Shown here: piece by piece, positions 1 to 64,000 of the stretch
Numbering within the stretch: the stretch's first letter is position 1
Layout: the number at the start of each line of letters is the position of its first letter
From: Suillus spraguei
Taxonomy: Eukaryota > Basidiomycota > Agaricomycetes > Boletales > Suillaceae
Assembly: GCA_016800925.1 (NCBI GenBank)
Contig: JABCPU010000167.1
Span: 62,001 to 126,000 of the forward strand
Length of the DNA: 64,000 bases
Direction: 5' to 3'
Translations under genes and position numbers: made by a program
The notes under the pieces: model-generated
Seen by the model: the letters and a program-made list of their open reading frames with translations, nothing else
Database searches by the model: none
What the model was told of the DNA's origin: nothing

Positions 1-100
1 CGTTAAAAATCGTCGTGTTGCCAGCCGCTTGACTTCGTAGAGCCCCAGCCATCTGATATCATCTTGTGTGGTATCCGCGACCCTGATAGCCCTATCTGCC

Positions 101-375
101 CCCCTCGTATTGATCCCTGGTCTCAAGATTGCTTTATTGGTGACGTAAATATTACTGTCTAATCTCTCGTACACTCTTCCATTCAGTGTCTTTTCTAGTA
201 ACATACTACGGGCATTTATTGCCTATACACCTGACTCTACCCCCTGATTGATCCCTGGTCTGAAGATTGCTTTATTGATGACAATATTACTATCTAATAT
301 CTCGTGCCCTCCTCTACTCAGTGTCTTTCTAGTATCGTACTATGGAGCTTTTATTGCCTATACCTTGCTACCTGA
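101..375. repeat. Two-copy imperfect tandem duplication (~138 bp period)
   Basis: Positions 101-234 and 242-375 align along their whole length. Both contain TTGATCCCTGGTCT, then AGATTGCTTTATTG, an ATATTACT block, a CAGTGTCTTT block and TTTATTGCCTATAC. Small indels separate the copies. No coding potential is evident. It may be the edge of an old transposon that extends beyond the window. Confidence 0.75.
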
Positions 376-3300
376 CCAAACTCATCCTTTCTATGGTGCA
401 CTCCCTTAATAATAATGCACCTATTACTACTACTGGCCAGGCCTTAAAATCATTCCAGGCTTCGTCGTCAATGCTGGGATGCCGTATCGCGCAATTTATT
501 GAAGTTCCTTTTGGAGCGTCATAGGAAAGAGATATAAAACTACAGACAAGTATGAAACTCGGAAGAACAGCCATACGACGAAAGGGTATGACATTCCTTT
601 TACGATACTGCATATCATACGGAATTTAGAGTACATAGATTCCATAGTAAGGAAAAAGTTATGATTTAAAAGTACAAGGCGGAAGCCGTCGCGTCCAGGT
701 AATATTTATACTTGGGGGGAACATCAACTTTGGTGATGATTGTTTCCAGTGACAACCTCAAAGCGTTGGACTATCATTCGAAGTCCGTATACAACTGGCC
801 TTCGAGAAAAAGTAAGGGGCGCCCAGTTGTCGCTTATCAATATCGGCACTTACGAGGTTTTCAAGTCTTGACTATCAACTCCTCGATGCCTAATTGGGTA
901 CGAGGGTCAATCCCCCTGGTCCGTAGGACGACCTTACACTCTAAACGAGCCAAGAGCTCATTTATTCGGTCTATACAAACCGTGAAAACAAAATCAAACG
1001 CAAAAATGACCAGTGCTTACCCTCCAAGAAAGCAGGGAATGCCGACCTACGACACTTAATCCAAAGAAGTAATTTGTAGTACGCAGACTTGTGCGGCACA
1101 TGTTTTCGATCACAGAGCATGATCAGGGACACGCCTACTTCCCTACTGAGAGTGGCATATGTAATCTAATTACCAAGAGCATCAGTGAAATAGTTTGTCA
1201 GGATTAAGGTTGTGTTTACCTCAGTCAGACTGATTATCTGCACGGAAACATCATCGTCAGTTGATTATAAGAGATGATCGATAACAAAGGCAAGACCTTT
1301 CGCCCATAGCGCTGTATTTGGCGGTCTTCTGCGTCACTGAATTTCATAAGCTCGTCGAGAGCCCCCAACATGCGATCCAGAGAGCCCAGACGATTAGCCA
1401 GAGGTGTAAAGACTCCCCAACGATAGAGATTAGGGACGTTGTTAGGCATGATGATTCAGAGTAGAAAGTAGGCTTGAACTCTGGAGAGATGGAAAGTACT
1501 GAAGAGAAGAGACGCACCATCAACACGAAATATATAGTCCCTGGGTCCACACATTTAGAGGTGCGCTCACCACAGGCCATGTAAGTAAATCAATGAACTC
1601 GCTTTGTGGCATGATTGTCCTGCGTTCCAGCATATTTACTTTACCCCATTTGTGACCAGAGTCCTAGCACCATGCACCGCAGTTTCTAGAGTGGGAAATA
1701 CAAGATGTGGACGGTGTGGATGGGGAGATAATGACTCCGAGTCGCAACATGCGTAAGCCAGTGATGTGGTGAGGATCCTCTCGTTTGAAGGGGCTCCAAG
1801 AGTTTACCACGCTCGAACGCGTGGCCTGGATGTGGGTGTAGGTAGGTACGAGTGATGGAAAAGTATGTCAGACAATCACCTCATAAGTTCATAGTCATTC
1901 CATAAGTCTTCGGAGAATTGGGGAAGTCTGCTTCCAAGTCGTCGCGCTCGCATTATCCTGCTTGTACGCCTTTCCAGTATGACTCCCCGAACCACGTTTT
2001 ACACTTCTTCAGCACCCTCGAGCTTCATGCTTAAAATAAAAAAGAAATATCATTATGTCGCCTTGGAACCTCATCAGAAGACCTTTCATAAGAAAATAAA
2101 TGAAGGAAATTCAAAACTGGTCGACTTTCTGTCGATATTCATGTATAACCAAGTTCTTCGATAAACGTATTGTCTTGGCTAAACATACGCCAAGAAGCTA
2201 AGCGACGCAATGCGCTCGGCGTGAGGAATATTCCATCAGCCGCGCTGTGGTAACCTGCGGAAGGATTTTGTGCTTGTCAGCGACAACAGGGAGTCAGCGT
2301 TAAGAACGTAGCACACATGAGTTTACATCTCAATGGTATTCAGCTTGCAACAGACACTGAGGTCCCTTATTCGACGAGGTTGCTCTATGTGATGGCTGAT
2401 GTCGAAAGATTCTTGCACAGTTCGTCGGGCTTGTATAAATCAGAATATCGTCACGATCAAACAAATTGCAATGCGTGACTTCTGAAGGCGAGTCAGACTC
2501 ATCTCGGAACGATGATATGTACGAAACTGCATGCTTCTGTGACTACATCCATCGCGTCCTGTGTATTCGTAATCAAGAATACAACATTGGTAAGTTGAAA
2601 TGCAACTCAATGTCATTTTTTACCGGTCGCGAGCACCCAATTTCGTAAACGAGCAGTACGATGTTGCTCGTGTGCCATGATGCATCATGTCCTGATGAAG
2701 AGGTCAACCGATCTTTTAAGCAAGTATATTAATATGGGCAGCATGCTTAACAGCCCAATCTGAACATTCTTGAACCTCCTACATTGATGATGGGTATTGA
2801 AGCTAGGGTAGGTGATGTCGATGTGCTCAGCAACTATTGGTAGGGATCACTATCACATCAAATCATATATCCAGGTCCATTTTCATTGCAGGTGTTACTG
2901 GCACGATATTACTGTTTGACGTCTGTTCAAACACGATTCAACTGTATTGAGCATCACAGTATAAAACAGATACCTATGAAGTAAACATAGCTCTATTACG
3001 AATGAATGCGCAAGACAATGAGATGAGAAGTGCCGAGTGAGGAGCAGAGAACCAAGCTTCAAGTCGGACTCGGAAGGTATTGAGCACCTGGAAAAGTATC
3101 AGCAAGGCGCCAACCCCGATATTCTAACATACGCACTTTAATCAGATCGCACTGGCTCTATCATGTGTCTGAGCAAAGCGAAAGAAGGAACAAGGGGGTC
3201 ATGAAACCCCAGACGGCTGACAATGTGTCAGATCAGTGAGAACGCATGGCCACATCCATCTGGGCTGCAGAGAAAAAGTGCGTGAAAGATGAAAGCAGGA

Positions 3301-6300
3301 CGTCGATGTCTTGGAGAGCACTAATCAACTGATTGGCATGGACAATCTGACTGAACTAACAAATCACTGAGGACTGTCAGATAGTCATGTGGCTGGCAAC
3401 AATGGTCTGTGCTCAAGCATGATTTAACGATACGGAGTATAATAATTTTAAAAAACTTACGACTCGAGTGTTTGTATGGCAAGAAGATATGATGTGATGT
3501 ACTGAGAGGAACACGATGCAAAAGTTGAACCAAAAAAGTATCCGAGTCTGAGTCGCAGCTAATAGCCTTAAGGATTTCGCAATGATCAGATTCACACCTT
3601 CTGAGCACAACGATTCAACGAAGGAAGGAAGGAGTGACCATCATAAGTAGAGGCCAAGATGATTGTTAACACAGAAATCAATCAGCATGCCATCTGCCTT
3701 AGGCTGGACTTGGGCGATTCGGGGGCGAATGGGGAGATTGTGTTTTGCGAAAACGAAGCAAGGAAATAACGGATGGTGTGTGAGGAGAGATCAGAAGTAG
3801 CCCGTATGCCAAATGGAGTGGCCGGAAGTGAGTCAGAAAACATCCTAGAGGAAGATAGCCTTACCTTTTGCGAGTAGTCTCGGTCACGTGTCACTGATTT
3901 ATTTCCGACGAACTTCAGTCCTTGTAGTGGGCACACTGACGTGGTTTTCACATTATATCAGGTACGTTACTCCAGAGCTTCAAGCACGATGCACTAGCCG
4001 CAGTGACATATATGCTATGTTTTGGAGGCATTACACAGTTACTATGGGCTACTGTACCGTATTGAACCCAGTGACACCCACTGCCAGGCATGTACAGCAG
4101 CAAACTTTATCCCAACATCAGCACTCTCGCACGCTGTTCTTCCATCTTACAAAACTATCACAGGTCGATCGACGTTACCAATCTTGTTTTAAAATCGAGG
4201 GTCATGAACAGCACTTCAATTCTGGACGAATAAACGACCGAATCAAAACAATCTCCCATCATTACAAAATCTGAAGATTCGGAATATATTTGGCGAATCG
4301 CAAAGTGCTATGTATCTACTCACTCTGACAGTATAATTGGCCGGTGTTGGCTCTTCGGGAGTTTGCGCTTTTGAGGTTGATTACTGGAAACCCGCGATAT
4401 AGGCCACTCGAGGGCACATCGAGTGCACATCCACTTCCTACAGAAGGAACGACTTTCTTCCTTTTGTTACTCTACGGGACGCCATGTTCGCCTTTCCAGG
4501 CCATTGGAGGCAAGTGCATGTGTGGGTTTCTTCGAACTCAAACTAATAATTGTGATGCTCGATGGTGCGCACGCCAGTTGGCCAAACTGGCGGTTGTTAT
4601 CAAATTCATCAGTGTTCCCAGCCATCCAGTTCGCGTCATGAAATATCTAGCGAGCGTTTTAACAAACCATCCTATGGGAAGTGTGTCATTTTTATCAAAT
4701 ACCGATGTCGATACGTAGCGTTCATCAGCGTTACGTTAAACATGGGAGGTGCAAGTTCAAGTTGTTTCTGTAATGATGTTGATAACAGTGACAGTTGAAC
4801 GGCGTGCTGGTGAATGTTTTGAGAAATCATCATCAGCCGCAGAAAGTGTACCGAGTTTCTGAGAGGATATTTATATCGATTCGCAATTGAATGGCACTGT
4901 TTCCTGCTTTGCCCCCACACGACAACGATCCGTTTTCCATCCTACTCCCTGAAAATCGAACTCGTCCTCATGTGAGCGTTGTATATGAATTCCATCTATT
5001 CACCTGCACTAGTTGTAAGTGACCTGTCCATGATGGTTGTTTGCACCCAAACTGAATTCTCTTTGTTAGGTAGGCGCTATGCCAGTAGGTCTGGTAGTTC
5101 GCATCATCAATAAAGGTCCCAATCCTCACATCAGACGGCGTAGTCCAGGAATTTGGGTTTGCATGTGCCACTCGGATCACGGTCTCGTTGAATGCATAAC
5201 ACAATCATGCTCCCTCGAATTCATAAACTTCTTGAATCTCAGAGGTTAACGATCTGGCAAAACTAGGCTCCAACGTCCCGGGCCTTACAAATGGACGGTC
5301 TGAAAGACTCTGCTTGCCCCGCATACGGAATCTACCGCAGCGGTACCATTCATTGTGCAGCACAGTCGCGTTATCAAGGTTTTATACTAATTGCTTCTGC
5401 TTCTACGTAGCACACTCTCAAAATGATAGGCCAACAGTTGATAAATGAGGTTCTGTAGAGAAATCCTCAAGCTCCTTCAAAATGGGTACCAAACTGCACT
5501 CGTTCGAACAATCCGAGCTGTTCTTGGGAGGAATGGCATATTAGACACCTTTAATACCAAGTGGTTGGTCGGCGCTAATGGTGCAAAAGGTGAGACACGA
5601 TCAAGACACGAGGATGAAACTGAATTTGGGTTCACAGACATCGTGCGTAAATAGCTTGTGCCTATGAGACTAGAGACTATGATCGGGATGTTACTGGTGA
5701 TATCGCTCGAAGGGCCTCAGTCTTGATAGCGTGGTTTGTTCATTATTCGATGGAGGAACTTCCCGATTCTGTCTCGGGTGTACTTTTGCTCATGACGCTT
5801 GGAGATTCAGACTAATACATCATGTTTTTGTGTTCATTTTTATCTTCAGCCCTAAACTAGAATTGATGAAGGTCACACAGAACGAGGAGGTTACGGCGTC
5901 GTTAATACCAAGGAAGGTTACTTTTAACAAGGTTGTTTGGACGAACTAGTATATTTGGGCCAAGGGTGGTATGTGGTTCTAATTTAGGTTTGTGTAGCTG
6001 TACTGATGGAAGTTGCCGTAGATGATAAATTCCTTCTTGGCACTGCTAAAGGAGGTAATACCTGTTCATCCCCATAGTAAGTATGAATAAGGACTTGCTT
6101 CAGGTTTACAGCTTAATGCTGTGGGTCAGGTGCTACGACTGAGCGCGCTCAGTGTAGAATGGAAACTTGCGCTCGTCGAAAAAGACACTCCCAATATAAA
6201 TATACAATAACGAGAGCTGCCCGACGAAATCGTGGAGACAATAACGACATGCCGATCTGACGAAACACTAACTTGGGATTGACTGCCGATGTGTTCTCGA

Positions 6301-7545
6301 CAAATGTTGGGAAGTTAATTATGCCATACAGGGTGCCTGAGAGGGGCCCCATCAGGCCGGTGACAGGGCTGGTAAGTCAGGCTTTCAGTGAAGGCGCTTT
6401 TCTGTACAGACCGTGGCATCACACAAGTAGAAATTCGCGCCAAGTCTCGCAACCCTATGTACTGATCGATTGATCTTGGGCGCTGCAACAAACATGTTGT
6501 GTGCACGACTGTCATTCTGCCGTCATCGGCATCGGTGATGTCGGACCTGTTTCATCAGATCATCTTCTGACCTTGATTACATATAGGAGACCAGACGTCT
6601 CCAGAAATTTTTTCATTAAGCTACGTAGCCATCACATTTGTGATTGAAGTATATATATTCAATCAAGTTTCTGGTTTGTTTCGGCGAAAATACTTTCGGG
6701 TGCACGCTTCTAGTGAACCTCCGATACACAGCCTCTAGTAGGAGAAGCTCTACCGTGCTAGTGTCGGTTTCGTAAATGACCCACGGAGGTGGCATGGGGG
6801 TATGCGTAAACTGTACCGGCATTCGGGTAAGCATAAGTGCAGGTCGCGGAGTCACCCGCAAATACAATTGAACAGTGAAGTCATCCAAGTTCAACGCGTT
6901 CGATTGCTTTGTGGTCGAGATCAGGCTGCAGATAAAAGACCAATGTATGTAGCTAAGCAACGCAGCATGGTAGAAAAACAAGCGGCAACGTGCGGGCTAA
7001 GCGGCTAGCTATTCTTCCGCTTAACATGGTACCTTTTCATTAATGATGTCGGACTGACAGTACAAAGTGTTACCGTAAATGATGATCAAAGCAGCATAGA
7101 TTTATTCAACGTTCAAGATACTGGCTCTGGGCGTCTTCTCTGTCATTGTTATCCATGGCAATTTTCCTGTACATATCTGGTTGGCTCTAGCGTATCGTGG
7201 GTTTCTATACCTGCCATGGAATCATTGTACTAAATACAGTAAAACTTTTCGAACGTCCCGAATGGTTATTACGTTTGATGGAAAAAAGACGATTCATCTG
7301 ATGCGACTTTGGATCAGTGGCAGATGGGCCTGTGGCCTAATTATATTGCTGTGCATTGGATTCCGGCCTGCTCATCGTAGTACTTAAGAGAATACATGCG
7401 GTTCATCAGGTGCTTTGTAAGCTGGCTAATCGAAGACACCGGACCTACGCAGCGCCTGTCTTTGTAAAGGATCATCATCACCAGCGACACCGCACCTGTA
7501 TAGTAGTACAGCCATTTCATCCTATGGTACTTTTATCCTCAAATC
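376..7545. other. Gene-poor stretch, no supported gene
   Basis: About 7.2 kb in which open frames are short, overlap in several frames and match no family I recognise. The peptide frame on the minus strand at 1234-1449 (Leu-rich, with a GSLDRMLGALDELMKF stretch) looks most protein-like but has no partner exon I can join. The composition is AT-richer than the gene blocks to the right. Likely eroded intergenic or transposon DNA. Confidence 0.5.
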
Positions 7546-7569
7546 GTGCAATCGCCTAGGCACCTTGTC

Positions 7570-10500
7570 ATGTTGGCCCCTTCCAGAAATCACAGAGCAG
7601 AAGCAAAGTTTAACGTCGCCACCGAATGTATCTCATTATTCTCTTTTCTTTTCTTTTATCGCTTTTCTGACCCTATCATAGTCCCACATCTAGGTCTTCA
7701 CTCAGCTGCTGCATCAGGCGATATCGGACTAGTTCAGTTTGCTCTCAATCATGGCCAACCCGTAAACTCTGTCTTGGACGGCGTTTTACCTTTACACGCT
7801 GCATGTGCAGGTGGTAATGATCTCGTCGTCAATCTTCTCATCAGACACGGAGCAGACGTCAATGCATCAAGGTCAGTCTTCATCATCCTCCATAATTCCG
7901 ATCACATATTCATGAACTCTTTCTACAGACTTCCCCGCAGGTATTCTGATCGCAGCCGTGACTCTGCTGCTCCTATAGTCGGTACTTCTGGCTCAACCCC
8001 ACTTCACTTTGCTGCCGCAAATGGCCACGCAAGTGTCGTTCGCACCCTTCTTATCCAAGGCGCCCATCCTAATCGTCCAGATAAGCACGGTATCACCCCT
8101 GAGATTATTGCCCGCCAGAATGGCTGGATAGAGTGCGCTGATATCCTATCAAGCGAAATACTCGCACGTGCACGCGGTGATAATACACCTGATAGTGATG
8201 GTCATTCTTCTAGGGAGCGACCTCACCCTTCTATCGAGCACGTCGAGTCTTCCCTGAGGAAAAAGCTCCATTTCAAGCGTTCCATAGACCATGCTCTCAC
8301 CGCACTCAAGTCCGTAAACGCCACTCCTGATATCGATCAGAAACCACCAATTGTGCGCTCAGGCTCCTCTGAACAAGACATTTCACAACCCCAAGACTCG
8401 CCTTCGTCTGGTCGCCGCCCATCTCTCCCTCATATTTACGACGAACAACCCCAGCGTCCCTCTTTTCAAAAAAGCCTCACGCCGCCCGAGATCGGCAGGT
8501 ACAGGCGCAGAGGCTACCTCTCCCCGCAAACTAAACTCAAAGCTGTCACTCCTCAGCCTGTTTAAGAAATCAAATGTAGACGCCTCTTCGTCAAGCATTA
8601 CCCCGGTCTCAGAACCCCCGATTAGTCCCCCTTCTTCATCTCCCGTGCCTGTCCCTGGGACAGCATCACCTGCGGCACTAATATCTTCCCCACGTCTCTT
8701 CCCCACACCACTCTCATCATCTCCGCACGAGATACCCACACACGACCTCCACCGCCGCAGACTAGAAACTAATGCCGCACGCGCTTCCCCCGACTTAAAT
8801 CCATGGCATCGTTCCACCAGTTCCTCATCCACACCTGGCGAAGAAATACCGCCTGAGCCAACAGCCCCTGTGAGACCGGGCATACTGCGCATGCACACTC
8901 GCTCAACTTCGGGCCACGGCTCTCAGCAATCCACCTCGTCCCGTATCATTCGCTTTGACAATTCCTCCGGCTCCTCCTCCCTCACCGTGCGCGCGCGCAG
9001 CCCACCCTCACGTGGGAGCGTTCCACATGACAGCCGCCTGCGTACCCTCGGCATGAGCTCCTCAGCAGGTGCCCCGGACACTGATCGTATACCAGACACG
9101 ATCGAAGAATCTCCACGAATCCCCCAGTCCCCTCCTCCTATTCTCGTCAATGCCATCGACCTTGATGACCTCGAAGACGAAGAAGAAGAATACGGCGTAC
9201 CCATCGTCCACTCCGCATCCACGCCAAATATCATGCTCACCCCCGACCACGCAGTAACAGTGCCTGCTCGATTCCCATTCAGCATCAACGTGCCACCTCC
9301 TCCTGATGACAGTATTTTGTCTTCTGAAAGTCGCCTGCGTGGAGACTCCGTGAGCAGCTCAGGCACGACTGGTACTGCGAGCACATTCACACAATCCAGC
9401 GCAAGCGACTCACCGTGGCCCTCAACGCCCCACTTCTCTGGCGCCAGTCCCTTATCATGTCCCGTTCCATAGACACGGACACCGGCATAAACATGGGCAT
9501 AGACGCACTTCCCATATCCCCACGCGTTCACAGAACGCCTTCTGGTCTTAACATGTCTTCGGTATCCTCACGAGCAGAAGTAGAAGCGCTTGTTCAGCGG
9601 GCGCAGCAGTCTGTGCTTGATATGGCTGTTGATTTGGAGGAGAATACGAGGAGGGATCAAGGGACTGGGCGGACCGCTTTGAGCTTGAAGTTGGCAATGT
9701 TTGGGGAGAGTTTGGCGATGGAGAGGAGGATGAAAGAGGAAGAGGATGCTGTTGGAAGGGGTGTGCTGCTTGTTGATGCTGGGACGACACCTGTCGGGTA
9801 TGGTTTAGGTGTGGGTGAGAGGTCTTTGTTATCAAGCAGTAGACCTCAGGGTGCGGAGTTGAGTTTTTCGAGGAGTAGAAATAGGAGTGGTTCGTTGTCT
9901 TTCTTCTTTGCTTTTCACGTATTGACACAAGATATAGGTGCATCTAGTGAGGACACGTCACTGCAACACAACACACGGATAACGCCGGACGAAATCAGAC
10001 GGACGGCTTCCGCTGATTTCAGGCGGACGATGTCAGATTCACCTGTTGACGGCATGCCACGAACTTCAGACAACACCCGACGTACACGCAGTCCTCTTGT
10101 CGCACCACCACACTTACCTCCCGTGCACCATGATCCGAACCAGCATCCACATCCCCTACCGCTCCCCAGCCCACGCACGCAGAAATCATTTGAGACATTC
10201 GCGTATACGCCACCACGGTCACGTACTCCTGACCCGTATGATGCAAACGCGAATGAAGATACAGAAGTAACAGGTTTGGGTATGGGCTTTGGTATACCGC
10301 TCTCGCGCATCTCGACAGCTCCTACTCGCGCTAGACGCATATCCACGACGCGGAACGCACCAACGACGGACGACGTATCAACGACGCGTAACATATCACC
10401 GTCTAAACGTAACATCTCATCGACAGCTGCACGTAATATCCCAACGACTGTACGCAACGCATCGCCAGCAGGACGGACTACATCATCGTCAACACCACGT

Positions 10501-10896
10501 GACATGTCATCAACGCCAGTAACACGGAGCGTGAATAAATTATCTCGGATGGGGGTTCTCGACGTTGGAGGGGTGGCAACCAGCGCCGATAACGACGTAT
10601 CCGCCACCGCCGAAGCAGAGATTTGGGGGGATACGGACGATTGTCAGGGGGTTCCAGGGGAAGTAGGTGTGTCCTTGGTGCCTATGTTTCGCGGTAGAAT
10701 TGGACTCGGGTGTCTCGTCACTCCTTGTGCATATGTCTGGCAAGCTTCCGTTCATGGCCAGAGCTTACTTATCAGACGTTGTGTTGTGTGTTTTCCACGT
10801 GTTTTGGTTTTCTTGCATTTTGACGTGTATTCTCTATCGTCGCTGTCGTTGTTGTCGTTTTTATTGCTGTTGTTTGTAGTGCGATGCTTGGGATAA
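7570..10896 (+). CDS. Ankyrin-repeat protein with long Ser/Pro-rich tail
   Basis: The N-terminal ~180 residues hold ankyrin repeats (LHSAAASGDIGLVQFAL, PLHAACAGGNDLVVNLL, TPLHFAAANGHASVVRTLL). A long low-complexity Ser/Pro/Thr/Arg-rich tail follows. Introns I can place by frame are 7628-7681, 7872-7928 (joins to RLPRRYSD) and 8499-8556 (joins to SLFKKSN). A further short intron at about 9458-9501 moves to the frame that carries the EVEALVQRAQQ helix. In-frame ATGs exist at 7546 and 7570; 7570 gives the more usual short N-terminus. The last ~60 residues are hydrophobic and unlike the rest, so the true 3' end may be upstream. Probably a cytoplasmic scaffold; no enzymatic motif. Confidence 0.72.
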
Positions 10897-11101
10897 CTTA
10901 CTCGTGTTTCATTGACATTGTAACATATGCATTTTCCGATACCTGTTTGTAATTTTATTAGGTATGATTTTATGGTGATTCCATTTTGCGACTCGGTGTC
11001 CAAGTTTTAGCTGTAATTGCGCGCCTGATAGCTATTTCCAGTCCAGCCTGAGGATATTAAAAGCACCAGCGGTTGAGTCCGTGCGCATCACCTTTGGATC
11101 G

Positions 11102-11204
11102 TGGAAGTTAAGCCAGACCACCGTGCTCTACTTCCAAGGCTTCCACTTCTCAGAACCTTCCTAGTAAGTTAAGTGCTTCATTGGCCTCCGAACACCCTGT
11201 GCGA
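11102..11204. repeat. Left copy of ~100 bp inverted repeat
   Basis: This segment matches the reverse complement of 18961-19062 over about 100 bp with few differences. Shared blocks include AGCCAGACCAC, GTGCTCTACTTCCAAGG, CACTTCTCAGAACCTTCC and CATTGGCCTCCGAACACC. The pair brackets a 7.9 kb block of repeats and retroelement ORFs. No clear target-site duplication is visible outside the pair. Confidence 0.75.
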
Positions 11205-11814
11205 CCATTCTAATGTGTCATATAGATTTATTCCCACTACCGTAAGGGAGTGGGTTATACCGTTTTTTTACCACTGGGACCTCATTCAAATCGGTCGTCT
11301 GTGTTGCTTTTGACCTTGAATCGTATTCTTCTCTTCGATTGCTCGTTCGCTCGCGTTTCGCTGAAACCCCCATGGCCTCAGTGATTCATCGCCGTACTCT
11401 CACTGTCGTCGAGTTCGCGGTCATGATGTTATGTTCGGGATGCCGCATGGCCACCATTTTGTGGGAAGATGAGACTCCCGTCTCCAATCCTCCATGTCTG
11501 GCCTTCAAGGTGGCGACAGTGTTTCATTGTCCCTGTTTTTTTTAGTATCTGCTCATTGCCTTCTGTGTTTCCAGAAACTCCGAGTTCGTGTATACTTGGT
11601 GGCAACATCAATCATATCGAACCTGCTGCTAATGATGGTGAATCAGAATTATCTCAGCCTTTGTCCCTCGTCGGGCAATTGTATTGTCCCGTAGACCGTT
11701 CAGACTCGAATTTTATTGTCCGTGTCATCTTTTTCGGGCCGTGTCAATCAGGGTTCCCATAAGTTTTCAACTTGGGAGGTCCCTGAGGCGCCAAGTGGAA
11801 GAGTCAAAGACTTT

Positions 11815-12715
11815 AACCTGGTCAGCGTGGTTACCACAACATATGTTTCTCTTTGGAACCTGCCGAAAACGAGGTTTTTTTCTGTCGGAACATTCACTCA
11901 TCCATGGATGGTTTCTTTAGAAGTCCATCGTATCGTTGCTAACAGAATCAAAATCTGTTTCTCTTGGACTGTACAGGTTCGAAACCTGCTAAACTACAGT
12001 CTTTTCTATTGGAACACACTTTGGCATTCGTTCATAGATGGTTTCTTTAGAAGTTCATCATAACTGGGGTGGTTACTACAACAGAATCAAAATCTGTTTC
12101 TCTTCCACTGTGCAGGTTTGAACCTGCTGACGACAAGGTTTTTTCTATCGGAACACATGTTGACATTCACTTGTGGATGGTTTCTCTGGCAGTGCACCGC
12201 AACTGGTCTAGTCTGGTGGTTGCTACGGCAGAATCAAAATCTGTTTCTCCTGCGTCGTGCAGTTCCGAAACCTGCCGACGATGAGGTTTTTTCTACCGGA
12301 ACACACCTTAACATTCACTCGTGGCAGGTTTCTTTGGAAGTTCATCGTAACTGGTCTAGCCTGGTGGTTGCTACAACAGAATCAAAATCTGTTTCTCTTG
12401 GACTGTGCAGGTTTGAAACCTGCTGATGACAAATTTTTTTTCTATCAGAATACACCTTGACATTCACTCGTGGATGGTTTCTTTAGAAGTTCACCGTAAC
12501 TGCCAGATGGTTGTTATAACATGATCAAATTCCGTTTTTCTTGGACTGTGCAGGATTGAAACCTGCTGACACCAAGCTTTTTTCTACCGGAACACACCTT
12601 GATATTCACTTGTCAATAGGTTCTTTAGAAGTTCACTGCGCCTGGCGGTTGCTACTATAGACTTAAAATCTGCTTGTTTAGGTTCGAAACCTGCCGATAA
12701 CTTTTTTTTTTCAAT
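11815..12715 (+). repeat. Tandem array of ~145 bp tRNA-like units
   Basis: Six to seven imperfect units with a 139-148 bp period; the AACAGAATC-type anchors start near 11941, 12080, 12227, 12375, 12518 and 12658. Each well-kept unit has three elements in order: a D-arm-like TAGC/GCTA stem with a GG-containing loop, a 5 bp stem with a 7 nt loop (ACAGA-ATCAAAA-TCTGT), and a 5 bp stem with a T-loop-like sequence (GCAGG-TTTGAAA-CCTGC). An oligo-T run of 6-9 follows within ~20 nt. An acceptor stem is not convincingly formed. Frames through the array are open only because the unit repeats. Confidence 0.6.
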
Positions 12716-13276
12716 CACGACACACCTCGTCACTGATGGATAGTCTCCTTAGAGGTTCGCCCCTGTGCAAATTGTTATCGCAATATTAATATTTGCTCCA
12801 TGGCGAGTCATACCTTCGGACACGCGTCCAAGTCCGGAACACTAATTATGTTAGGTGTTGTGACTCGCGAGGCTGCCGCAGGTTTTATGTAGTTCCTCTT
12901 CAGGCTTAGTCAATTGCATATTGGATGGATCGGTGTCTGTAGACGTGTCTGCGCTATCAGGCGCTGATCTGTGAACCATTGCACAGAGTATCTGCAGTGA
13001 TTTTAGAATGCACTCACAATCAAGAAGAACTTTGCAAGCAAAGAGACCTAGCATTAATATTTTAAACATTCTTTGCTATCAGGGCACATAAAAGGTCGTA
13101 TTCTATATGAGTTCGAGGTACGAGAACTAAAGATAGAATTATGTCTATGTGGCGACACGACTTTTCGTGTTTCCCACCTTCTTGCTTCGTACTACTACAG
13201 TAGTACTCTCAAGTCTCTTCACTGCTCGTCTACACTCAGTTCTTTGCATCAACTCTCGTATAGTTTCTATTCCAAC
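12716..13276. other. Presumed 5' non-coding region of the retroelement
   Basis: No ORF of note. It contains a GCGAGTCATACCTTCGGACAC block (12796-12816) that resembles, in part, the GCGAGTCACACAAGGTGTTCGG block near 18957-18978 in the right inverted repeat. Such internal copies of terminal sequence fit a DIRS-type element, but this is inference. Confidence 0.35.
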
Positions 13277-13546
13277 ATGCCGAGAATTCGAAATGATCCA
13301 AATCTGAACATTTGCCCGGACTACACTGTGGATGTATTTGAGAATATTCGCGCACAGCTAGTCAACGAGAATACGACGGAAGCACAAGCGATGCAACTGC
13401 TTAGGAACATCTGGGAAGCCAATAACGACGCAGTCAAGGTGCTATGGCAACAACAGCTAGATGACGACAGAGAGCAGCGCGAACATCGCGAGAGGCTAGA
13501 CGAAGACGAACAAGAAAGGCTTAGCCAAGAAAGAATCGACGAAGAG

Positions 13547-13819
13547 CATCAGGAAATTCACACATTCCTTGACATGCTTAATCAGCTTAACTCACTTATC
13601 TCAAAACTTGTTTGCTCTCTCTCACATCATTCACCTGGCATATCTTATATTTTTTGAGTGCGAAATACAATAAAACATGTATATTAATATATCTCAACTT
13701 TTTTTTTCTGAATTCATTCACGTTGAAATTTTGGACAAGTAGATTCAATTTCACCAAGGCAGTTAAGTGTAAATAAGTCCGCATAAGGGCACGTTAAGGA
13801 ATGTGCGAATTTCCTGATG
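13547..13819. mobile_element. 273 bp MITE-like TIR element, copy A (in gag)
   Basis: It starts CATCAGGAAATTCACACATT and ends in the reverse complement; the terminal inverted repeats are ~31 bp with about one mismatch. It is flanked by a 2 bp duplication, AG (13545-13546 and 13820-13821). Removing the element plus one AG restores the gag frame. It has no coding capacity and is AT-rich, with a T9 run. It is identical in length to copy B at 17576-17848 and differs at only four positions, all transitions. A non-autonomous DNA transposon is the best reading. The TSD length would suit some CMC-type families, but I cannot assign one. Confidence 0.85.
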
Positions 13820-14460
13820 AGGAAGCAGCGCGCAAAGAAGAGAAAAAGAAAAACAAGCACAAGTACACTCCAATTCTTGAAACAGGCATTCCTAACGAGC
13901 CGGCTATCACGCCATGTTCCTATGTTCTCCAAAAGCTCGATAAGGGAGAGTACGTTGAGTTGTGGTACTTCACCAATGACGGCTTAGACGAAGCCAGTAT
14001 CAAAAAAACCATTGATGATGACGCCATGATCCTTTCCACGCTGGCAGACGGCTCAACAGCCTGGGTGTCTTCTGCTTCCACGCGAAACGCGCGATCAGTA
14101 GTGAACGATGAAGATCTACCATTCAAGGAATTTTGCCAAGCTTGTCCTCGTTTTCTGACAGCAATAGGGGAAGTGGATTGGCCGGAAGATAGAATTCGAA
14201 TGATGGCGCGCTTCTGGATGAACATCCAAGTTCACAAGTATCGCTCTTTAAGAGATCCCATAGCCCATAAGACTCTCTTGACCTATCAAGCCGAGCAACG
14301 GAGACGATGGCACGTCGCCACAAAGTCCTCAGTCGGACTGTACGACATCTCCGTCGTCAATGAGAAGGTTCTACAAGACACGAGGGAGAAGGTATATTGG
14401 GAAGAACGCAATAAACGAGACAATGCTCGCGACTACAAGTGGAAAATTTTTAAATTTGTT

Positions 14461-14625
14461 GATGCCACACTCGCCACATGCTACCCGCTTCACGCTACAT
14501 GCCTCCCGCTACACGCTACATGCCACACTCGCTATATACCACCTGCTTCACGCTACATGTCACCCGCTACATGCTACATACCACTCGCTACACGCCTCAC
14601 GCCACACGCTGTATTATATGCACAT
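14461..14625 (+). repeat. CACGCTACATGC minisatellite inside gag
   Basis: About ten imperfect copies of a ~14-16 bp unit built from CACGCTACATGCC / CCCGCTACATGCTACA. It is translated in frame as His/Ala/Thr/Tyr/Pro-rich repeats (LHATC, RYMSPATCY). It lies between the helical N-terminal part and the zinc-knuckle part of gag and probably expanded after insertion of the element. Confidence 0.75.
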
Positions 14626-14959
14626 CATCTCTTGCCACAGTCCGATCAATGTACTAGCTCATCGAGACAACGAGACTGGAAAGACTCTCGCAAGCGATCA
14701 GCTTCGCCCGAACACTCGGGCAGGGGGAAAAGGCAATGTCAGGATTTTCGTTCGAGCGCAAACGGAGGAGTCCTCTCCGCTTGCGCTGTCTGCCTCGGAC
14801 GAAACCCTCACAGGATTATCGAGTGCAAGGCACTTCAAACTTGGGACGACGCTTTCGACACCCTATGCTCCCGCATTGGCAAACTCCTCACCATGCGAGA
14901 CGGCAAGTCAATCTGCAGCGACTGGCAACGAGTCAGCGGGTGTTCAGAAAGTACTCACG

Positions 14960-17023
14960 ATCGAAGGCACTTTTGTTCAGGATGTGGTGCCTCCACTCAC
15001 GGAGCTCAGACGTGTCCTCGAGCACAGAAGGCTTGAAGCACTTACCCCATATAATCCGAAGGTTTGGGAGTCGAAGCTGGCGTCAAATGGTCTTCTTGAC
15101 AGGTACCCACATATACCCGAAGGATTGCGTCGAGGCTTTCGTCTTCATATTCCTACTATTAGCATCACTCAATCCCCGCCGAACAAGCAATCTATTGTTA
15201 CATATCAACAAGAATTCCTTAATATTGTCCAAACTGAGCTTAAGAAGGGAAGGTATATCGGACCGCTTCGAGCAAAAGAAGTCGAGGACCTCATCGGTCC
15301 TTTTCAAACATCTCCTTTTTCCATCATCCCCAAGCCAGGCCGCCCTGGACGCTATCGCATCATTCAGAACTTTTCATTTCCTCATGCTGCTTCCTCGAAG
15401 TTTCCTAATTCTTCTATCAATTCTTACATCAATTCCGATAATTTTCCCAGTACTTGGGGTACCTTCCACGTCATTGCGCTTACAATCAGTCGTTTACCAC
15501 CGGGATCGCAAATCGCGATCAGGGACATATCAGAGGCGTACCGCACTGTACCCATTCATCCATCACAATGGCCAGGGTCAGTTGCCCGTATCTCCGACGA
15601 CCTTTTTTGCATCGACACTTGTATGTGTTTCGGTCAGCGTCCTTCGGCGGGAGCATACGGGTCCCTTGCTGATGCAGGACTCGATTTATTTCGTTCTCAA
15701 GGAATCGGGCCCGCATCTAGATGGGTTGATGACCATATGTTCATACGCATTCTCAAACAGTACATTCCAGACTACAATGAAAAGAGACGGACATGGCACC
15801 AAGATATCGTTGAAAGAGGGAAGCATCAGGATGGGGGGAGAATATGGTTTGGAGGCTTCATATTCGAGGACGGCTCTTTGGAAGAGTTCGATGAAGACTG
15901 TCAGTTTCCAATTAGAGATCTGTCGGGAGCATCACCCAGGTCAATCGAGGACGCGAAGTTCTCCTGTAACTTATCGGACATTGATGATGCCTCAGACGAG
16001 CTCAATATTCCCTGGGAACCTCTCAAGGACAAGGACTTCGCGTATGTCAATCCATACATTGGCATTATGTGGGACTTGGCGCAGAACAAAGTCTACCTCG
16101 ACGAGAATAAAAAGAAGAAGTATCTATCAGCAATCGAAGTTTGGCAAAACCGCAGTACCCACGTGCTCAATGACATACAGCAACTATACAGTAAGTTGCT
16201 ACATACCACGCTTGTTGTTCCGAAAGGACACGCATATCTTACGTCGCTCGAAGCTATGTTGTGCCTCGCTTTTGATAAGCCTTTTCTCCCACGAAGGCCT
16301 GTCAAAAGCCTCAATTCTGATCTTTCCTGGTGGAAAACTCTGTTGCGGAGCTCTTTCGTCAGACGCACAATCCCTAGACCTCTCAGTCTGTATAACCCAG
16401 AAGCATATTCAGATGCTATCTCTGGGTTTGGAATCGCTATCACAATCGGAGTCAAATGGCGAGCCTGGCGTCTTCAAAAAGGATGGCAAACCCTCAATGG
16501 TAAAAAAGACATCGGGTGGGCAGAAGCTGTCGGCTTCGAGCTACTTATTATCTACCTTGTCGGGATGGGAGGATCACAACGTCATTTCAAAGTCTTTGGG
16601 GACAATCAAGGAGTCATCGAGGGCTGGAGAAACGGACGCAGTAGGAATTCAGCCGTCAACGAGGTCTTTCGTCGAATCTTCATCTTTATCGACAATTCCG
16701 CCAAATCTTACTCGTTTCACCCCACATACATCGCTAGCAAAGAAAACCCCGCAGATGATCCTTCCAGAGGAGTCTACGGCAGCGCAAAAGACCTATTGCC
16801 AGATCTCCCCATTCCCACAGCGCTCGATCCATTCATTGTCGATCCATTCATTGCCTCTACAGATCCGAGAAGATATAGTACAGATGGAATCCAATCAGTT
16901 GCCCCCGTCACATCTGCTCTCAACAGTTCCAATGAAACTGTTGAAAAAGACACAGGTATCATCAGTGACGCGCTCTATCATATCCACCAGAGACAGCAAT
17001 ATCCGTCTGGACTCGCGCTTTAG
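14960..17023 (+). CDS. Reverse transcriptase-RNase H of DIRS-like element
   Basis: The start is unresolved; the frame is open from well upstream in overlap with gag, and conserved sequence begins near 15050 (LTPYNPKVWESKL). RT motifs are RYRIIQNFSFP, motif A in IRDISEAYRTVPIHP, FGQRPSAGAYG, and motif C as RWVDDHMFIR, so the usual YxDD box is xVDD. RNase H follows: AYSDAISGFGIAI (first Asp), AEAVGFELL (Glu) and VFGDNQGVIEGW (second Asp). The frame is open to the stop at 17021-17023 with no break, so this enzyme alone may still be intact. It copies the element's RNA. Confidence 0.85.
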   Translation: MEGTFVQDVVPPLTELRRVLEHRRLEALTPYNPKVWESKLASNGLLDRYPHIPEGLRRGFRLHIPTISITQSPPNKQSIVTYQQEFLNIVQTELKKGRYIGPLRAKEVEDLIGPFQTSPFSIIPKPGRPGRYRIIQNFSFPHAASSKFPNSSINSYINSDNFPSTWGTFHVIALTISRLPPGSQIAIRDISEAYRTVPIHPSQWPGSVARISDDLFCIDTCMCFGQRPSAGAYGSLADAGLDLFRSQGIGPASRWVDDHMFIRILKQYIPDYNEKRRTWHQDIVERGKHQDGGRIWFGGFIFEDGSLEEFDEDCQFPIRDLSGASPRSIEDAKFSCNLSDIDDASDELNIPWEPLKDKDFAYVNPYIGIMWDLAQNKVYLDENKKKKYLSAIEVWQNRSTHVLNDIQQLYSKLLHTTLVVPKGHAYLTSLEAMLCLAFDKPFLPRRPVKSLNSDLSWWKTLLRSSFVRRTIPRPLSLYNPEAYSDAISGFGIAITIGVKWRAWRLQKGWQTLNGKKDIGWAEAVGFELLIIYLVGMGGSQRHFKVFGDNQGVIEGWRNGRSRNSAVNEVFRRIFIFIDNSAKSYSFHPTYIASKENPADDPSRGVYGSAKDLLPDLPIPTALDPFIVDPFIASTDPRRYSTDGIQSVAPVTSALNSSNETVEKDTGIISDALYHIHQRQQYPSGLAL

Positions 17024-18472
17024 CACACCTCTTCCACCAGACCCCATAGCGAAACCTTTACCATATAAGACAGGTCTCATACCAATACCCTCGCAATTGC
17101 GTCCACACTGTCTAGCGCGAGAGAGACTAAAACTCTGGTTTCCGTCAGAAACCAGAATAGCGAGAGGAGCAGATGGACTTTTTCTGGCGATTGCAGAAGA
17201 AGACCTGCAGCGGGTCTTGACCATAATGAATCTATCATGGGCACCGGGAACGAGAGAATGTTATGGAGCAGGACTTTTAGTATTTCACGTCTTCTGTGAC
17301 GAGAGGAGCGTACCAGAAGAGCAAAGATGTCCAGTGGACACGAGGACCATGCTGAATTTTGTTGCGAGTTGCGCCGGGTCCTATTCCGGAAAAACAATAT
17401 CGAACTACGTCTATGCTGTTAAAGCTTGGCATACACTGCATGGTCAGCCTTGGGAGATTCAGCAAGACGAACTCAAAGCATCCTTGGACGGCGCATCAGA
17501 ACTCACTCCGGATACCTCCAAACGACTCAAACGCGAACCCTTCACTGTAAAATTCATTCTCGACATCCGCACCCACATCAGGAAATTCACACATTCCTTA
17601 ACATGCTTAATCAGCTTAACTCACTTATCTCAAAACTTGTTTGCTCTCTCTCACATCATTCACCTGGCATATCTTATATTTTTTGAGTGCGAAATACAAT
17701 AAAACATGTATATTAATATATCTCAACTTTTTTTTTCTGAATTCATTCACATTGAAATTTTGGACAAGTAGATTCAATTTCACCAAGGCAGTTAAGTGTA
17801 AATAAGTCCGCATAAGGGCACGTCAAGGAATGTGTGAATTTCCTGATGCATCTAAATCTATCAGCACCTCTCGACGCAGCAGTATTCGCGTGTTTGACGA
17901 GTGCCTTTTATGGCCTATGTCGCACTGGAGAGCTCACAGTCAAGTCGATGAAAGCGTTTGATCCAACAAAAAACGTCAAGCGCTCGAATCTAGAGATGGA
18001 CGTCGAAGATAGACATGAACTTAGAGTAACGAAGATATTTTTGCCACGCACCAAAGTTGCAATGGCCGGAGAAGGAGTATACTGGGCGCAACAACAAGAT
18101 CTCTCGGACCCCAAAGCCGCTATCCTTAATCACCTTTTAATCAACGATCCTTCGCAAGATAGCCACCTCTTCGCCTGGAAGCACAAAAATGGCATGAGAC
18201 CATTAACCAGGTCCGAATTCTGGAAACGGATCAGCAGAATAGTTAAAAGAGCAGGACTGGGAAATCTCAAAAGCCATGGCTTACGAATTGGGGGAACTTT
18301 GGAGTATTTGCTTCGAGGAGTGCCGTTTGACGTGGTCAAATCTATGGGAAGGTGGTCGAGCGAAGCGTTCACCATTTATTTGCGCAAACATGCGTTAATT
18401 TTGGCACCTTACCTGCAAGAGTCACCTGCCTTGGAACCCTTCACTCGCTATACTATGCCTCCAATACGCTGA
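16884..18472 (+). pseudogene. Tyrosine recombinase of DIRS-like element, split by an insertion
   Basis: The frame opens at ATG 16884, overlapping the RT end, and is cut at 17575 by the second 273 bp element. It continues from 17851 (T|HLNLSAPLDAAVF) to the stop at 18470-18472. Catalytic signatures are visible after the insertion: the first Arg in FYGLCRTGEL, H-x-x-R in KSHGLRIGG, GRWSS in place of the third conserved motif, and the likely nucleophile Tyr in FTIYLRKHA. The N-terminal part has the SAM-like arm-binding helices. It would integrate the circular cDNA. It is non-functional in this copy. Confidence 0.82.
17576..17848. mobile_element. 273 bp MITE-like TIR element, copy B (in recombinase)
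   Basis: Same length, ends and internal sequence as the copy at 13547-13819, with four transition differences. The flanking 2 bp duplication is CA (17574-17575 and 17849-17850). Deleting the element and one CA restores the recombinase frame. The orientation is the same as copy A. Two near-identical copies in one retroelement indicate recent activity. Confidence 0.85.
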
Positions 18473-18960
18473 TAAGGTGAGCTTACATCACTCGCCCTTC
18501 TCCTTCGAGGCGGGAGTCCATGCTGCGCCTGACGCGTCGCAGGGCTCCTTAGAGTTGGGAATCACGGCTCATCCTGGACTTTCACAGGTCGGTGTTTCGG
18601 GTCGTAAAACCCTGCGGGTTTTAAGCCCAAATAGCTGCGCGACACTCACTATTTGTATAATCAGATATCATTAGCTGGATAATATATCTGATTCTCTTCG
18701 TTCCGTCACGAAAATCGGCAGCAGCACATAGATGTGTCTAAATCATTGCGATAACTGTTCACCATGACCAAGGTGGAACATTTGCCTGAGCCTAGATTTG
18801 GAAGCCATCATTGCGTTTTGGCATGGTTTATGCTTCGCAGGCACAAATTATTCCATCGTCTGCTTTCACAAGATATATTTCTTGCGGCCGAAGCTCCAGA
18901 CCTGCACACGCATTAAATAACTGACGGTCAATAAATTTTGAATTTTTCGAACAGTCGCGA
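18473..18960. other. 3' non-coding region of the retroelement
   Basis: No ORF. It holds a short GC-rich hairpin-like stretch (AAAACCCTGCGGGTTTTAAG, near 18607) that could act in transcript 3'-end formation or as an element terminus. The element end is not resolved here. Confidence 0.35.
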
Positions 18961-19062
18961 GTCACACAAGGTGTTCGGAGGCCAATGAAAGCTATTTACC
19001 TTACTAGGAAGGTTCTGAGAAGTGGGAACCTTGGAAGTAGAGCACTGTGGTCTGGCTTTCCA
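18961..19062. repeat. Right copy of ~100 bp inverted repeat
   Basis: Reverse complement of 11102-11204. It ends 18 bp downstream of the stop codon of the DUF218 gene (19081-19083 on the minus strand), so that gene's 3' UTR now runs into it. Confidence 0.75.
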
Positions 19063-19080
19063 TAAATTATAGAATGTCAT

Positions 19081-20255
19081 CTATTCATAAACGTCCCAAG
19101 GTAACGGCCCGTCGTACACCATCCTCGCATCATCAGGACACCACTCCAACAGCCCCCTCAACTCCGGTGCAGACCCATGATAAGAGTGAAACCGCAAAAA
19201 CGGGTTGCGCGCCCGCCGCTTAGCGAGCAAAAAATCGTGGCATCCATACAAGTCAAGCTTATACGGCGCGTATCCATTAGTAACCTAAACGCTAGTTGAA
19301 CACGCGCAAGACCACGAGGAAGACGAGTGATGCTTACTTCGCCGATACGAGCGGACTCTTCGGTAGCGGAGGGTCCGATGCCGATGTATTCGAAGTGATG
19401 AGGGGGGAATCGGAGGGCTGTGCGGTGGAGCTCTTCGAAACGGCGGCGTTTCATTTCGTAGCCGACGATGGTGACCTGTGTGGGGTACCGGCCTGTCACC
19501 TCGTGAAAACGAGCTAGGGAGAATAAGAGGTTTTGGAATGAGTCGAGGGCGTAGGTCTCTGTTGTTGCACGGAGGAAATAGGACTGGGGGGATGTTTGCT
19601 CCGAGTCGGGGTGGAAGAGTCCTAGACTTGTTGCTAAGCGCATGTAAGATTCTGCTTCTGTCGTGGTCGACTGCAGTCTAGTTTGGCCTCTGGAAGAAAG
19701 ATAAGCGAAATGAAGGTATTTTTCTGGGTTGGATACCTGCCCGCTGAAAACGAGTAGAGATGAATCATCTTTTAGCGTTATTTCTACTCTGAAATCTATC
19801 AGTTTTGTGATTTTGTGATTTGGTAGGAGGACATACCCTCGTTTGATGTGTTCTACGAATGCAGAAATCCTGTAACTGCCTCCCCCTCTCTGGTATTCCT
19901 CTAGCATCCATCGGTCCACGTCTAACACCTGCTCAGGCTGCGTACCAGTCCAAATTGCATGACCTGGAACGATGACAAGATGAGAGAGGTTTTCTAGAGT
20001 TGCATCACGAGCTATGGTCGAGAGGATGCTCTGAGGGGGCGTGTAAGCTACCAGTGAAGGCAAAGAAGAGGAGAATATGAAAGCGAGGTTGTATGAGAAT
20101 GAAACGCAGAAGCATCCTGCGAGGATGATGATGCTTAGGTTCGTGAACCTTGATCGTGTACGTAGGAGGCTTAGAGCGCGTTTGAGGTCGGACGAGGAGA
20201 ATGTGCGAAGGTGTTGGGAGGTTCCTCGTTTGGATGAGACTGGTGAGGGAAGCAT
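19081..20255 (-). CDS. Fungal DUF218 (YdcF-like) membrane-anchored protein
   Basis: One predicted membrane segment near residues 35-60 (NLSIIILAGCFCVSF) is followed by a DUF218 domain: HLVIVPGHAIW, then FSGGQTR, EAESYMRLA, TYALDSFQNLLFSLARF and TIVGYEMKRRRFEELH. Two introns are needed. Intron 19285-19337 (GTAAGC...TTTAG) joins ARIGE to VTNGYAPYKLDLYGCHD and yields the conserved C-terminus ending PWDVYE. Intron 19690-19740 has GC-AG ends and rebuilds FSGGQTR. Without them the frame runs into a spurious tail. The stop is at 19081-19083. DUF218 proteins are probable cell-envelope or secretory-pathway enzymes of unknown reaction. It is divergent from the HAD gene across 272 bp. Confidence 0.78.
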
Positions 20256-20527
20256 GGGACTGCGATGATATGAAACGCGTGATCCAGTTAGTCGTTAACC
20301 TTTGCCCATGTACTACTTGGTGATTGCAAAACCGAAGCTGTTCTAGTCACGTGAGATCCATGTTTCATTACTTTCCGTGTGAGTCCCGAGTACTGTTTCA
20401 ATATTCAGGCTTTTGAGAGTCAGTGCCACGCTTGGACAGCCTTGTGCTCACGACCTGGAAATAATAGGTGCTCTTCAGTTTAGCTGCTGGTTGCCCCTAC
20501 TTCCCGCGACGTTTTTCAGCTGCAGGC
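20256..20527. promoter_or_regulatory. Bidirectional intergenic promoter region
   Basis: 272 bp separate the start codons of two divergent genes (minus-strand DUF218 and plus-strand HAD hydrolase). It contains a GTCACGTGAG (E-box-like CACGTG core) near 20347. No TATA box is obvious. Shared regulation is inferred from layout only. Confidence 0.4.
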
Positions 20528-22247
20528 ATGTTGATTCCTCGACGCATAGGTGCAAAATATGGCAATAGGGTGACGGTCAAGCAGATCGTACGCTACTTGA
20601 CTGGTGAGCGCATTGCCCCATGATCATCAATTTAAAATTTGGTACAATGGCTCACGTGTTTTCAAACAGGTCCAGGGAACGCAGCCAAGCCTTGTTCGCG
20701 GCTGGCATTCGCATTTGACATCGTATGGTTTGGACATGGTGTCATGAGACTGTTCAATGACTCACTGCGTCTTGTGTTCTTCTCAGGATGGTGTTCTCAT
20801 TCGTGGAAAGAACCCTCTGCCTGCTGCCAAAGAAGCGCTATCGATCCTCGATGGCAACAATAAACTCGGCCTGTACTTGTGTTTTCTTGCTGTTTATCAT
20901 CCAGCTAGCTGACTCGCTCAAAGCAAGATACCCTTTATTCTAGTAAATGCTTGCTTTGTCCTTCTGCGATGTAAGTATTGATTTGTCGCTGCAGCTCACC
21001 AACGGTGGTGGTGTAAGCGAAGAGGAACGGTGTCGCAAGTTGAGTTCGCAGCTCGGCGTACAGGTGCTAGATCAAAGCTGTCCTGAGTCCTATTTTTTCC
21101 TGACAAGTTTGGACAGATTCATCCCGACCAATTCATACAGGCTCACACTGTTCTGAAGTCTATTGTACACAAGTATGCTGGCATGCCAGTTTTGGTTCTT
21201 GGAGGCAAGGGTGATACCCTTCGGAGAGTCGCGGAAGGGTGCATAACTCTTGTAGCTTGGTATCCGAATGTTATTGATGGAATTTCGATTGACTGTAGAT
21301 ACGGTTTCCAGAAAGTCTATACTACCCTCGATATTCTCGCTTGGAACCCATCGCAAGTTATTTACTTCCTTCATAATTCTGACTCGACTTTGTTGTTTTC
21401 CCAGGATATGGCCTTTCCACGACCTCACACAAGAAGAAAGAGCGTCCGTTAGGGTAATATTTTCACCCGTTGAAGCGAACAGCTTATACAGACATGATAA
21501 CACAGCCTACTGACTTCACCAAGATCCATTTTGGCGCGATCTTTGTCTTCCATGATCCTAGAAATTGGGCTCTCGACACCCAAATTATGTGCGATGTGAT
21601 CCAGGGTATCATTGGAGGATCTCATGAAACCAATCATACACGAAAGCCTGTTGATCTAGTATTTTGCAACCCCGATGTAATATGGCAATCGGACTTTGAG
21701 GCGCCTCGTATGGGCCAAGGATCATTTAGAGTTGCATTCCAGGCTGTTTTCCAGGTGAATTTGTCATTCACCACTAAATCCCATCGAGAACAATCTGATG
21801 CGCCGGTTTTGCAGTCATTGACAGGGTCCACTTATCCCTATATCCAGATTGGCAAACCAACTGAGGCCACGTACAAATTTGCTGAGACAATGCTCAAGCA
21901 TCGCTTACAGAGTGTATCCAAACCATCACTGTTCGTATCATGATTAAATCTGGTGCGACGTCCGCCCTCGTGGTCAGCTAACGACCATGCAATGCGCTAT
22001 ACAGGTATATGATTGGCGGTACGTATTTTGCATTTTTACCCTGCATGTGACCTTCAACTTTATTATCACCGCAGATAACCCAGAATCTGATATAGCGGGT
22101 GCAAACGCTGCAGGGTGGAAATCAATTCTAGTTCACACAGGTGTATATGATCCCCATCGTGGACTTCCAAATCATCAGCCCACTCACCAAGCAGAGGATG
22201 TCGCGGAGGCGGTTCGTTGGGCGTTAGAACAAGAATTCTACCCATAG
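20528..22247 (+). CDS. HAD-superfamily hydrolase, CECR5/YKR070W-like, 12 exons
   Basis: Joining 20528-20603, 20670-20722, 20787-20872, 20924-20942, 20995-21063, 21117-21238, 21299-21352, 21405-21453, 21506-21754, 21815-21930, 22005-22018 and 22075-22247 gives 1080 nt (359 residues plus stop) with every phase matching. HAD motif I is AFDIDGVLIRG and motif II lies in LLTNGGG; a cap region follows, then NPDVIWQ and TYPYIQIGKPT, and motif IV is MIGDNPESDIAGAN. The Arg-rich N-terminus fits mitochondrial import, as in yeast YKR070W. One intron (21353-21404) is GC-AG with a perfect GCAAGT donor, and the 11th exon is only 14 nt. Likely a phosphatase of unknown substrate. Intact. Confidence 0.88.
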
Positions 22248-22529
22248 ATCATCGATCTGAGACGTTCGCATAAATTTTACATCACGGTGGATGTTGTTAT
22301 CCCTTTGAGTGATCAGTGAGGAAGTTGATACATGACCCTGAAGGTGGTATCAACGCCGATGGCTGATGCAAGGTTAGCGAGTGGCAGCAAGGATGATTTA
22401 GACTAAGACTAATAAGCAGGTTTTAGGATTGGTCTAGACAACCTGTAATTATGTCCGAACCGTGTGCGTAATAACTTAAAACTGCGGGTTGATAAACGCA
22501 AATCCTAATAATCGGCCTCAGAGACAAAG

Positions 22530-22892
22530 TTAATTCCGCGGATCGGTAAAATGATATTTCATTGGTTTCGAGTTTGATCGTGAATAAAACTTCGTCGGAG
22601 GTTCTTGCAGGGCTATACAACCAGTGTCGTCTACACTACTAGGGCTGCTTGTGCATTGACAATTATTGGCTCTTCTATATGTTTTCAATTTCATTGGTAC
22701 CACTTCGACTGACGCGGCGATATCAACATATACATACCAATCCCCATATATCTGATTCAATCCAATGTCGCATTCATCTGAGTGGTTACGTGTCGGTGTT
22801 TCCAAGGCCATAAACCACTTCGCGCTGCTTACCTGCATAATTACTAAGCAAAAAGTAGCTTGGACTAGAACAACCAAACCCTCAAGCTTCAA
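22530..22892 (-). CDS. Putative small secreted protein (120 aa)
   Basis: The N-terminus reads MKLEGLVVLVQATFCLVIMQ followed by VSSA, a good signal peptide with likely cleavage after A24. The mature ~96 residues hold few Cys (CDIG, NCQC, GCIA) and aromatic stretches (YGDWYVYVD). No family is recognised. Single exon as read; it could extend through an intron. Sizes and features fit fungal small secreted proteins, but the evidence is only the ORF and its signal peptide. Confidence 0.4.
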   Translation of the reverse strand: MKLEGLVVLVQATFCLVIMQVSSAKWFMALETPTRNHSDECDIGLNQIYGDWYVYVDIAASVEVVPMKLKTYRRANNCQCTSSPSSVDDTGCIALQEPPTKFYSRSNSKPMKYHFTDPRN

Positions 22893-25050
22893 GTCCTCAC
22901 CATTAACAGAACCTACTAATCACAATATACGAAACGAACTGTTAAACAAGCCCAGCAATAGTAGCAGGCGGGTAAATAGCGGGGCCGAACAGGCTGCAAC
23001 AAGTATATCATGACATCGTGTTCGTGCAAGAAGCATACTTCTCGCTCTTCCTCAGGCTTATTGGTTCCTTCTCTTCATGGTGGCTACTCTACCCTGCTCC
23101 GACAATCGGAACATAATGACCCACGGAGAGATTTATTACTGCCGACACCGAAAATGACATTTAGAAGAGATTAGAAGACAAAAATCAAGAGGACGCCGGA
23201 TATTCGCAGCGAGCCAGCGGACACTGCCGATGCGTCCATCAAAGCCAGTGTCAATTTCAAAACGGTGGTTATGGGCCCTCATATTCTCCAACCTTAATAT
23301 TCTCATTACGACTCGGAAGCCGTGACAGCGGATCATTAGGTCTGGACTCTAGTGTATTGTCACAACTCGTGGGGTTAATGTGTATGTACTATAATCCCGT
23401 GTTGCAAATGTGTTGACTGACATGCGAGTATTAGTGCAGTGACGGTTGAAAGTTCCAAGATCTACCGGTGAGCTTTACGTTGAATATCTCAGTTTTTTTT
23501 ATTCCGTGGACAATAATACAAATTTTTTCAGCTTGCATTCAGCTACGAACATCTCCAACATCTTCTTCAAAATCTTCCTTCAAATTCGCTAATTGACGGT
23601 AGAACTTACGAAAAATTTCACAGACGCGTTGCACAAAATATGTACCTGAGGTGAAGTTAGGCAGCTGTTCTAGCCGGACGTGTTAAGTGGACGAGTCCAT
23701 AGATGCAGCGAAGCCCGACGACTTGGTGATAGAGAAGGCAGACTCCGGCGTTGACCCCAACGACTTCGTTATACCTCTGTGATATCCTAAGTGACACCCC
23801 GATTACTACATCCAGCACCAAGCCTCTTACGGCGAGCCAAACACCAGAGTCTGCGAGTCCTAGCTGCTCACAATTACCGGCGAGGACAAATGGGACCGGT
23901 GACGGCCGGTTGGTTTCGTAATCAACCTGTAAGACTCAAATTGTGTTAAGTTACTAATGCAGCCGAGGAAGAACAGGCGGGTGCACTATCATCTGTTTCG
24001 TTCTCACGAGGCATGGTGTCAGCGTTGTTGTGCTATACCTGTCCTTCTTGCCACACGGTCACCGTGACTGCAGCGCTAAGGATCTAAGCAAAACTACCGA
24101 AACCTCATGTGCGAGAATCAGCACAAAATTACGATACCTCCATCCAACCAGTGTCGCTAGAAAGTCTACGAGATATAGTCTCATTCTCTATGATCATCTA
24201 CGGAAATATTATGTTCGCGGCTCATCAGTTTTACGTCGATACGGCAGGGGCCGATTCTTACTGGGGACGAATTCTCACAAAGTCCTCAGGTTCAAACTAC
24301 ATTGCCTGTGGGACAAACGTGATAAATTGAGTATCACCCTCAACGTCGCACTCAATCAATCAAGCCTGGAACAATCCTGATTAGTAGTATTCTACGCCAG
24401 CCCTCGGTGCTCCTCGGTGCAGTCAACCGTCTTGGCGTGTAGCGCTGACCTCACCACCATAGCCATTACTCTGTCAGAAATAACTCCAGGCAGACCATCA
24501 TATTGTCTGTTTCTGTTGGTCCGCCATGTGGTGAATATTCATGATCATTGATTACGCTCTGCCACAGTTATTGCTGTTGGTCAGCAATACTCGCTGCGCC
24601 AGTTTTGCCACCCTAATACCGGTAAATTCGGAAGATTTTGTGCAAAACTAAGCGCATTCAGCGACAGGGTAGCTTTTGACGAGGGTCGACTCGAACAATC
24701 TGCAACAGATCTGTACCCAGGAACTACAGGCCAGCACCATATGGTCACTGATTTTGCTGTTACCATCATTCGCAGCCTTGTTCGCTCGACCCTGTTTTAC
24801 CTTGCAATTCACTAATTTGGCCCCTGAGCTTCGCTTGCTTAGATCCACTCACAACTTCTACTTGTCTTCTGACAGGACGCAGCGTAAGAATTGCGACCTG
24901 ATGATGATCCGGCTCTCGCACCTCTACTTCTAGCGGAAATCCTCATACGTTGAGAGAACATAGGCTTCACAAAATGAAAGCTATAAAAGATTCTGTCAGT
25001 AGAGACGATGACCCCCATAATCACCCTCTCAAGTCCATCATTTAGAAGAT
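22893..25050. other. No supported gene
   Basis: Short frames only. The stretch 24030-24380 is open in two frames at once but shows no family motif. Likely intergenic DNA with eroded coding remnants. Confidence 0.45.
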
Positions 25051-27271
25051 ATGTCCGACATAGAAGTCTTCTCTGCTCCGTTATCCGCAGGTAAGCCTGC
25101 CTCTTAAAATCAGACCTGTTTACTTATTGTTGGATATCAGAGGCCATCTCCTCCGTGTGGCTTTCTGCATTGATTTGTGACCTATCCAGTCCCAGTTTTA
25201 CTCTCAAGCGTTCGTTTACAAACGATAGCTACTGGCGGGATCTCTTAGCATTCACTCCCGATTTTCGCACCTTGCACACACTTCCAAAAATTCAGCAATT
25301 TTTCTCAGTTCCCGTTGCTGTTGCGCGGCCAAGTCAGTTCCGACTCTTGCCATGCGTGCGTCATCGGCGTATCAATCCTACAAAAACGTTTATCCAGGGA
25401 ATTGTTCAATTCCATACAGTCATAGCGCAGTGCACGGGAGTCTTCACTCTGACTCAAAGCGAGGACTCCTCATGGAAGGCTTGGTCCTTTGTGACCAAGA
25501 TGGATCAGTTGTGCGGCGTGGTCGATCGTTTTCGTGTACATACGCCTCTCTGTCGTCCCGCTGAGTGGAATACTATAATGGAGTACACAGCGGTCGTCGT
25601 GGGTGCAGGTCAGTGCGGCCTATCCGTGGCTGCCCGTTTAGAGAATCTCGGCATCTCTACACTTGTGTTGGAGAGATCTGCCGCAATTGGCAATAATTGG
25701 CGTTCTCGATACGAATCACTGGAGACAAATACTCCCAGGGCGTACAGTACGTGCAGCCGAGGAACTGCCAATCTTATATTATGCTAATGTGCCACCAGAT
25801 CATCTTCCCTTCGTCACATTCCCAGAGGGATGCGGAAAATATATCCCCTGTAAAGACGTTGCTGACTATCTTGAAAATTACCAGAAGACTCTTGGTCTTC
25901 ATGTGTTGACTTCGGCATGCATTTCTGCTGCTTCGTATGATTCTTTGTCAAGTACCTGGACATTATCTATATCCCTTTCAGGGCAAGTTTCTATTGCTGT
26001 GACAGCCCGGCACCTGATTGGCGCAACAGGCATTGGTACCATGGGAGGTGCACTCCCGTTTACGCCTTCGATTCCAGGAAAAGTACGCAAGCACGATTTG
26101 ATTCTCTGTCGATGCTAACTCTCTCCATGCAGAACTCCTTTTTTGGTTCTATGATACATTCAAGCGAATACAGATCCTCTTCCTGCGTCGGCGCGCGGAA
26201 AGTCGTCGTCGTCGGCGCAGGATGCTCTGCGCACGATATTGCCCAGGATATGGCGAATCATGGGTCTCAAACTGTGCTTGTTCAGCGTTCCCCGACCGCC
26301 GTTGTGAGTCGCCAGACGATCGACCGTCTGCTTACTGGTAATATCAGTGCACTTGCCGTGGAGATCTCCATTGATTTGACTCATAGGATATGTCGGGCAG
26401 AATGTCCCTCCGACAGAGATTGCCGACTGCTTCTATACTGCTCTTCCCTTGTCAACTCTCCGAAATTCTAAGTACGACACCATGGAGATACATGCCCATG
26501 TCGACCAGTTCGTTGGCAAGATTCGAAAATAATGTCTTCGTCTGACCTTTTCCTTTAGGGATCTCAGGGAAAACTTGGCCCGGCGTGGTTATCTCCTTCC
26601 CGACCCTGAGGACAACTTCTTGCACCGTCTCTCTGTTCGACGAGGTGAGTTTATTTATTATGTATGATTCTTTCTTCCTCACTGACATTCCAGGTGGCTT
26701 TTACATTGACCGGGGTTGTGCAAAGCTCATCACATCTGGCAAGGTATCATTACTTTCACTGAATTTCCCCACGCATGCTACTTACTAGCAACCAGATCAC
26801 TGTCAAGTCCGGGCGTGAGATTTCCCACTTCTTCCCCTCTGGGTTGGTGTTCGATGATGGTTCGCAAGTGATGGCCGACCTTGTTATCTTCGCAACTGGG
26901 TATATCTTTCAAATATCTATCCGTCTGACCGCGCACTTCTAACGCGTCATTTATAGGTACTCGAAAACTACGATCAAACAAGTCGCCGAGAACCTTTTTG
27001 GGCCCCAGGTTGCAGATGCCGTCCATGACCTTGGAGGATGGGACAGTGATTGTGAGCTTGCAGGTGTTTGGAGGCCGACTGGACGTTAGTATTCTGTTGA
27101 CGTGATTACGCAATTCGGTGATGCTAATGTTCTGCTCTAGACGATGGACTTTGGTTTGCAGAGGGTGATCTCTTTGCAGCACGATTCTACTCCCGATTCC
27201 TTGCGTTACAGATAATGGCGAGGGAGATAGGATTGCTAAGTCCAGACCAGAAAACTTACATCGCATGCTGA
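25051..27271 (+). CDS. Flavin-containing monooxygenase with NTF2-like N-terminus
   Basis: ATG 25051, first intron 25091-25140. Residues ~1-160 resemble an NTF2-like domain (SYWRDLLAFTPDFRTLH, SWKAWSFVTKMDQL). Then follow the FAD Rossmann motif VVVGAGQCGLSVAARL, PPDHLPFVTFP, GATGIGTMGG, and the NADPH motif VVVGAGCSAHDIAQDM. Further on are LLTGYVGQNVPPTEIADC (after removing a 50 nt intron), GGFYIDRGC, ADLVIFATGYS and the end SPDQKTYIAC at 27269-27271. Two joins do not work in frame: near 25741-25765 (after LETNTPR) and near 26510-26565 (after HVDQFVGK). They may be sequence errors or real lesions. This family oxidises small N- or S-containing or ketone substrates with NADPH and O2. Convergent with the F-box gene. 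Confidence 0.78.
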
Positions 27272-27581
27272 TTTCTGCGATCAGCTTCTCAGTTACCCTA
27301 GATATCATGTCCTTAGATCCTGCCGATGACCTTAGACTGTCAATAACATTATTTATGTGCTTTCAAAGAAACTCAAGGTCATACGCAGAACAACCAACCA
27401 TACCGTGGAAAGTACTTTCAACTACCAACGTGTTCTTTCTTTGTGTTACCTGATCAAACACAGGCTCAGGGACGCCTATACTACAATCACGAAGGGTCGA
27501 CGATCGACATCTCGATGACTTCGAGTTGATCCAGTCTTAGATCCCCGGGCTGAGCGAAATCAGTATCAACACAGCGAACTT

Positions 27582-29295
27582 CTATGAGGCACATACGTCG
27601 TCATCCGGCGGATCCATCATCTTGGCTAAATAAATTCGGTCCCTATCGATCCACATCCCGATCAACTCAATAGCATCGAAGACTCTGTCGGACACAACCT
27701 CGACATAAGGCAGAGACGTTATCAACGTCTTTCCTGGCTCATGAATTTTTGCTGCAGACGGCTCTCTCACCACTCGTCCTAGACCCTGCCGGCGCTCAAC
27801 ACCCAACGGACTGAAGTCCATCATATGTAACTTGTACCGGGACCTGGTGCCTGCAGGGAAGGCATGTAAAACTCGATTGCCGCTGACGCAAACTTTCCAC
27901 GAGTCCGGAAACACGCGCGTATTTGTAGGGCCCCAATTTTGCCATGGTATTGTCATTGCCTTTTCACCAACGGGTTCAGAGTTGAGATTGAAGAAAACCC
28001 TGGTGGAAATGACAAAGACGAGGCATGGACGCAACGTGATATAGCATAACAGTCGATGTTCAGGGTCCGAGGTCCACATCGTTTGCTGGGCTTGCATCTG
28101 TATTTGTGAGCCGTGCGTAATACCATGGACGGGTAGGAGGCACCGCGTGTTCGCCACTGGAAAAGGTAACAAGTAGCATGCCAGCAATTGCGGTTTCGGG
28201 ACATATCGTCGATTGAATAGAGCTTCAAATCATCGCTGGCCATCAACAACCTATCGTTTCCGACAAAGCAAAAATCGATTGACTCTTGGAAATGTGACAT
28301 TGTGTCGCTGAGCTTGCTCTACGTAAATCATGTTAACTTTCAAGTTCAAGTCTTTCGACTAGTATATCTGACAATGCCAGCTCACATTGGATGTTGTCGA
28401 GTGTTGCCAGTCCCAAAGTTGCAACCACCAGATGACCCGAGATGTAGTACTGACCGGATCATCGAACACCGGAGAACACTGGAGAGCGAGATGCCTCCCC
28501 AAAACCTTGAGCTTCAGAACCTCCGTTATCGTAAACCAGTCATGTCTCTCCTGTGCGGTGAGCACCGACAGAACCAGCGTCTGTCCAGCAGCTTGAGGGT
28601 GGATATCATCTCCATCCAGTGTTCTAAGGTCAACGTAGAATCTCCCCTCCTGGAGCATATTACTATGAACAGCATACGCGATAGCGATCAGGTTTTGTAC
28701 TGGATCCATATATACATCGACAATGTATGCATCGGGGACTGGAAACAGCGATCCCGGAGACCAATGCCGCTCAATTGTTCGCTGTAAGGGCTTTGGCAAT
28801 ATTGGAATGATCTTGGCAGAGTTTCTCGAGTCTTCAGTTTCGTGATATCGTGACCACAAACAGAGATGTCCATCAGCAAGGGACATCTCCACCTCATAAA
28901 CTCGTTCTTGCATAGAAAATGAAAGGTGAGCGTGGAGATTAAACTGGAACCATGCGTGGGCTTTGTCCCTCAGGAGTTGTAGACGCTGAGAAACAGAAGT
29001 GTTATTGCCGGGATACGCGACTGGAACTGGAAGTAGTCGTTGGCCACCGAGTTCTACAATGTACTGAAGCTCGGAGGATGATACGTATGTCTGGCGAAGG
29101 GCCTTGCATACCTGCCAGCGAGAAATTTAGATTAATCTAGGGGGTTCAACATCGCAGGCTTACAGATGTACAACGAAGAATATCTTGCCAAGGAAGGAAG
29201 CTTAAAATGTAGGAGCGAAGTTCTTCAACAAGAGCCAGGAACTCTACTTTGGGCCTCATGTCTTCCCTAGTAACTTGGTCCATCGGGTCATTCAT
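27582..29295 (-). CDS. F-box domain protein (basidiomycete expanded family)
   Basis: ATG at 29295-29293. An F-box-like helix region (LVEELRSYILSFLPWQDILRCTS) is followed by an intron (donor GTAAGC, acceptor GGCAG) and VCKALRQTYVSS. The long C-terminal part has the repeated strands typical of Agaricomycete F-box proteins (YIVDVYMDPVQNLIAIAY, FYVDLRTLDGDDIHPQA). A second intron joins HSTTSN to SKLSDTMSHF. One frame change occurs at ~28199-28201; making the run CCC into CCCC (minus strand) gives MSPKPQLLACYLLPF and restores the frame to the stop at 27582. Likely a substrate adaptor of an SCF ubiquitin ligase. Partners unknown. Confidence 0.62.
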
Positions 29296-29754
29296 GTCAT
29301 GAGGCAACTGATAACAGGCGAGCAGCGTCTAAAAGGACATCGCTCCCAGTCTATTATCCTAAACAGGATGATACTTAATGCGATACTCCGGTAGCAGACT
29401 CTGCTCTACTAGATCTATGATTTCCCACCCTGACCTGGTGGTAAGGCTAACTTGACATTTGATTTCAGATGGCGATCCCATGATTCTACTCTCGGTTCTT
29501 ACGGTACGTTGCAGATGATGGCTTGGGAGATGTGATTTGTCACTTGGTCCAAATCAAAGTACGTAATACATAGGACGCGGCCCGAATGCAAGCTATACAG
29601 GTGGTTCATTCGAGAACAGATACGGGACTGTGGTGTACTACTTACCAGTACATCATGACTACAAAATAGTGCTCCGACTCGACGAAGTTCCGTCGCTCCA
29701 AACGACTTGTTGATGAGCGCCTGAAATGGTTTCCCTCGAAGTTTCAGGTCCGTA
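29296..29754. other. Intergenic, with a stray copy of a duplication end
   Basis: No gene. Positions ~29595-29690 (CAGGTGGTTCATTCGAGAACA through CTTACCAGTACAT) match 31404-31460, the sequence just downstream of the first 6PGDH-like copy. This suggests that a third, now lost, duplication unit once lay here. Confidence 0.55.
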
Positions 29755-31490
29755 GCTTGGGGTGGCTTGCGAATACAAAAGGTGTTATGCGGATTAAATC
29801 CAACAAGATTCTACATGAACAAGACCGAATGGATGTCATTGACGGGAGGCCGTTCCCGTTTATCGTCTGAAGGAAACTATCTAATTTAAACTTTAAAGGG
29901 TGGTGGAACATGTGCGTGACTCCGGAAAACGCCGGCCGAGCACTTATAGTGCAACTAATAAATTCCCTAGTTCAAGTGAAGCTTCTGCCAATTGCTTACG
30001 ACAGACGAAGACATGGAGGGCTATCGCTATCTCCACCACTATACTGCCAAAGCGACACAAGAACAGGGAAATGCGTTCCTGATAACGATCAGGCGAGTTT
30101 AAGAATCCTTTCTCACTCTTGCGTCAGTAGCCATGCACGCAAGGTACTTGTAGAGCCAAGGTTTGGAGTGGCAGCGTGATGGCAGCAACCTGTAATCTTA
30201 CACGCATGTCAAAGACTGAATCGACGTCATTAGAAACGTGTGATATAGTTCATACGCATGAACTATTGTTCAGATATTCATCGAGGTGAGCTGCTTACAT
30301 GGATTGCAGAGTAACGGATCTGTTCCAGAAATAACAGTTTGACGACTTTAAATAGAGCCAGCTGTTATCGGTGCCCTGACGAGATATGAAACTGCATTGA
30401 ACCGTCATGTTGTCCACAGCACCACGTCTGGCAGTAATCTCCGCTGGGGTCATGGGCGCTGCCGTGGCGAAACGCCTAACCAGCTTCGGCTGTACAGTCT
30501 ATACTAACCTTGAAGGGCGCTCTGAAGCCACGCGAAAGCGAGCACAAGATGCAGGGATGATTGAGCTTTCTGTCAACGAGCTCGTACTCAAGTCGGACTG
30601 GATTCTGAGCATCTTACCGCCAAGGGATGCTTTGTCGTTTGCCGAAAAGATACAGGAAGTTGCTGCCAGGAGCGCATTGCCCTCCCCACGGACGTTTGTT
30701 GACTGCAATGCGGTCAGTCCGAAAACGGTCAAACATATCGCGGCGCTTTTTGCAGGGACGAATGTTGGCTTTGTTGATGCTAGCATTATTGGGTGGCCCC
30801 CGAAAGACGACTACAATCCCACATTCTACGCGTCAGCGGAAGACGTGAAAATTTGGATGAATTCACTGCGTTATCAAAATACGGTTTGAAAGTATTCCTC
30901 TGAAAGGAGAATGTGTAGGGGTTGGTGATGCTAGCGCACTGAAGATGTCACATGCTGTAAGTGGAAGAGGCGGACGTACAAGTCGCACGTTACCAAAACA
31001 TCTTTGACAGGGAATATCGAAGGGAACCGCAGGATTGTACACCACGATGGTGCTAGGTGATTGATATCGTCTTCTGAAGAAAACGGGTGATTGACGCAAG
31101 GCAGCGGCTCATGCATCCTCACCTGCGACCGCAGATGCTCTCATGAGAGAGCTACAGATCTCGCAGCCAATTTTGTTGGATCGTCTAGTGAATGATGTAC
31201 CGCCAATGATACCCAAAGCGTACAGATGGATTAGAGAGATGGAAGAAATTGCTGACTTTGTCGGTGGGAGTGAGGGGGATGTCTACCGGGGTATAGCGAA
31301 GGTATATGAGCGAGTTGAAAAGTCGATAGCAGGTGACCAGGAGGACATAGAGACGTTGATGAATTTTGTGGAGAAAGCAAAGAAATAGCTAGGATAGACT
31401 ATGCAGGTGGTTCACTCGAGAACAAATACAGGACCGTGGTGAGTACTTACCAGTACATGGTACATAGCATCCCGACTCAAGTGGGGTTCT
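29755..31490. repeat. Segmental duplication, copy 1
   Basis: Aligns with 32795-34180 through the 5' flank (GAGGCCGTTCCC, TTTGGAGT(G/A)GCAGCGTGATGG, CATGCATGTCAAAGAC-like blocks) and the whole 6PGDH-like gene. Divergence is mostly substitutions and small indels, greater in the flank than in the exons. Confidence 0.85.
30407..31388 (+). CDS. 6-phosphogluconate dehydrogenase-like oxidoreductase, copy 1 (frame breaks)
   Basis: Paralogue of the gene at 33192-34177 with the same three-exon layout. The NAD(P)-binding start is MLSTAPRLAVISAGVMGAAVA, then LKSDWILSILPPRDA, and the C-terminal domain has RLVNDVPPMIPKAYRWI and GDVYRGIAKVYERV. Two single-base losses relative to copy 2 break the frame at ~30850 (TTT against TTTT) and ~30891 (TT where TTT would give KVFPLKGE). 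The Gly of IIGGPP is Trp here. Either a young pseudogene or an intact gene with homopolymer errors. Splice sites are conserved. Confidence 0.7.
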
Positions 31491-32794
31491 GTCTTTCCTT
31501 TTCTGATCATAAGGTTTCAGACCTTCTCTCGTTGCATTTAAACCATCATTTATACTGTCTTATCGTTTGTCCCTCCCGTCCTCTTTACTATTTCTGTCCC
31601 TCCTTGTTGTAAGTCGTCTCTTGTAGTTGTCTGTTTTATTTTTGTGGCTCATTGTTTCCTCAGATCTCTCACAATCATGTCACCGTTTTTGTCACGGACA
31701 TTACTTTCTGTGCGTGGTTATAATTACAGCGGACCCTTGCAACTCACGCCTCGAGCTGCCAAATATGCCATCCTGCCGCCAATGCTGTCCCTGTCGAGAG
31801 TACCGCATCCAATGTTCTAGTTCCCCTGTGACAGGATAACATCTGATTTTCACGCTGGTGTCATACATGCGCTGTGGGGTGTCCTAGTGCCTTGCCCATA
31901 ATCCTAACGCGGTTCTTTCGGACATGCTTGTGGCTACATGCTGACCCTGTCTGGTTTGTTCATATAACATTGTGCCACACGCATATCGCAAGTGCACTGT
32001 TGGCTCTCACTCTCCACACTGCTGCCCAGCACTTTGGTTACCACTAACGGCGATCAGCGGTGACTCCTTTGTGACGATCTCAATCTACGTTGGATACAAC
32101 AGACAGAGCTTTTGAGCGCTCAAAGCCTTCACCCAGCATTCACGAACTAGACGACATGCCTAGATCTGTTCGTTCACCTACGGATGGTTAGGACAGCATT
32201 AGATACGAAAGCCTTCGCCGCAAAACTAGCATTTCTATAAGACAACTCCCAGGATTCTAGCACCCTTCTATCACGCCAGAAAAAGACGTTCAGATGTCTC
32301 ATACTTCCATCATGGCCATCGTGGGGGCACAGAGAACCACCTCTTCCTATCGGGCACCATCAGTGCTCAATCCTGGTTTCTTCTGAACCGTGTGATACGA
32401 CGTTGGAGAGAGAGAGAACGTATATCGGCTATAGAACAGGAATGGATCCCTATGGATAGAGCGAGAGATACGTCGTACACTCATGCTCAAGCTCAAGCTG
32501 GCGTAACGACCGTTACCCAGCGTCCTTATCCTTAGTCGCTCCCATCACAAGCTAGAGAGATATGGCAACCTGTTCATCAAGTGTTATATATTTTGAATCA
32601 TGTAATCCACACGCCCGAAGTTCTTGTCCTTATGCATGACTAGACCCTAACTAAACCCTATGTCACTATTGTCTGTACATGTCGTTACGAACGAAACAAA
32701 CTGCGAAACAAACAGATAAACCTAGCTGTCCAGGCCCTAAATAATGTGGAATGGGCCGGTCAAATGTAAGAACTTCTAAGATACTACTTGTAAC
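31491..32794. other. No supported gene between the duplicates
   Basis: About 1.3 kb with no counterpart upstream of copy 1 and no coding signal. Probably an insertion that separated two tandem units, but no terminal repeats were found. Confidence 0.4.
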
Positions 32795-34180
32795 TTAGGG
32801 TGACCTCAATGGCTTATGAATACAAAGGCGGACTAAAGCCAACAAGACTGAATGGATGGAGGCCGTTCCCATGTATTGCTGAAGGAAGCTGTTCCTGGCA
32901 CTACTATAAAAACAATACGTACTGCAACTAATAAATCGAAGTTCCCTGTAGTTTACATAAACGGTTCTTCAACTAAGGTTTGGAGTAGCAGCGTGATGGT
33001 AGCAACCATACAATCTTACATGCATGTCAAAGACTTTATCGACATCATTAAAAACGCGCCATACAATACGCATGAACTGCAGAGTAACGGACCTTCTTCG
33101 ACCATTTCCAGAAATAACGGTTTGATGACTTTATAAATAGAGCCGGCTGTTATCGGTATCTTCATGAGATATGAAACTACATTGAACTATCATGTTGTCC
33201 GCAGCACCGCGTCTGGCAGTAGTCTCCGCTGGGGCCATGGGCGCTGCTGTGGCGAAACGCCTAACCAGCTTTGGCTGTACAGTCTATACTAACCTTGAAG
33301 GGCGCTCTGAAGCCACACGAAAGCGAGCACAAGATGCAGGGATGATTGACCTATCAGTCAACGAGCTCGTGCTCAAGTCGGACTGGATTCTGAGCATTTT
33401 ACCGCCAAGAGATGCTGTATCGTTTGCCAAAAAGATACAGGAAGCTGCTGGGAACGCATTGCCATCCCCGCGGACGTTTGTTGACTGCAATGCTGTCAAC
33501 CCAGAAACGGTAAAACGCATTGCGGCACTTTTTGCAGGGACGAGCATCAGGTTTGTTGATGCTGGCATTATTGGAGGCCCCCCGAAAGGCGACTACAATC
33601 CTACATTCTATGCGTCAGCGGAAGACGTGAAACTTTTGGATGAATTCACTGCGTTATCGAAGTATGGTCTGAAAGTATCTCCTCTGAAGGGAGAAGGTGT
33701 GGGGGTTGGAGATGCTAGCGCGCTCAAGATGTCGTATGCTGTGAGTGGAAGAGGCAGACGAAGAAGTTGTACGTTACTAAAACATCTTTGACAGGGAATC
33801 ACAAAGGGAACCACGGGCTTGTATACCACAATGGTGCTAGGTGATTGTTATCTTCTGTTCTTGTGAAGGAAACGAGTGATTGACATAAGCCAGCGGCTCG
33901 TGAATCCTCGCCTGCGACTGCAGATGCTCTCATGAGAGAGCTACAGATCTCGCAGCCAATTTTGTTGGACCGTCTGGTGAAGACTGTACCGCCCATGGTA
34001 CCCAAGGCGTATAGATGGATTGGAGAGATGGAAGAAATTGCTGACTTTGTTGGTGGGAGCGAGGGGGACGTGTACCGGGGTATAGCAAAGGTATATGAGC
34101 GGGTTGAAAAGTCGATAGCAGGTGACCAGGAAGACATAGCGACGTTGATGAATTTTGTGGAGAAAGCAAAGAAATAGCAA
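32795..34180. repeat. Segmental duplication, copy 2
   Basis: Counterpart of 29755-31400. Starts near GGCTTATGAATACAAAGGCGG (compare GGCTTGCGAATACAAAAGG at 29764) and ends at the gene's stop codon. Confidence 0.85.
33192..34177 (+). CDS. 6-phosphogluconate dehydrogenase-like oxidoreductase, copy 2 (intact)
   Basis: Exons 33192-33740, 33795-33840 and 33894-34177 give 292 residues plus stop with all phases matching. The N-terminal Rossmann fold has VVSAGAMGAAVAKRL, in which the first Gly of the usual GxGxMG is Ser. Then come LKSDWILSILPPRDAV, FVDCNAVNPETV and GIIGGPPKGDYNPTFYAS. The C-terminal all-helical domain (QPILLDRLVKTVPPMVPKAYRWI) matches the DUF1932-type partner of 6PGDH-like/3-hydroxyacid dehydrogenases. 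It probably reduces or oxidises a 3-hydroxy-acid-like substrate; the specific substrate is unknown. Confidence 0.8.
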
Positions 34181-34541
34181 CTCACATCAATGAAAATTGA
34201 TGGAATGAAGTAGTTGATAACGTTGGTTACAGCAACGTAAATGAACTGCCTGCTGTAACTTACATATTGACCTTATAGACTTTTCCGAATTCGGGAGGAT
34301 CGATTACGGCCTTGCAAGGGGTTACGCATCTTTAAGCGATACCTTCAATTTTTTCTCTTCTGGTTTTCCTAGTTTTTTTCCTCGTAGCTTTTCTGATTTG
34401 ATAGATCATCCAGTTTTCGTCGTCGTTCTCCTCGGGACTAGGACCTTAATTACGTCCATCGGGATTATTGTCACCTTGGCGCCTGGGAAATCTCCAGCTC
34501 ATTCACTTTCTTGAATCATCAAGAGGCGCCGTTTCTCCAGC

Positions 34542-37500
34542 ATGGCTAATGTTGCTGTGGACGAGACAACCGCTGATTTGAAACCACTTTTCCCGCAATC
34601 AGACCCTCAGATAGTTCCTGGGTCACAGGCACCCTCTGCAGCCGATCAAGACGCAAAGACCAATGGACATACCACGGACACTTCTGGTATACCCCAAGTA
34701 AACGTTAATGGCGAGCCCGTAAGCCTCCGCCCGTCAGCAATTCTTGGTCGCGCAGATCCGGAAGATGCGAAATGGGGCTCCAATTTCTGGGTGACTTTAG
34801 TAGATCCGCAGGTATTCATCTCGCCTCGATCATCAACATAGTTTCATGTTTAGAACGCACTTTTACAAGACTAGCACTGTATTCTTCGCGTGCCCTGCCA
34901 CTGGACAAGTGAGCTGGGATCCACCAGCTGGTACGTTTGTGTGCGTGATGTCATAATTTCAAATATTGAGATCTATGTTCTTACTACGGTTTGCATTTCT
35001 GCAGCTTGCCTCCAAGTACGGAGGGGGAGTGGTGGGAGCTCAGTGATGACTCCCGTGGTGGAATCCCTTACTATTATCAAACAAAGACAGGCGAGACAGT
35101 CTGGGAACGTCCAGATAGTTTTGTCATCCCCCTGACTGTCATTCAAGTGATACACTCATGTCAACTGATCTCTATCACAAGAGTAGCTAACGCTTCTTCT
35201 ACAGCAAACTGCTCTGGGTCGTCGCCTCTCGCGGAATGGTGTGCGCAAAACGGCTTCTGAAGGACAGGAACCCACTTTGGGGCCAAGTCGAACTCGGACT
35301 CGATCACAAGCAAACATGAAAGATGCGCGCCATGTGTCACTCCGTTCCAACGAGGAGCCACCGTTGCCCCGACACTCGTTATCATCCACGCGGAGTTCGC
35401 CAGGAAGGATACCAGCTCCTGGGGCTAGCCCGGCCAAGAAGTCTCCTACCGTAAGGCGCTCATTCTCCACAGACCAATATGTCCACCCAAGTTCCCCTCA
35501 TGGTTGGTCAAATGGACATCATCTACCCCCTATACCCGCATCCCCATACGCAACAGAACATTCTACACCAAACTCACGAAAATCATTGTCAACGCCACCT
35601 GCCAAGGTCACACCGAGCGGAAGTACACGATCCAGTCGCCAGAAAGAGAAAGACAAACGTCTAGCCTCAGATATCGATGACAACTCACCATCGCGATCGC
35701 GGGCCAAATCATCATCTTATGTTCCACGCCGATCCCCCATCCCACAAAGTCTCAATGCTGCTGTGGAGATGCTGTCATTGTCTGAGCGACGGGCTGCTTC
35801 TGACATAGGTCATGGGCTATCACCGTCATCACCACCGATCATGGACAAACCACGGCCAAGCACAAACCATTCTCCCAAAGAGAAAGCGAATGAGAAACGA
35901 GAGATTCCTCAAACTCCAAAACTGCCTGCGAGCAACACTTTTTGGATGACACGCAGTACGTCGACTCCGCCAACAGTACTTGGTAAGACTATTAGTAGTC
36001 CTGTTCTCAACAAAGGTACATATTTTCACTACCGATACTTTCTTGGCTGATAGCCTGCCTCCAGAGGCGACCAAGAACATGAGCGCCGTCAAGAACCCTA
36101 CAGGAGGAAAACCAATTCCAATCGCCAAGCAACCTACCCGCTCTACCTTTACTACTACTTTAGCATCTGGGTAAGTATACCGCACATATGGATTGATAGC
36201 GTCTTATACTTCCTCTTAGCACATATCCTGTCCTTCCTCATGATCTCGCATCAGACATCCAACAATTCGTCGAATCAGACTACGCAAGACAATATTTCTC
36301 GACACATCGTACAGGCTTCATCTTCAGGCGCAAGGTTCCCGTTGCACAAATGATGACATGGCAAAAGGCTGGTACTCATCTTTAGTTCTTGCGCTAGCTA
36401 GCTAACATACATCCAGGCGCCCCTCAGCTCACCACTTCTTACATTGAATCGCTCACTCAAGAACGATGCTGTCCGGATCTTCAAAGTCATCCAACACATC
36501 ATGGGCGACCGTGAACGTGAGAAATCTGCTGGTATACCCGTCCACAATGGTTCCGTGCACTCCCTTACAGGAAGCAGCGTCGGCTTACTGGAGGAAGAAC
36601 GGTGGTTGCTTGGGGAAGGTTTGGCACATGGCGAGCTAAGGGATGAGATATATTGCCAATTGATGAAGCAACTCAACGGGAATCCCAATACGTATGCCAC
36701 CCGTCTACATCTGGTCTCTAGCCATCTTACAAGTATTTTAGGGAAAGCGTCTTCAAAGGCTGGCAGATGCTCTGCGTACTCCTCACTTCTTTCCCGCCTT
36801 CGAAGAACTTTGAGACATACTTGCGTTCCTTTATGCAACAGCGGACGGCTCAGCAAGAAGGCAGAGTTGATGTGATAGCTAAGCACTGCCTCCGCCGTCT
36901 AGTTGCGATCTCGAAGAAAGGACCACGCGGAAAGCCTCCGACGATGGCAGAGATCGAGACCGCCTCAGATGCCGCCTTCAATCCATCCACATTCGGGGAA
37001 TCGCTAGACGCAACGATGCGCCTGCAAGAGCGCAACTACTCACACGAGAAGATCCCCATCATTCTTCCGTTCCTCGCAGATGGGATCCTCGCTCTTGGAG
37101 GCATGAAAGCAGAGGGCATCTTCCGCGTCGCTGGGGATAGCGATTCCGTGTCGGAATTGAAGTTGCGCATTGATAGGGGCTACTATACGCTTGACAGCGT
37201 TGATGATCCGCATGTCCTAGCTTCGTTACTCAAGCTCTGGCTACGTGAGCTATGCGACCCACTGGTGCCTGATGAGATGTACAACGACTGCATCACACAT
37301 TCTCGCGAACCTGAAACGTGCATACAACTCATCAGGCGTCTGCCCACGATAAACAGACGAGTTGTCATTTTCTTGATCAGCTTCTTACAGTTCTTTTTGG
37401 AGGAGAAAGTACAGGCGGCGACGAAGATGACGTCGGCGAATCTGGCGCTGGTGATGGCGCCGAATTTGTTGAGGTGTAATTCAGAATCTATGACTGTTGT

Positions 37501-37708
37501 GTTTACAAATGCTCAGTGGGTGCTTAATGGTGTCCTTATCGATCTATATTGATATATTTGCAGGTATGAACAAGTGTTTGTCCATAATCTTTTGATGCAC
37601 CTCAAGTGCGATCAAATTGACGCGGATTATGTTCCCGTCCATGGCCTTGGTGCCAGCCTACCATCACCCCCACAACCTCGTGTTTCTAAATCTCGCAACA
37701 GAAAGTGA
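34542..37708 (+). CDS. WW-MyTH4-RhoGAP protein (ARHGAP39/Vilse-like)
   Basis: Multi-exon gene. An N-terminal WW-like unit spans an intron (34812-34869 joins VDPQ to TSTVFFACPATGQVSWDPP). A canonical WW domain follows (GEWWELSDDSRGGIPYYYQT, VWERPD), then a ~300-residue Ser/Pro-rich linker, a MyTH4 domain (FVESDYARQYFSTHRTGF, LNRSLKNDAVRIFKVIQHI, ELRDEIYCQLMKQLNGNPN), and RhoGAP (IPIILPFLADGILAL, EGIFRVAGDSDSV with the Arg finger, LASLLKLWLRELCDPLVP, TSANLALVMAPNLLR). The last intron, 37516-37563, joins NAQ to YEQVFVHNLL; stop 37706-37708. It switches off Rho/Rac/Cdc42 GTPases, probably at sites of polar growth. No frame break seen. Confidence 0.85.
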
Positions 37709-37909
37709 CCATACATACCATGCTATCGTATATCCACCATCTTTTTCTATACCCACCATCCAATTTGGAATTGCATTCGCGTACATACAGATCTCTTCAG
37801 TCGTCGCAACTGTACCTGCTATCATTTATCATCTTCCAACTCTACTATCAGAGTAGAACACGCTCCTACCTCCTTCGTTAATTACGACAAAAATGTATAG
37901 GTTAATACG

Positions 37910-39328
37910 CTATTTGAACTCTAGCTGGTCATCGCCGGGTATCTTGCCATCCAGCAAATCATCCAGCTCTGTGACAACTGTCCGTTCTGAGTCTCGTGCC
38001 CGATGTTTTGGCTTCGACTTGCGGGAACCCCACTGCCCGAATTCATACCCGTCCTCCACGCCCTCCTTGAGAGCATCCCTCTTCCACGCATCAAAAGCCG
38101 GCCCTTTCCTGTTCGTTGCTTTTACTTTGCCCTGCTTCTTTCTGGGCTCCTTGACAGTAAGCTGCTCGATCTTAGACAACATCCCAATAACCTCCCCACT
38201 CCCAAACATAGTCTCTTCTTCCCAAACCGTGCGTTCGCCTACTTCACGCCTTAGTTTCTCGACGAGTTTCTTCGTTCTGCCATCAGGGTCGACGCCGTTG
38301 ACGCGCATCTCTTCGAGGGCGTCATGTACGCCTCTGAGATCGCGGAAACATGACCAGCGAGTTTCTATGAGCTCGTTGTATGCGGGTGTGGTGCACCCGA
38401 ATACGTAGCTTGGGATGCTTAAGTGCCGGGCGTAGTCGAAGATAGAGAGAGCGAGATGGGGGTCACGGTATTTGTCACGGAAAGAGCGCATGAGGTGTGC
38501 GATGAGGTAGGGATATGTCGGGTGTTGAAGGTCAAGATGCGCAGAGGTAAGGTGTGGGGGTGGGTTTGCATTTGCGCTTGCACTTGCGTTTGCGCTCGAG
38601 GTCGGGGTAAGGCCCGGAGCATGCTGTTCCTCAGCTTTAGCAATAGCATTTCGCGCACGTTCCTCGTATTTCTGAGACTGTCCAAACACCTCGCGCATAG
38701 CCCATTCCAGCAGCTGCTGATCCGTATCGCAAAGCTCCATTTCTTCCTTCTTCTTGTCAAATTCCTCATCCGCTTCTGTCGTCCATTTCAACCGTTTTGA
38801 ATGTCGTCTGAGTTTGCCGAATAGATCTGGCACTTGGGTTTGGCCGAATGGCTTGCGCCCAATTCCGCTGAGAACAGCGAGTGGGTCGCCTTGTTGTGAG
38901 GAGGAGAGTCTGGCAGAAGGGTTCTTTTGCTCTGAGACTGCGTCGAAGATCATGTTGAACATTTCGTCGAAAGCGCTGATTTCGCGTGCTGTCATTGCTT
39001 GTCTGCGTGCCCGGGTGCGTCCTGGGGGTTCTACACCTCCAGCACGTAAGGGATTGCGGACTGGCGGGGGGAGGACAGCTGGTATGTCTTTTATTGTGTC
39101 ATCTAATATATGGTCCCAAGGAGATTCTTTGGTAGCGAAAATGGAGTCGGGTTGTGTGCTGTCGCTGCCGCTGCGCTGCTGCTCTCTGACAGTGTAGCAG
39201 AGGACGAAAGGCATCGTGCAGCTGCCTTTGCAAGGCTTGCACCTGCATAATTGGACACTCGATGGTAGACGAGCATGAATAAGGGTAATTTCCAAATTCG
39301 ACCGAAATTGTTTGTTGCGTTGTTGCAT
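37910..39328 (-). CDS. Mtf2-like mitochondrial gene-expression factor
   Basis: Single long exon. The C-terminal ~200 residues match the fungal Mtf2 C-terminal domain as I recall it (YARHLSIPSYVFGCTTPAYNE, ALEEMRVNGVDPDGRT, VWEEETMFGSGEVIGMLSKI). Yeast Mtf2/Nam1 couples mitochondrial transcription to RNA processing and translation. The N-terminus is basic, as for import. An in-frame Met lies downstream (MPFVLCYTV, about 39214), so the start is uncertain. Tail-to-tail with the RhoGAP gene across 201 bp and 76 bp from the BTB gene on the same strand. Confidence 0.68.
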   Translation of the reverse strand: MQQRNKQFRSNLEITLIHARLPSSVQLCRCKPCKGSCTMPFVLCYTVREQQRSGSDSTQPDSIFATKESPWDHILDDTIKDIPAVLPPPVRNPLRAGGVEPPGRTRARRQAMTAREISAFDEMFNMIFDAVSEQKNPSARLSSSQQGDPLAVLSGIGRKPFGQTQVPDLFGKLRRHSKRLKWTTEADEEFDKKKEEMELCDTDQQLLEWAMREVFGQSQKYEERARNAIAKAEEQHAPGLTPTSSANASASANANPPPHLTSAHLDLQHPTYPYLIAHLMRSFRDKYRDPHLALSIFDYARHLSIPSYVFGCTTPAYNELIETRWSCFRDLRGVHDALEEMRVNGVDPDGRTKKLVEKLRREVGERTVWEEETMFGSGEVIGMLSKIEQLTVKEPRKKQGKVKATNRKGPAFDAWKRDALKEGVEDGYEFGQWGSRKSKPKHRARDSERTVVTELDDLLDGKIPGDDQLEFK

Positions 39329-39404
39329 CCTTGAAATGTAAATATGACATTGTTGCTCGGCTAACCTATCAGCTAGTATTATGGTATCGGTGCACTACTA
39401 CGTC

Positions 39405-40300
39405 TCATGTTGTCTTAGGAAGACTGTCAATACACTCGCGAATCAAACGCAGAGTCTCGAGCTTGTCGTATAATACGCAGGTGCACTCGTTATTAGGGCA
39501 CTTGGCATCCCAACACGCGATCGCCTCAGGCCACTCCGTCAATCCCACATCAACGACAGTGTCTCCTAGTGGCCGTACGTCCATCTCCATCACAACCTTA
39601 TACTTGAGCTCCCTCCACGTATGATGATCAATCCTCCATCTGCACCGCGGGCAAGATGCTATCGTGCTTCCTGTCACGAACGGCTGCTCATTGAGTCGTT
39701 TCCGAATACCCTCGCGTCGCTCGCGATGCAAGTTTATCAGGTCAAGCACAGCGTCTGCGCGTAGTCTTCGGAGGATGGGCTGATGTTCCGGTGCGTAGAT
39801 GTTCAGAGCGAGCGACTGCTCGGATGCATGTTTGGCTTCTTCTTCCCATCCACAACGTGTCGCAGCTGCATAAAGACGCAGAGGCTGGCCTAAGAGTGGG
39901 GGCGTCATGATAAGCGCGCGTATGAGTGAGATAGGCCCTGGCATGTCATATTTTTCCGCGGCGAATAACAATGCATCAACCTCGTCGTACGATGTGAGTG
40001 GATTGATAGGCAGACCGCAAATCATAAGTAGCAGACTCTCTAGCGTGTGCGAGTCCTCGTCTAGATTGATGGTCTCGGGGTGATTTGAAGCAAGGCTTTG
40101 TTGAGGCATGGAAAAGAGGGATCGGAACCAGCCCGATGTCGTCCTGAGCGTCCATGAGTGGATGCGGAACATGGTTGATCTTTGCACCAAGTATCACATC
40201 TGCATCTAGAGAAGAGAAGGACTTGTGGAAAATGCCCCATCCACTGGCACCATGGCCAAAACCGAACCAAGAATGGGCTCTGTCTCCATCATCGCGACTG
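39405..40300 (-). CDS. BTB/POZ domain protein
   Basis: A BTB fold opens with FHKSFSSLDADVILGAK and continues TMFRIHSWTLRTTSGWFRSLF, then SLLLMICGLPINPLTSYDEVDALLFAAEKYDM. After the BTB comes a helical region and a Cys/His cluster (SCPRCRWRIDHHTWR, ACWDAKCPNNECTC) that may bind zinc. The two halves of the BTB are out of frame at 40171-40185. One extra base in each of two short A-runs (coding strand) would give GAKDQTMFRIHSW. The first exon and start codon are not resolved. This class of Agaricomycete BTB proteins is expanded; the role is probably as dimerising or ubiquitin-ligase adaptors. Confidence 0.68.
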
Positions 40301-40845
40301 CAATCAAGTGAATGAGATGCACGGTGGACTAGAGCAGAACTTCAGGTCAGTACATATTTCGATATCTGAACGATAGACAAACGGCCTGACTTGGTGGTGG
40401 CTTGCAGATCTTGATTGGGTCTGTCAGGTTGGTCGAGGGTAGTTGAAGGAAATGATCGCACGTTCACTTGTCAAATGCGGTAAGTAATAACCCCTATCGC
40501 TAACTTGGTAATTGTTAGCAGCAGAGCCTCTGCGAGAACGATAGTTGTCACGGGACCCCTAAGAGTCTCGAACATCATGATAAGGTGAACTCTGAAGAGG
40601 AATGGCAAACAGGGGGTGGGGCCGCCCAGGTGAACGAAGACTCGTGCTGAGAGCTATACGATACTTGACGTGTTAAGGGTTCAATCAGATCTAGCAGTAA
40701 GCACATAATGTTAATAGAAGACGCTAACGTACTACAGGCGATGATTACCCATCATAACCTGGTCACATAATATGTACAAGGACGCATCTGCGAACACACC
40801 GCCCACCGAAAGAAAGAGTAGAGTGCAGTGCTACGATTTCTCAAT
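40301..40845. other. Intergenic, nothing recognised
   Basis: No ORF with coding character, no repeat. Confidence 0.5.
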
Positions 40846-43484
40846 TTACCATGCTTCGTCTGGTAACGAACCCACATGGGGAATTTCGTCCCGAAGTTTG
40901 AACATCTGTGCCGCATCAATGCTATAAAATTGCATTACCTCAACGATTTCATCCAAGGCATCGCGATCCGCGCGTTCCAGGATGGTCAACCGCTTGTCAT
41001 ACTCCTGAATCCAAGTAACAACTTCTCCGCTTATTGGGGAATCGAGATAGGAAGCGACTGCGAGCTTGATAACCCTACGAGTAAGTTCCTGGCTTTCTGA
41101 CACGAGATAAAGTGTCTGCAAGACAAGTGTTAAGTGGACGATGTAGGACATGAAGCGCTGAAGCACTGCATGGCTGAGGGAAAGCGTCGACATCCTTTTG
41201 CTCACGAAAAAAATAGTGGTGCGTACGATATCTGGTATACATCGTGAACCCATACGGCAAGTACAGCACTTGCTGCGATCGGTACTACGATGGGAGCGGC
41301 GGGTCCTGCCAGGGCAGACACGATGCCCGCAATAGTGCCTACCATGGATAGCCCAATAGTACTGTAATTAATCGATGAGATGCAAATCTATCTGTCGCGT
41401 AAAAGACCGGCCTACATGGTCTTGGTGGGATTAGCCGTAGGTCCAACTTCTAGCTTATCAACCATTTTCACTATCATTTCCCTGAACTCTTGACTGCGCA
41501 AGTACTGTGCACAAATCACGTTAGAACGGATGCGGCGACAACAAACAAGGTATCCTTACATGATGAGGTCATAGAAGTTCCACACATTGACGATGTCAGT
41601 GTGAAGCACATATAAACAATCCCACGTCTTGCGGTTCTTGAACGTCGTGCTTGATGCGAGCGCCTTCCAATATCCTGCAGACATAAATTTAGATTGTATT
41701 CAGTGATTATTGACGCGAAACTGGGACAGACTTCTTTTGCCAACCCTGAAGCTGCATGAATAACGAAACAAGAATGAAGCAAGCAAGGCTTACTCGATTG
41801 ACGCCTTTATTTTGAGTCCAGGATGCACTCGCTGAGCGATGGAGGTCATAACCGCAGCCTCGGGCGTAGAATGCAGACCGACGCAGTTTTCAGTTATTTG
41901 AATCAGGTGGGTTATTGTCTCCTTATGGTCTTTACAGGCTGCAATATTACACTTCAGAGGCACGCATGAACCCGTCTGAACATTGTACATACTAGAGATC
42001 TTGACGTAGGGAATATCAGGCCCGCAAATCTGTGTAGAGGTTCGATGCAGATATCCTGGAGCTCGGCTTCTGCTTTGGTCTTCGCAAGTTCCTTGATGGC
42101 TTCGTTGCTCAGTATACTAAGAGAGGTTTCGTCTATAGTTCGTTCCATGCGGTCGATGAGCATATCATATTGAGTGAGAACGACAACAACGGGAACTTTG
42201 ACCAAGCGTAAGCTCTAACATAACGAAGAGGTAGCTATTGATTCACTTACTGTCTCCCAGCGTTCCGCTACTTTTCAATTTCAGGAATTTCTCCGTTCCT
42301 GTCTCTAACAAACGTCCGCCTGCATGAGGTATCTGAAAGCAAAGCCTTCCGGATATTTGATCAGTCCAACATAACGGAATGGTCAGATAGAATCCTTACC
42401 AAATAGCATGTAACTGATGTTCCGGAGTAGACATCTTCCTTCGACTTTCAATGAAATCTTGGACTATTTTGAGGTTTTTTCTTCCCCTGGTTCAAAACCT
42501 TTGCTGTCGTGGAGAACAAATTGTCGTTCTGCGGTGAGATGAACTCATGGTCGATGCTGGCTCGCCTGGCTTTTCGTGCGAAGCGATCTATTGACAGTAT
42601 GAGTGGCTGCGCTCTTTGCAGTGTTATGTTGTGCTCACCGTTTTTTCCACTCCGAATGCATGGTTGATCAGCGATGACTTGCCGACCCAGTCTATTAAAA
42701 GCATGTCGTCAACACTGGCCTGAGATCAAAGAAAGCCAGGTACCTTTCCTATGACCAGAATTCGGAACCTTGGGAGCGTCAATACAAATGAATGACTTAT
42801 GGTCATCCTTACTCACCGAGGACACTTGCGAAATATCTCGGAGGTGGTAGGCCGGAGCTCAAGGCTTTCATCGGAAGAGCCAGACTGCTCAGCCTGCTAA
42901 TCTGGGACTTAGACGGATTCGATGCCAGATGTGAATTCTTACTTGAATTGTTGTAATCTCGGCAAGGTCAACGACGATCCTGATTTTCTTATGAAACTTG
43001 ATGTATTCTACGCGTGCGAGGTTGAGTTAGTGATTAAGGCGAGGATGCAATGATGATTGTTTACCTTGTCTTTCGTTTGCACTATACACGCGGAACATGT
43101 CTTCTGCACTGAAAGTAATTTCTTCATGCTTCATCCTAAGCCATTTCTTGTGGCGTATGTGTAAGGAAAAAGTGTCGCGATGAGAAAGCTCCCTACGATA
43201 AAGACACAGTGGTAACACAGGTGAGAACATGCGTTGGGGTCGAGTACTTACATAGCTGGGGAAAAAGTGTGTCGCAAACCCCTGCCTGGTTCGTGTTCAA
43301 TTGGCAAATGTGACTTGCTGATCCGTACTTCAGCAGACTCTACATTCAGCTTCGACTTGCTGAGATCAACGGTGATACCTATAGATATATTCAGCGGGTT
43401 GATGACACTGTTTAATGACAAGAATTGAGTACCATAGATGCGGAGAGGGTAGGAAACCGTTGAAGCGGGAAGAGAACTAGCCAT
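40846..43484 (-). CDS. P-loop G-domain protein with C2-like N-terminus
   Basis: Multi-exon gene from MASSLPASTVSYPLRIYG (43484) to GSLPDEAW (40846). Residues ~1-170 form a beta-rich region. The G1/Walker A motif is built across an intron at ~42680-42750 as ILVIGKDWVGKSSLINHAFG. G3 is HDSKGFEPGEE (42491-42508) and G4 is VVVVLTQYDM (~42165). The exon QLHAIWYC-type switch region follows G3. The C-terminal part has a Gly/Ala/Ile-rich, possibly membrane-embedded segment near 41260-41360 and a helical tail. A frame slip at 42518-42520 vanishes if the A3 run is A4 (NFVLHDSKG). These stand-alone GTPases are abundant in mushroom genomes. Function unknown. Confidence 0.72.
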
Positions 43485-45475
43485 GACGATTTGATTAGGA
43501 AGAATTGACTCTGATGTACTGTAGATTTATTTAGCTAGACGTTGAGCATAAGCCATGCATCACTGCGAGGAAGTGAAGTACCCTATGACGTGTACGCCCT
43601 GCGGTGCACCAAGTGGATACAATGGCTTGCGCCAGCCAACACCTTGCAGTCGTTTTAATTATCAAATAGAAAACATGGTTACTGAGATCCATGTACGATT
43701 TCAAATATAGAATTGACTCACATTTACGGAAGCGGTCAGCTTAGGGTCTCCTCGTGTACGCCTCATGGTGCATAACTATATCAAATATTGCCCACTGCCC
43801 AGTGATTCTAGTACCCTGTTATCAGTCGAACCTTACTCGGTTCTTTCGAGTTTCTCCAAATCCTGCACAGAAAAAGTCCGAACACCCTCGTGGTAAGTAT
43901 TCACAACGAAAAGACCCCAGACTCTGCTTGATATCGGTTCGCTTCAGTTTATTGTTGCAGCAATTATCGAGCAGCCTTACTGACAGCATTTATAATGAAA
44001 ACCTCGTTGAATGTTTCTCCAATGAGGCCCAGGCTGAGGCTCGGCGCTTTTATGGGTTCCAAATCACAACGAACACCTCTCATTGACACTTATGTAAGCG
44101 CTTGTCGCTTTCACTGCTATCAAAGCCTGGATCTTCTCTGGTTCCTTCGCTATATCACAGCCATGCAAAATTCAGTGGTACAACTCGGCACGGCCCGTCG
44201 ATGGACACAAGATGCACTGCAGCAACCAGCGCCCCGAAGAATCATGCCAGTGCCATTCTGCACACTTGCTAATGCCCTTCGATCAGACAGTTGTGTTCAT
44301 GACCGGGCAGCATACTGTACATAATTATATCGAGTCGTGACTAGCGAGTTCGACGACTCGCTAGTTCTACTCTACTACTCACCGATGTTCCCATCTCGAG
44401 TTCAGTACCGTGATACACTCATAGATGAGTACTTAGTAGATTGAATAGTTGAATATCATATACTTCTGCCTCGTTGTCTCGGCCGCTGTACTTAGGCGTC
44501 ACTTGAACCTCAACCACCCCCACCTATAACAAGACACTCTGATCTTTTGCTTGTCCGAAATACCTCCCTACAACAAGACACTGTAACCCATTTTATGGCC
44601 CTAGCGGGCTTCGCATTTTCAAGCAGTCGACGTTAAGTTCAAGGTATATTCATCGACGTCATTACACATTCTATGATACAAATGACATGACGTCTGGATA
44701 CTAACCACCATGTCAGGAAAGAGAACGGTAAGGGGAAATGGAGGAAAAGACGTTAATAAGAGAAAGATAACGACAACAGAAGATCAAGGAGGCTGATGAG
44801 CTGTGTAAGATCATTTGTGGCTGCATCCAGGAGGGACATTACTACACGAATAACTTACATACCTCGTACACAGCCTCGGGCCTGCTACATCCCGAAAGCT
44901 GCTCGCCTGCGGCCTTAATGAACCTTTTTAGTGGTGAGACAACCTTTCTGGGCAAACTAACGAGAGCAGCGTCTTCTTGCTATCCAAACTCAAGTTGCGC
45001 AGGGATGAAGATATCTTGATACCATTGTATACCGCTCGATAATGGCTGCAACATAAACTGAAACGAATATGAATATGTCGAGCAGAGTCTGGGGTCTTTT
45101 CATTGTGGATGGCGTGAGGTCCGAAGGGTACATTGAACTCTATTTCCAGAACGTTGCGATTGCAAATATAGATATCATTTTGTGACATAACAAGGCAAAC
45201 ATAAGGTTAGTTCAATCGACTAAGATAACATGAACTGCCGGTCTTCCTGAATTCTATGTGATCGCAAGGTCCGAGCTACTTATGGGAGACCAGGGACTCG
45301 GAGATTAAATATAGTAGGTACATTTATTACGTTTCACGGGGCTTAAGGGCAAATTTCAGTGCCAACGACTCGTGTACGGCGGAAGTTGATTTGGGTTAGC
45401 TAAGGGTCCACACTGCACACTGATAAATTATAAGGTTGCATCAACGCTTCTCACTCACAATATTTACCTTCCCTA
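43485..45475. other. Intergenic between two divergent GTPase genes
   Basis: About 2.0 kb with no supported gene; short frames near 43754-44324 show no motif. It contains the small perfect inverted repeat at 44340-44365. Confidence 0.5.
44340..44365. repeat. Perfect 10 bp inverted repeat, 6 nt loop
   Basis: ACTAGCGAGT and its reverse complement ACTCGCTAGT are separated by TCGACG. It could form a cruciform or be a protein-binding site; no T-run follows, so it is not a terminator. Confidence 0.6.
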
Positions 45476-46498
45476 TGGATCCTTCAGAGATAAAGGAGAA
45501 AATCGGTCGCTTTCGAATCCTCACTATAGGAAGAGCAAATGCGGGAAAGACTACCATTCTCCGGAGGGTTTGCAATACTCGGGAGAATCCAGTAATCTAT
45601 GACTGCGCTGGAAAAAGGTGCGCGCTAGTAAGAGGTGGCAGTGATCACTACTAACCCGTTAACATCAGGTCGACCCTGCAGTTTTAGATCCATCCAGAGA
45701 GGTATTGAGGTGTGCTCTTGGTTGATGACATGAATTGACATACTCTCAGCGTGGAGAGCACAATATTGAGAATGAATTGGTGTTCCCAAGCAACCCGGGA
45801 TTCGTCTTCCATGATTCACGTGGGTTTGAGGCGGGCGGCGAATCCGAGTTTGACCAGGTCAAGGAATTTATCGTGCGCCGTTCAAAGGAAACCAAACTAA
45901 AAACCAACTCCATGCTATATGGTAATTGTAACTGATCAATCGCGACGTGTGCCATCTCACATTTTAACACAGGTATTGCATCCCGATGGACGAGGCAAGC
46001 AGATCGTTCACTGCAGGTGAAGTCAAATTTTTTCCCAGTGTGACACAGGACGCAGTAAGCGACTATAGTTGATGTTCAACTGATGCGCAAACTCACACTC
46101 CTCAGTCCCTGTGATAGTATTATTTACCAAGTTCGATGCCTTCTACGATGTCGCCTACGGAGAGCTAAAATCAAAGGGAAAATCAATAAAAGACGCTCGA
46201 GCACTGGCCCCGACACACGCCGAGAAGTCATTTGCTAATGGGCCGCAATTGGAGTTTCTCAAGGGTGTCCGGTGGCCTCCAAAATGCCATGTATGCCTTC
46301 CCAGTAAGCTAAATGATAGTCAAATTGCGATGGGTAATGACCATTGATCCATTAGACATGGACAAGGATGATGCAGATTGTGGACCACTCATCGAACGCA
46401 CAGCTGGAACTCTGGATAGCGACGTGCTTCAGCGATTATTCGTCTCAACGCAGCAGATCAACTTGGAGCTCTGCATGAAATATGCAGTTGAGCAGTAA
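45476..46498 (+). CDS. P-loop G-domain GTPase adjoining the micro-exon array
   Basis: Starts MDPSEIKEKIGRFRILTIG; G1 is GRANAGKTT. Then come RGEHNIENELVFPSNPGF and FHDSRGFEAGGESEF (G3 DSRG), QLHAIWYCIPMDEASRSFTA, and PVIVLFTKFDAFY (G4 TKFD). It ends LFVSTQQINLELCMKYAVEQ. Three frame slips at 45612-45616, 45898-45903 and 46028-46033 each disappear if the A or T run is one base longer. The apparent stop at 46496-46498 sits in a GTAACT donor-like context (GAGCA|GTAACT), so the transcript may splice on into the array that begins at 46706. Divergent from the G-domain gene at 43484. Likely nucleotide-dependent switch; role unknown. Confidence 0.75.
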
Positions 46499-46732
46499 CT
46501 ACCCATCGTCTCATTTACCTCGCCACAAGCGTTGACGACTGATATCGTCTAGCATACTGCGTTACCTCTTGCACCCAGCTGAGACAACTGAGAATTGCAT
46601 GAGGCGTTAATAGCCAGATGCAGTCTCTGGTTTCCACATATTTCTGTAAGATTATCAGAAAATTTGAAGGTCGTTCTCATTTATGTTTTGGGCGTTTACT
46701 TGCAGATGGTATGTTGATTAATCCCATGGAGT

Positions 46733-47700
46733 TATGCTGATCCAAGTCCTTGCCCACTCTTCGCAGGCTGTGAGTGTGTCGATCCTCCTTCGAGCTCGAG
46801 CGATGCTGATCCAAGTCCTTGCCCACTCTTCGCAGGATGTGAGTGTGTCGATCCTCCTTCGAGCTCGAGCGATGCTGATCCAAGTCCTTGCCCACTCTTC
46901 GCAGGATGTGAGTGTGTCGATCCTCCTTCGAGCTCGAGCGATGCTGATCCAAGTCCTTGCCCACTCTTCGCAGGATGTGAGTGTGTCGATCCTCCTTCGA
47001 GCTCGAGCGATGCTGATCCAAGTCCTTGCCCACTCTTCGCAGGCTGTGAGTGTGTCGATCCTCCTTCGAGCTCGAGCGATGCTGATCCAAGTCCTTGCCC
47101 ACTCTTCGCAGGATGTGAGTGTGTCGATCCTCCTTGAGCTCGAGCGATGCTGATCCAAGTCCTTGCCCACTCTTCGCAGATGTGAGTGTGTCGATCCTCC
47201 TTCGAGCTCGAGCGATGCTGATCCAAGTCCTTGCCCACTCTTCGCAGGATGTGAGTGTGTCGATCCTCCTTCGAGCTCGAGCGATGCTGATCCAAGTCCT
47301 TGCCCACTCTTCGCAGGGTGTGAGTGTGTCGATCCTCCTTCGAGCTCGAGCGATGCTGATCCAAGTCCTTGCCCACTCTTCGCAGCTGTGAGTGTGTCGA
47401 TCCTCCTTCGAGCTCGAGCGATGCTGATCCAAGTCCTTGCCCACTCTTCGCAGGATGTGAGTGTGTCGATCCTCCTTCGAGCTCGAGCGATGCTGATCCA
47501 AGTCTTGCCCACTCTTCGCAGGCTGTGAGTGTGTCGATCCTCCTTCGAGCTCGAGCGATGCTGATCCAAGTCCTTGCCCACCTTCGCATCTTCGCAGCGT
47601 GTGAGTGTGTCGATCCTCCTTCGAGCTCGAGCGATGCTGATCCAAGTCCTTGCCCACTCTTCGCAGGCTGTGAGTGTGTCAATCCTCCTTGGAGCTCGAG
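46733..47700. repeat. 69 bp minisatellite, 14 copies
   Basis: The unit runs from GATGCTGATCCAAGTCCTTG through CTCTTCGCAG to the GAGCTCGAGC block, with a period of exactly 69 in most copies. Copies are almost identical, which implies recent homogenisation. Variation is concentrated in the three bases after CAG (GCT, GAT, GGT, CGT). Because 69 is a multiple of 3, all frames stay open; long ORFs on both strands here are artefacts of the repeat. Confidence 0.92.
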
Positions 47701-48491
47701 CCGTTCTCAATCAAGCCATCTCCCGTTTGTTGATAGGATGTGAGTGAGCCCATCATTTATTAAGTGTAAGAATTTCTGACTCAAGCAATCGACGATCTCT
47801 CGGCAGGAGGTCAGTACATTGATCTTCTACCGACCTTGAGCCACTCACAGAACAAATCATTGATCTCTTGACAGCTTGTGAGTGTGATCATTTTCTGCCG
47901 ACTTCCTATCTTCCTCATTGATGTGCTCCCTGATCTATTGTCAGGGTGTGAGTGTATTGATTCTCCGTCGCCCTGACGCTATGGTCTATACTGACCGAAA
48001 ACATTGCTGCTTCGTTAACAGCTTGTGAGTTGGTCCATCCAGTATTGAACTCGAATCATACTGACTGACGCGTTGCCCATCCATTGACAGAGTGTAAGCA
48101 CAATGATCCGCAGTCGAATTGGAGTATCACTGACCAATGACATTGCCGATTCCCATTGACAGCACGTGAGTAGTGTTCATCTACGGTTGAGCTCAAGTGT
48201 CGCTGATCGATTGACAGTCGGTGAGTCTCTTCACACCAATCGAGCGTCAGCCTTGCTCACCAATCCCAATCCCATGGCTCATCTACTCACAGCATGTTAG
48301 TGTGCTGATCTTCTGTTGAGTTTGAGTTTTGCTTACTACTGAAATCGCACGTCCCTCAACAGTGTGTGAGTTTTTTTATCTTAGAGTCTTGCTTGCAAAC
48401 GATATCGCTGATCCATCAATAGGAGGTTGGTTTCTTTATCCTCCTTTGACTTTGGGCCATGCTGAATGAAGATGCTACACATTGGCAGAAA
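47701..48491. repeat. Diverged continuation of the array (12 units)
   Basis: Units of 55-77 bp no longer align with the 69 bp unit over most of their length, yet each keeps a YAG, three bases, a GTNNGN donor and a CTNAY-like site. The 3 nt steps read GAT, GAG, CTT, GGT, CTT, AGT, CAC, TCG, CAT, TGT, GAG, AAA. Confidence 0.8.
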
Positions 48492-48778
48492 GTGAGTGTA
48501 TCGATCCTCAGCAGAGTGGACGATTTTCAATTTTCCATCATTGTTTGACCAGATTTCTCGGGAACAGTGCGCAGACATGCAGTCTAGGTTACTCTCTGTG
48601 GTGTGTCTAATTAGTCACAAATTGTACACATTTCTCATGTTGCGAATGTGCCAGGTCTCTGGCTCAACACCCTCGGAGACCGATGTTCAACTCATTTCTG
48701 GTGAATTTCGAGGCTACGTTGCGACGAACCTGCTTATTATCGATCATTTAGCCTGCCATTATCTTTGAACACTCTTTC

Positions 48779-49036
48779 TACATTTTCGACAAGCAACGCT
48801 ATCTTCCGGACAGCCAGAAGTCTGTTCCTTCTTTTAATGTCGCTCTCGAGCGGTACATTGCGTCTCCGCATGCCGCTGCTGTGAGGGAAGCTGTGAGGAA
48901 AGCGTCCACGCATGCCAAGGAAACTCGTTTACTTGGAAAGCCAAACTACTATTTGGACGCTTCCATAAGAAGGGAAAACAATCTGTTCGTGACTCTCAAG
49001 ACGAGTTGGCCAGCAGAATCGTTGAAATCATTCTAG
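48779..49036 (+). other. Orphan coding exon or remnant (85 codons)
   Basis: Open from 48779 to the TAG at 49034-49036 with protein-like composition: SVPSFNVALERYIASPH, then a charged helix, then GKPNYYLDASIRRENNLF. No start Met near the 5' end; an acceptor-like ACAAG precedes it. It could be the final exon of a gene that runs through the array, or a fragment of another gene. Family not recognised. Confidence 0.35.
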
Positions 49037-50489
49037 AGCATCGCCTGTGTATGTTTAGCTGTTATGTCCTGGCAGTATCCCACTGATCTGCTTGTCTTCA
49101 GCGAGACCTTAACGTCGGGCGATGCCGACATGATGTTCCGGTTGGAGTGGAGCTTAGGTGTGGATGCAGGTTGCTTGAAAGGTCTGTCGAGGTAGATTCA
49201 GGATGTGGAACTGTACGAAATGGTTGTATAATCACGCAATATGGTGCTTTGTCTGGTATGGCGTATACGTGTTTGGAGAATGTTGGTCGTCCTCAGTCGA
49301 GATGGTGACGAGAGCTACTGCATTTGATGTACCTCTCATGTATCCGCGGTCCAATTTCAAGTACATCAAGGTTGAGTTAGTCCCTGTTTCAACCTGCACC
49401 ACTTTCGTTATGGTCATTTTAACCTTATAAACTCTATGTAGACACATGAACTCAAACGTTCCTGAGAACATCGCTGACTCCAGCTGGTTGCATGATGAAT
49501 GAGATCTCTGAAAAGACCTGGCTGCGAGCGGAAGATGGCCTTCAAACTTGATAGACTTTGACACACGTTGATTTTCAGGGACAGCGTGCGATGTGCATCA
49601 TGATATGATTATGGCTCTGAGTTATGAAGGTTTGAGGTTTTACAAACTGGTTGCATTATTCAATATAAATTCAGCATTGGCCCTGCTCTGTGTAGGTGAC
49701 AGTCAAAACCCATTATCACTTTTGCTCATATGATATCGTGCGGATCATATTCTGGAATCAAGATGCGTCTTCTCAAGAAACCGATAGACGATGCCATCGT
49801 GGAACAAAGGATAAACCGACTTACACAGTACCTTATAGCGTGCCTTGTGAAATGTGAGCGCATCAAAGTATAACGACTGAATGCTGTATCCAGGAGCCTG
49901 CCGCCAGCGACCGACGACGACGACTCCATTGCTTAGTATCAGGATCCTGGTGTGTAGTTCAAGATATCGAATTATCGATTCTCCTGAGGTTCAGGTTGTG
50001 CTGGGACATAAGAGCTATTGGTAGTGAGCGCATTGATTCGCACTCGCACCATGCTGAGATTCTCGGAAAGGAGGCATTGTTGCGACTGTCCTCATAAGTC
50101 AGACATACAGCGGAGGGACAGTCAAGTCTGCCTTGAAAATTGTGACAGGTTGACTTGTCGGAGTTTCGATGCAGTCCTCGGCCTCCTCGGCTGTCTTGGA
50201 GCATCCAACGTCTGCTACATTCCTCGCCCCAATTGATCAAGGATAGATCTAGATTAGATTCGGACTGTAACCACGACAAAGTATTTGAAAATAGCAGTAG
50301 TAAGTCTTTCTTTCAAATTTATTGTGGCTTCGCGTTCTCTCACTCCCGCAGCAGAGTGCCAGCGAGTGACGATCAATGTCAGTACTTCCATCTTTTGCAT
50401 GCTCTCTAACTTCTTGAAGAAATTTGAGCGAGACTGTCCCAGGTTGTTGTCAACGGTGCTCAATATAACTCCCATGAGCGTCAGCCTCA
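49037..50489. other. No supported gene
   Basis: Short frames only. The 50285-50489 part is probably the degraded N-terminal region of the NACHT gene that follows, but no motif is left to prove it. Confidence 0.4.
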
Positions 50490-52074
50490 CACAAAATGTT
50501 TGCAAGGGACTCGAGTGGATCTCCTGAAATACATCCACGGATTCCTAGACAATACAGAGAAGAATCGACTCGTTTGGCTGCATGGCACGGCTGGCGTTGG
50601 AAAATCTGCCATTGCATTTACAGTAGCTGAAAAATTGAAATTCTAAAAGTGAGCGAAGAGACAAATGTCGAAACGCGGTTAGCGGGAACATTCTTTTTCT
50701 CGTGCAAACACACCAAATGGTGTACGGGTGGATATTTCTTTGCGACGCTCGTCTACCAGCTTGCCACAAATTTTCCAAGCATCCGGCGAGATGTGAATAG
50801 AGCCATCTGCAACAATCCCGCTCTACTAGACCTAGACACGCCTCTCTGCGACCAGATGGAGGCTCTCTTTCTCCAACCCCTCAGGAAACTTCAACTCAGA
50901 TTGCGTGTATGTCCCCCTTTGACGTTTGTTGTCGATGCCCTTGATGAATGCACATGCGAACCTGAGCTTACCGATCTCATCCTTTCCCTTGCGCGGGCTC
51001 TTCATGAGCCTGATCTGCCCGTGACCCACATTCTGCTCACGAGTCGCTCGGAATCGCATATTTGTAAAGCCTTTCGGAATGAAGAAGTGCGCCCGCTGGT
51101 GTGCGAGATACCAATGAAAACTTCTGGGGAGGGCGTTACTACTATCATCTCGCTAGATGGTGCCGATGTCGACAATGACATCTGTATATTTCTACAGCAT
51201 TCATTCAGAGAGCTACAGTGCAGCCATCCCAATTTCCCGCAACCCTCGTGGGGTGACCTTGCGAAGCTGGCAAGGCGAGCTGGCAGACGATTCATCATGG
51301 CGTCGACGACGACGAAATTTATTGTCGATGGATACAAGGATCCACGGGATCAGTTACAACTGATGTTCGAACTGACAAGCGAGCTGCTAGCAGGAACGGA
51401 GGTGTACAAGTTATACGATTATATCCTCTCTACGTGTACCGACCCCAAGCGGGCATACCTGCACTTGCAGACCCCCTGTCGCTATCACAAATCTCGAAAC
51501 TCCTCGGCCCTGGTCAGGGCTGTGATGCTGAGACGACGCTAGTGCAGCTACGGCCTGTCATGGATATCCCTATAGATAGCACTCTCCCCGTGAGTATATA
51601 TCACTCATCCATTCGCGACTATGTTTCCGATCCATCAAACTGCGGCCTTCCTGAAGTACGCGATATCGCATCACCTCACCCTCACTCTCTGCTCGCATGT
51701 TCTTCTCTCCGAGGAGGACGAGACTGGCTGCAGACAGGGAGGGAAAATTTGGCTGCAGACCCGGGGAGGACGAGACTGGCTGCTGACAGAGGGAGGACGA
51801 GACTGGTTGCGGACCCTGGGAGAACGAGACTGGCTGCAGACCCAGGGAGGACGAGACTGGCTGCGGACTCGGGAGGACGAGATTGGCTGCACAGTCCCCA
51901 CGGTCAAGAGTGGCAGTCCACTCCTGCGGCCTCCGTCTGGGTGACAATGGAAGAATTCTTGAAAACATCGGAAGTACTCAACGGGTATATCATTACCAGC
52001 GACCCGCCTTTACTGCCAGCTTTTCAAGTAATCCAGCAGATCAAGACTTTGCCAGATTTCTCAAGTGATCTGTA
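50490..52074 (+). CDS. NACHT-domain STAND NTPase, damaged or truncated
   Basis: Conserved sequence starts at CLQGTRVDLLKYIHGFLDN, then Walker A in LVWLHGTAGVGKSAIAF (50584-50607), RLAGTFFFSCKHTKW, Walker B-like FVVDALDECT, VTHILLTSRSE, FIMASTTTKFI and SLSQISKLLGPGQG. It ends in PAASVWVTMEEF and LLPAFQVIQQ. A 27 bp coding repeat (GGRDWLQTQ) sits before the end. No WD40 or ankyrin sensor repeats follow, although many fungal NACHT proteins have them. Frame slips at 50638-50640 and 51871-51873 fit one-base homopolymer losses; another break near 51465-51475 may be real. This family works in self/non-self recognition and cell death signalling in fungi. Confidence 0.7.
51719..51905 (+). repeat. 27 bp coding repeat (GGRDWLQTQ-type)
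   Basis: CGAGACTGG recurs at 51719, 51771, 51798, 51825, 51852 and (as CGAGATTGG) 51878, with a spacing of 27 in the core. In the correct frame each unit encodes nine residues, G-G-R-D-W-L-x-T-x. Spacing slips at both edges shift frame relative to the surrounding NACHT exon. Confidence 0.8.
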
Positions 52075-52559
52075 GCTGTGCGAACTGTGGAAGAATTCTA
52101 TTCTGCTCCTGCAAAAATATGCCGTTAAAATTTTGAGTTGTACAACTTGTAGATCTATCGACGCATCAATAAATGCCTGAGTAACATGAGCGCTTGAGCA
52201 GTGCATTGCAACAATGTGATGACTCTAGTGCTCATCAGCAAACCACAACGCTCTGTACATCCTCATTGGTGTTACCATAGATTATCTGGACAAATCTAAC
52301 CTTGCGAGTCTGTGGAGGGCACCGACAGTAAATTAGATGAATCCGAGGCACTGGCGCTTAACAAAGAAGGAATCTATCTGCTAGTATATGGGCGACTACC
52401 TGATACGCAACATGTGATGCCATGTTAATGTATACACCCACCTAGTACTACAATCAGAATGCCAGAGCCCCTCACTCTCGAGTTGTTTCCTTAAGAACGA
52501 AGATGGCACATATCTAACGAGTTGTTCAAGCTTTCCCCCTATTGACCGAATTGTATAGC
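52075..52559. other. Intergenic, nothing recognised
   Basis: No gene or repeat seen between the NACHT gene and the palindromic cluster. Confidence 0.5.
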
Positions 52560-52706
52560 CGTCGCTGCCTCGGTCAAAACAGAACTAACTATTGCAAACT
52601 ATTACATGAGACGAGCCACCAAAAAGAAAAGCAGGCTACAAGAACAGGGAGTGCATGGAGATCCAGGACTCAGAACACATAGTTAGGCGCATCAACTTCA
52701 CATTCC

Positions 52707-53785
52707 TCAATCAAGCGTGTAACGTCCAGTGGCCACATCGCGTTTGAGGGTCCAAGTCGTGCTCTCAGGAAGCCTAGTGAGATCCTGCGACCAGATCGCA
52801 TGGCTGGCGACAGCATCTCGTATGAGTGCAGTCTCTTCATAGTCCGACATAATGTAGGCGCGCAAGACCGGAGTGAACCGAGCAGTGACATGACTGCCAT
52901 CCCTGTGTTTTGTACTGTGAGCACTCTGAAAAGGAAAGAGGGAAGAGAGAACACACCTAACATCGCAGAAGTAGAGCGCGGGCTTGGGCGTCAAGTCTCC
53001 TGGGTTCATAAAGCCTGGAGACGAATAATACAATGAGGGGAAAGAAGAGGAGATGATGATGGTCACAAACCAACTGCCATGTCCTGAGTGGCCCCAGTGT
53101 TGTTTACGGCCTGCAGAACACCAGGCGTTCCAGACTGAGGGGACTACACGAGATATTCGTGAGCGGTCAATCATAGAGATTAACGAAAGTTAGACTCACA
53201 GAGAAATGATAGACGTTGTTGGCCTCGGTCAGGAATGTTTTCTCGCTGACCTGCGTCATGACTTGCGTCGGTGCTAGGAATTGCAGAACAGACGAAAGTT
53301 GCTCACATTGATCTTAACGCTGGTTTCGGCGTCGATGATGTTTCCACCGGCGACCTGCGGTTTAGAGAAAGCAAGTCTATACATTAAATAAGCATCGTAT
53401 ATGAGCACCATCTGCGTCTTCTGTCTTACTGGTTCGTGTAGGTTGCGTGAGCCTTGTATTGCCCTAGAAAAAGCGGTCAAGTATAAGCTGGCAACTTGGA
53501 AACGAGAGAGTAGAAACACCGACCTGTCCTGCCGAATTTGCAGACCCTGAAAAATTGCAAGGTTTGGAATCGTCAGGGACAAAGTAAGCGGACTTACTTC
53601 CAGACTACGGGAAAGAAGTCCTCGTAGAGGCCTTTCATGTCAGCATCGAAAGTAAGCATGATCGTTGTTTCCTTGCCGAGATCGTTGCTGCGAGACAACG
53701 GTGAGTAGGGTAAAAAATATATAGAGTGATAGGGCAAAGACGCTCACGACTGAAAGGTCAAGTTCCTGGTGAAGATGTGTGACAT
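52707..53785 (-). CDS. Unknown small protein, palindromic family copy 1
   Basis: Start codon 53785-53783, stop 52709-52707. Exons read in the same order as copy 3: MSHIFTRNLTFQS, NDLGKETTIMLTFDADMKGL, FFPVVWK, NIIDAETSVKIN, EKTFLTEANNVYHFS, QAVNNTGATQD, a GFMNPGDLTPKPALYF strand, VTARFTPVLRAYIMSDY and TTWTLKRDVATGRYTLD. About 210 residues, eight introns of ~50-60 nt, no signal peptide or membrane segment. It ends three residues earlier than copies 2 and 3. No break seen. I recognise the pattern from other mushroom genomes only as uncharacterised; a beta-rich soluble protein seems likely. TATA box at 53863-53870. Confidence 0.68.
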
Positions 53786-53862
53786 TGCTAAGGATAAAGT
53801 GTGCTAGTTAGGATTGAATGTGAATCGAAGAGCTCGAGTTCTGCAGTTAGTCTCAGTAAGGT

Positions 53863-53870
53863 CTTTTATA
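53863..53870 (-). promoter_or_regulatory. TATA box, copy 1
   Basis: TATAAAAG on the minus strand, ~80 bp upstream of the start codon. The preceding TTTCAACAGTACC block is shared with copy 4. Confidence 0.7.
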
Positions 53871-54076
53871 GGTTTCATGTAGGGTACTGTTGAAAGTTCC
53901 CGGTGAAAACGCAATATCCGGGCCCGGGCATGGTACGATGGGATCCAATTATTTTATGGATTTGGACGTGATTTGGACGTGGATTTGGACTTGCTCATCA
54001 CATTGCCGCGTCGGAGTTTAATTTATCGTTGTATCAACATTTGTAGTAGAATGTCACGAACCTTCGTGAAAACACC

Positions 54077-54434
54077 ATGCCATTTCAGACTGAACGCCAA
54101 CAAGCTGCAGATTCAGTGCTTGAGGCATATGATGATCTTGCAGCACTAGTAGCGGAATCCCAAGTCCTCGTTGATCATATCTCTTCAAGTTCTTCGGAAA
54201 GATCCGAGAGCTCCAACAGAGTCGGATGATGACCAGCGATGTATTTTGATGTGATAGACTACACTCGGACTCCGGAGATACCTTGGACCCTATTGTTAAG
54301 ACTGGCGCCTTCTCCTTGTGGATTGGAAATTTACGAGATTTTCAGAGCTTGTGTCCGGTTAACCCCTGATTGTTTTGACGTGCTTGTTGCTCTGCAGGAT
54401 GATCCAGTGTTCTATAGCCAGATGAGTTGTTGAC
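54077..54434 (+). pseudogene. Possible PIF/Harbinger-type transposase N-terminal remnant
   Basis: An opening MPFQTERQQAADSVLEAYDD, an acidic Ser-rich stretch, then IYEIFRACVRLTPDCFDVLVA and LQDDPVFYSQ resemble the N-terminal part of basidiomycete Harbinger-like transposases as I remember them. The reading frame is broken and no DDE domain follows. It probably marks an insertion between copies 1 and 2. Confidence 0.4.
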
Positions 54435-54634
54435 TGCATGGAAAAGAGCTACTGCCAGTACTGAGTAAACCGTTATGTAAGAGTAGTAACGTTGTGCGGT
54501 GTGTTTGAAGGTCCGACTCATGATCAGCTGATTTCATTTTCGAAAATCCAAATAAAATTTTTGCCCCTATCTACAACGAGTTCCTCGGGCGCAATTGTGT
54601 CTGGCCATTGCATTCCCCGCGCTAACATTGCGTT

Positions 54635-54684
54635 CCATCCAAATCGTTCTTCGTCGATGGTAAATCGAAGAACGATTTGGATGG
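54635..54684. repeat. Perfect 19 bp inverted repeat, 12 nt loop
   Basis: CCATCCAAATCGTTCTTCG, loop TCGATGGTAAAT, then the exact reverse complement. Long and perfect enough to fold in RNA or extrude as a cruciform. Not followed by a T-run. It could be a snap-back junction formed when sequence was copied to the opposite strand. Confidence 0.85.
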
Positions 54685-55493
54685 CAGCTTTGTCGAGAGT
54701 GAGATCGTCAAGAGACACAGGACAGCGCGAACATTGTATTTCCTGAATTGCTATTATAGACATCAATGTGTAGTACATACCATCGTGTTTACATGGCACC
54801 GACCGAAGGGGTGTCCTTGTAATAGATAATATAGATAGGCTTCATCTTTTTTCTTACTACATTAATCATGTTGTCTACTTCCGTACTATATTTTTTGACC
54901 ATAACAGTTTCGATTTTTCTTCTGTTTTTTGATCTCCCAATGCCATAGATGTAAGTGGTATTGTCATTATCCATGAACAGACTTGATTTTTTTTTAATGT
55001 AATGAGTCGAAAGGGTGGGTATATAAAAGCGCACATGGACACCCGCCTGTCGTACGTGAGCGCGTGAGCCATTAAAAGGTCACTTCTCTTTGCCAGAGGC
55101 TGTTATTGGGAGTGGTGTCGCTCTTTTGCACTGGTATTAAATGATCTGAGACTGTTGAAAGGGAATGTTAGTAAAGCGCATATCCTGGAACACGCCAGTC
55201 CCAAGCATCCGTCAGAATCTCGCTTGCAATACCTCCAAGAATGTCCTGGTGCTCACAAAGCACAACAATATGTTCTAGCCAGAGGTTGATTGATTTTCTC
55301 GACGAGTTGTGTAGCCGGCGCTGGTCATACAATCAAACACATAGATAAAGGTCTTTCGATCAAAACAGTACCAACAATTGCAAACTATTACACCAGATAC
55401 GAGTCACCATTCAAAAGAAAGCGAGAACAGGGAGAGCATAGAGATCCGGGACTCAGAACACATATTTAGGTGCACCAACTTAACATTCCTCAA

Positions 55494-56571
55494 TCAAGCT
55501 TGGACGAGCGTGTAACGTCCAGTGGCCAAGTCGCGTTTGAGGGTCCAAGTCGTGCTCTCAGCAAGCCCAGCGAGATCCTGCGACCAGATCGCGGGAGTGT
55601 CGATGGCACCTCGTATGATTGCAGTCTCTTCATAGTCCGACGTAATGTAGGCACGCAGGACCGGAGTGAACTGAGCAGTGACATGACTGCCATCCCTGTG
55701 TTTTGTACTGTGAGCACTCTGAAAAAGAAAGAGGGGAGAGAGGACACACCCGACACCATTGAAGTAGAGTGCAGGCTTGGGCATCAAATCTCCTGGGGTC
55801 ATAAAGCCTAGAGGCGAATAATACAATGAGGTCAAAGAAAAGGAGACGATGATGGTCACAAACCAACTGCAATGTCCTGGATGGCCCCAGTGTTGTTTAC
55901 GGCCTGCAGAACACCAGCAGTTCCCGACTCAGGGGACTACATGAGATATTCGTGAGCGATAAGTTATAGAGATTAACGAAAGTCAGACTTACAGAGAAAT
56001 GATAGACTTCGTTGGCCTCGGTCAGGGATGTTTTCTCGCTGACCTGCGTCATGACTTGCGTCGGTGCTAGAAATTGCGGAACAGACGAAAGTCGCTCACA
56101 TTGATATTAACGCTGGTTTCGGCGTCGATGATGTTTCCATCGACGACCTGCGGTTTAGAGAAAGCAAGTCTATACATTAAATAAGTATATGAACACCATC
56201 TGCGTCTTCTGCCTTACTGGCTCGTGTAGGTCGCGTGAGCCCTGTATGGACCTGGAAAGAGCGGAAGTGTAAGCTGACAACTTGAAAACGAGAGAGTAGA
56301 AACACCCACCCGTCTGGCCGAATTTGCTGACCCTGAAAAATCGCAAGGTTTGAAATTATCAGGGGCAAAGCATGCGCACTTACTTCCAGACTACGGGGAA
56401 GAAGTCCTCGTAGAGGCCTTTCATATCAGCATCGAAGGTGAGCATGATCGTCGCCTCCTTGCCGAGGTCGTTGCTGCGAGACGACGGTGAGTGAGTAGAA
56501 GTATATGGAAAGTGATAGGGCATTGACGCTCACGACTGGAAGGTCAAGTTCCTGGTGAAGACGTGTGACAT
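55494..56571 (-). CDS. Unknown small protein, palindromic family copy 2 (intact)
   Basis: Start 56571-56569, stop 55496-55494. It has the nine-exon plan of copy 3 without its frameshift (FFPVVWK is intact here), so it should encode ~212 residues. Features seen: MSHVFTRNLTF, TIMLTFDADMKGLYEDFF, TYTSQLAFSKPQ, NIIDAETSVKIN, AVNNTGAIQDIAVGFM, TPGDLMPKPALYF, AIDTPAIWSQDLAGLAE and TTWTLKRDLATGRYTLVQA. No catalytic motif is recognised. TATA box 56649-56656. Head-to-head with copy 3 across a ~1 kb spacer. Confidence 0.7.
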
Positions 56572-56648
56572 TGTCAAGCACAAAGTGTACTAGTTAGGAT
56601 TGAATGTGAATTGAAGGGCTTGGGTTTTGCAGTGAGTCTCACCGAGGT

Positions 56649-56656
56649 CTTTTATA
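56649..56656 (-). promoter_or_regulatory. TATA box, copy 2
   Basis: TATAAAAG on the minus strand, 78 bp upstream of the start codon, mirrored by 57951-57958 in the other arm. Confidence 0.7.
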
Positions 56657-56825
56657 AGTTTCGTGGTCGCATAGATTGTACCTCCTTGCGTGAATTCCGC
56701 AGGTTTCCTTTGATCGGATTTCATACTGTTGTGCCTTTGTACCTGCCGCTGGTCACCTAATGCATTGTGCTCCTATTGCTTCTATCTGCCAGACGATGAT
56801 GAATTTCTAGTTCGAGTTCTCGTAC

Positions 56826-57770
56826 CTTTGATTACTGTGACCGGAGTGCCTGCCCCTCACACTAAGCATTGTGATGCATGTGCTCGTCAGATATACAAGG
56901 AAGTAGAAAACACTGGCCCTTGACTTGCTGGACAGCCAGCTTCCCCGTGACCCCTTTCCAGTGGCGTTGTACGGTCGGATGTTCGTGGTTGCCGTTGGCA
57001 TTCCCGCGCCTGTCCAATATACCTTCTTATTGCGCTCTTGTCATAACGTCACAGGTAGCAGGAATCAGTGCTGAGATTTGATCTGCCTGCCCCATGATAT
57101 GGTAGACATTCGCATCCAAACAGAGGGCCTATACTTGTAGGAAGTTGAGTCAAGGTTACAGTCGCAAGTACTAACAGGCAAACAAAGCCTGGGGCCAATC
57201 ATGCACCACTGTGAGTCCATGACGCATTTTGCAACGCGTGACTGTAATATCTGGCACATGCTGACACCCCGGGCCTGGGTGAATCAACTGTCAATGACGG
57301 TACAAATATAAGTGATAAGGAAGTGGAAGCTACCACTGTACCTAGTGGTAACTTATGCTCTCGCTTATTGATATTGAATGGTAGTGAGTAGCGCCCTTTG
57401 AAGTGAAGAAGTATTTGCTTAGTCATCATATGATGGATCTCTGACTTGAACTTCGACGAATTCGAAGTTTGTTTTCCAAACGATGTTGTCTGTCCTCCTA
57501 GAACTGGCTGAGGTGAGCTCGAACAAGCGAAACTCCACTATTTTCTTGCGGACGTACAGTCAGCACGTCTTGAACGACCCTGCAACTTGCAGTGTACGCA
57601 GCTTCTGCGGAGTTTACATACCAAGTTTATGTGCCGGATGAAGGCTCAGCGTCTTACAACTTGTTTGACTGAACCTTGACTTTGACAGTTTATTCTCTCT
57701 AGAGCTGACAGGCTCAGCACTATTTATGTGTTATCACGATAAGATACTGCACTCCGGAGACAATTATCGA
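56826..57770. other. Central spacer of palindrome
   Basis: About 945 bp of unique sequence between the inner arms; no gene supported. It would hold shared upstream control of the divergent copies 2 and 3. Confidence 0.5.
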
Positions 57771-57950
57771 AGGCACGAGAGCTCGAAACTGGCAGTTCTT
57801 CATCGTCTGGCTGCCTCCGGCACGCCGAAGCAATGGAAGCACAATGCATTAGGTGACCAGCGGCAGGTACAAAGGCACAACAGTATGAGAAATCCGATCA
57901 AAGGAAACCTGCGGAACGCAAGGAGGCACAATCTATGCGACCACGAAACT

Positions 57951-57958
57951 TATAAAAG
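57951..57958 (+). promoter_or_regulatory. TATA box, copy 3
   Basis: TATAAAAG, 84 bp upstream of ATG 58035. Confidence 0.7.
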
Positions 57959-58034
57959 ACGTCGGTGAGACTCACTGCAAACCCAAGCCCTTCAATTCAC
58001 ATTCAATCCTAACTAGTACACTTTGTGCTTGACA

Positions 58035-59115
58035 ATGTCACACGTCTTCACCAGGAACTTGACCTTCCAGTCGTGAGCGTCAATGCCCTATCACTTTCCA
58101 TATACTTTTACTCACTCACCGTCGTCTCGCAGCAACGACCTCGGCAAGGAGGCGACGATCATGCTCACCTTCGATGCTGATATGAAAGGCCTCTACGAGG
58201 ACTTCTTCCCGTAGTCTGGAAGTAAGTGCGCATGCTTTGCCCTGATAATTTCAAACCTTGCGATTTTTCAGGGTCAGCAAATTCGGCCAGACGGGTGGGT
58301 GTTTCTACTCTCTCGTTTCCAAATTGCCAGCTTACACTTCCGCTTTTTCCAGGTCCATACAGGGCTCACGCGACCTACACGAGCCAGTAAGACAGAAGTC
58401 GCAGATGGTGCTCATATACGATGCTTATTTAATGTATAGACTTGCTTTCTCTAAACCGCAGGTCGTCGATGGAAACATCATCGACGCCGAAACCAGCGTT
58501 AAGATCAATGTGAGCGACTTTCGTCTGTTCCGCAATTTCTAGCACCGACGCAAGTCATGACGCAGGTCAGCGAGAAAACATCCCTGACCGAGGCCAGCGA
58601 AGTCTATCATTTCTCTGTAAGTCTGACTTTCGTTAATCTCTATAATTTATCGCTCACGAATATCTCGTGTAGTCCCCTGAGTCGGGAATTGCTGGTGTTC
58701 TGCAGGCCGTAAACAACACTGGGGCCATCCAGGACATTGCAGTTGGTTTGTGACCATCATCGTCTCTTTTTCTTTGACCTCATTGTATTATTCGCCTCTA
58801 GGCTTTATGACCCCAGGAGATTTGATGCCCAAGCCTGCACTCTACTTCAATGGTGTCGGGTGTGTCCTCTCTCCCCTCTTTCTTTTTCAGAGTGCTCACA
58901 GTACAAAACACAGGGATGGCAGTCATGTCACTGCTCAGTTCACTCCGGTCCTGCGTGCCTACATTACGTCGGACTATGAAGAGACTGCAATCATACGAGG
59001 TGCCATCGACACTCCCGCGATCTGGTCGCAGGATCTCGCTGGGCTTGCTGAGAGCACGACTTGGACCCTCAAACGCGACTTGGCCACTGGACGTTACACG
59101 CTCGTCCAAGCTTGA
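58035..59115 (+). CDS. Unknown small protein, palindromic family copy 3 (one-base frameshift)
   Basis: Exons 58035-58072, 58133-58221, 58272-58294, 58353-58386, 58440-58509, 58566-58616, 58673-58745, 58802-58859 and 58914-59115 total 638 nt. One missing base at 58208-58210 (CCC where the other copies have CCCC or equivalent) turns FFPVVWK into FFP-stop; with it the ORF is 213 codons including the stop. All introns have GT-AG ends and lengths of 50-60 nt. It is otherwise almost identical to copy 2. Either an assembly error in a C-run or a fresh lesion. Function unknown. Confidence 0.7.
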
Positions 59116-60118
59116 TTGAGGAATGTTAAGTTGGTGCACCTAAACTATGTGTTCTGAGTCCCGGATCTCTATGCTCTCCCTGTTCTCGCTTTCTTTTGAA
59201 TGGTGACTCGTCTCTGGTGTAATAGTTTGCAATTGTTGGTACTGTTTTGATCGAAAGACCTTTATCTATGTGTTTGATTGTATGACCAGCGCCGGCTACA
59301 CAACTCGTCGAGAAAATCAATCAACCTCTGGCTAGAACATATTGTTGTGCTTTGTGAACACCAGGACATTCCTGGAGGTATTGCAACTGGCTTGGGACTT
59401 GCGAGTTTCAGGATATGTACCGCACTAACATTCCCTTTCAACCGTCTCACATCATTTGATACCAGTGTAAAAGAGCGACACCACTCCCAATAACAGCCTC
59501 TGGCAAAGAGAATACACCAGAGTGACCTTCTAATGGCTCACGCGCTCACGTAGGACAGGCGGGTGTCCATGTGCGCTTTTATATACCCACCCTTTCGACT
59601 CATTACATTAAAAAAAATCAGGTCTGTTAATGGACAATGACAATACCACTTACACCTATGGCGTTGGGAGATTAAAAATCAGAAGAAAGGTCCTGTAAAT
59701 TTGAAACTGTAATAATAAGATTCTAAGACTGTACAGAGGTAGACGACATGATTACATAATGTCTATAAGATAAGCCAATGTACGATGATATCATGTCACA
59801 CCGTCACGAGAGTTGCAACGCAACACGCCTTGACTCGAAGGATCGGCAAAATGAGAAATTGAATGTAAGGACGACGCAAAAGCAATGCAAAGAACGATAC
59901 CACACAATGCGTGTCGACAGCAACGATCGATGATGTTTTCGTTATCTACCCATATCAATCACGGTACGAACATATAATAATCGGATTCCATCGTACATTG
60001 CCCAAACAGTGCGTTTTCACTGGGAGCTTTCAACAGTACTTGTTATTAATAGGTATTAACAGATATTCTAAACAGCTGTTGAACAATATCGACTTTTCAA
60101 CAGTACCTACACGAATCC

Positions 60119-60126
60119 TATAAAAG
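60119..60126 (+). promoter_or_regulatory. TATA box, copy 4
   Basis: TATAAAAG, ~78 bp upstream of ATG 60204. Preserved although the gene itself is dead. Confidence 0.65.
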
Positions 60127-60203
60127 ACCTTACTGAGACTGACTGCAGAACTCGAGCTCTTCGATTCTCATTCAATCCTAACTAGCACACTTTATCCTCA
60201 GCA

Positions 60204-61280
60204 ATGTCACACATTTTGACCAGGAACTTGACATTCTAGTCGTGAGCGCCTTATCACTTTACATATCTTTTTTACCCTGCTCACCATTGTCTCGCAGCAA
60301 CGATCTCGGCGAGGAAACGACGATCATGCTTACTTTCGATGCTAACGTGAAAGGTCTCTACGAGGACTTCTTCCCTGTAGTTTAGAAGTAAGTGCGCCTG
60401 CTTTACCCCTGACTATCTGAAACCTTGCAATTTTTCAGGGTCAGCAAATTCGGCAAGACAGGTGGGTTTCTACTCTCTCATTTCCGATTTGCCAGGTTAT
60501 ATATGACCTCTCTTTCCAGGTACATACAGTGTTCAGGCGACCTACACGAGCCAGTAAGACAGAAGATGTAGATGATGCTCGTATACAATGCTTATCTTAC
60601 ATATAAGCTTGCTTTCTATAGACTGCAGGTCTTTGATGGAAACATCACTGATGCCGGAACCAGCATTAAGATCAATGTGAGCAATTCTCGTCTGTTCTGC
60701 AACTCCTAGCACAGACGCGAGTCATGATGCAGGACAGCCAGAAAACATCCCTGACCGAGGCAAACGATATCAATCATTTCTCTGTAAGTCTGACTTTCGT
60801 TAATCTCTATCATTTACTATTCATGAATATCTTGTGTAGACCCCTGAGTCGGGAACACCTGGTGTTCCGCAGGCCGTAAACAACCTTGGGGCCGTCCAGG
60901 ACATTGCAGTTGGTTTGTGACCATCATCTTCTCCTCTTATTTCACCTCACTGTATTTCCCGCCTCCAGGCTTCATAAGCCCAGGAGACTTGATGCCAAAG
61001 CCCGTACTCTACTTCAGCGATGTCGGGTATGTTCTCTGTCCTCTTTTTCTTCTTCAGGGTGCTCACAGTACAAAATAGAGATGGCAGTCATGTCACTGCT
61101 CGGTTCACTCCGGTCCTGCGCCTCTACGTTACGTCGGGCTATCGAGAGATTGCAATCATACGAGCTGCCATCGACACTCCTGCGATCTGGTCGCAGGACC
61201 TCACTGGGCTTGATGAGAGCGCAACTTGGACCCTCAGACGCGATGCAGCCACTGGACACTATACGCTCGTCCCATCCTGA
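60204..61280 (+). pseudogene. Unknown small protein, palindromic family copy 4 (nonsense)
   Basis: Same exon plan as copies 1-3. Codon 12 is TAG where the others have CAG (Gln), and the FFPVVW tryptophan is TAG instead of TGG (60382-60384). Both changes are C-to-T type on one or the other strand. Downstream exons still read well (LRLYVTSGYREIAIIR, AIDTPAIWSQDLTGLDES, TWTLRRDAATGHYTL), so inactivation is recent. Splice sites are mostly intact. Confidence 0.72.
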
Positions 61281-61450
61281 TCGAGGAATGTGAAATTGGT
61301 ACGCCTGACCATGTGTTCTGTGAGTTCTGGATCTTGATGCCCTCCCTGTTTTCGTAGCCTGATCTTCTTTTATATGGTGGCTCGTCACTGGTGTAATAGT
61401 TTGCAATAGTTGGTACTATTTTGATCAAAAGACATTTATGTGCTTGATCG

Positions 61451-62430
61451 AATGACCAGCGACGTCTACACGACCCGTCGAACAACAATCAACCTCTGGC
61501 CAGAATGTATCTGCGACATTCCAGTTGTCGCGAATTTCCCCATATTCGCTCGTGGAAGGCTGTCCTCATCAAATCGCAGTTCTACCCTCATGCTGTTAAC
61601 ATCATTCCTCTTCTACGTGCTCTTAAGTTGACGCCGGTAAGGCCCCTGGATCAGGTTTCCTGCCGGAGAACTTTCCCCCAATCCAAAACGAACATCCATT
61701 TACCAGTCAACTATTCCTCGATACTCGGACTCTTGTCTATGAAGGACCGAGTTGTGTTGCGGCCTCCTGACGTTCCCCCGCTGTGTGTGACAAACTGGTT
61801 TGGACGATGTTCTATTTCATCTGCTATATATATCTTGTTACTGATCAACAGACGAAGCTGTGCCGAAGCTCTCTGAACAGGGTCAGAAAGTTAAGCGTGG
61901 AATTGTTGGCGGGTATAGGAAGGTCACCAAAAGAACCCACAGCCAAATTTAGAGAGATGTCTGCAGGCCACTTGCATCTGATTACACAGCCGATCTCGAG
62001 TGATGAGGAATACTGATGAGCCCGACCAGCTTAGATAGGTGCAGTTCATTTTGGCCAAATGCTCAAACGACAATGATCTCCTCTTGTAATGGCTGTGACG
62101 TGGGAGCATCATGAGGGTGTGTTCTGCCACTGCAGATAGATCAATTGCTGTCGCGCTGCAATCGCAAGAGCCATCGCGATCGTGGCGGAAACATCATGAC
62201 GTGTGAGATCATATATGTCCATATCAGCAAACGAATAAGTACCCATTGACATGTAAATAATACGTAGAAGGACAAGATATTAACGAGCCTCAAAAAGGTA
62301 TGGTATGAGCATACATACTAGTCAGTTTCAGAGAAGGTTGTGAGCGTGTGAAATCAGATTCCGTTTCCACGAGCATCCATTATTGTGCATGTAGTCCGTT
62401 GTTCCCGACTCCACAAGTCCGAGATACACT
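61451..62430. other. No supported gene
   Basis: About 1 kb between the palindrome and the sugar-nucleotide gene. The frame at 61505-61876 is open but matches nothing I know. Confidence 0.45.
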
Positions 62431-63825
62431 TCAAAGGAGTTGTTTCCACCCCACATCACGACACTTCTTCACGAGGCGCTTCACCTCTTGCGATCGCGCA
62501 CGCGTGGTGACGAGGAGGGTGTCGGGCATGTCGACAATAACCAGATCATCGACTCCCAGGCACGTGATGAGACGTCCTGAGCCAGGTACCACAATTCCAC
62601 CAGCAACTTGTTCCGTCAGCACTGTCGAACGGAGATGAAATAAGCCGCGGCGACTTGATGTGAAGAGGTAAAAATAATTACCTAAAGAACTGTCCCCAAG
62701 GACACGAGGTTGATTAGATTCAGCAGGCAGCAGGTCTGCGAGCGAAGAGAAGTCTCCGACGTCATCCCAGCCTAAAGGCCGATATCAGTCTACTTCGCTT
62801 CTTCCACAGATGAAAACGAAGTGTGGAGACATACCGAATGTTGCCGGTACGACGGCAACCTTACCCTCGGCAGCAGCAGGTTCTGCGACTGCGTTATCGA
62901 TCGGGATCTTCTCGAGCTCGGGCCAGATTTCGTTGAGGGCGGTCTGGCGCAACGCCTCGTCGTGCCATACGGCTGCGATCTTTTGCAGCCCATCGTGGAG
63001 TTCCGGCTTGTAGTCCTTGAGAAGGTCCAAGAGGACAGTCGCTTTCGTAACAAACATTCCTGCATTCCATCGGTAATTTCCAGTGCCGATATATGCAGCG
63101 GCAGTGCGTGCGTCAGGTTTCTCTTTGAAGCTAGATACAAGTCTTGCATTTGGGGCTTCCTTGACGCCTAGTTTATTTCCGAGTCGAATATAACCAAAGC
63201 CGGTGGAAGGATGAGAGGGTGCAATGCCGATGGTAACGAGATAATCTTTCTTCGCTACTTCAACAGCTTCCGCGACGGCTGATAGGAAGGCATCGTCGCC
63301 CGAAATCATGTGGTCAGCAGCAAACGAGCCGATGACGGCATTGGGGTCTCGCTTTGCGAGGACAGCGGCAGCAAGTCCGATGGCTGCCATAGAATCCTTT
63401 GGACCAGGCTCGCAGATCAAGTTGTGCGGGAGAAGGTCAGGCAGTTGCTCTCGGATAGACTTGACGTGGCCGGGACCTGCGACCACAGTGGTGCGAAGAG
63501 GGGATGAAAGAGGGAGAAGACGATCCCAGGTAGCTTGGATTAAGGAACGTCCTTTAAGAGTCAAGTCGAGAAGGAATTTTGGGTGCTCTTCTCGCGAAAG
63601 CGGCCATAGCCGCGTGCCAGCACCTCCTGCGGGAATGACAACGTAGAACCCGGGAATGTCGCGGACACCAAGTTGGAAAGGCATGACCGCGTTATCGCCT
63701 AACGGGGACGCGAAGTGACTGGTGGGTGCAGCGGCAAGGGATGGGATGCTGTGCGGAGATAGGAATGGGGATTTGGCTCGGAGCTGAGGGCTACCGGGCA
63801 TTGGGGTTACGAAACCAGAGCCCAT
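62431..63825 (-). CDS. Mannose-1-phosphate guanylyltransferase, ManC-like
   Basis: Three exons (63825-62835, 62771-62682, 62621-62431) give 423 residues plus stop in frame. The nucleotidyltransferase signature is FYVVIPAGGAGTRLWPLSREEHPKFLLDL. Then follow VVAGPGHVKSI, EPGPKDSMAAIGLAA, AADHMI, STGFGYIRLG, FKEKPD, YRWNAGMFV and the left-handed end WDDVGDF, ending VKKCRDVGWKQLL. This layout resembles bacterial ManC-type enzymes rather than the usual eukaryotic GMPP. It makes GDP-mannose from mannose-1-phosphate and GTP for glycosylation and wall polymers. The frame stays open upstream of Met 63825 (QQNGNGNYYAGSR), so the true start may lie in an upstream exon beyond a CGTACAG acceptor. Confidence 0.82.
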
Positions 63826-64000
63826 ACGCGAGCCGGCATAATAGTTTCCGTTCCCATTTTGCTGTACGATTGAAAGAATGCTGGAACTTAGAATCTGATA
63901 AAGTGCAAAGTCATCCTGCTCACATGAAACCCTTCCCGGATCTGACGTTCCAAGCTTGTGTTTGCCAACCGTAGGTCAGCACATTCCTGCCGGAGATCAG
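63826..64000 (-). other. Upstream exon or promoter of the guanylyltransferase gene
   Basis: Minus-strand reading shows an acceptor-like TTCAATCGTACAG 40-45 bp upstream of the chosen Met and an open frame into it. The window ends before a start codon or promoter can be fixed. Confidence 0.4.

Follow-up and report, generated by a model that had tools for sequence, protein, structure and literature searches.

We find that an array of 27 minute exons in the window (the whole stretch of 64,000 nt analysed here, C333:62001-126000) most probably represents the variable segment of a large P-loop GTPase gene family, which would be spliced codon by codon into a diversified peptide; judged from sequence, we assign this reading a probability of about 0.78. 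The gene that carries the array comprises the following features, all on the forward strand.

45475..46494, + strand: exons 1-6, separated by ordinary short introns, of a P-loop GTPase with a PF01926-like G domain, from DNA matches to further copies
46553..46645, + strand: exon 7, which encodes WFPH, where the conserved part ends; its 93 nt (94 nt in intact copies) are out of frame, with stops
46706..48491, + strand: micro-exon array: 27 units, 25 with a 3-nt and two with a 2-nt exon, and 26 introns of 52-74 nt between them
46767..47669, + strand: 5' zone of the array, near-identical 69-bp units with codons GCT/GAT/GGT/CGT; holds both 2-nt exons and differs between close gene copies
47737..48491, + strand: 3' zone of the array; its 12 units have diverged introns and correspond by position to those of paralogues
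48553..48600, + strand: first ordinary exon after the array (48 nt), placed by eye from likeness to locus L049, where it is in phase 0
48655..48700, + strand: next exon, C-terminal part, placed by eye from likeness to L049
48752..49048, + strand: C-terminal exon region, its frame interrupted relative to C392 and C453 (by eye)

The window array is real and not a product of chance. Its first unit, CAG-ATG-GTATGT, has 26 further units behind it, and a recount bore out both the run of 27 consecutive units described in the initial annotation, two of them with 2-nt exons (at 47180 and 47386), and, with all 26 introns measured, the intervals of 52-74 nt. The donor is GTGAGT in 22 of the 27 units, with GTATGT, GTCAGT, GTAAGC, GTTAGT and GTTGGT occurring once each. 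A CTNAY site had been claimed for every interval; it is present 8-45 nt upstream of the intron end in 24 of the 26 introns and absent from the other two, and among the last 13 introns, which are diverged, it occurs in 11, against a rate of 0.36 in letter-shuffled introns. That the 3-nt spacing persists in the diverged last units, as also claimed, is confirmed by a chain search of segment 47720-48570, which recovers 10 of 12 units at 3 nt (score 53.4), compared with at most two units in 300 dinucleotide shuffles and at most one in 284 overlapping 850-base tiles covering both strands elsewhere in the window. Fixing the exon length at other values between 0 and 12 nt yielded nothing in this segment except one 7-nt unit.

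The stretch 46734-47701 is also a tandem repeat as detected by TRF (96% matches), and an intronic minisatellite therefore has to be weighed, namely a 69-bp repeat inside one long intron, whose splice-like motifs were copied recently and carry no meaning. Where units are this alike, conserved motifs are expected without selection, and stray single units do exist outside the gene family; the points that tell against such a repeat lie in the spliced frame, the diverged units and the codons, as set out below. Reverse-strand coding across the array was considered and rejected: three minus-strand frames are open there (324-333 aa), which we take to be a by-product of the 69-nt period, because the units range from 66 to 77 nt, which shifts the frame, and the diverged half lacks an open frame.

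The host gene belongs to an expanded family in this genome (86.2 Mb searched, on 1256 contigs), whose closest protein relatives come from Suillus species; none of the homologues matched the retrieved loci exactly, the best stretch reaching 94% over 50 aa. Exon 1 was placed at 45475-45618 by tblastn with a Suillus protein query. At the DNA level, 45476-46520 has four further full-length copies at 95-99% identity (C453, C392, C922 and C1100) and nine more at 70-82% that extend over its full or almost full length. Genome-wide, the upstream part of the gene gives 17 matches, two of them fragments and one a partial copy, and the C-terminal exon query gives 20 matches at 18 places, numbers which may include alleles. 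The assembly may indeed keep both haplotypes in places, since a 1.1-kb stretch near the window end (C333:124800-125900) is about 100% identical to C432:8420-9520, while another stretch has no such copy. A Pfam scan was run on five homologues rather than on the window gene itself, one of them (P0103) being a fragment without the G domain. P0001 (23.7 bits) and P0104 (22.4) score above the 21.9-bit cut-off of MMR_HSR1 (PF01926), and P0012 (20.1) and P0078 (19.6) fall below it. In these five (P0001, P0012, P0078, P0103, P0104) no NACHT or ANK match was found at E<=1, nor any match to a WD, ANK or TPR fold; the repeat of the array consists of an intron and one codon.

The copy at L049 allows the whole arrangement to be followed through. 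When spliced in silico, its seven ordinary exons, 34 one-codon exons and three further ordinary exons join into 520 codons with no stop, with ordinary splice sites picked by hand and a model that stops short of the gene end, and all array introns of this copy are in phase 0. Exon 7 likewise closes in phase 0 and free of stops in L047, L048, L049, L051, C453, C392 and C922. A single open spliced frame of this kind is not what a meaningless minisatellite would leave.

Exon length is specific across the genome. We searched for tandem pairs of the pattern YAG-N3-GTGAGT repeated N45-70 apart, with the same pattern read backwards as control, and found 387 pairs with 3-nt spacing (control 3), none with 4-nt spacing (control 258), one with 6-nt spacing (control 12) and 21 with 2-nt spacing (control 2); the high control at N4 probably arises because the reversed pattern fits the array intron (TGAGTGTGTCGAT). 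The array intron is present at two of the 2-nt places, on C522 and C1100, and of the other 19, 13 belong to a different repeat as judged by eye. This repeated element, an intron-like stretch ending in AG, then AT, then GTGAGT, lies at 13 places on contigs C392, C569, C678, C814, C1008, C1032, C1091, C1146 and C1191, and is possibly a second family with a 2-nt exon. Tandem GTAAGT pairs number seven (control 4), all of them array-like units by eye.

A chain search without length preference at nine loci, which took in 25 of the 27 window units, found exons of 3 nt in 224 of 234 units. Seven 7-nt "exons" in this set are, by eye, mostly 3 nt followed by a weak donor, one being a unit with a mutated donor. 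No 0-nt exon (an acceptor abutting a donor, as at a recursive splicing or ratchet site) occurred among the 234 chained units, with lengths of 0-12 nt allowed. In L048 the unit after CGA carries a 9-nt exon (AACTTGAAC) where its relatives have 3 nt, so that its length has changed and is still a multiple of three. Parsing 11 copies for exon length gave 3 nt in 368 of 379 units, a count that registers only units fitting the donor list and thus misses lost ones (window 25/27; C522 23/27; C453 30/31; C392 86/87; C922 45/47; L047 43/43; L048 28/29; L049 34/34; L051 13/13; L050 13/13; L052 28/28, the parse of L050 and L051 being probably incomplete). Among the nine copies parsed more fully, array size ranges from 27 units to the 87 of C392.

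Proteins and gene models from other sequences also speak for splicing of the array. Between the WFPH motif and the C-terminal part, P0001, P0012, P0069, P0122, P0123 and P0103 hold a segment that varies in both sequence and length, which a minisatellite inside an intron would not provide. The contigs of P0001 (543 aa in 1848 bases), P0012, P0122 and P0123 measure 1.1-1.8 kb and we call them cDNA-like because they are too short to contain the array introns, as is the contig of P0069; we infer that they are transcripts of such arrays. P0103 may derive from a contig that is not fully spliced, since it has 325 aa in 2295 bases. P0069 equals P0012 plus 17 residues in the variable zone that read like one retained 51-nt intron (GC...AG), and a retained intron seems to form the end of P0007, P0015 and P0038 (all by eye). 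The prevalence of NNT codons predicts an absence of K/E/Q/M/W, and indeed none of 81 residues is of this kind in three zones picked by eye (P0001, P0103, P0015), against 23% in whole proteins; we give this little weight, because such residues do occur in the variable zones of P0012, P0026, P0070, P0078 and P0123.

Traces of the introns are found in gene models of further species. Stretches that resemble the phase-0 translation of array introns (VSVSILLRARAMLIQVVAHCSQ; best local scores 68-93 over a background of about 29-36) occur in those of S. bovinus, S. cothurnatus, S. brevipes, S. subluteus, S. plorans and S. clintonianus, and the S. plorans model has two such stretches with one residue between them. 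Among the best 120 homologues, which are mostly but not only Suillus models, 107 have a WFPH-type motif, and 76 of these 107 end within 40 residues beyond it; models thus mostly stop at the array, and the variable segment seems to be missing from annotation. A long variable zone is also present in P0078 and P0101, whose tie to Gymnopus is weak.

Together, the genome-wide length specificity, the open spliced frame, phase 0, the cDNA-like proteins and the introns in other Suillus support the view that one-codon exons are spliced, and held at 3 nt, in this gene family. The selection for splicing of one-codon exons proposed in the initial annotation thus applies to the family, as its length specificity, open frame, phase and cDNA-like proteins suggest, but the window copy is a doubtful case of it.

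That copy is probably not intact, given an exon 7 that is out of frame with stops and two exons of 2 nt, and it is probably a decaying member of the family. C522 also has stops in exon 7. Of the seven 2-nt exons found in the 11 parsed copies, six lie in the window copy and C522. Counting exons of 2 and 3 nt only, and hence leaving out four of 5, 7, 9 and 9 nt, six of 54 exons are 2 nt long in the window and C522, against one of 280 in the seven copies with an intact exon 7. The Fisher p for this excess in copies with a broken exon 7 is 9e-5 (C922 left out), a value that is only indicative, as neither units nor paralogues are independent of one another. The 3-nt rule loosens in copies that have already lost their frame, which serves as a natural control, and a concentration of 2-nt exons in frame-broken copies is not expected of a minisatellite. 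This comparison was used in place of the decayed loci L041-L043, which gave little: L043 has no run, L041 has one cluster of eight units of which only three are at 3 nt, and L042 has 3 nt in 16 of 18. Outside the parsed set, C1100 has 2-nt exons as well, and C453 has an intact exon 7, yet array lesions of its own.

The most striking feature of these arrays, absent from the initial annotation, is that codons are unlike between units whose introns are nearly identical. We compared units with introns at least 94% like the array consensus (85% for L047), restricted to 3-nt exons with listed donors; 22 window units were eligible, and L052 offered too few such units. The two largest sets, L045 (n = 32) and L049 (n = 18), show a mean pairwise difference at codon positions 1/2 of 0.61/0.75 and 0.71/0.57, against 0.021 and 0.014 in the intron, such that these positions vary 30-50 times more than the intron. 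Values for L048 (n = 8) are 0.68/0.79 against 0.040 and for the window (n = 7) 0.29/0.67 against 0.000, and the contrast is much smaller among the older units of L047 (n = 13; 0.51/0.72 against 0.169). Positions 1 and 2 are the two most variable of the unit's 69 sites in four of five arrays; L047 has them in first and third place. Eleven units of L049 with an identical intron carry seven different codons, and 29 units of C392 with an identical intron carry four. Position 3 is T in 156 of 198 codons; it shows no variation among alike units in the window, L045 or L047, but its diversity of 0.29 in L049 and 0.43 in L048 exceeds that of most intron sites. None of the 198 array codons is a stop, which says little as only 1.6 would be expected.

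The two zones of the array behave differently. Upstream parts of C453 and C392 are 99% and 97% identical to the window, yet their 5'-zone codon strings are quite different, and the 5' zone is homogenised, with fast turnover. The 3' zone, of 11-12 units, is common by position to paralogues. Over 15 pairs of six paralogues (L045 being left out as too like the window, and L052 not aligned), the donor GT of the 3' zone is identical in 310 of 310 comparisons and the AG in 95.5%, the intron interior is 76% identical, and codon positions 1-3 are 59%, 70% and 63% identical. Some codons are kept nonetheless, with GAG and CTT the same in 7/7 aligned copies and GGT in 6/7; C522 has a 2-nt GA in place of GAG.

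Passive copying of a repeat would not retain GT and AG while the intron interior falls to 76%, nor would it place codons among the most variable sites of the unit; with the spliced frame and peptide described above, this leaves the minisatellite scarcely credible. A neutral ratchet, in the sense of constructive neutral evolution, fares better. On this account units must stay spliceable, the peptide is filler, and codon variation reflects relaxed constraint; selection on splice signals and on a length of 3n is alone sufficient for those two observations. Relaxed constraint would have codons change as fast as introns, however, and not faster, whereas positions 1 and 2 top the ranking in four of five arrays and are less conserved between paralogues than intron interiors, and filler gives no cause for GAG and CTT to be kept in every aligned copy. 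We consider the neutral account unlikely, and the "splicing ratchet" offered as an option in the initial annotation is not needed, although it survives as a rival in this neutral version.

We infer that the codon variation stems from diversifying selection rather than from a mutator. Codon-targeted mutation would yield equal variability: some mutagenic step, acting for instance on DNA that transcription exposes around the splice junction, or in the repair that accompanies unit exchange, would rewrite the micro-exon. The seven codons beside 11 identical introns in L049 form a steep contrast for selection alone, and in L048 and L049 position 3 varies as well, both of which would suit such a step. 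It would, on the other hand, have to leave the flanking AG and GT in place and spare position 3 among alike units in the window, L045 and L047, and we know of no codon-targeted mutation process of this kind; we regard it as improbable.

How units arise can be read from marked introns. Introns with an 8-bp duplication are followed by CGT in 14 of 15 cases, and introns ending in CTCTTTGCAG by CTT in all seven; because marked introns keep their codon, we conclude that the unit duplicates as intron plus codon and that the codon changes later. These associations weigh against gain of the introner type, in which an intron element is inserted repeatedly between old codons and only the introns are young. 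Such gain would explain near-identical introns beside unlike codons, and array-like units elsewhere in the genome indicate that the sequence can move. Insertion is not expected to produce an exact 3-nt spacing, however, nor a 5' zone that differs among copies whose upstream parts are 97-99% identical to the window. In a genome-wide pattern search single array-like units appear on many other contigs; of eight such places inspected, six are one unit within a dispersed repeat, one (L063) is a fragment of two units, and one (L062, C1113:189200-190200) is a short, decaying array with several donors altered from GT to AT (TATATGAGT). These eight places imply that fragments of arrays have spread and that a stray array decays at its donors, and we hold introner-type gain to be very unlikely. 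Arrays or fragments also occur on contigs without a C-terminal exon match (L041 on C301, L042 on C339, and C136, C326, C515, C573 and C599), and may be mobile, truncated or allelic copies. Sequence like a 148-bp tandem repeat of the window (11941-12636, 4.8 copies) precedes four stray single units (L057, L060, L061 and L064; by eye).

Under the preferred reading of codon-by-codon splicing, each unit would be a complete short intron with a one-codon exon in phase 0. In such fungi short introns are recognised across the intron; every intron would be removed separately and the codons would join into a variable peptide between the conserved GTPase half, which ends in ...WFPH, and the C-terminal part. 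Tandem duplication and exchange would multiply the units and keep their introns alike, and unequal exchange would alter peptide length one residue at a time. Selection would favour new residues and push the codon to change, mainly at positions 1 and 2.

The arrangement has partial counterparts elsewhere. PRDM9 zinc fingers and TALE repeats are homogenised arrays in which specificity residues vary, with few variable residues per 28-34; those are protein repeats and not introns, whereas the Suillus arrays have one residue per exon. Schistosome MEGs resemble the Suillus arrays, as far as the available summaries describe them, in their many short symmetric exons and variable proteins. MEG exons measure 6 nt or more, not one codon, and MEGs are not known to have homogenised introns. 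In the basidiomycete Phanerochaete chrysosporium, P450 genes share with the Suillus genes very short exons and introns, having microexons of 2-10 codons and a shortest exon of 6 bp, but the accessible part of that report describes no tandem one-codon exon arrays (PMC1184071). Introners are families of near-identical introns, as outlined in the abstract-level account (PMC9860276); the Suillus introns, in contrast, lie in tandem in one gene family and are duplicated with their codon.

Closest in structure are the nank genes of the ascomycete Tuber melanosporum, an ectomycorrhizal fungus, which are reported to form an expanded P-loop NTPase family with tens of codon-sized 3-nt microexons, described as a diversification mechanism, and with alternative splicing reported (PMC3689799, PMC4986451, PMC10197012). 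The run is accordingly not unprecedented, although the initial annotation knew of no described gene like it. Tandem runs of tens of 3-nt exons in an expanded P-loop family are common to both systems, as in the window (25/27), C392 (86/87) and L049 (34/34). The Tuber genes are described as having NACHT and ankyrin domains, whereas the Suillus genes are basidiomycete and have a PF01926-type G domain, with no NACHT or ANK match in the five homologues scanned. The kind of structure is thus already known, and the Suillus case is one of a different gene family in a different phylum. Within the scope of a literature search of titles and abstract openings, which took in few subscription journals and no bioRxiv, no one-codon exon arrays were found in basidiomycetes or in GTPases of this type.

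In their evolution the arrays recall the repeats of Podospora HNWD and other fungal NLRs, for which the parts consulted describe concerted evolution with diversifying selection, near-identical tandem repeats, copy-number change and few hypervariable codons (PMC4986451). Repeats that are near-identical except for a few hypervariable codons are likewise seen in the Suillus arrays, more weakly in L047 with its older introns. The HNWD repeat, by the same partial account, is a folded protein repeat (WD, ANK, TPR), whereas the Suillus repeat is about 66 nt of intron plus one codon. From this likeness we would guess that the peptide recognises something, perhaps in nonself recognition. We see roughly even odds for a broader proposal, that Suillus and perhaps other mushrooms possess a codon-cassette diversity generator whose origin is independent of Tuber nank, encoding a hypervariable recognition peptide by up to about 87 single-codon exons, with units gained, lost or swapped by recombination while the frame stays unbroken. 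On this proposal any unit could also be skipped, as nearly every exon is 3 nt long, and alternative splicing could give very many isoforms per gene. If so, fungi would seem to have evolved codon-sized exon arrays on at least two occasions, in genes unrelated to each other, and a fast-evolving recognition region would seem able to use the exon-intron unit as its repeat. The density of single-codon exons also tests exon definition in short-intron genomes, and alike introns beside unlike codons offer a built-in yardstick for diversifying selection at one-codon resolution.

Several other features of the window were noted by eye. Frames at 50631-52075, downstream of the array gene, resemble a P-loop protein of STAND/NACHT type and include a 27-bp tandem repeat of 6.7 copies at 51713-51891. 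Long frames at 13798-18472 resemble a retroelement, with a reverse transcriptase and a tyrosine-recombinase-like part, and two closely similar NAD-binding dehydrogenase-like frames lie about 2.8 kb apart at 30401-30889 and 33186-33791.
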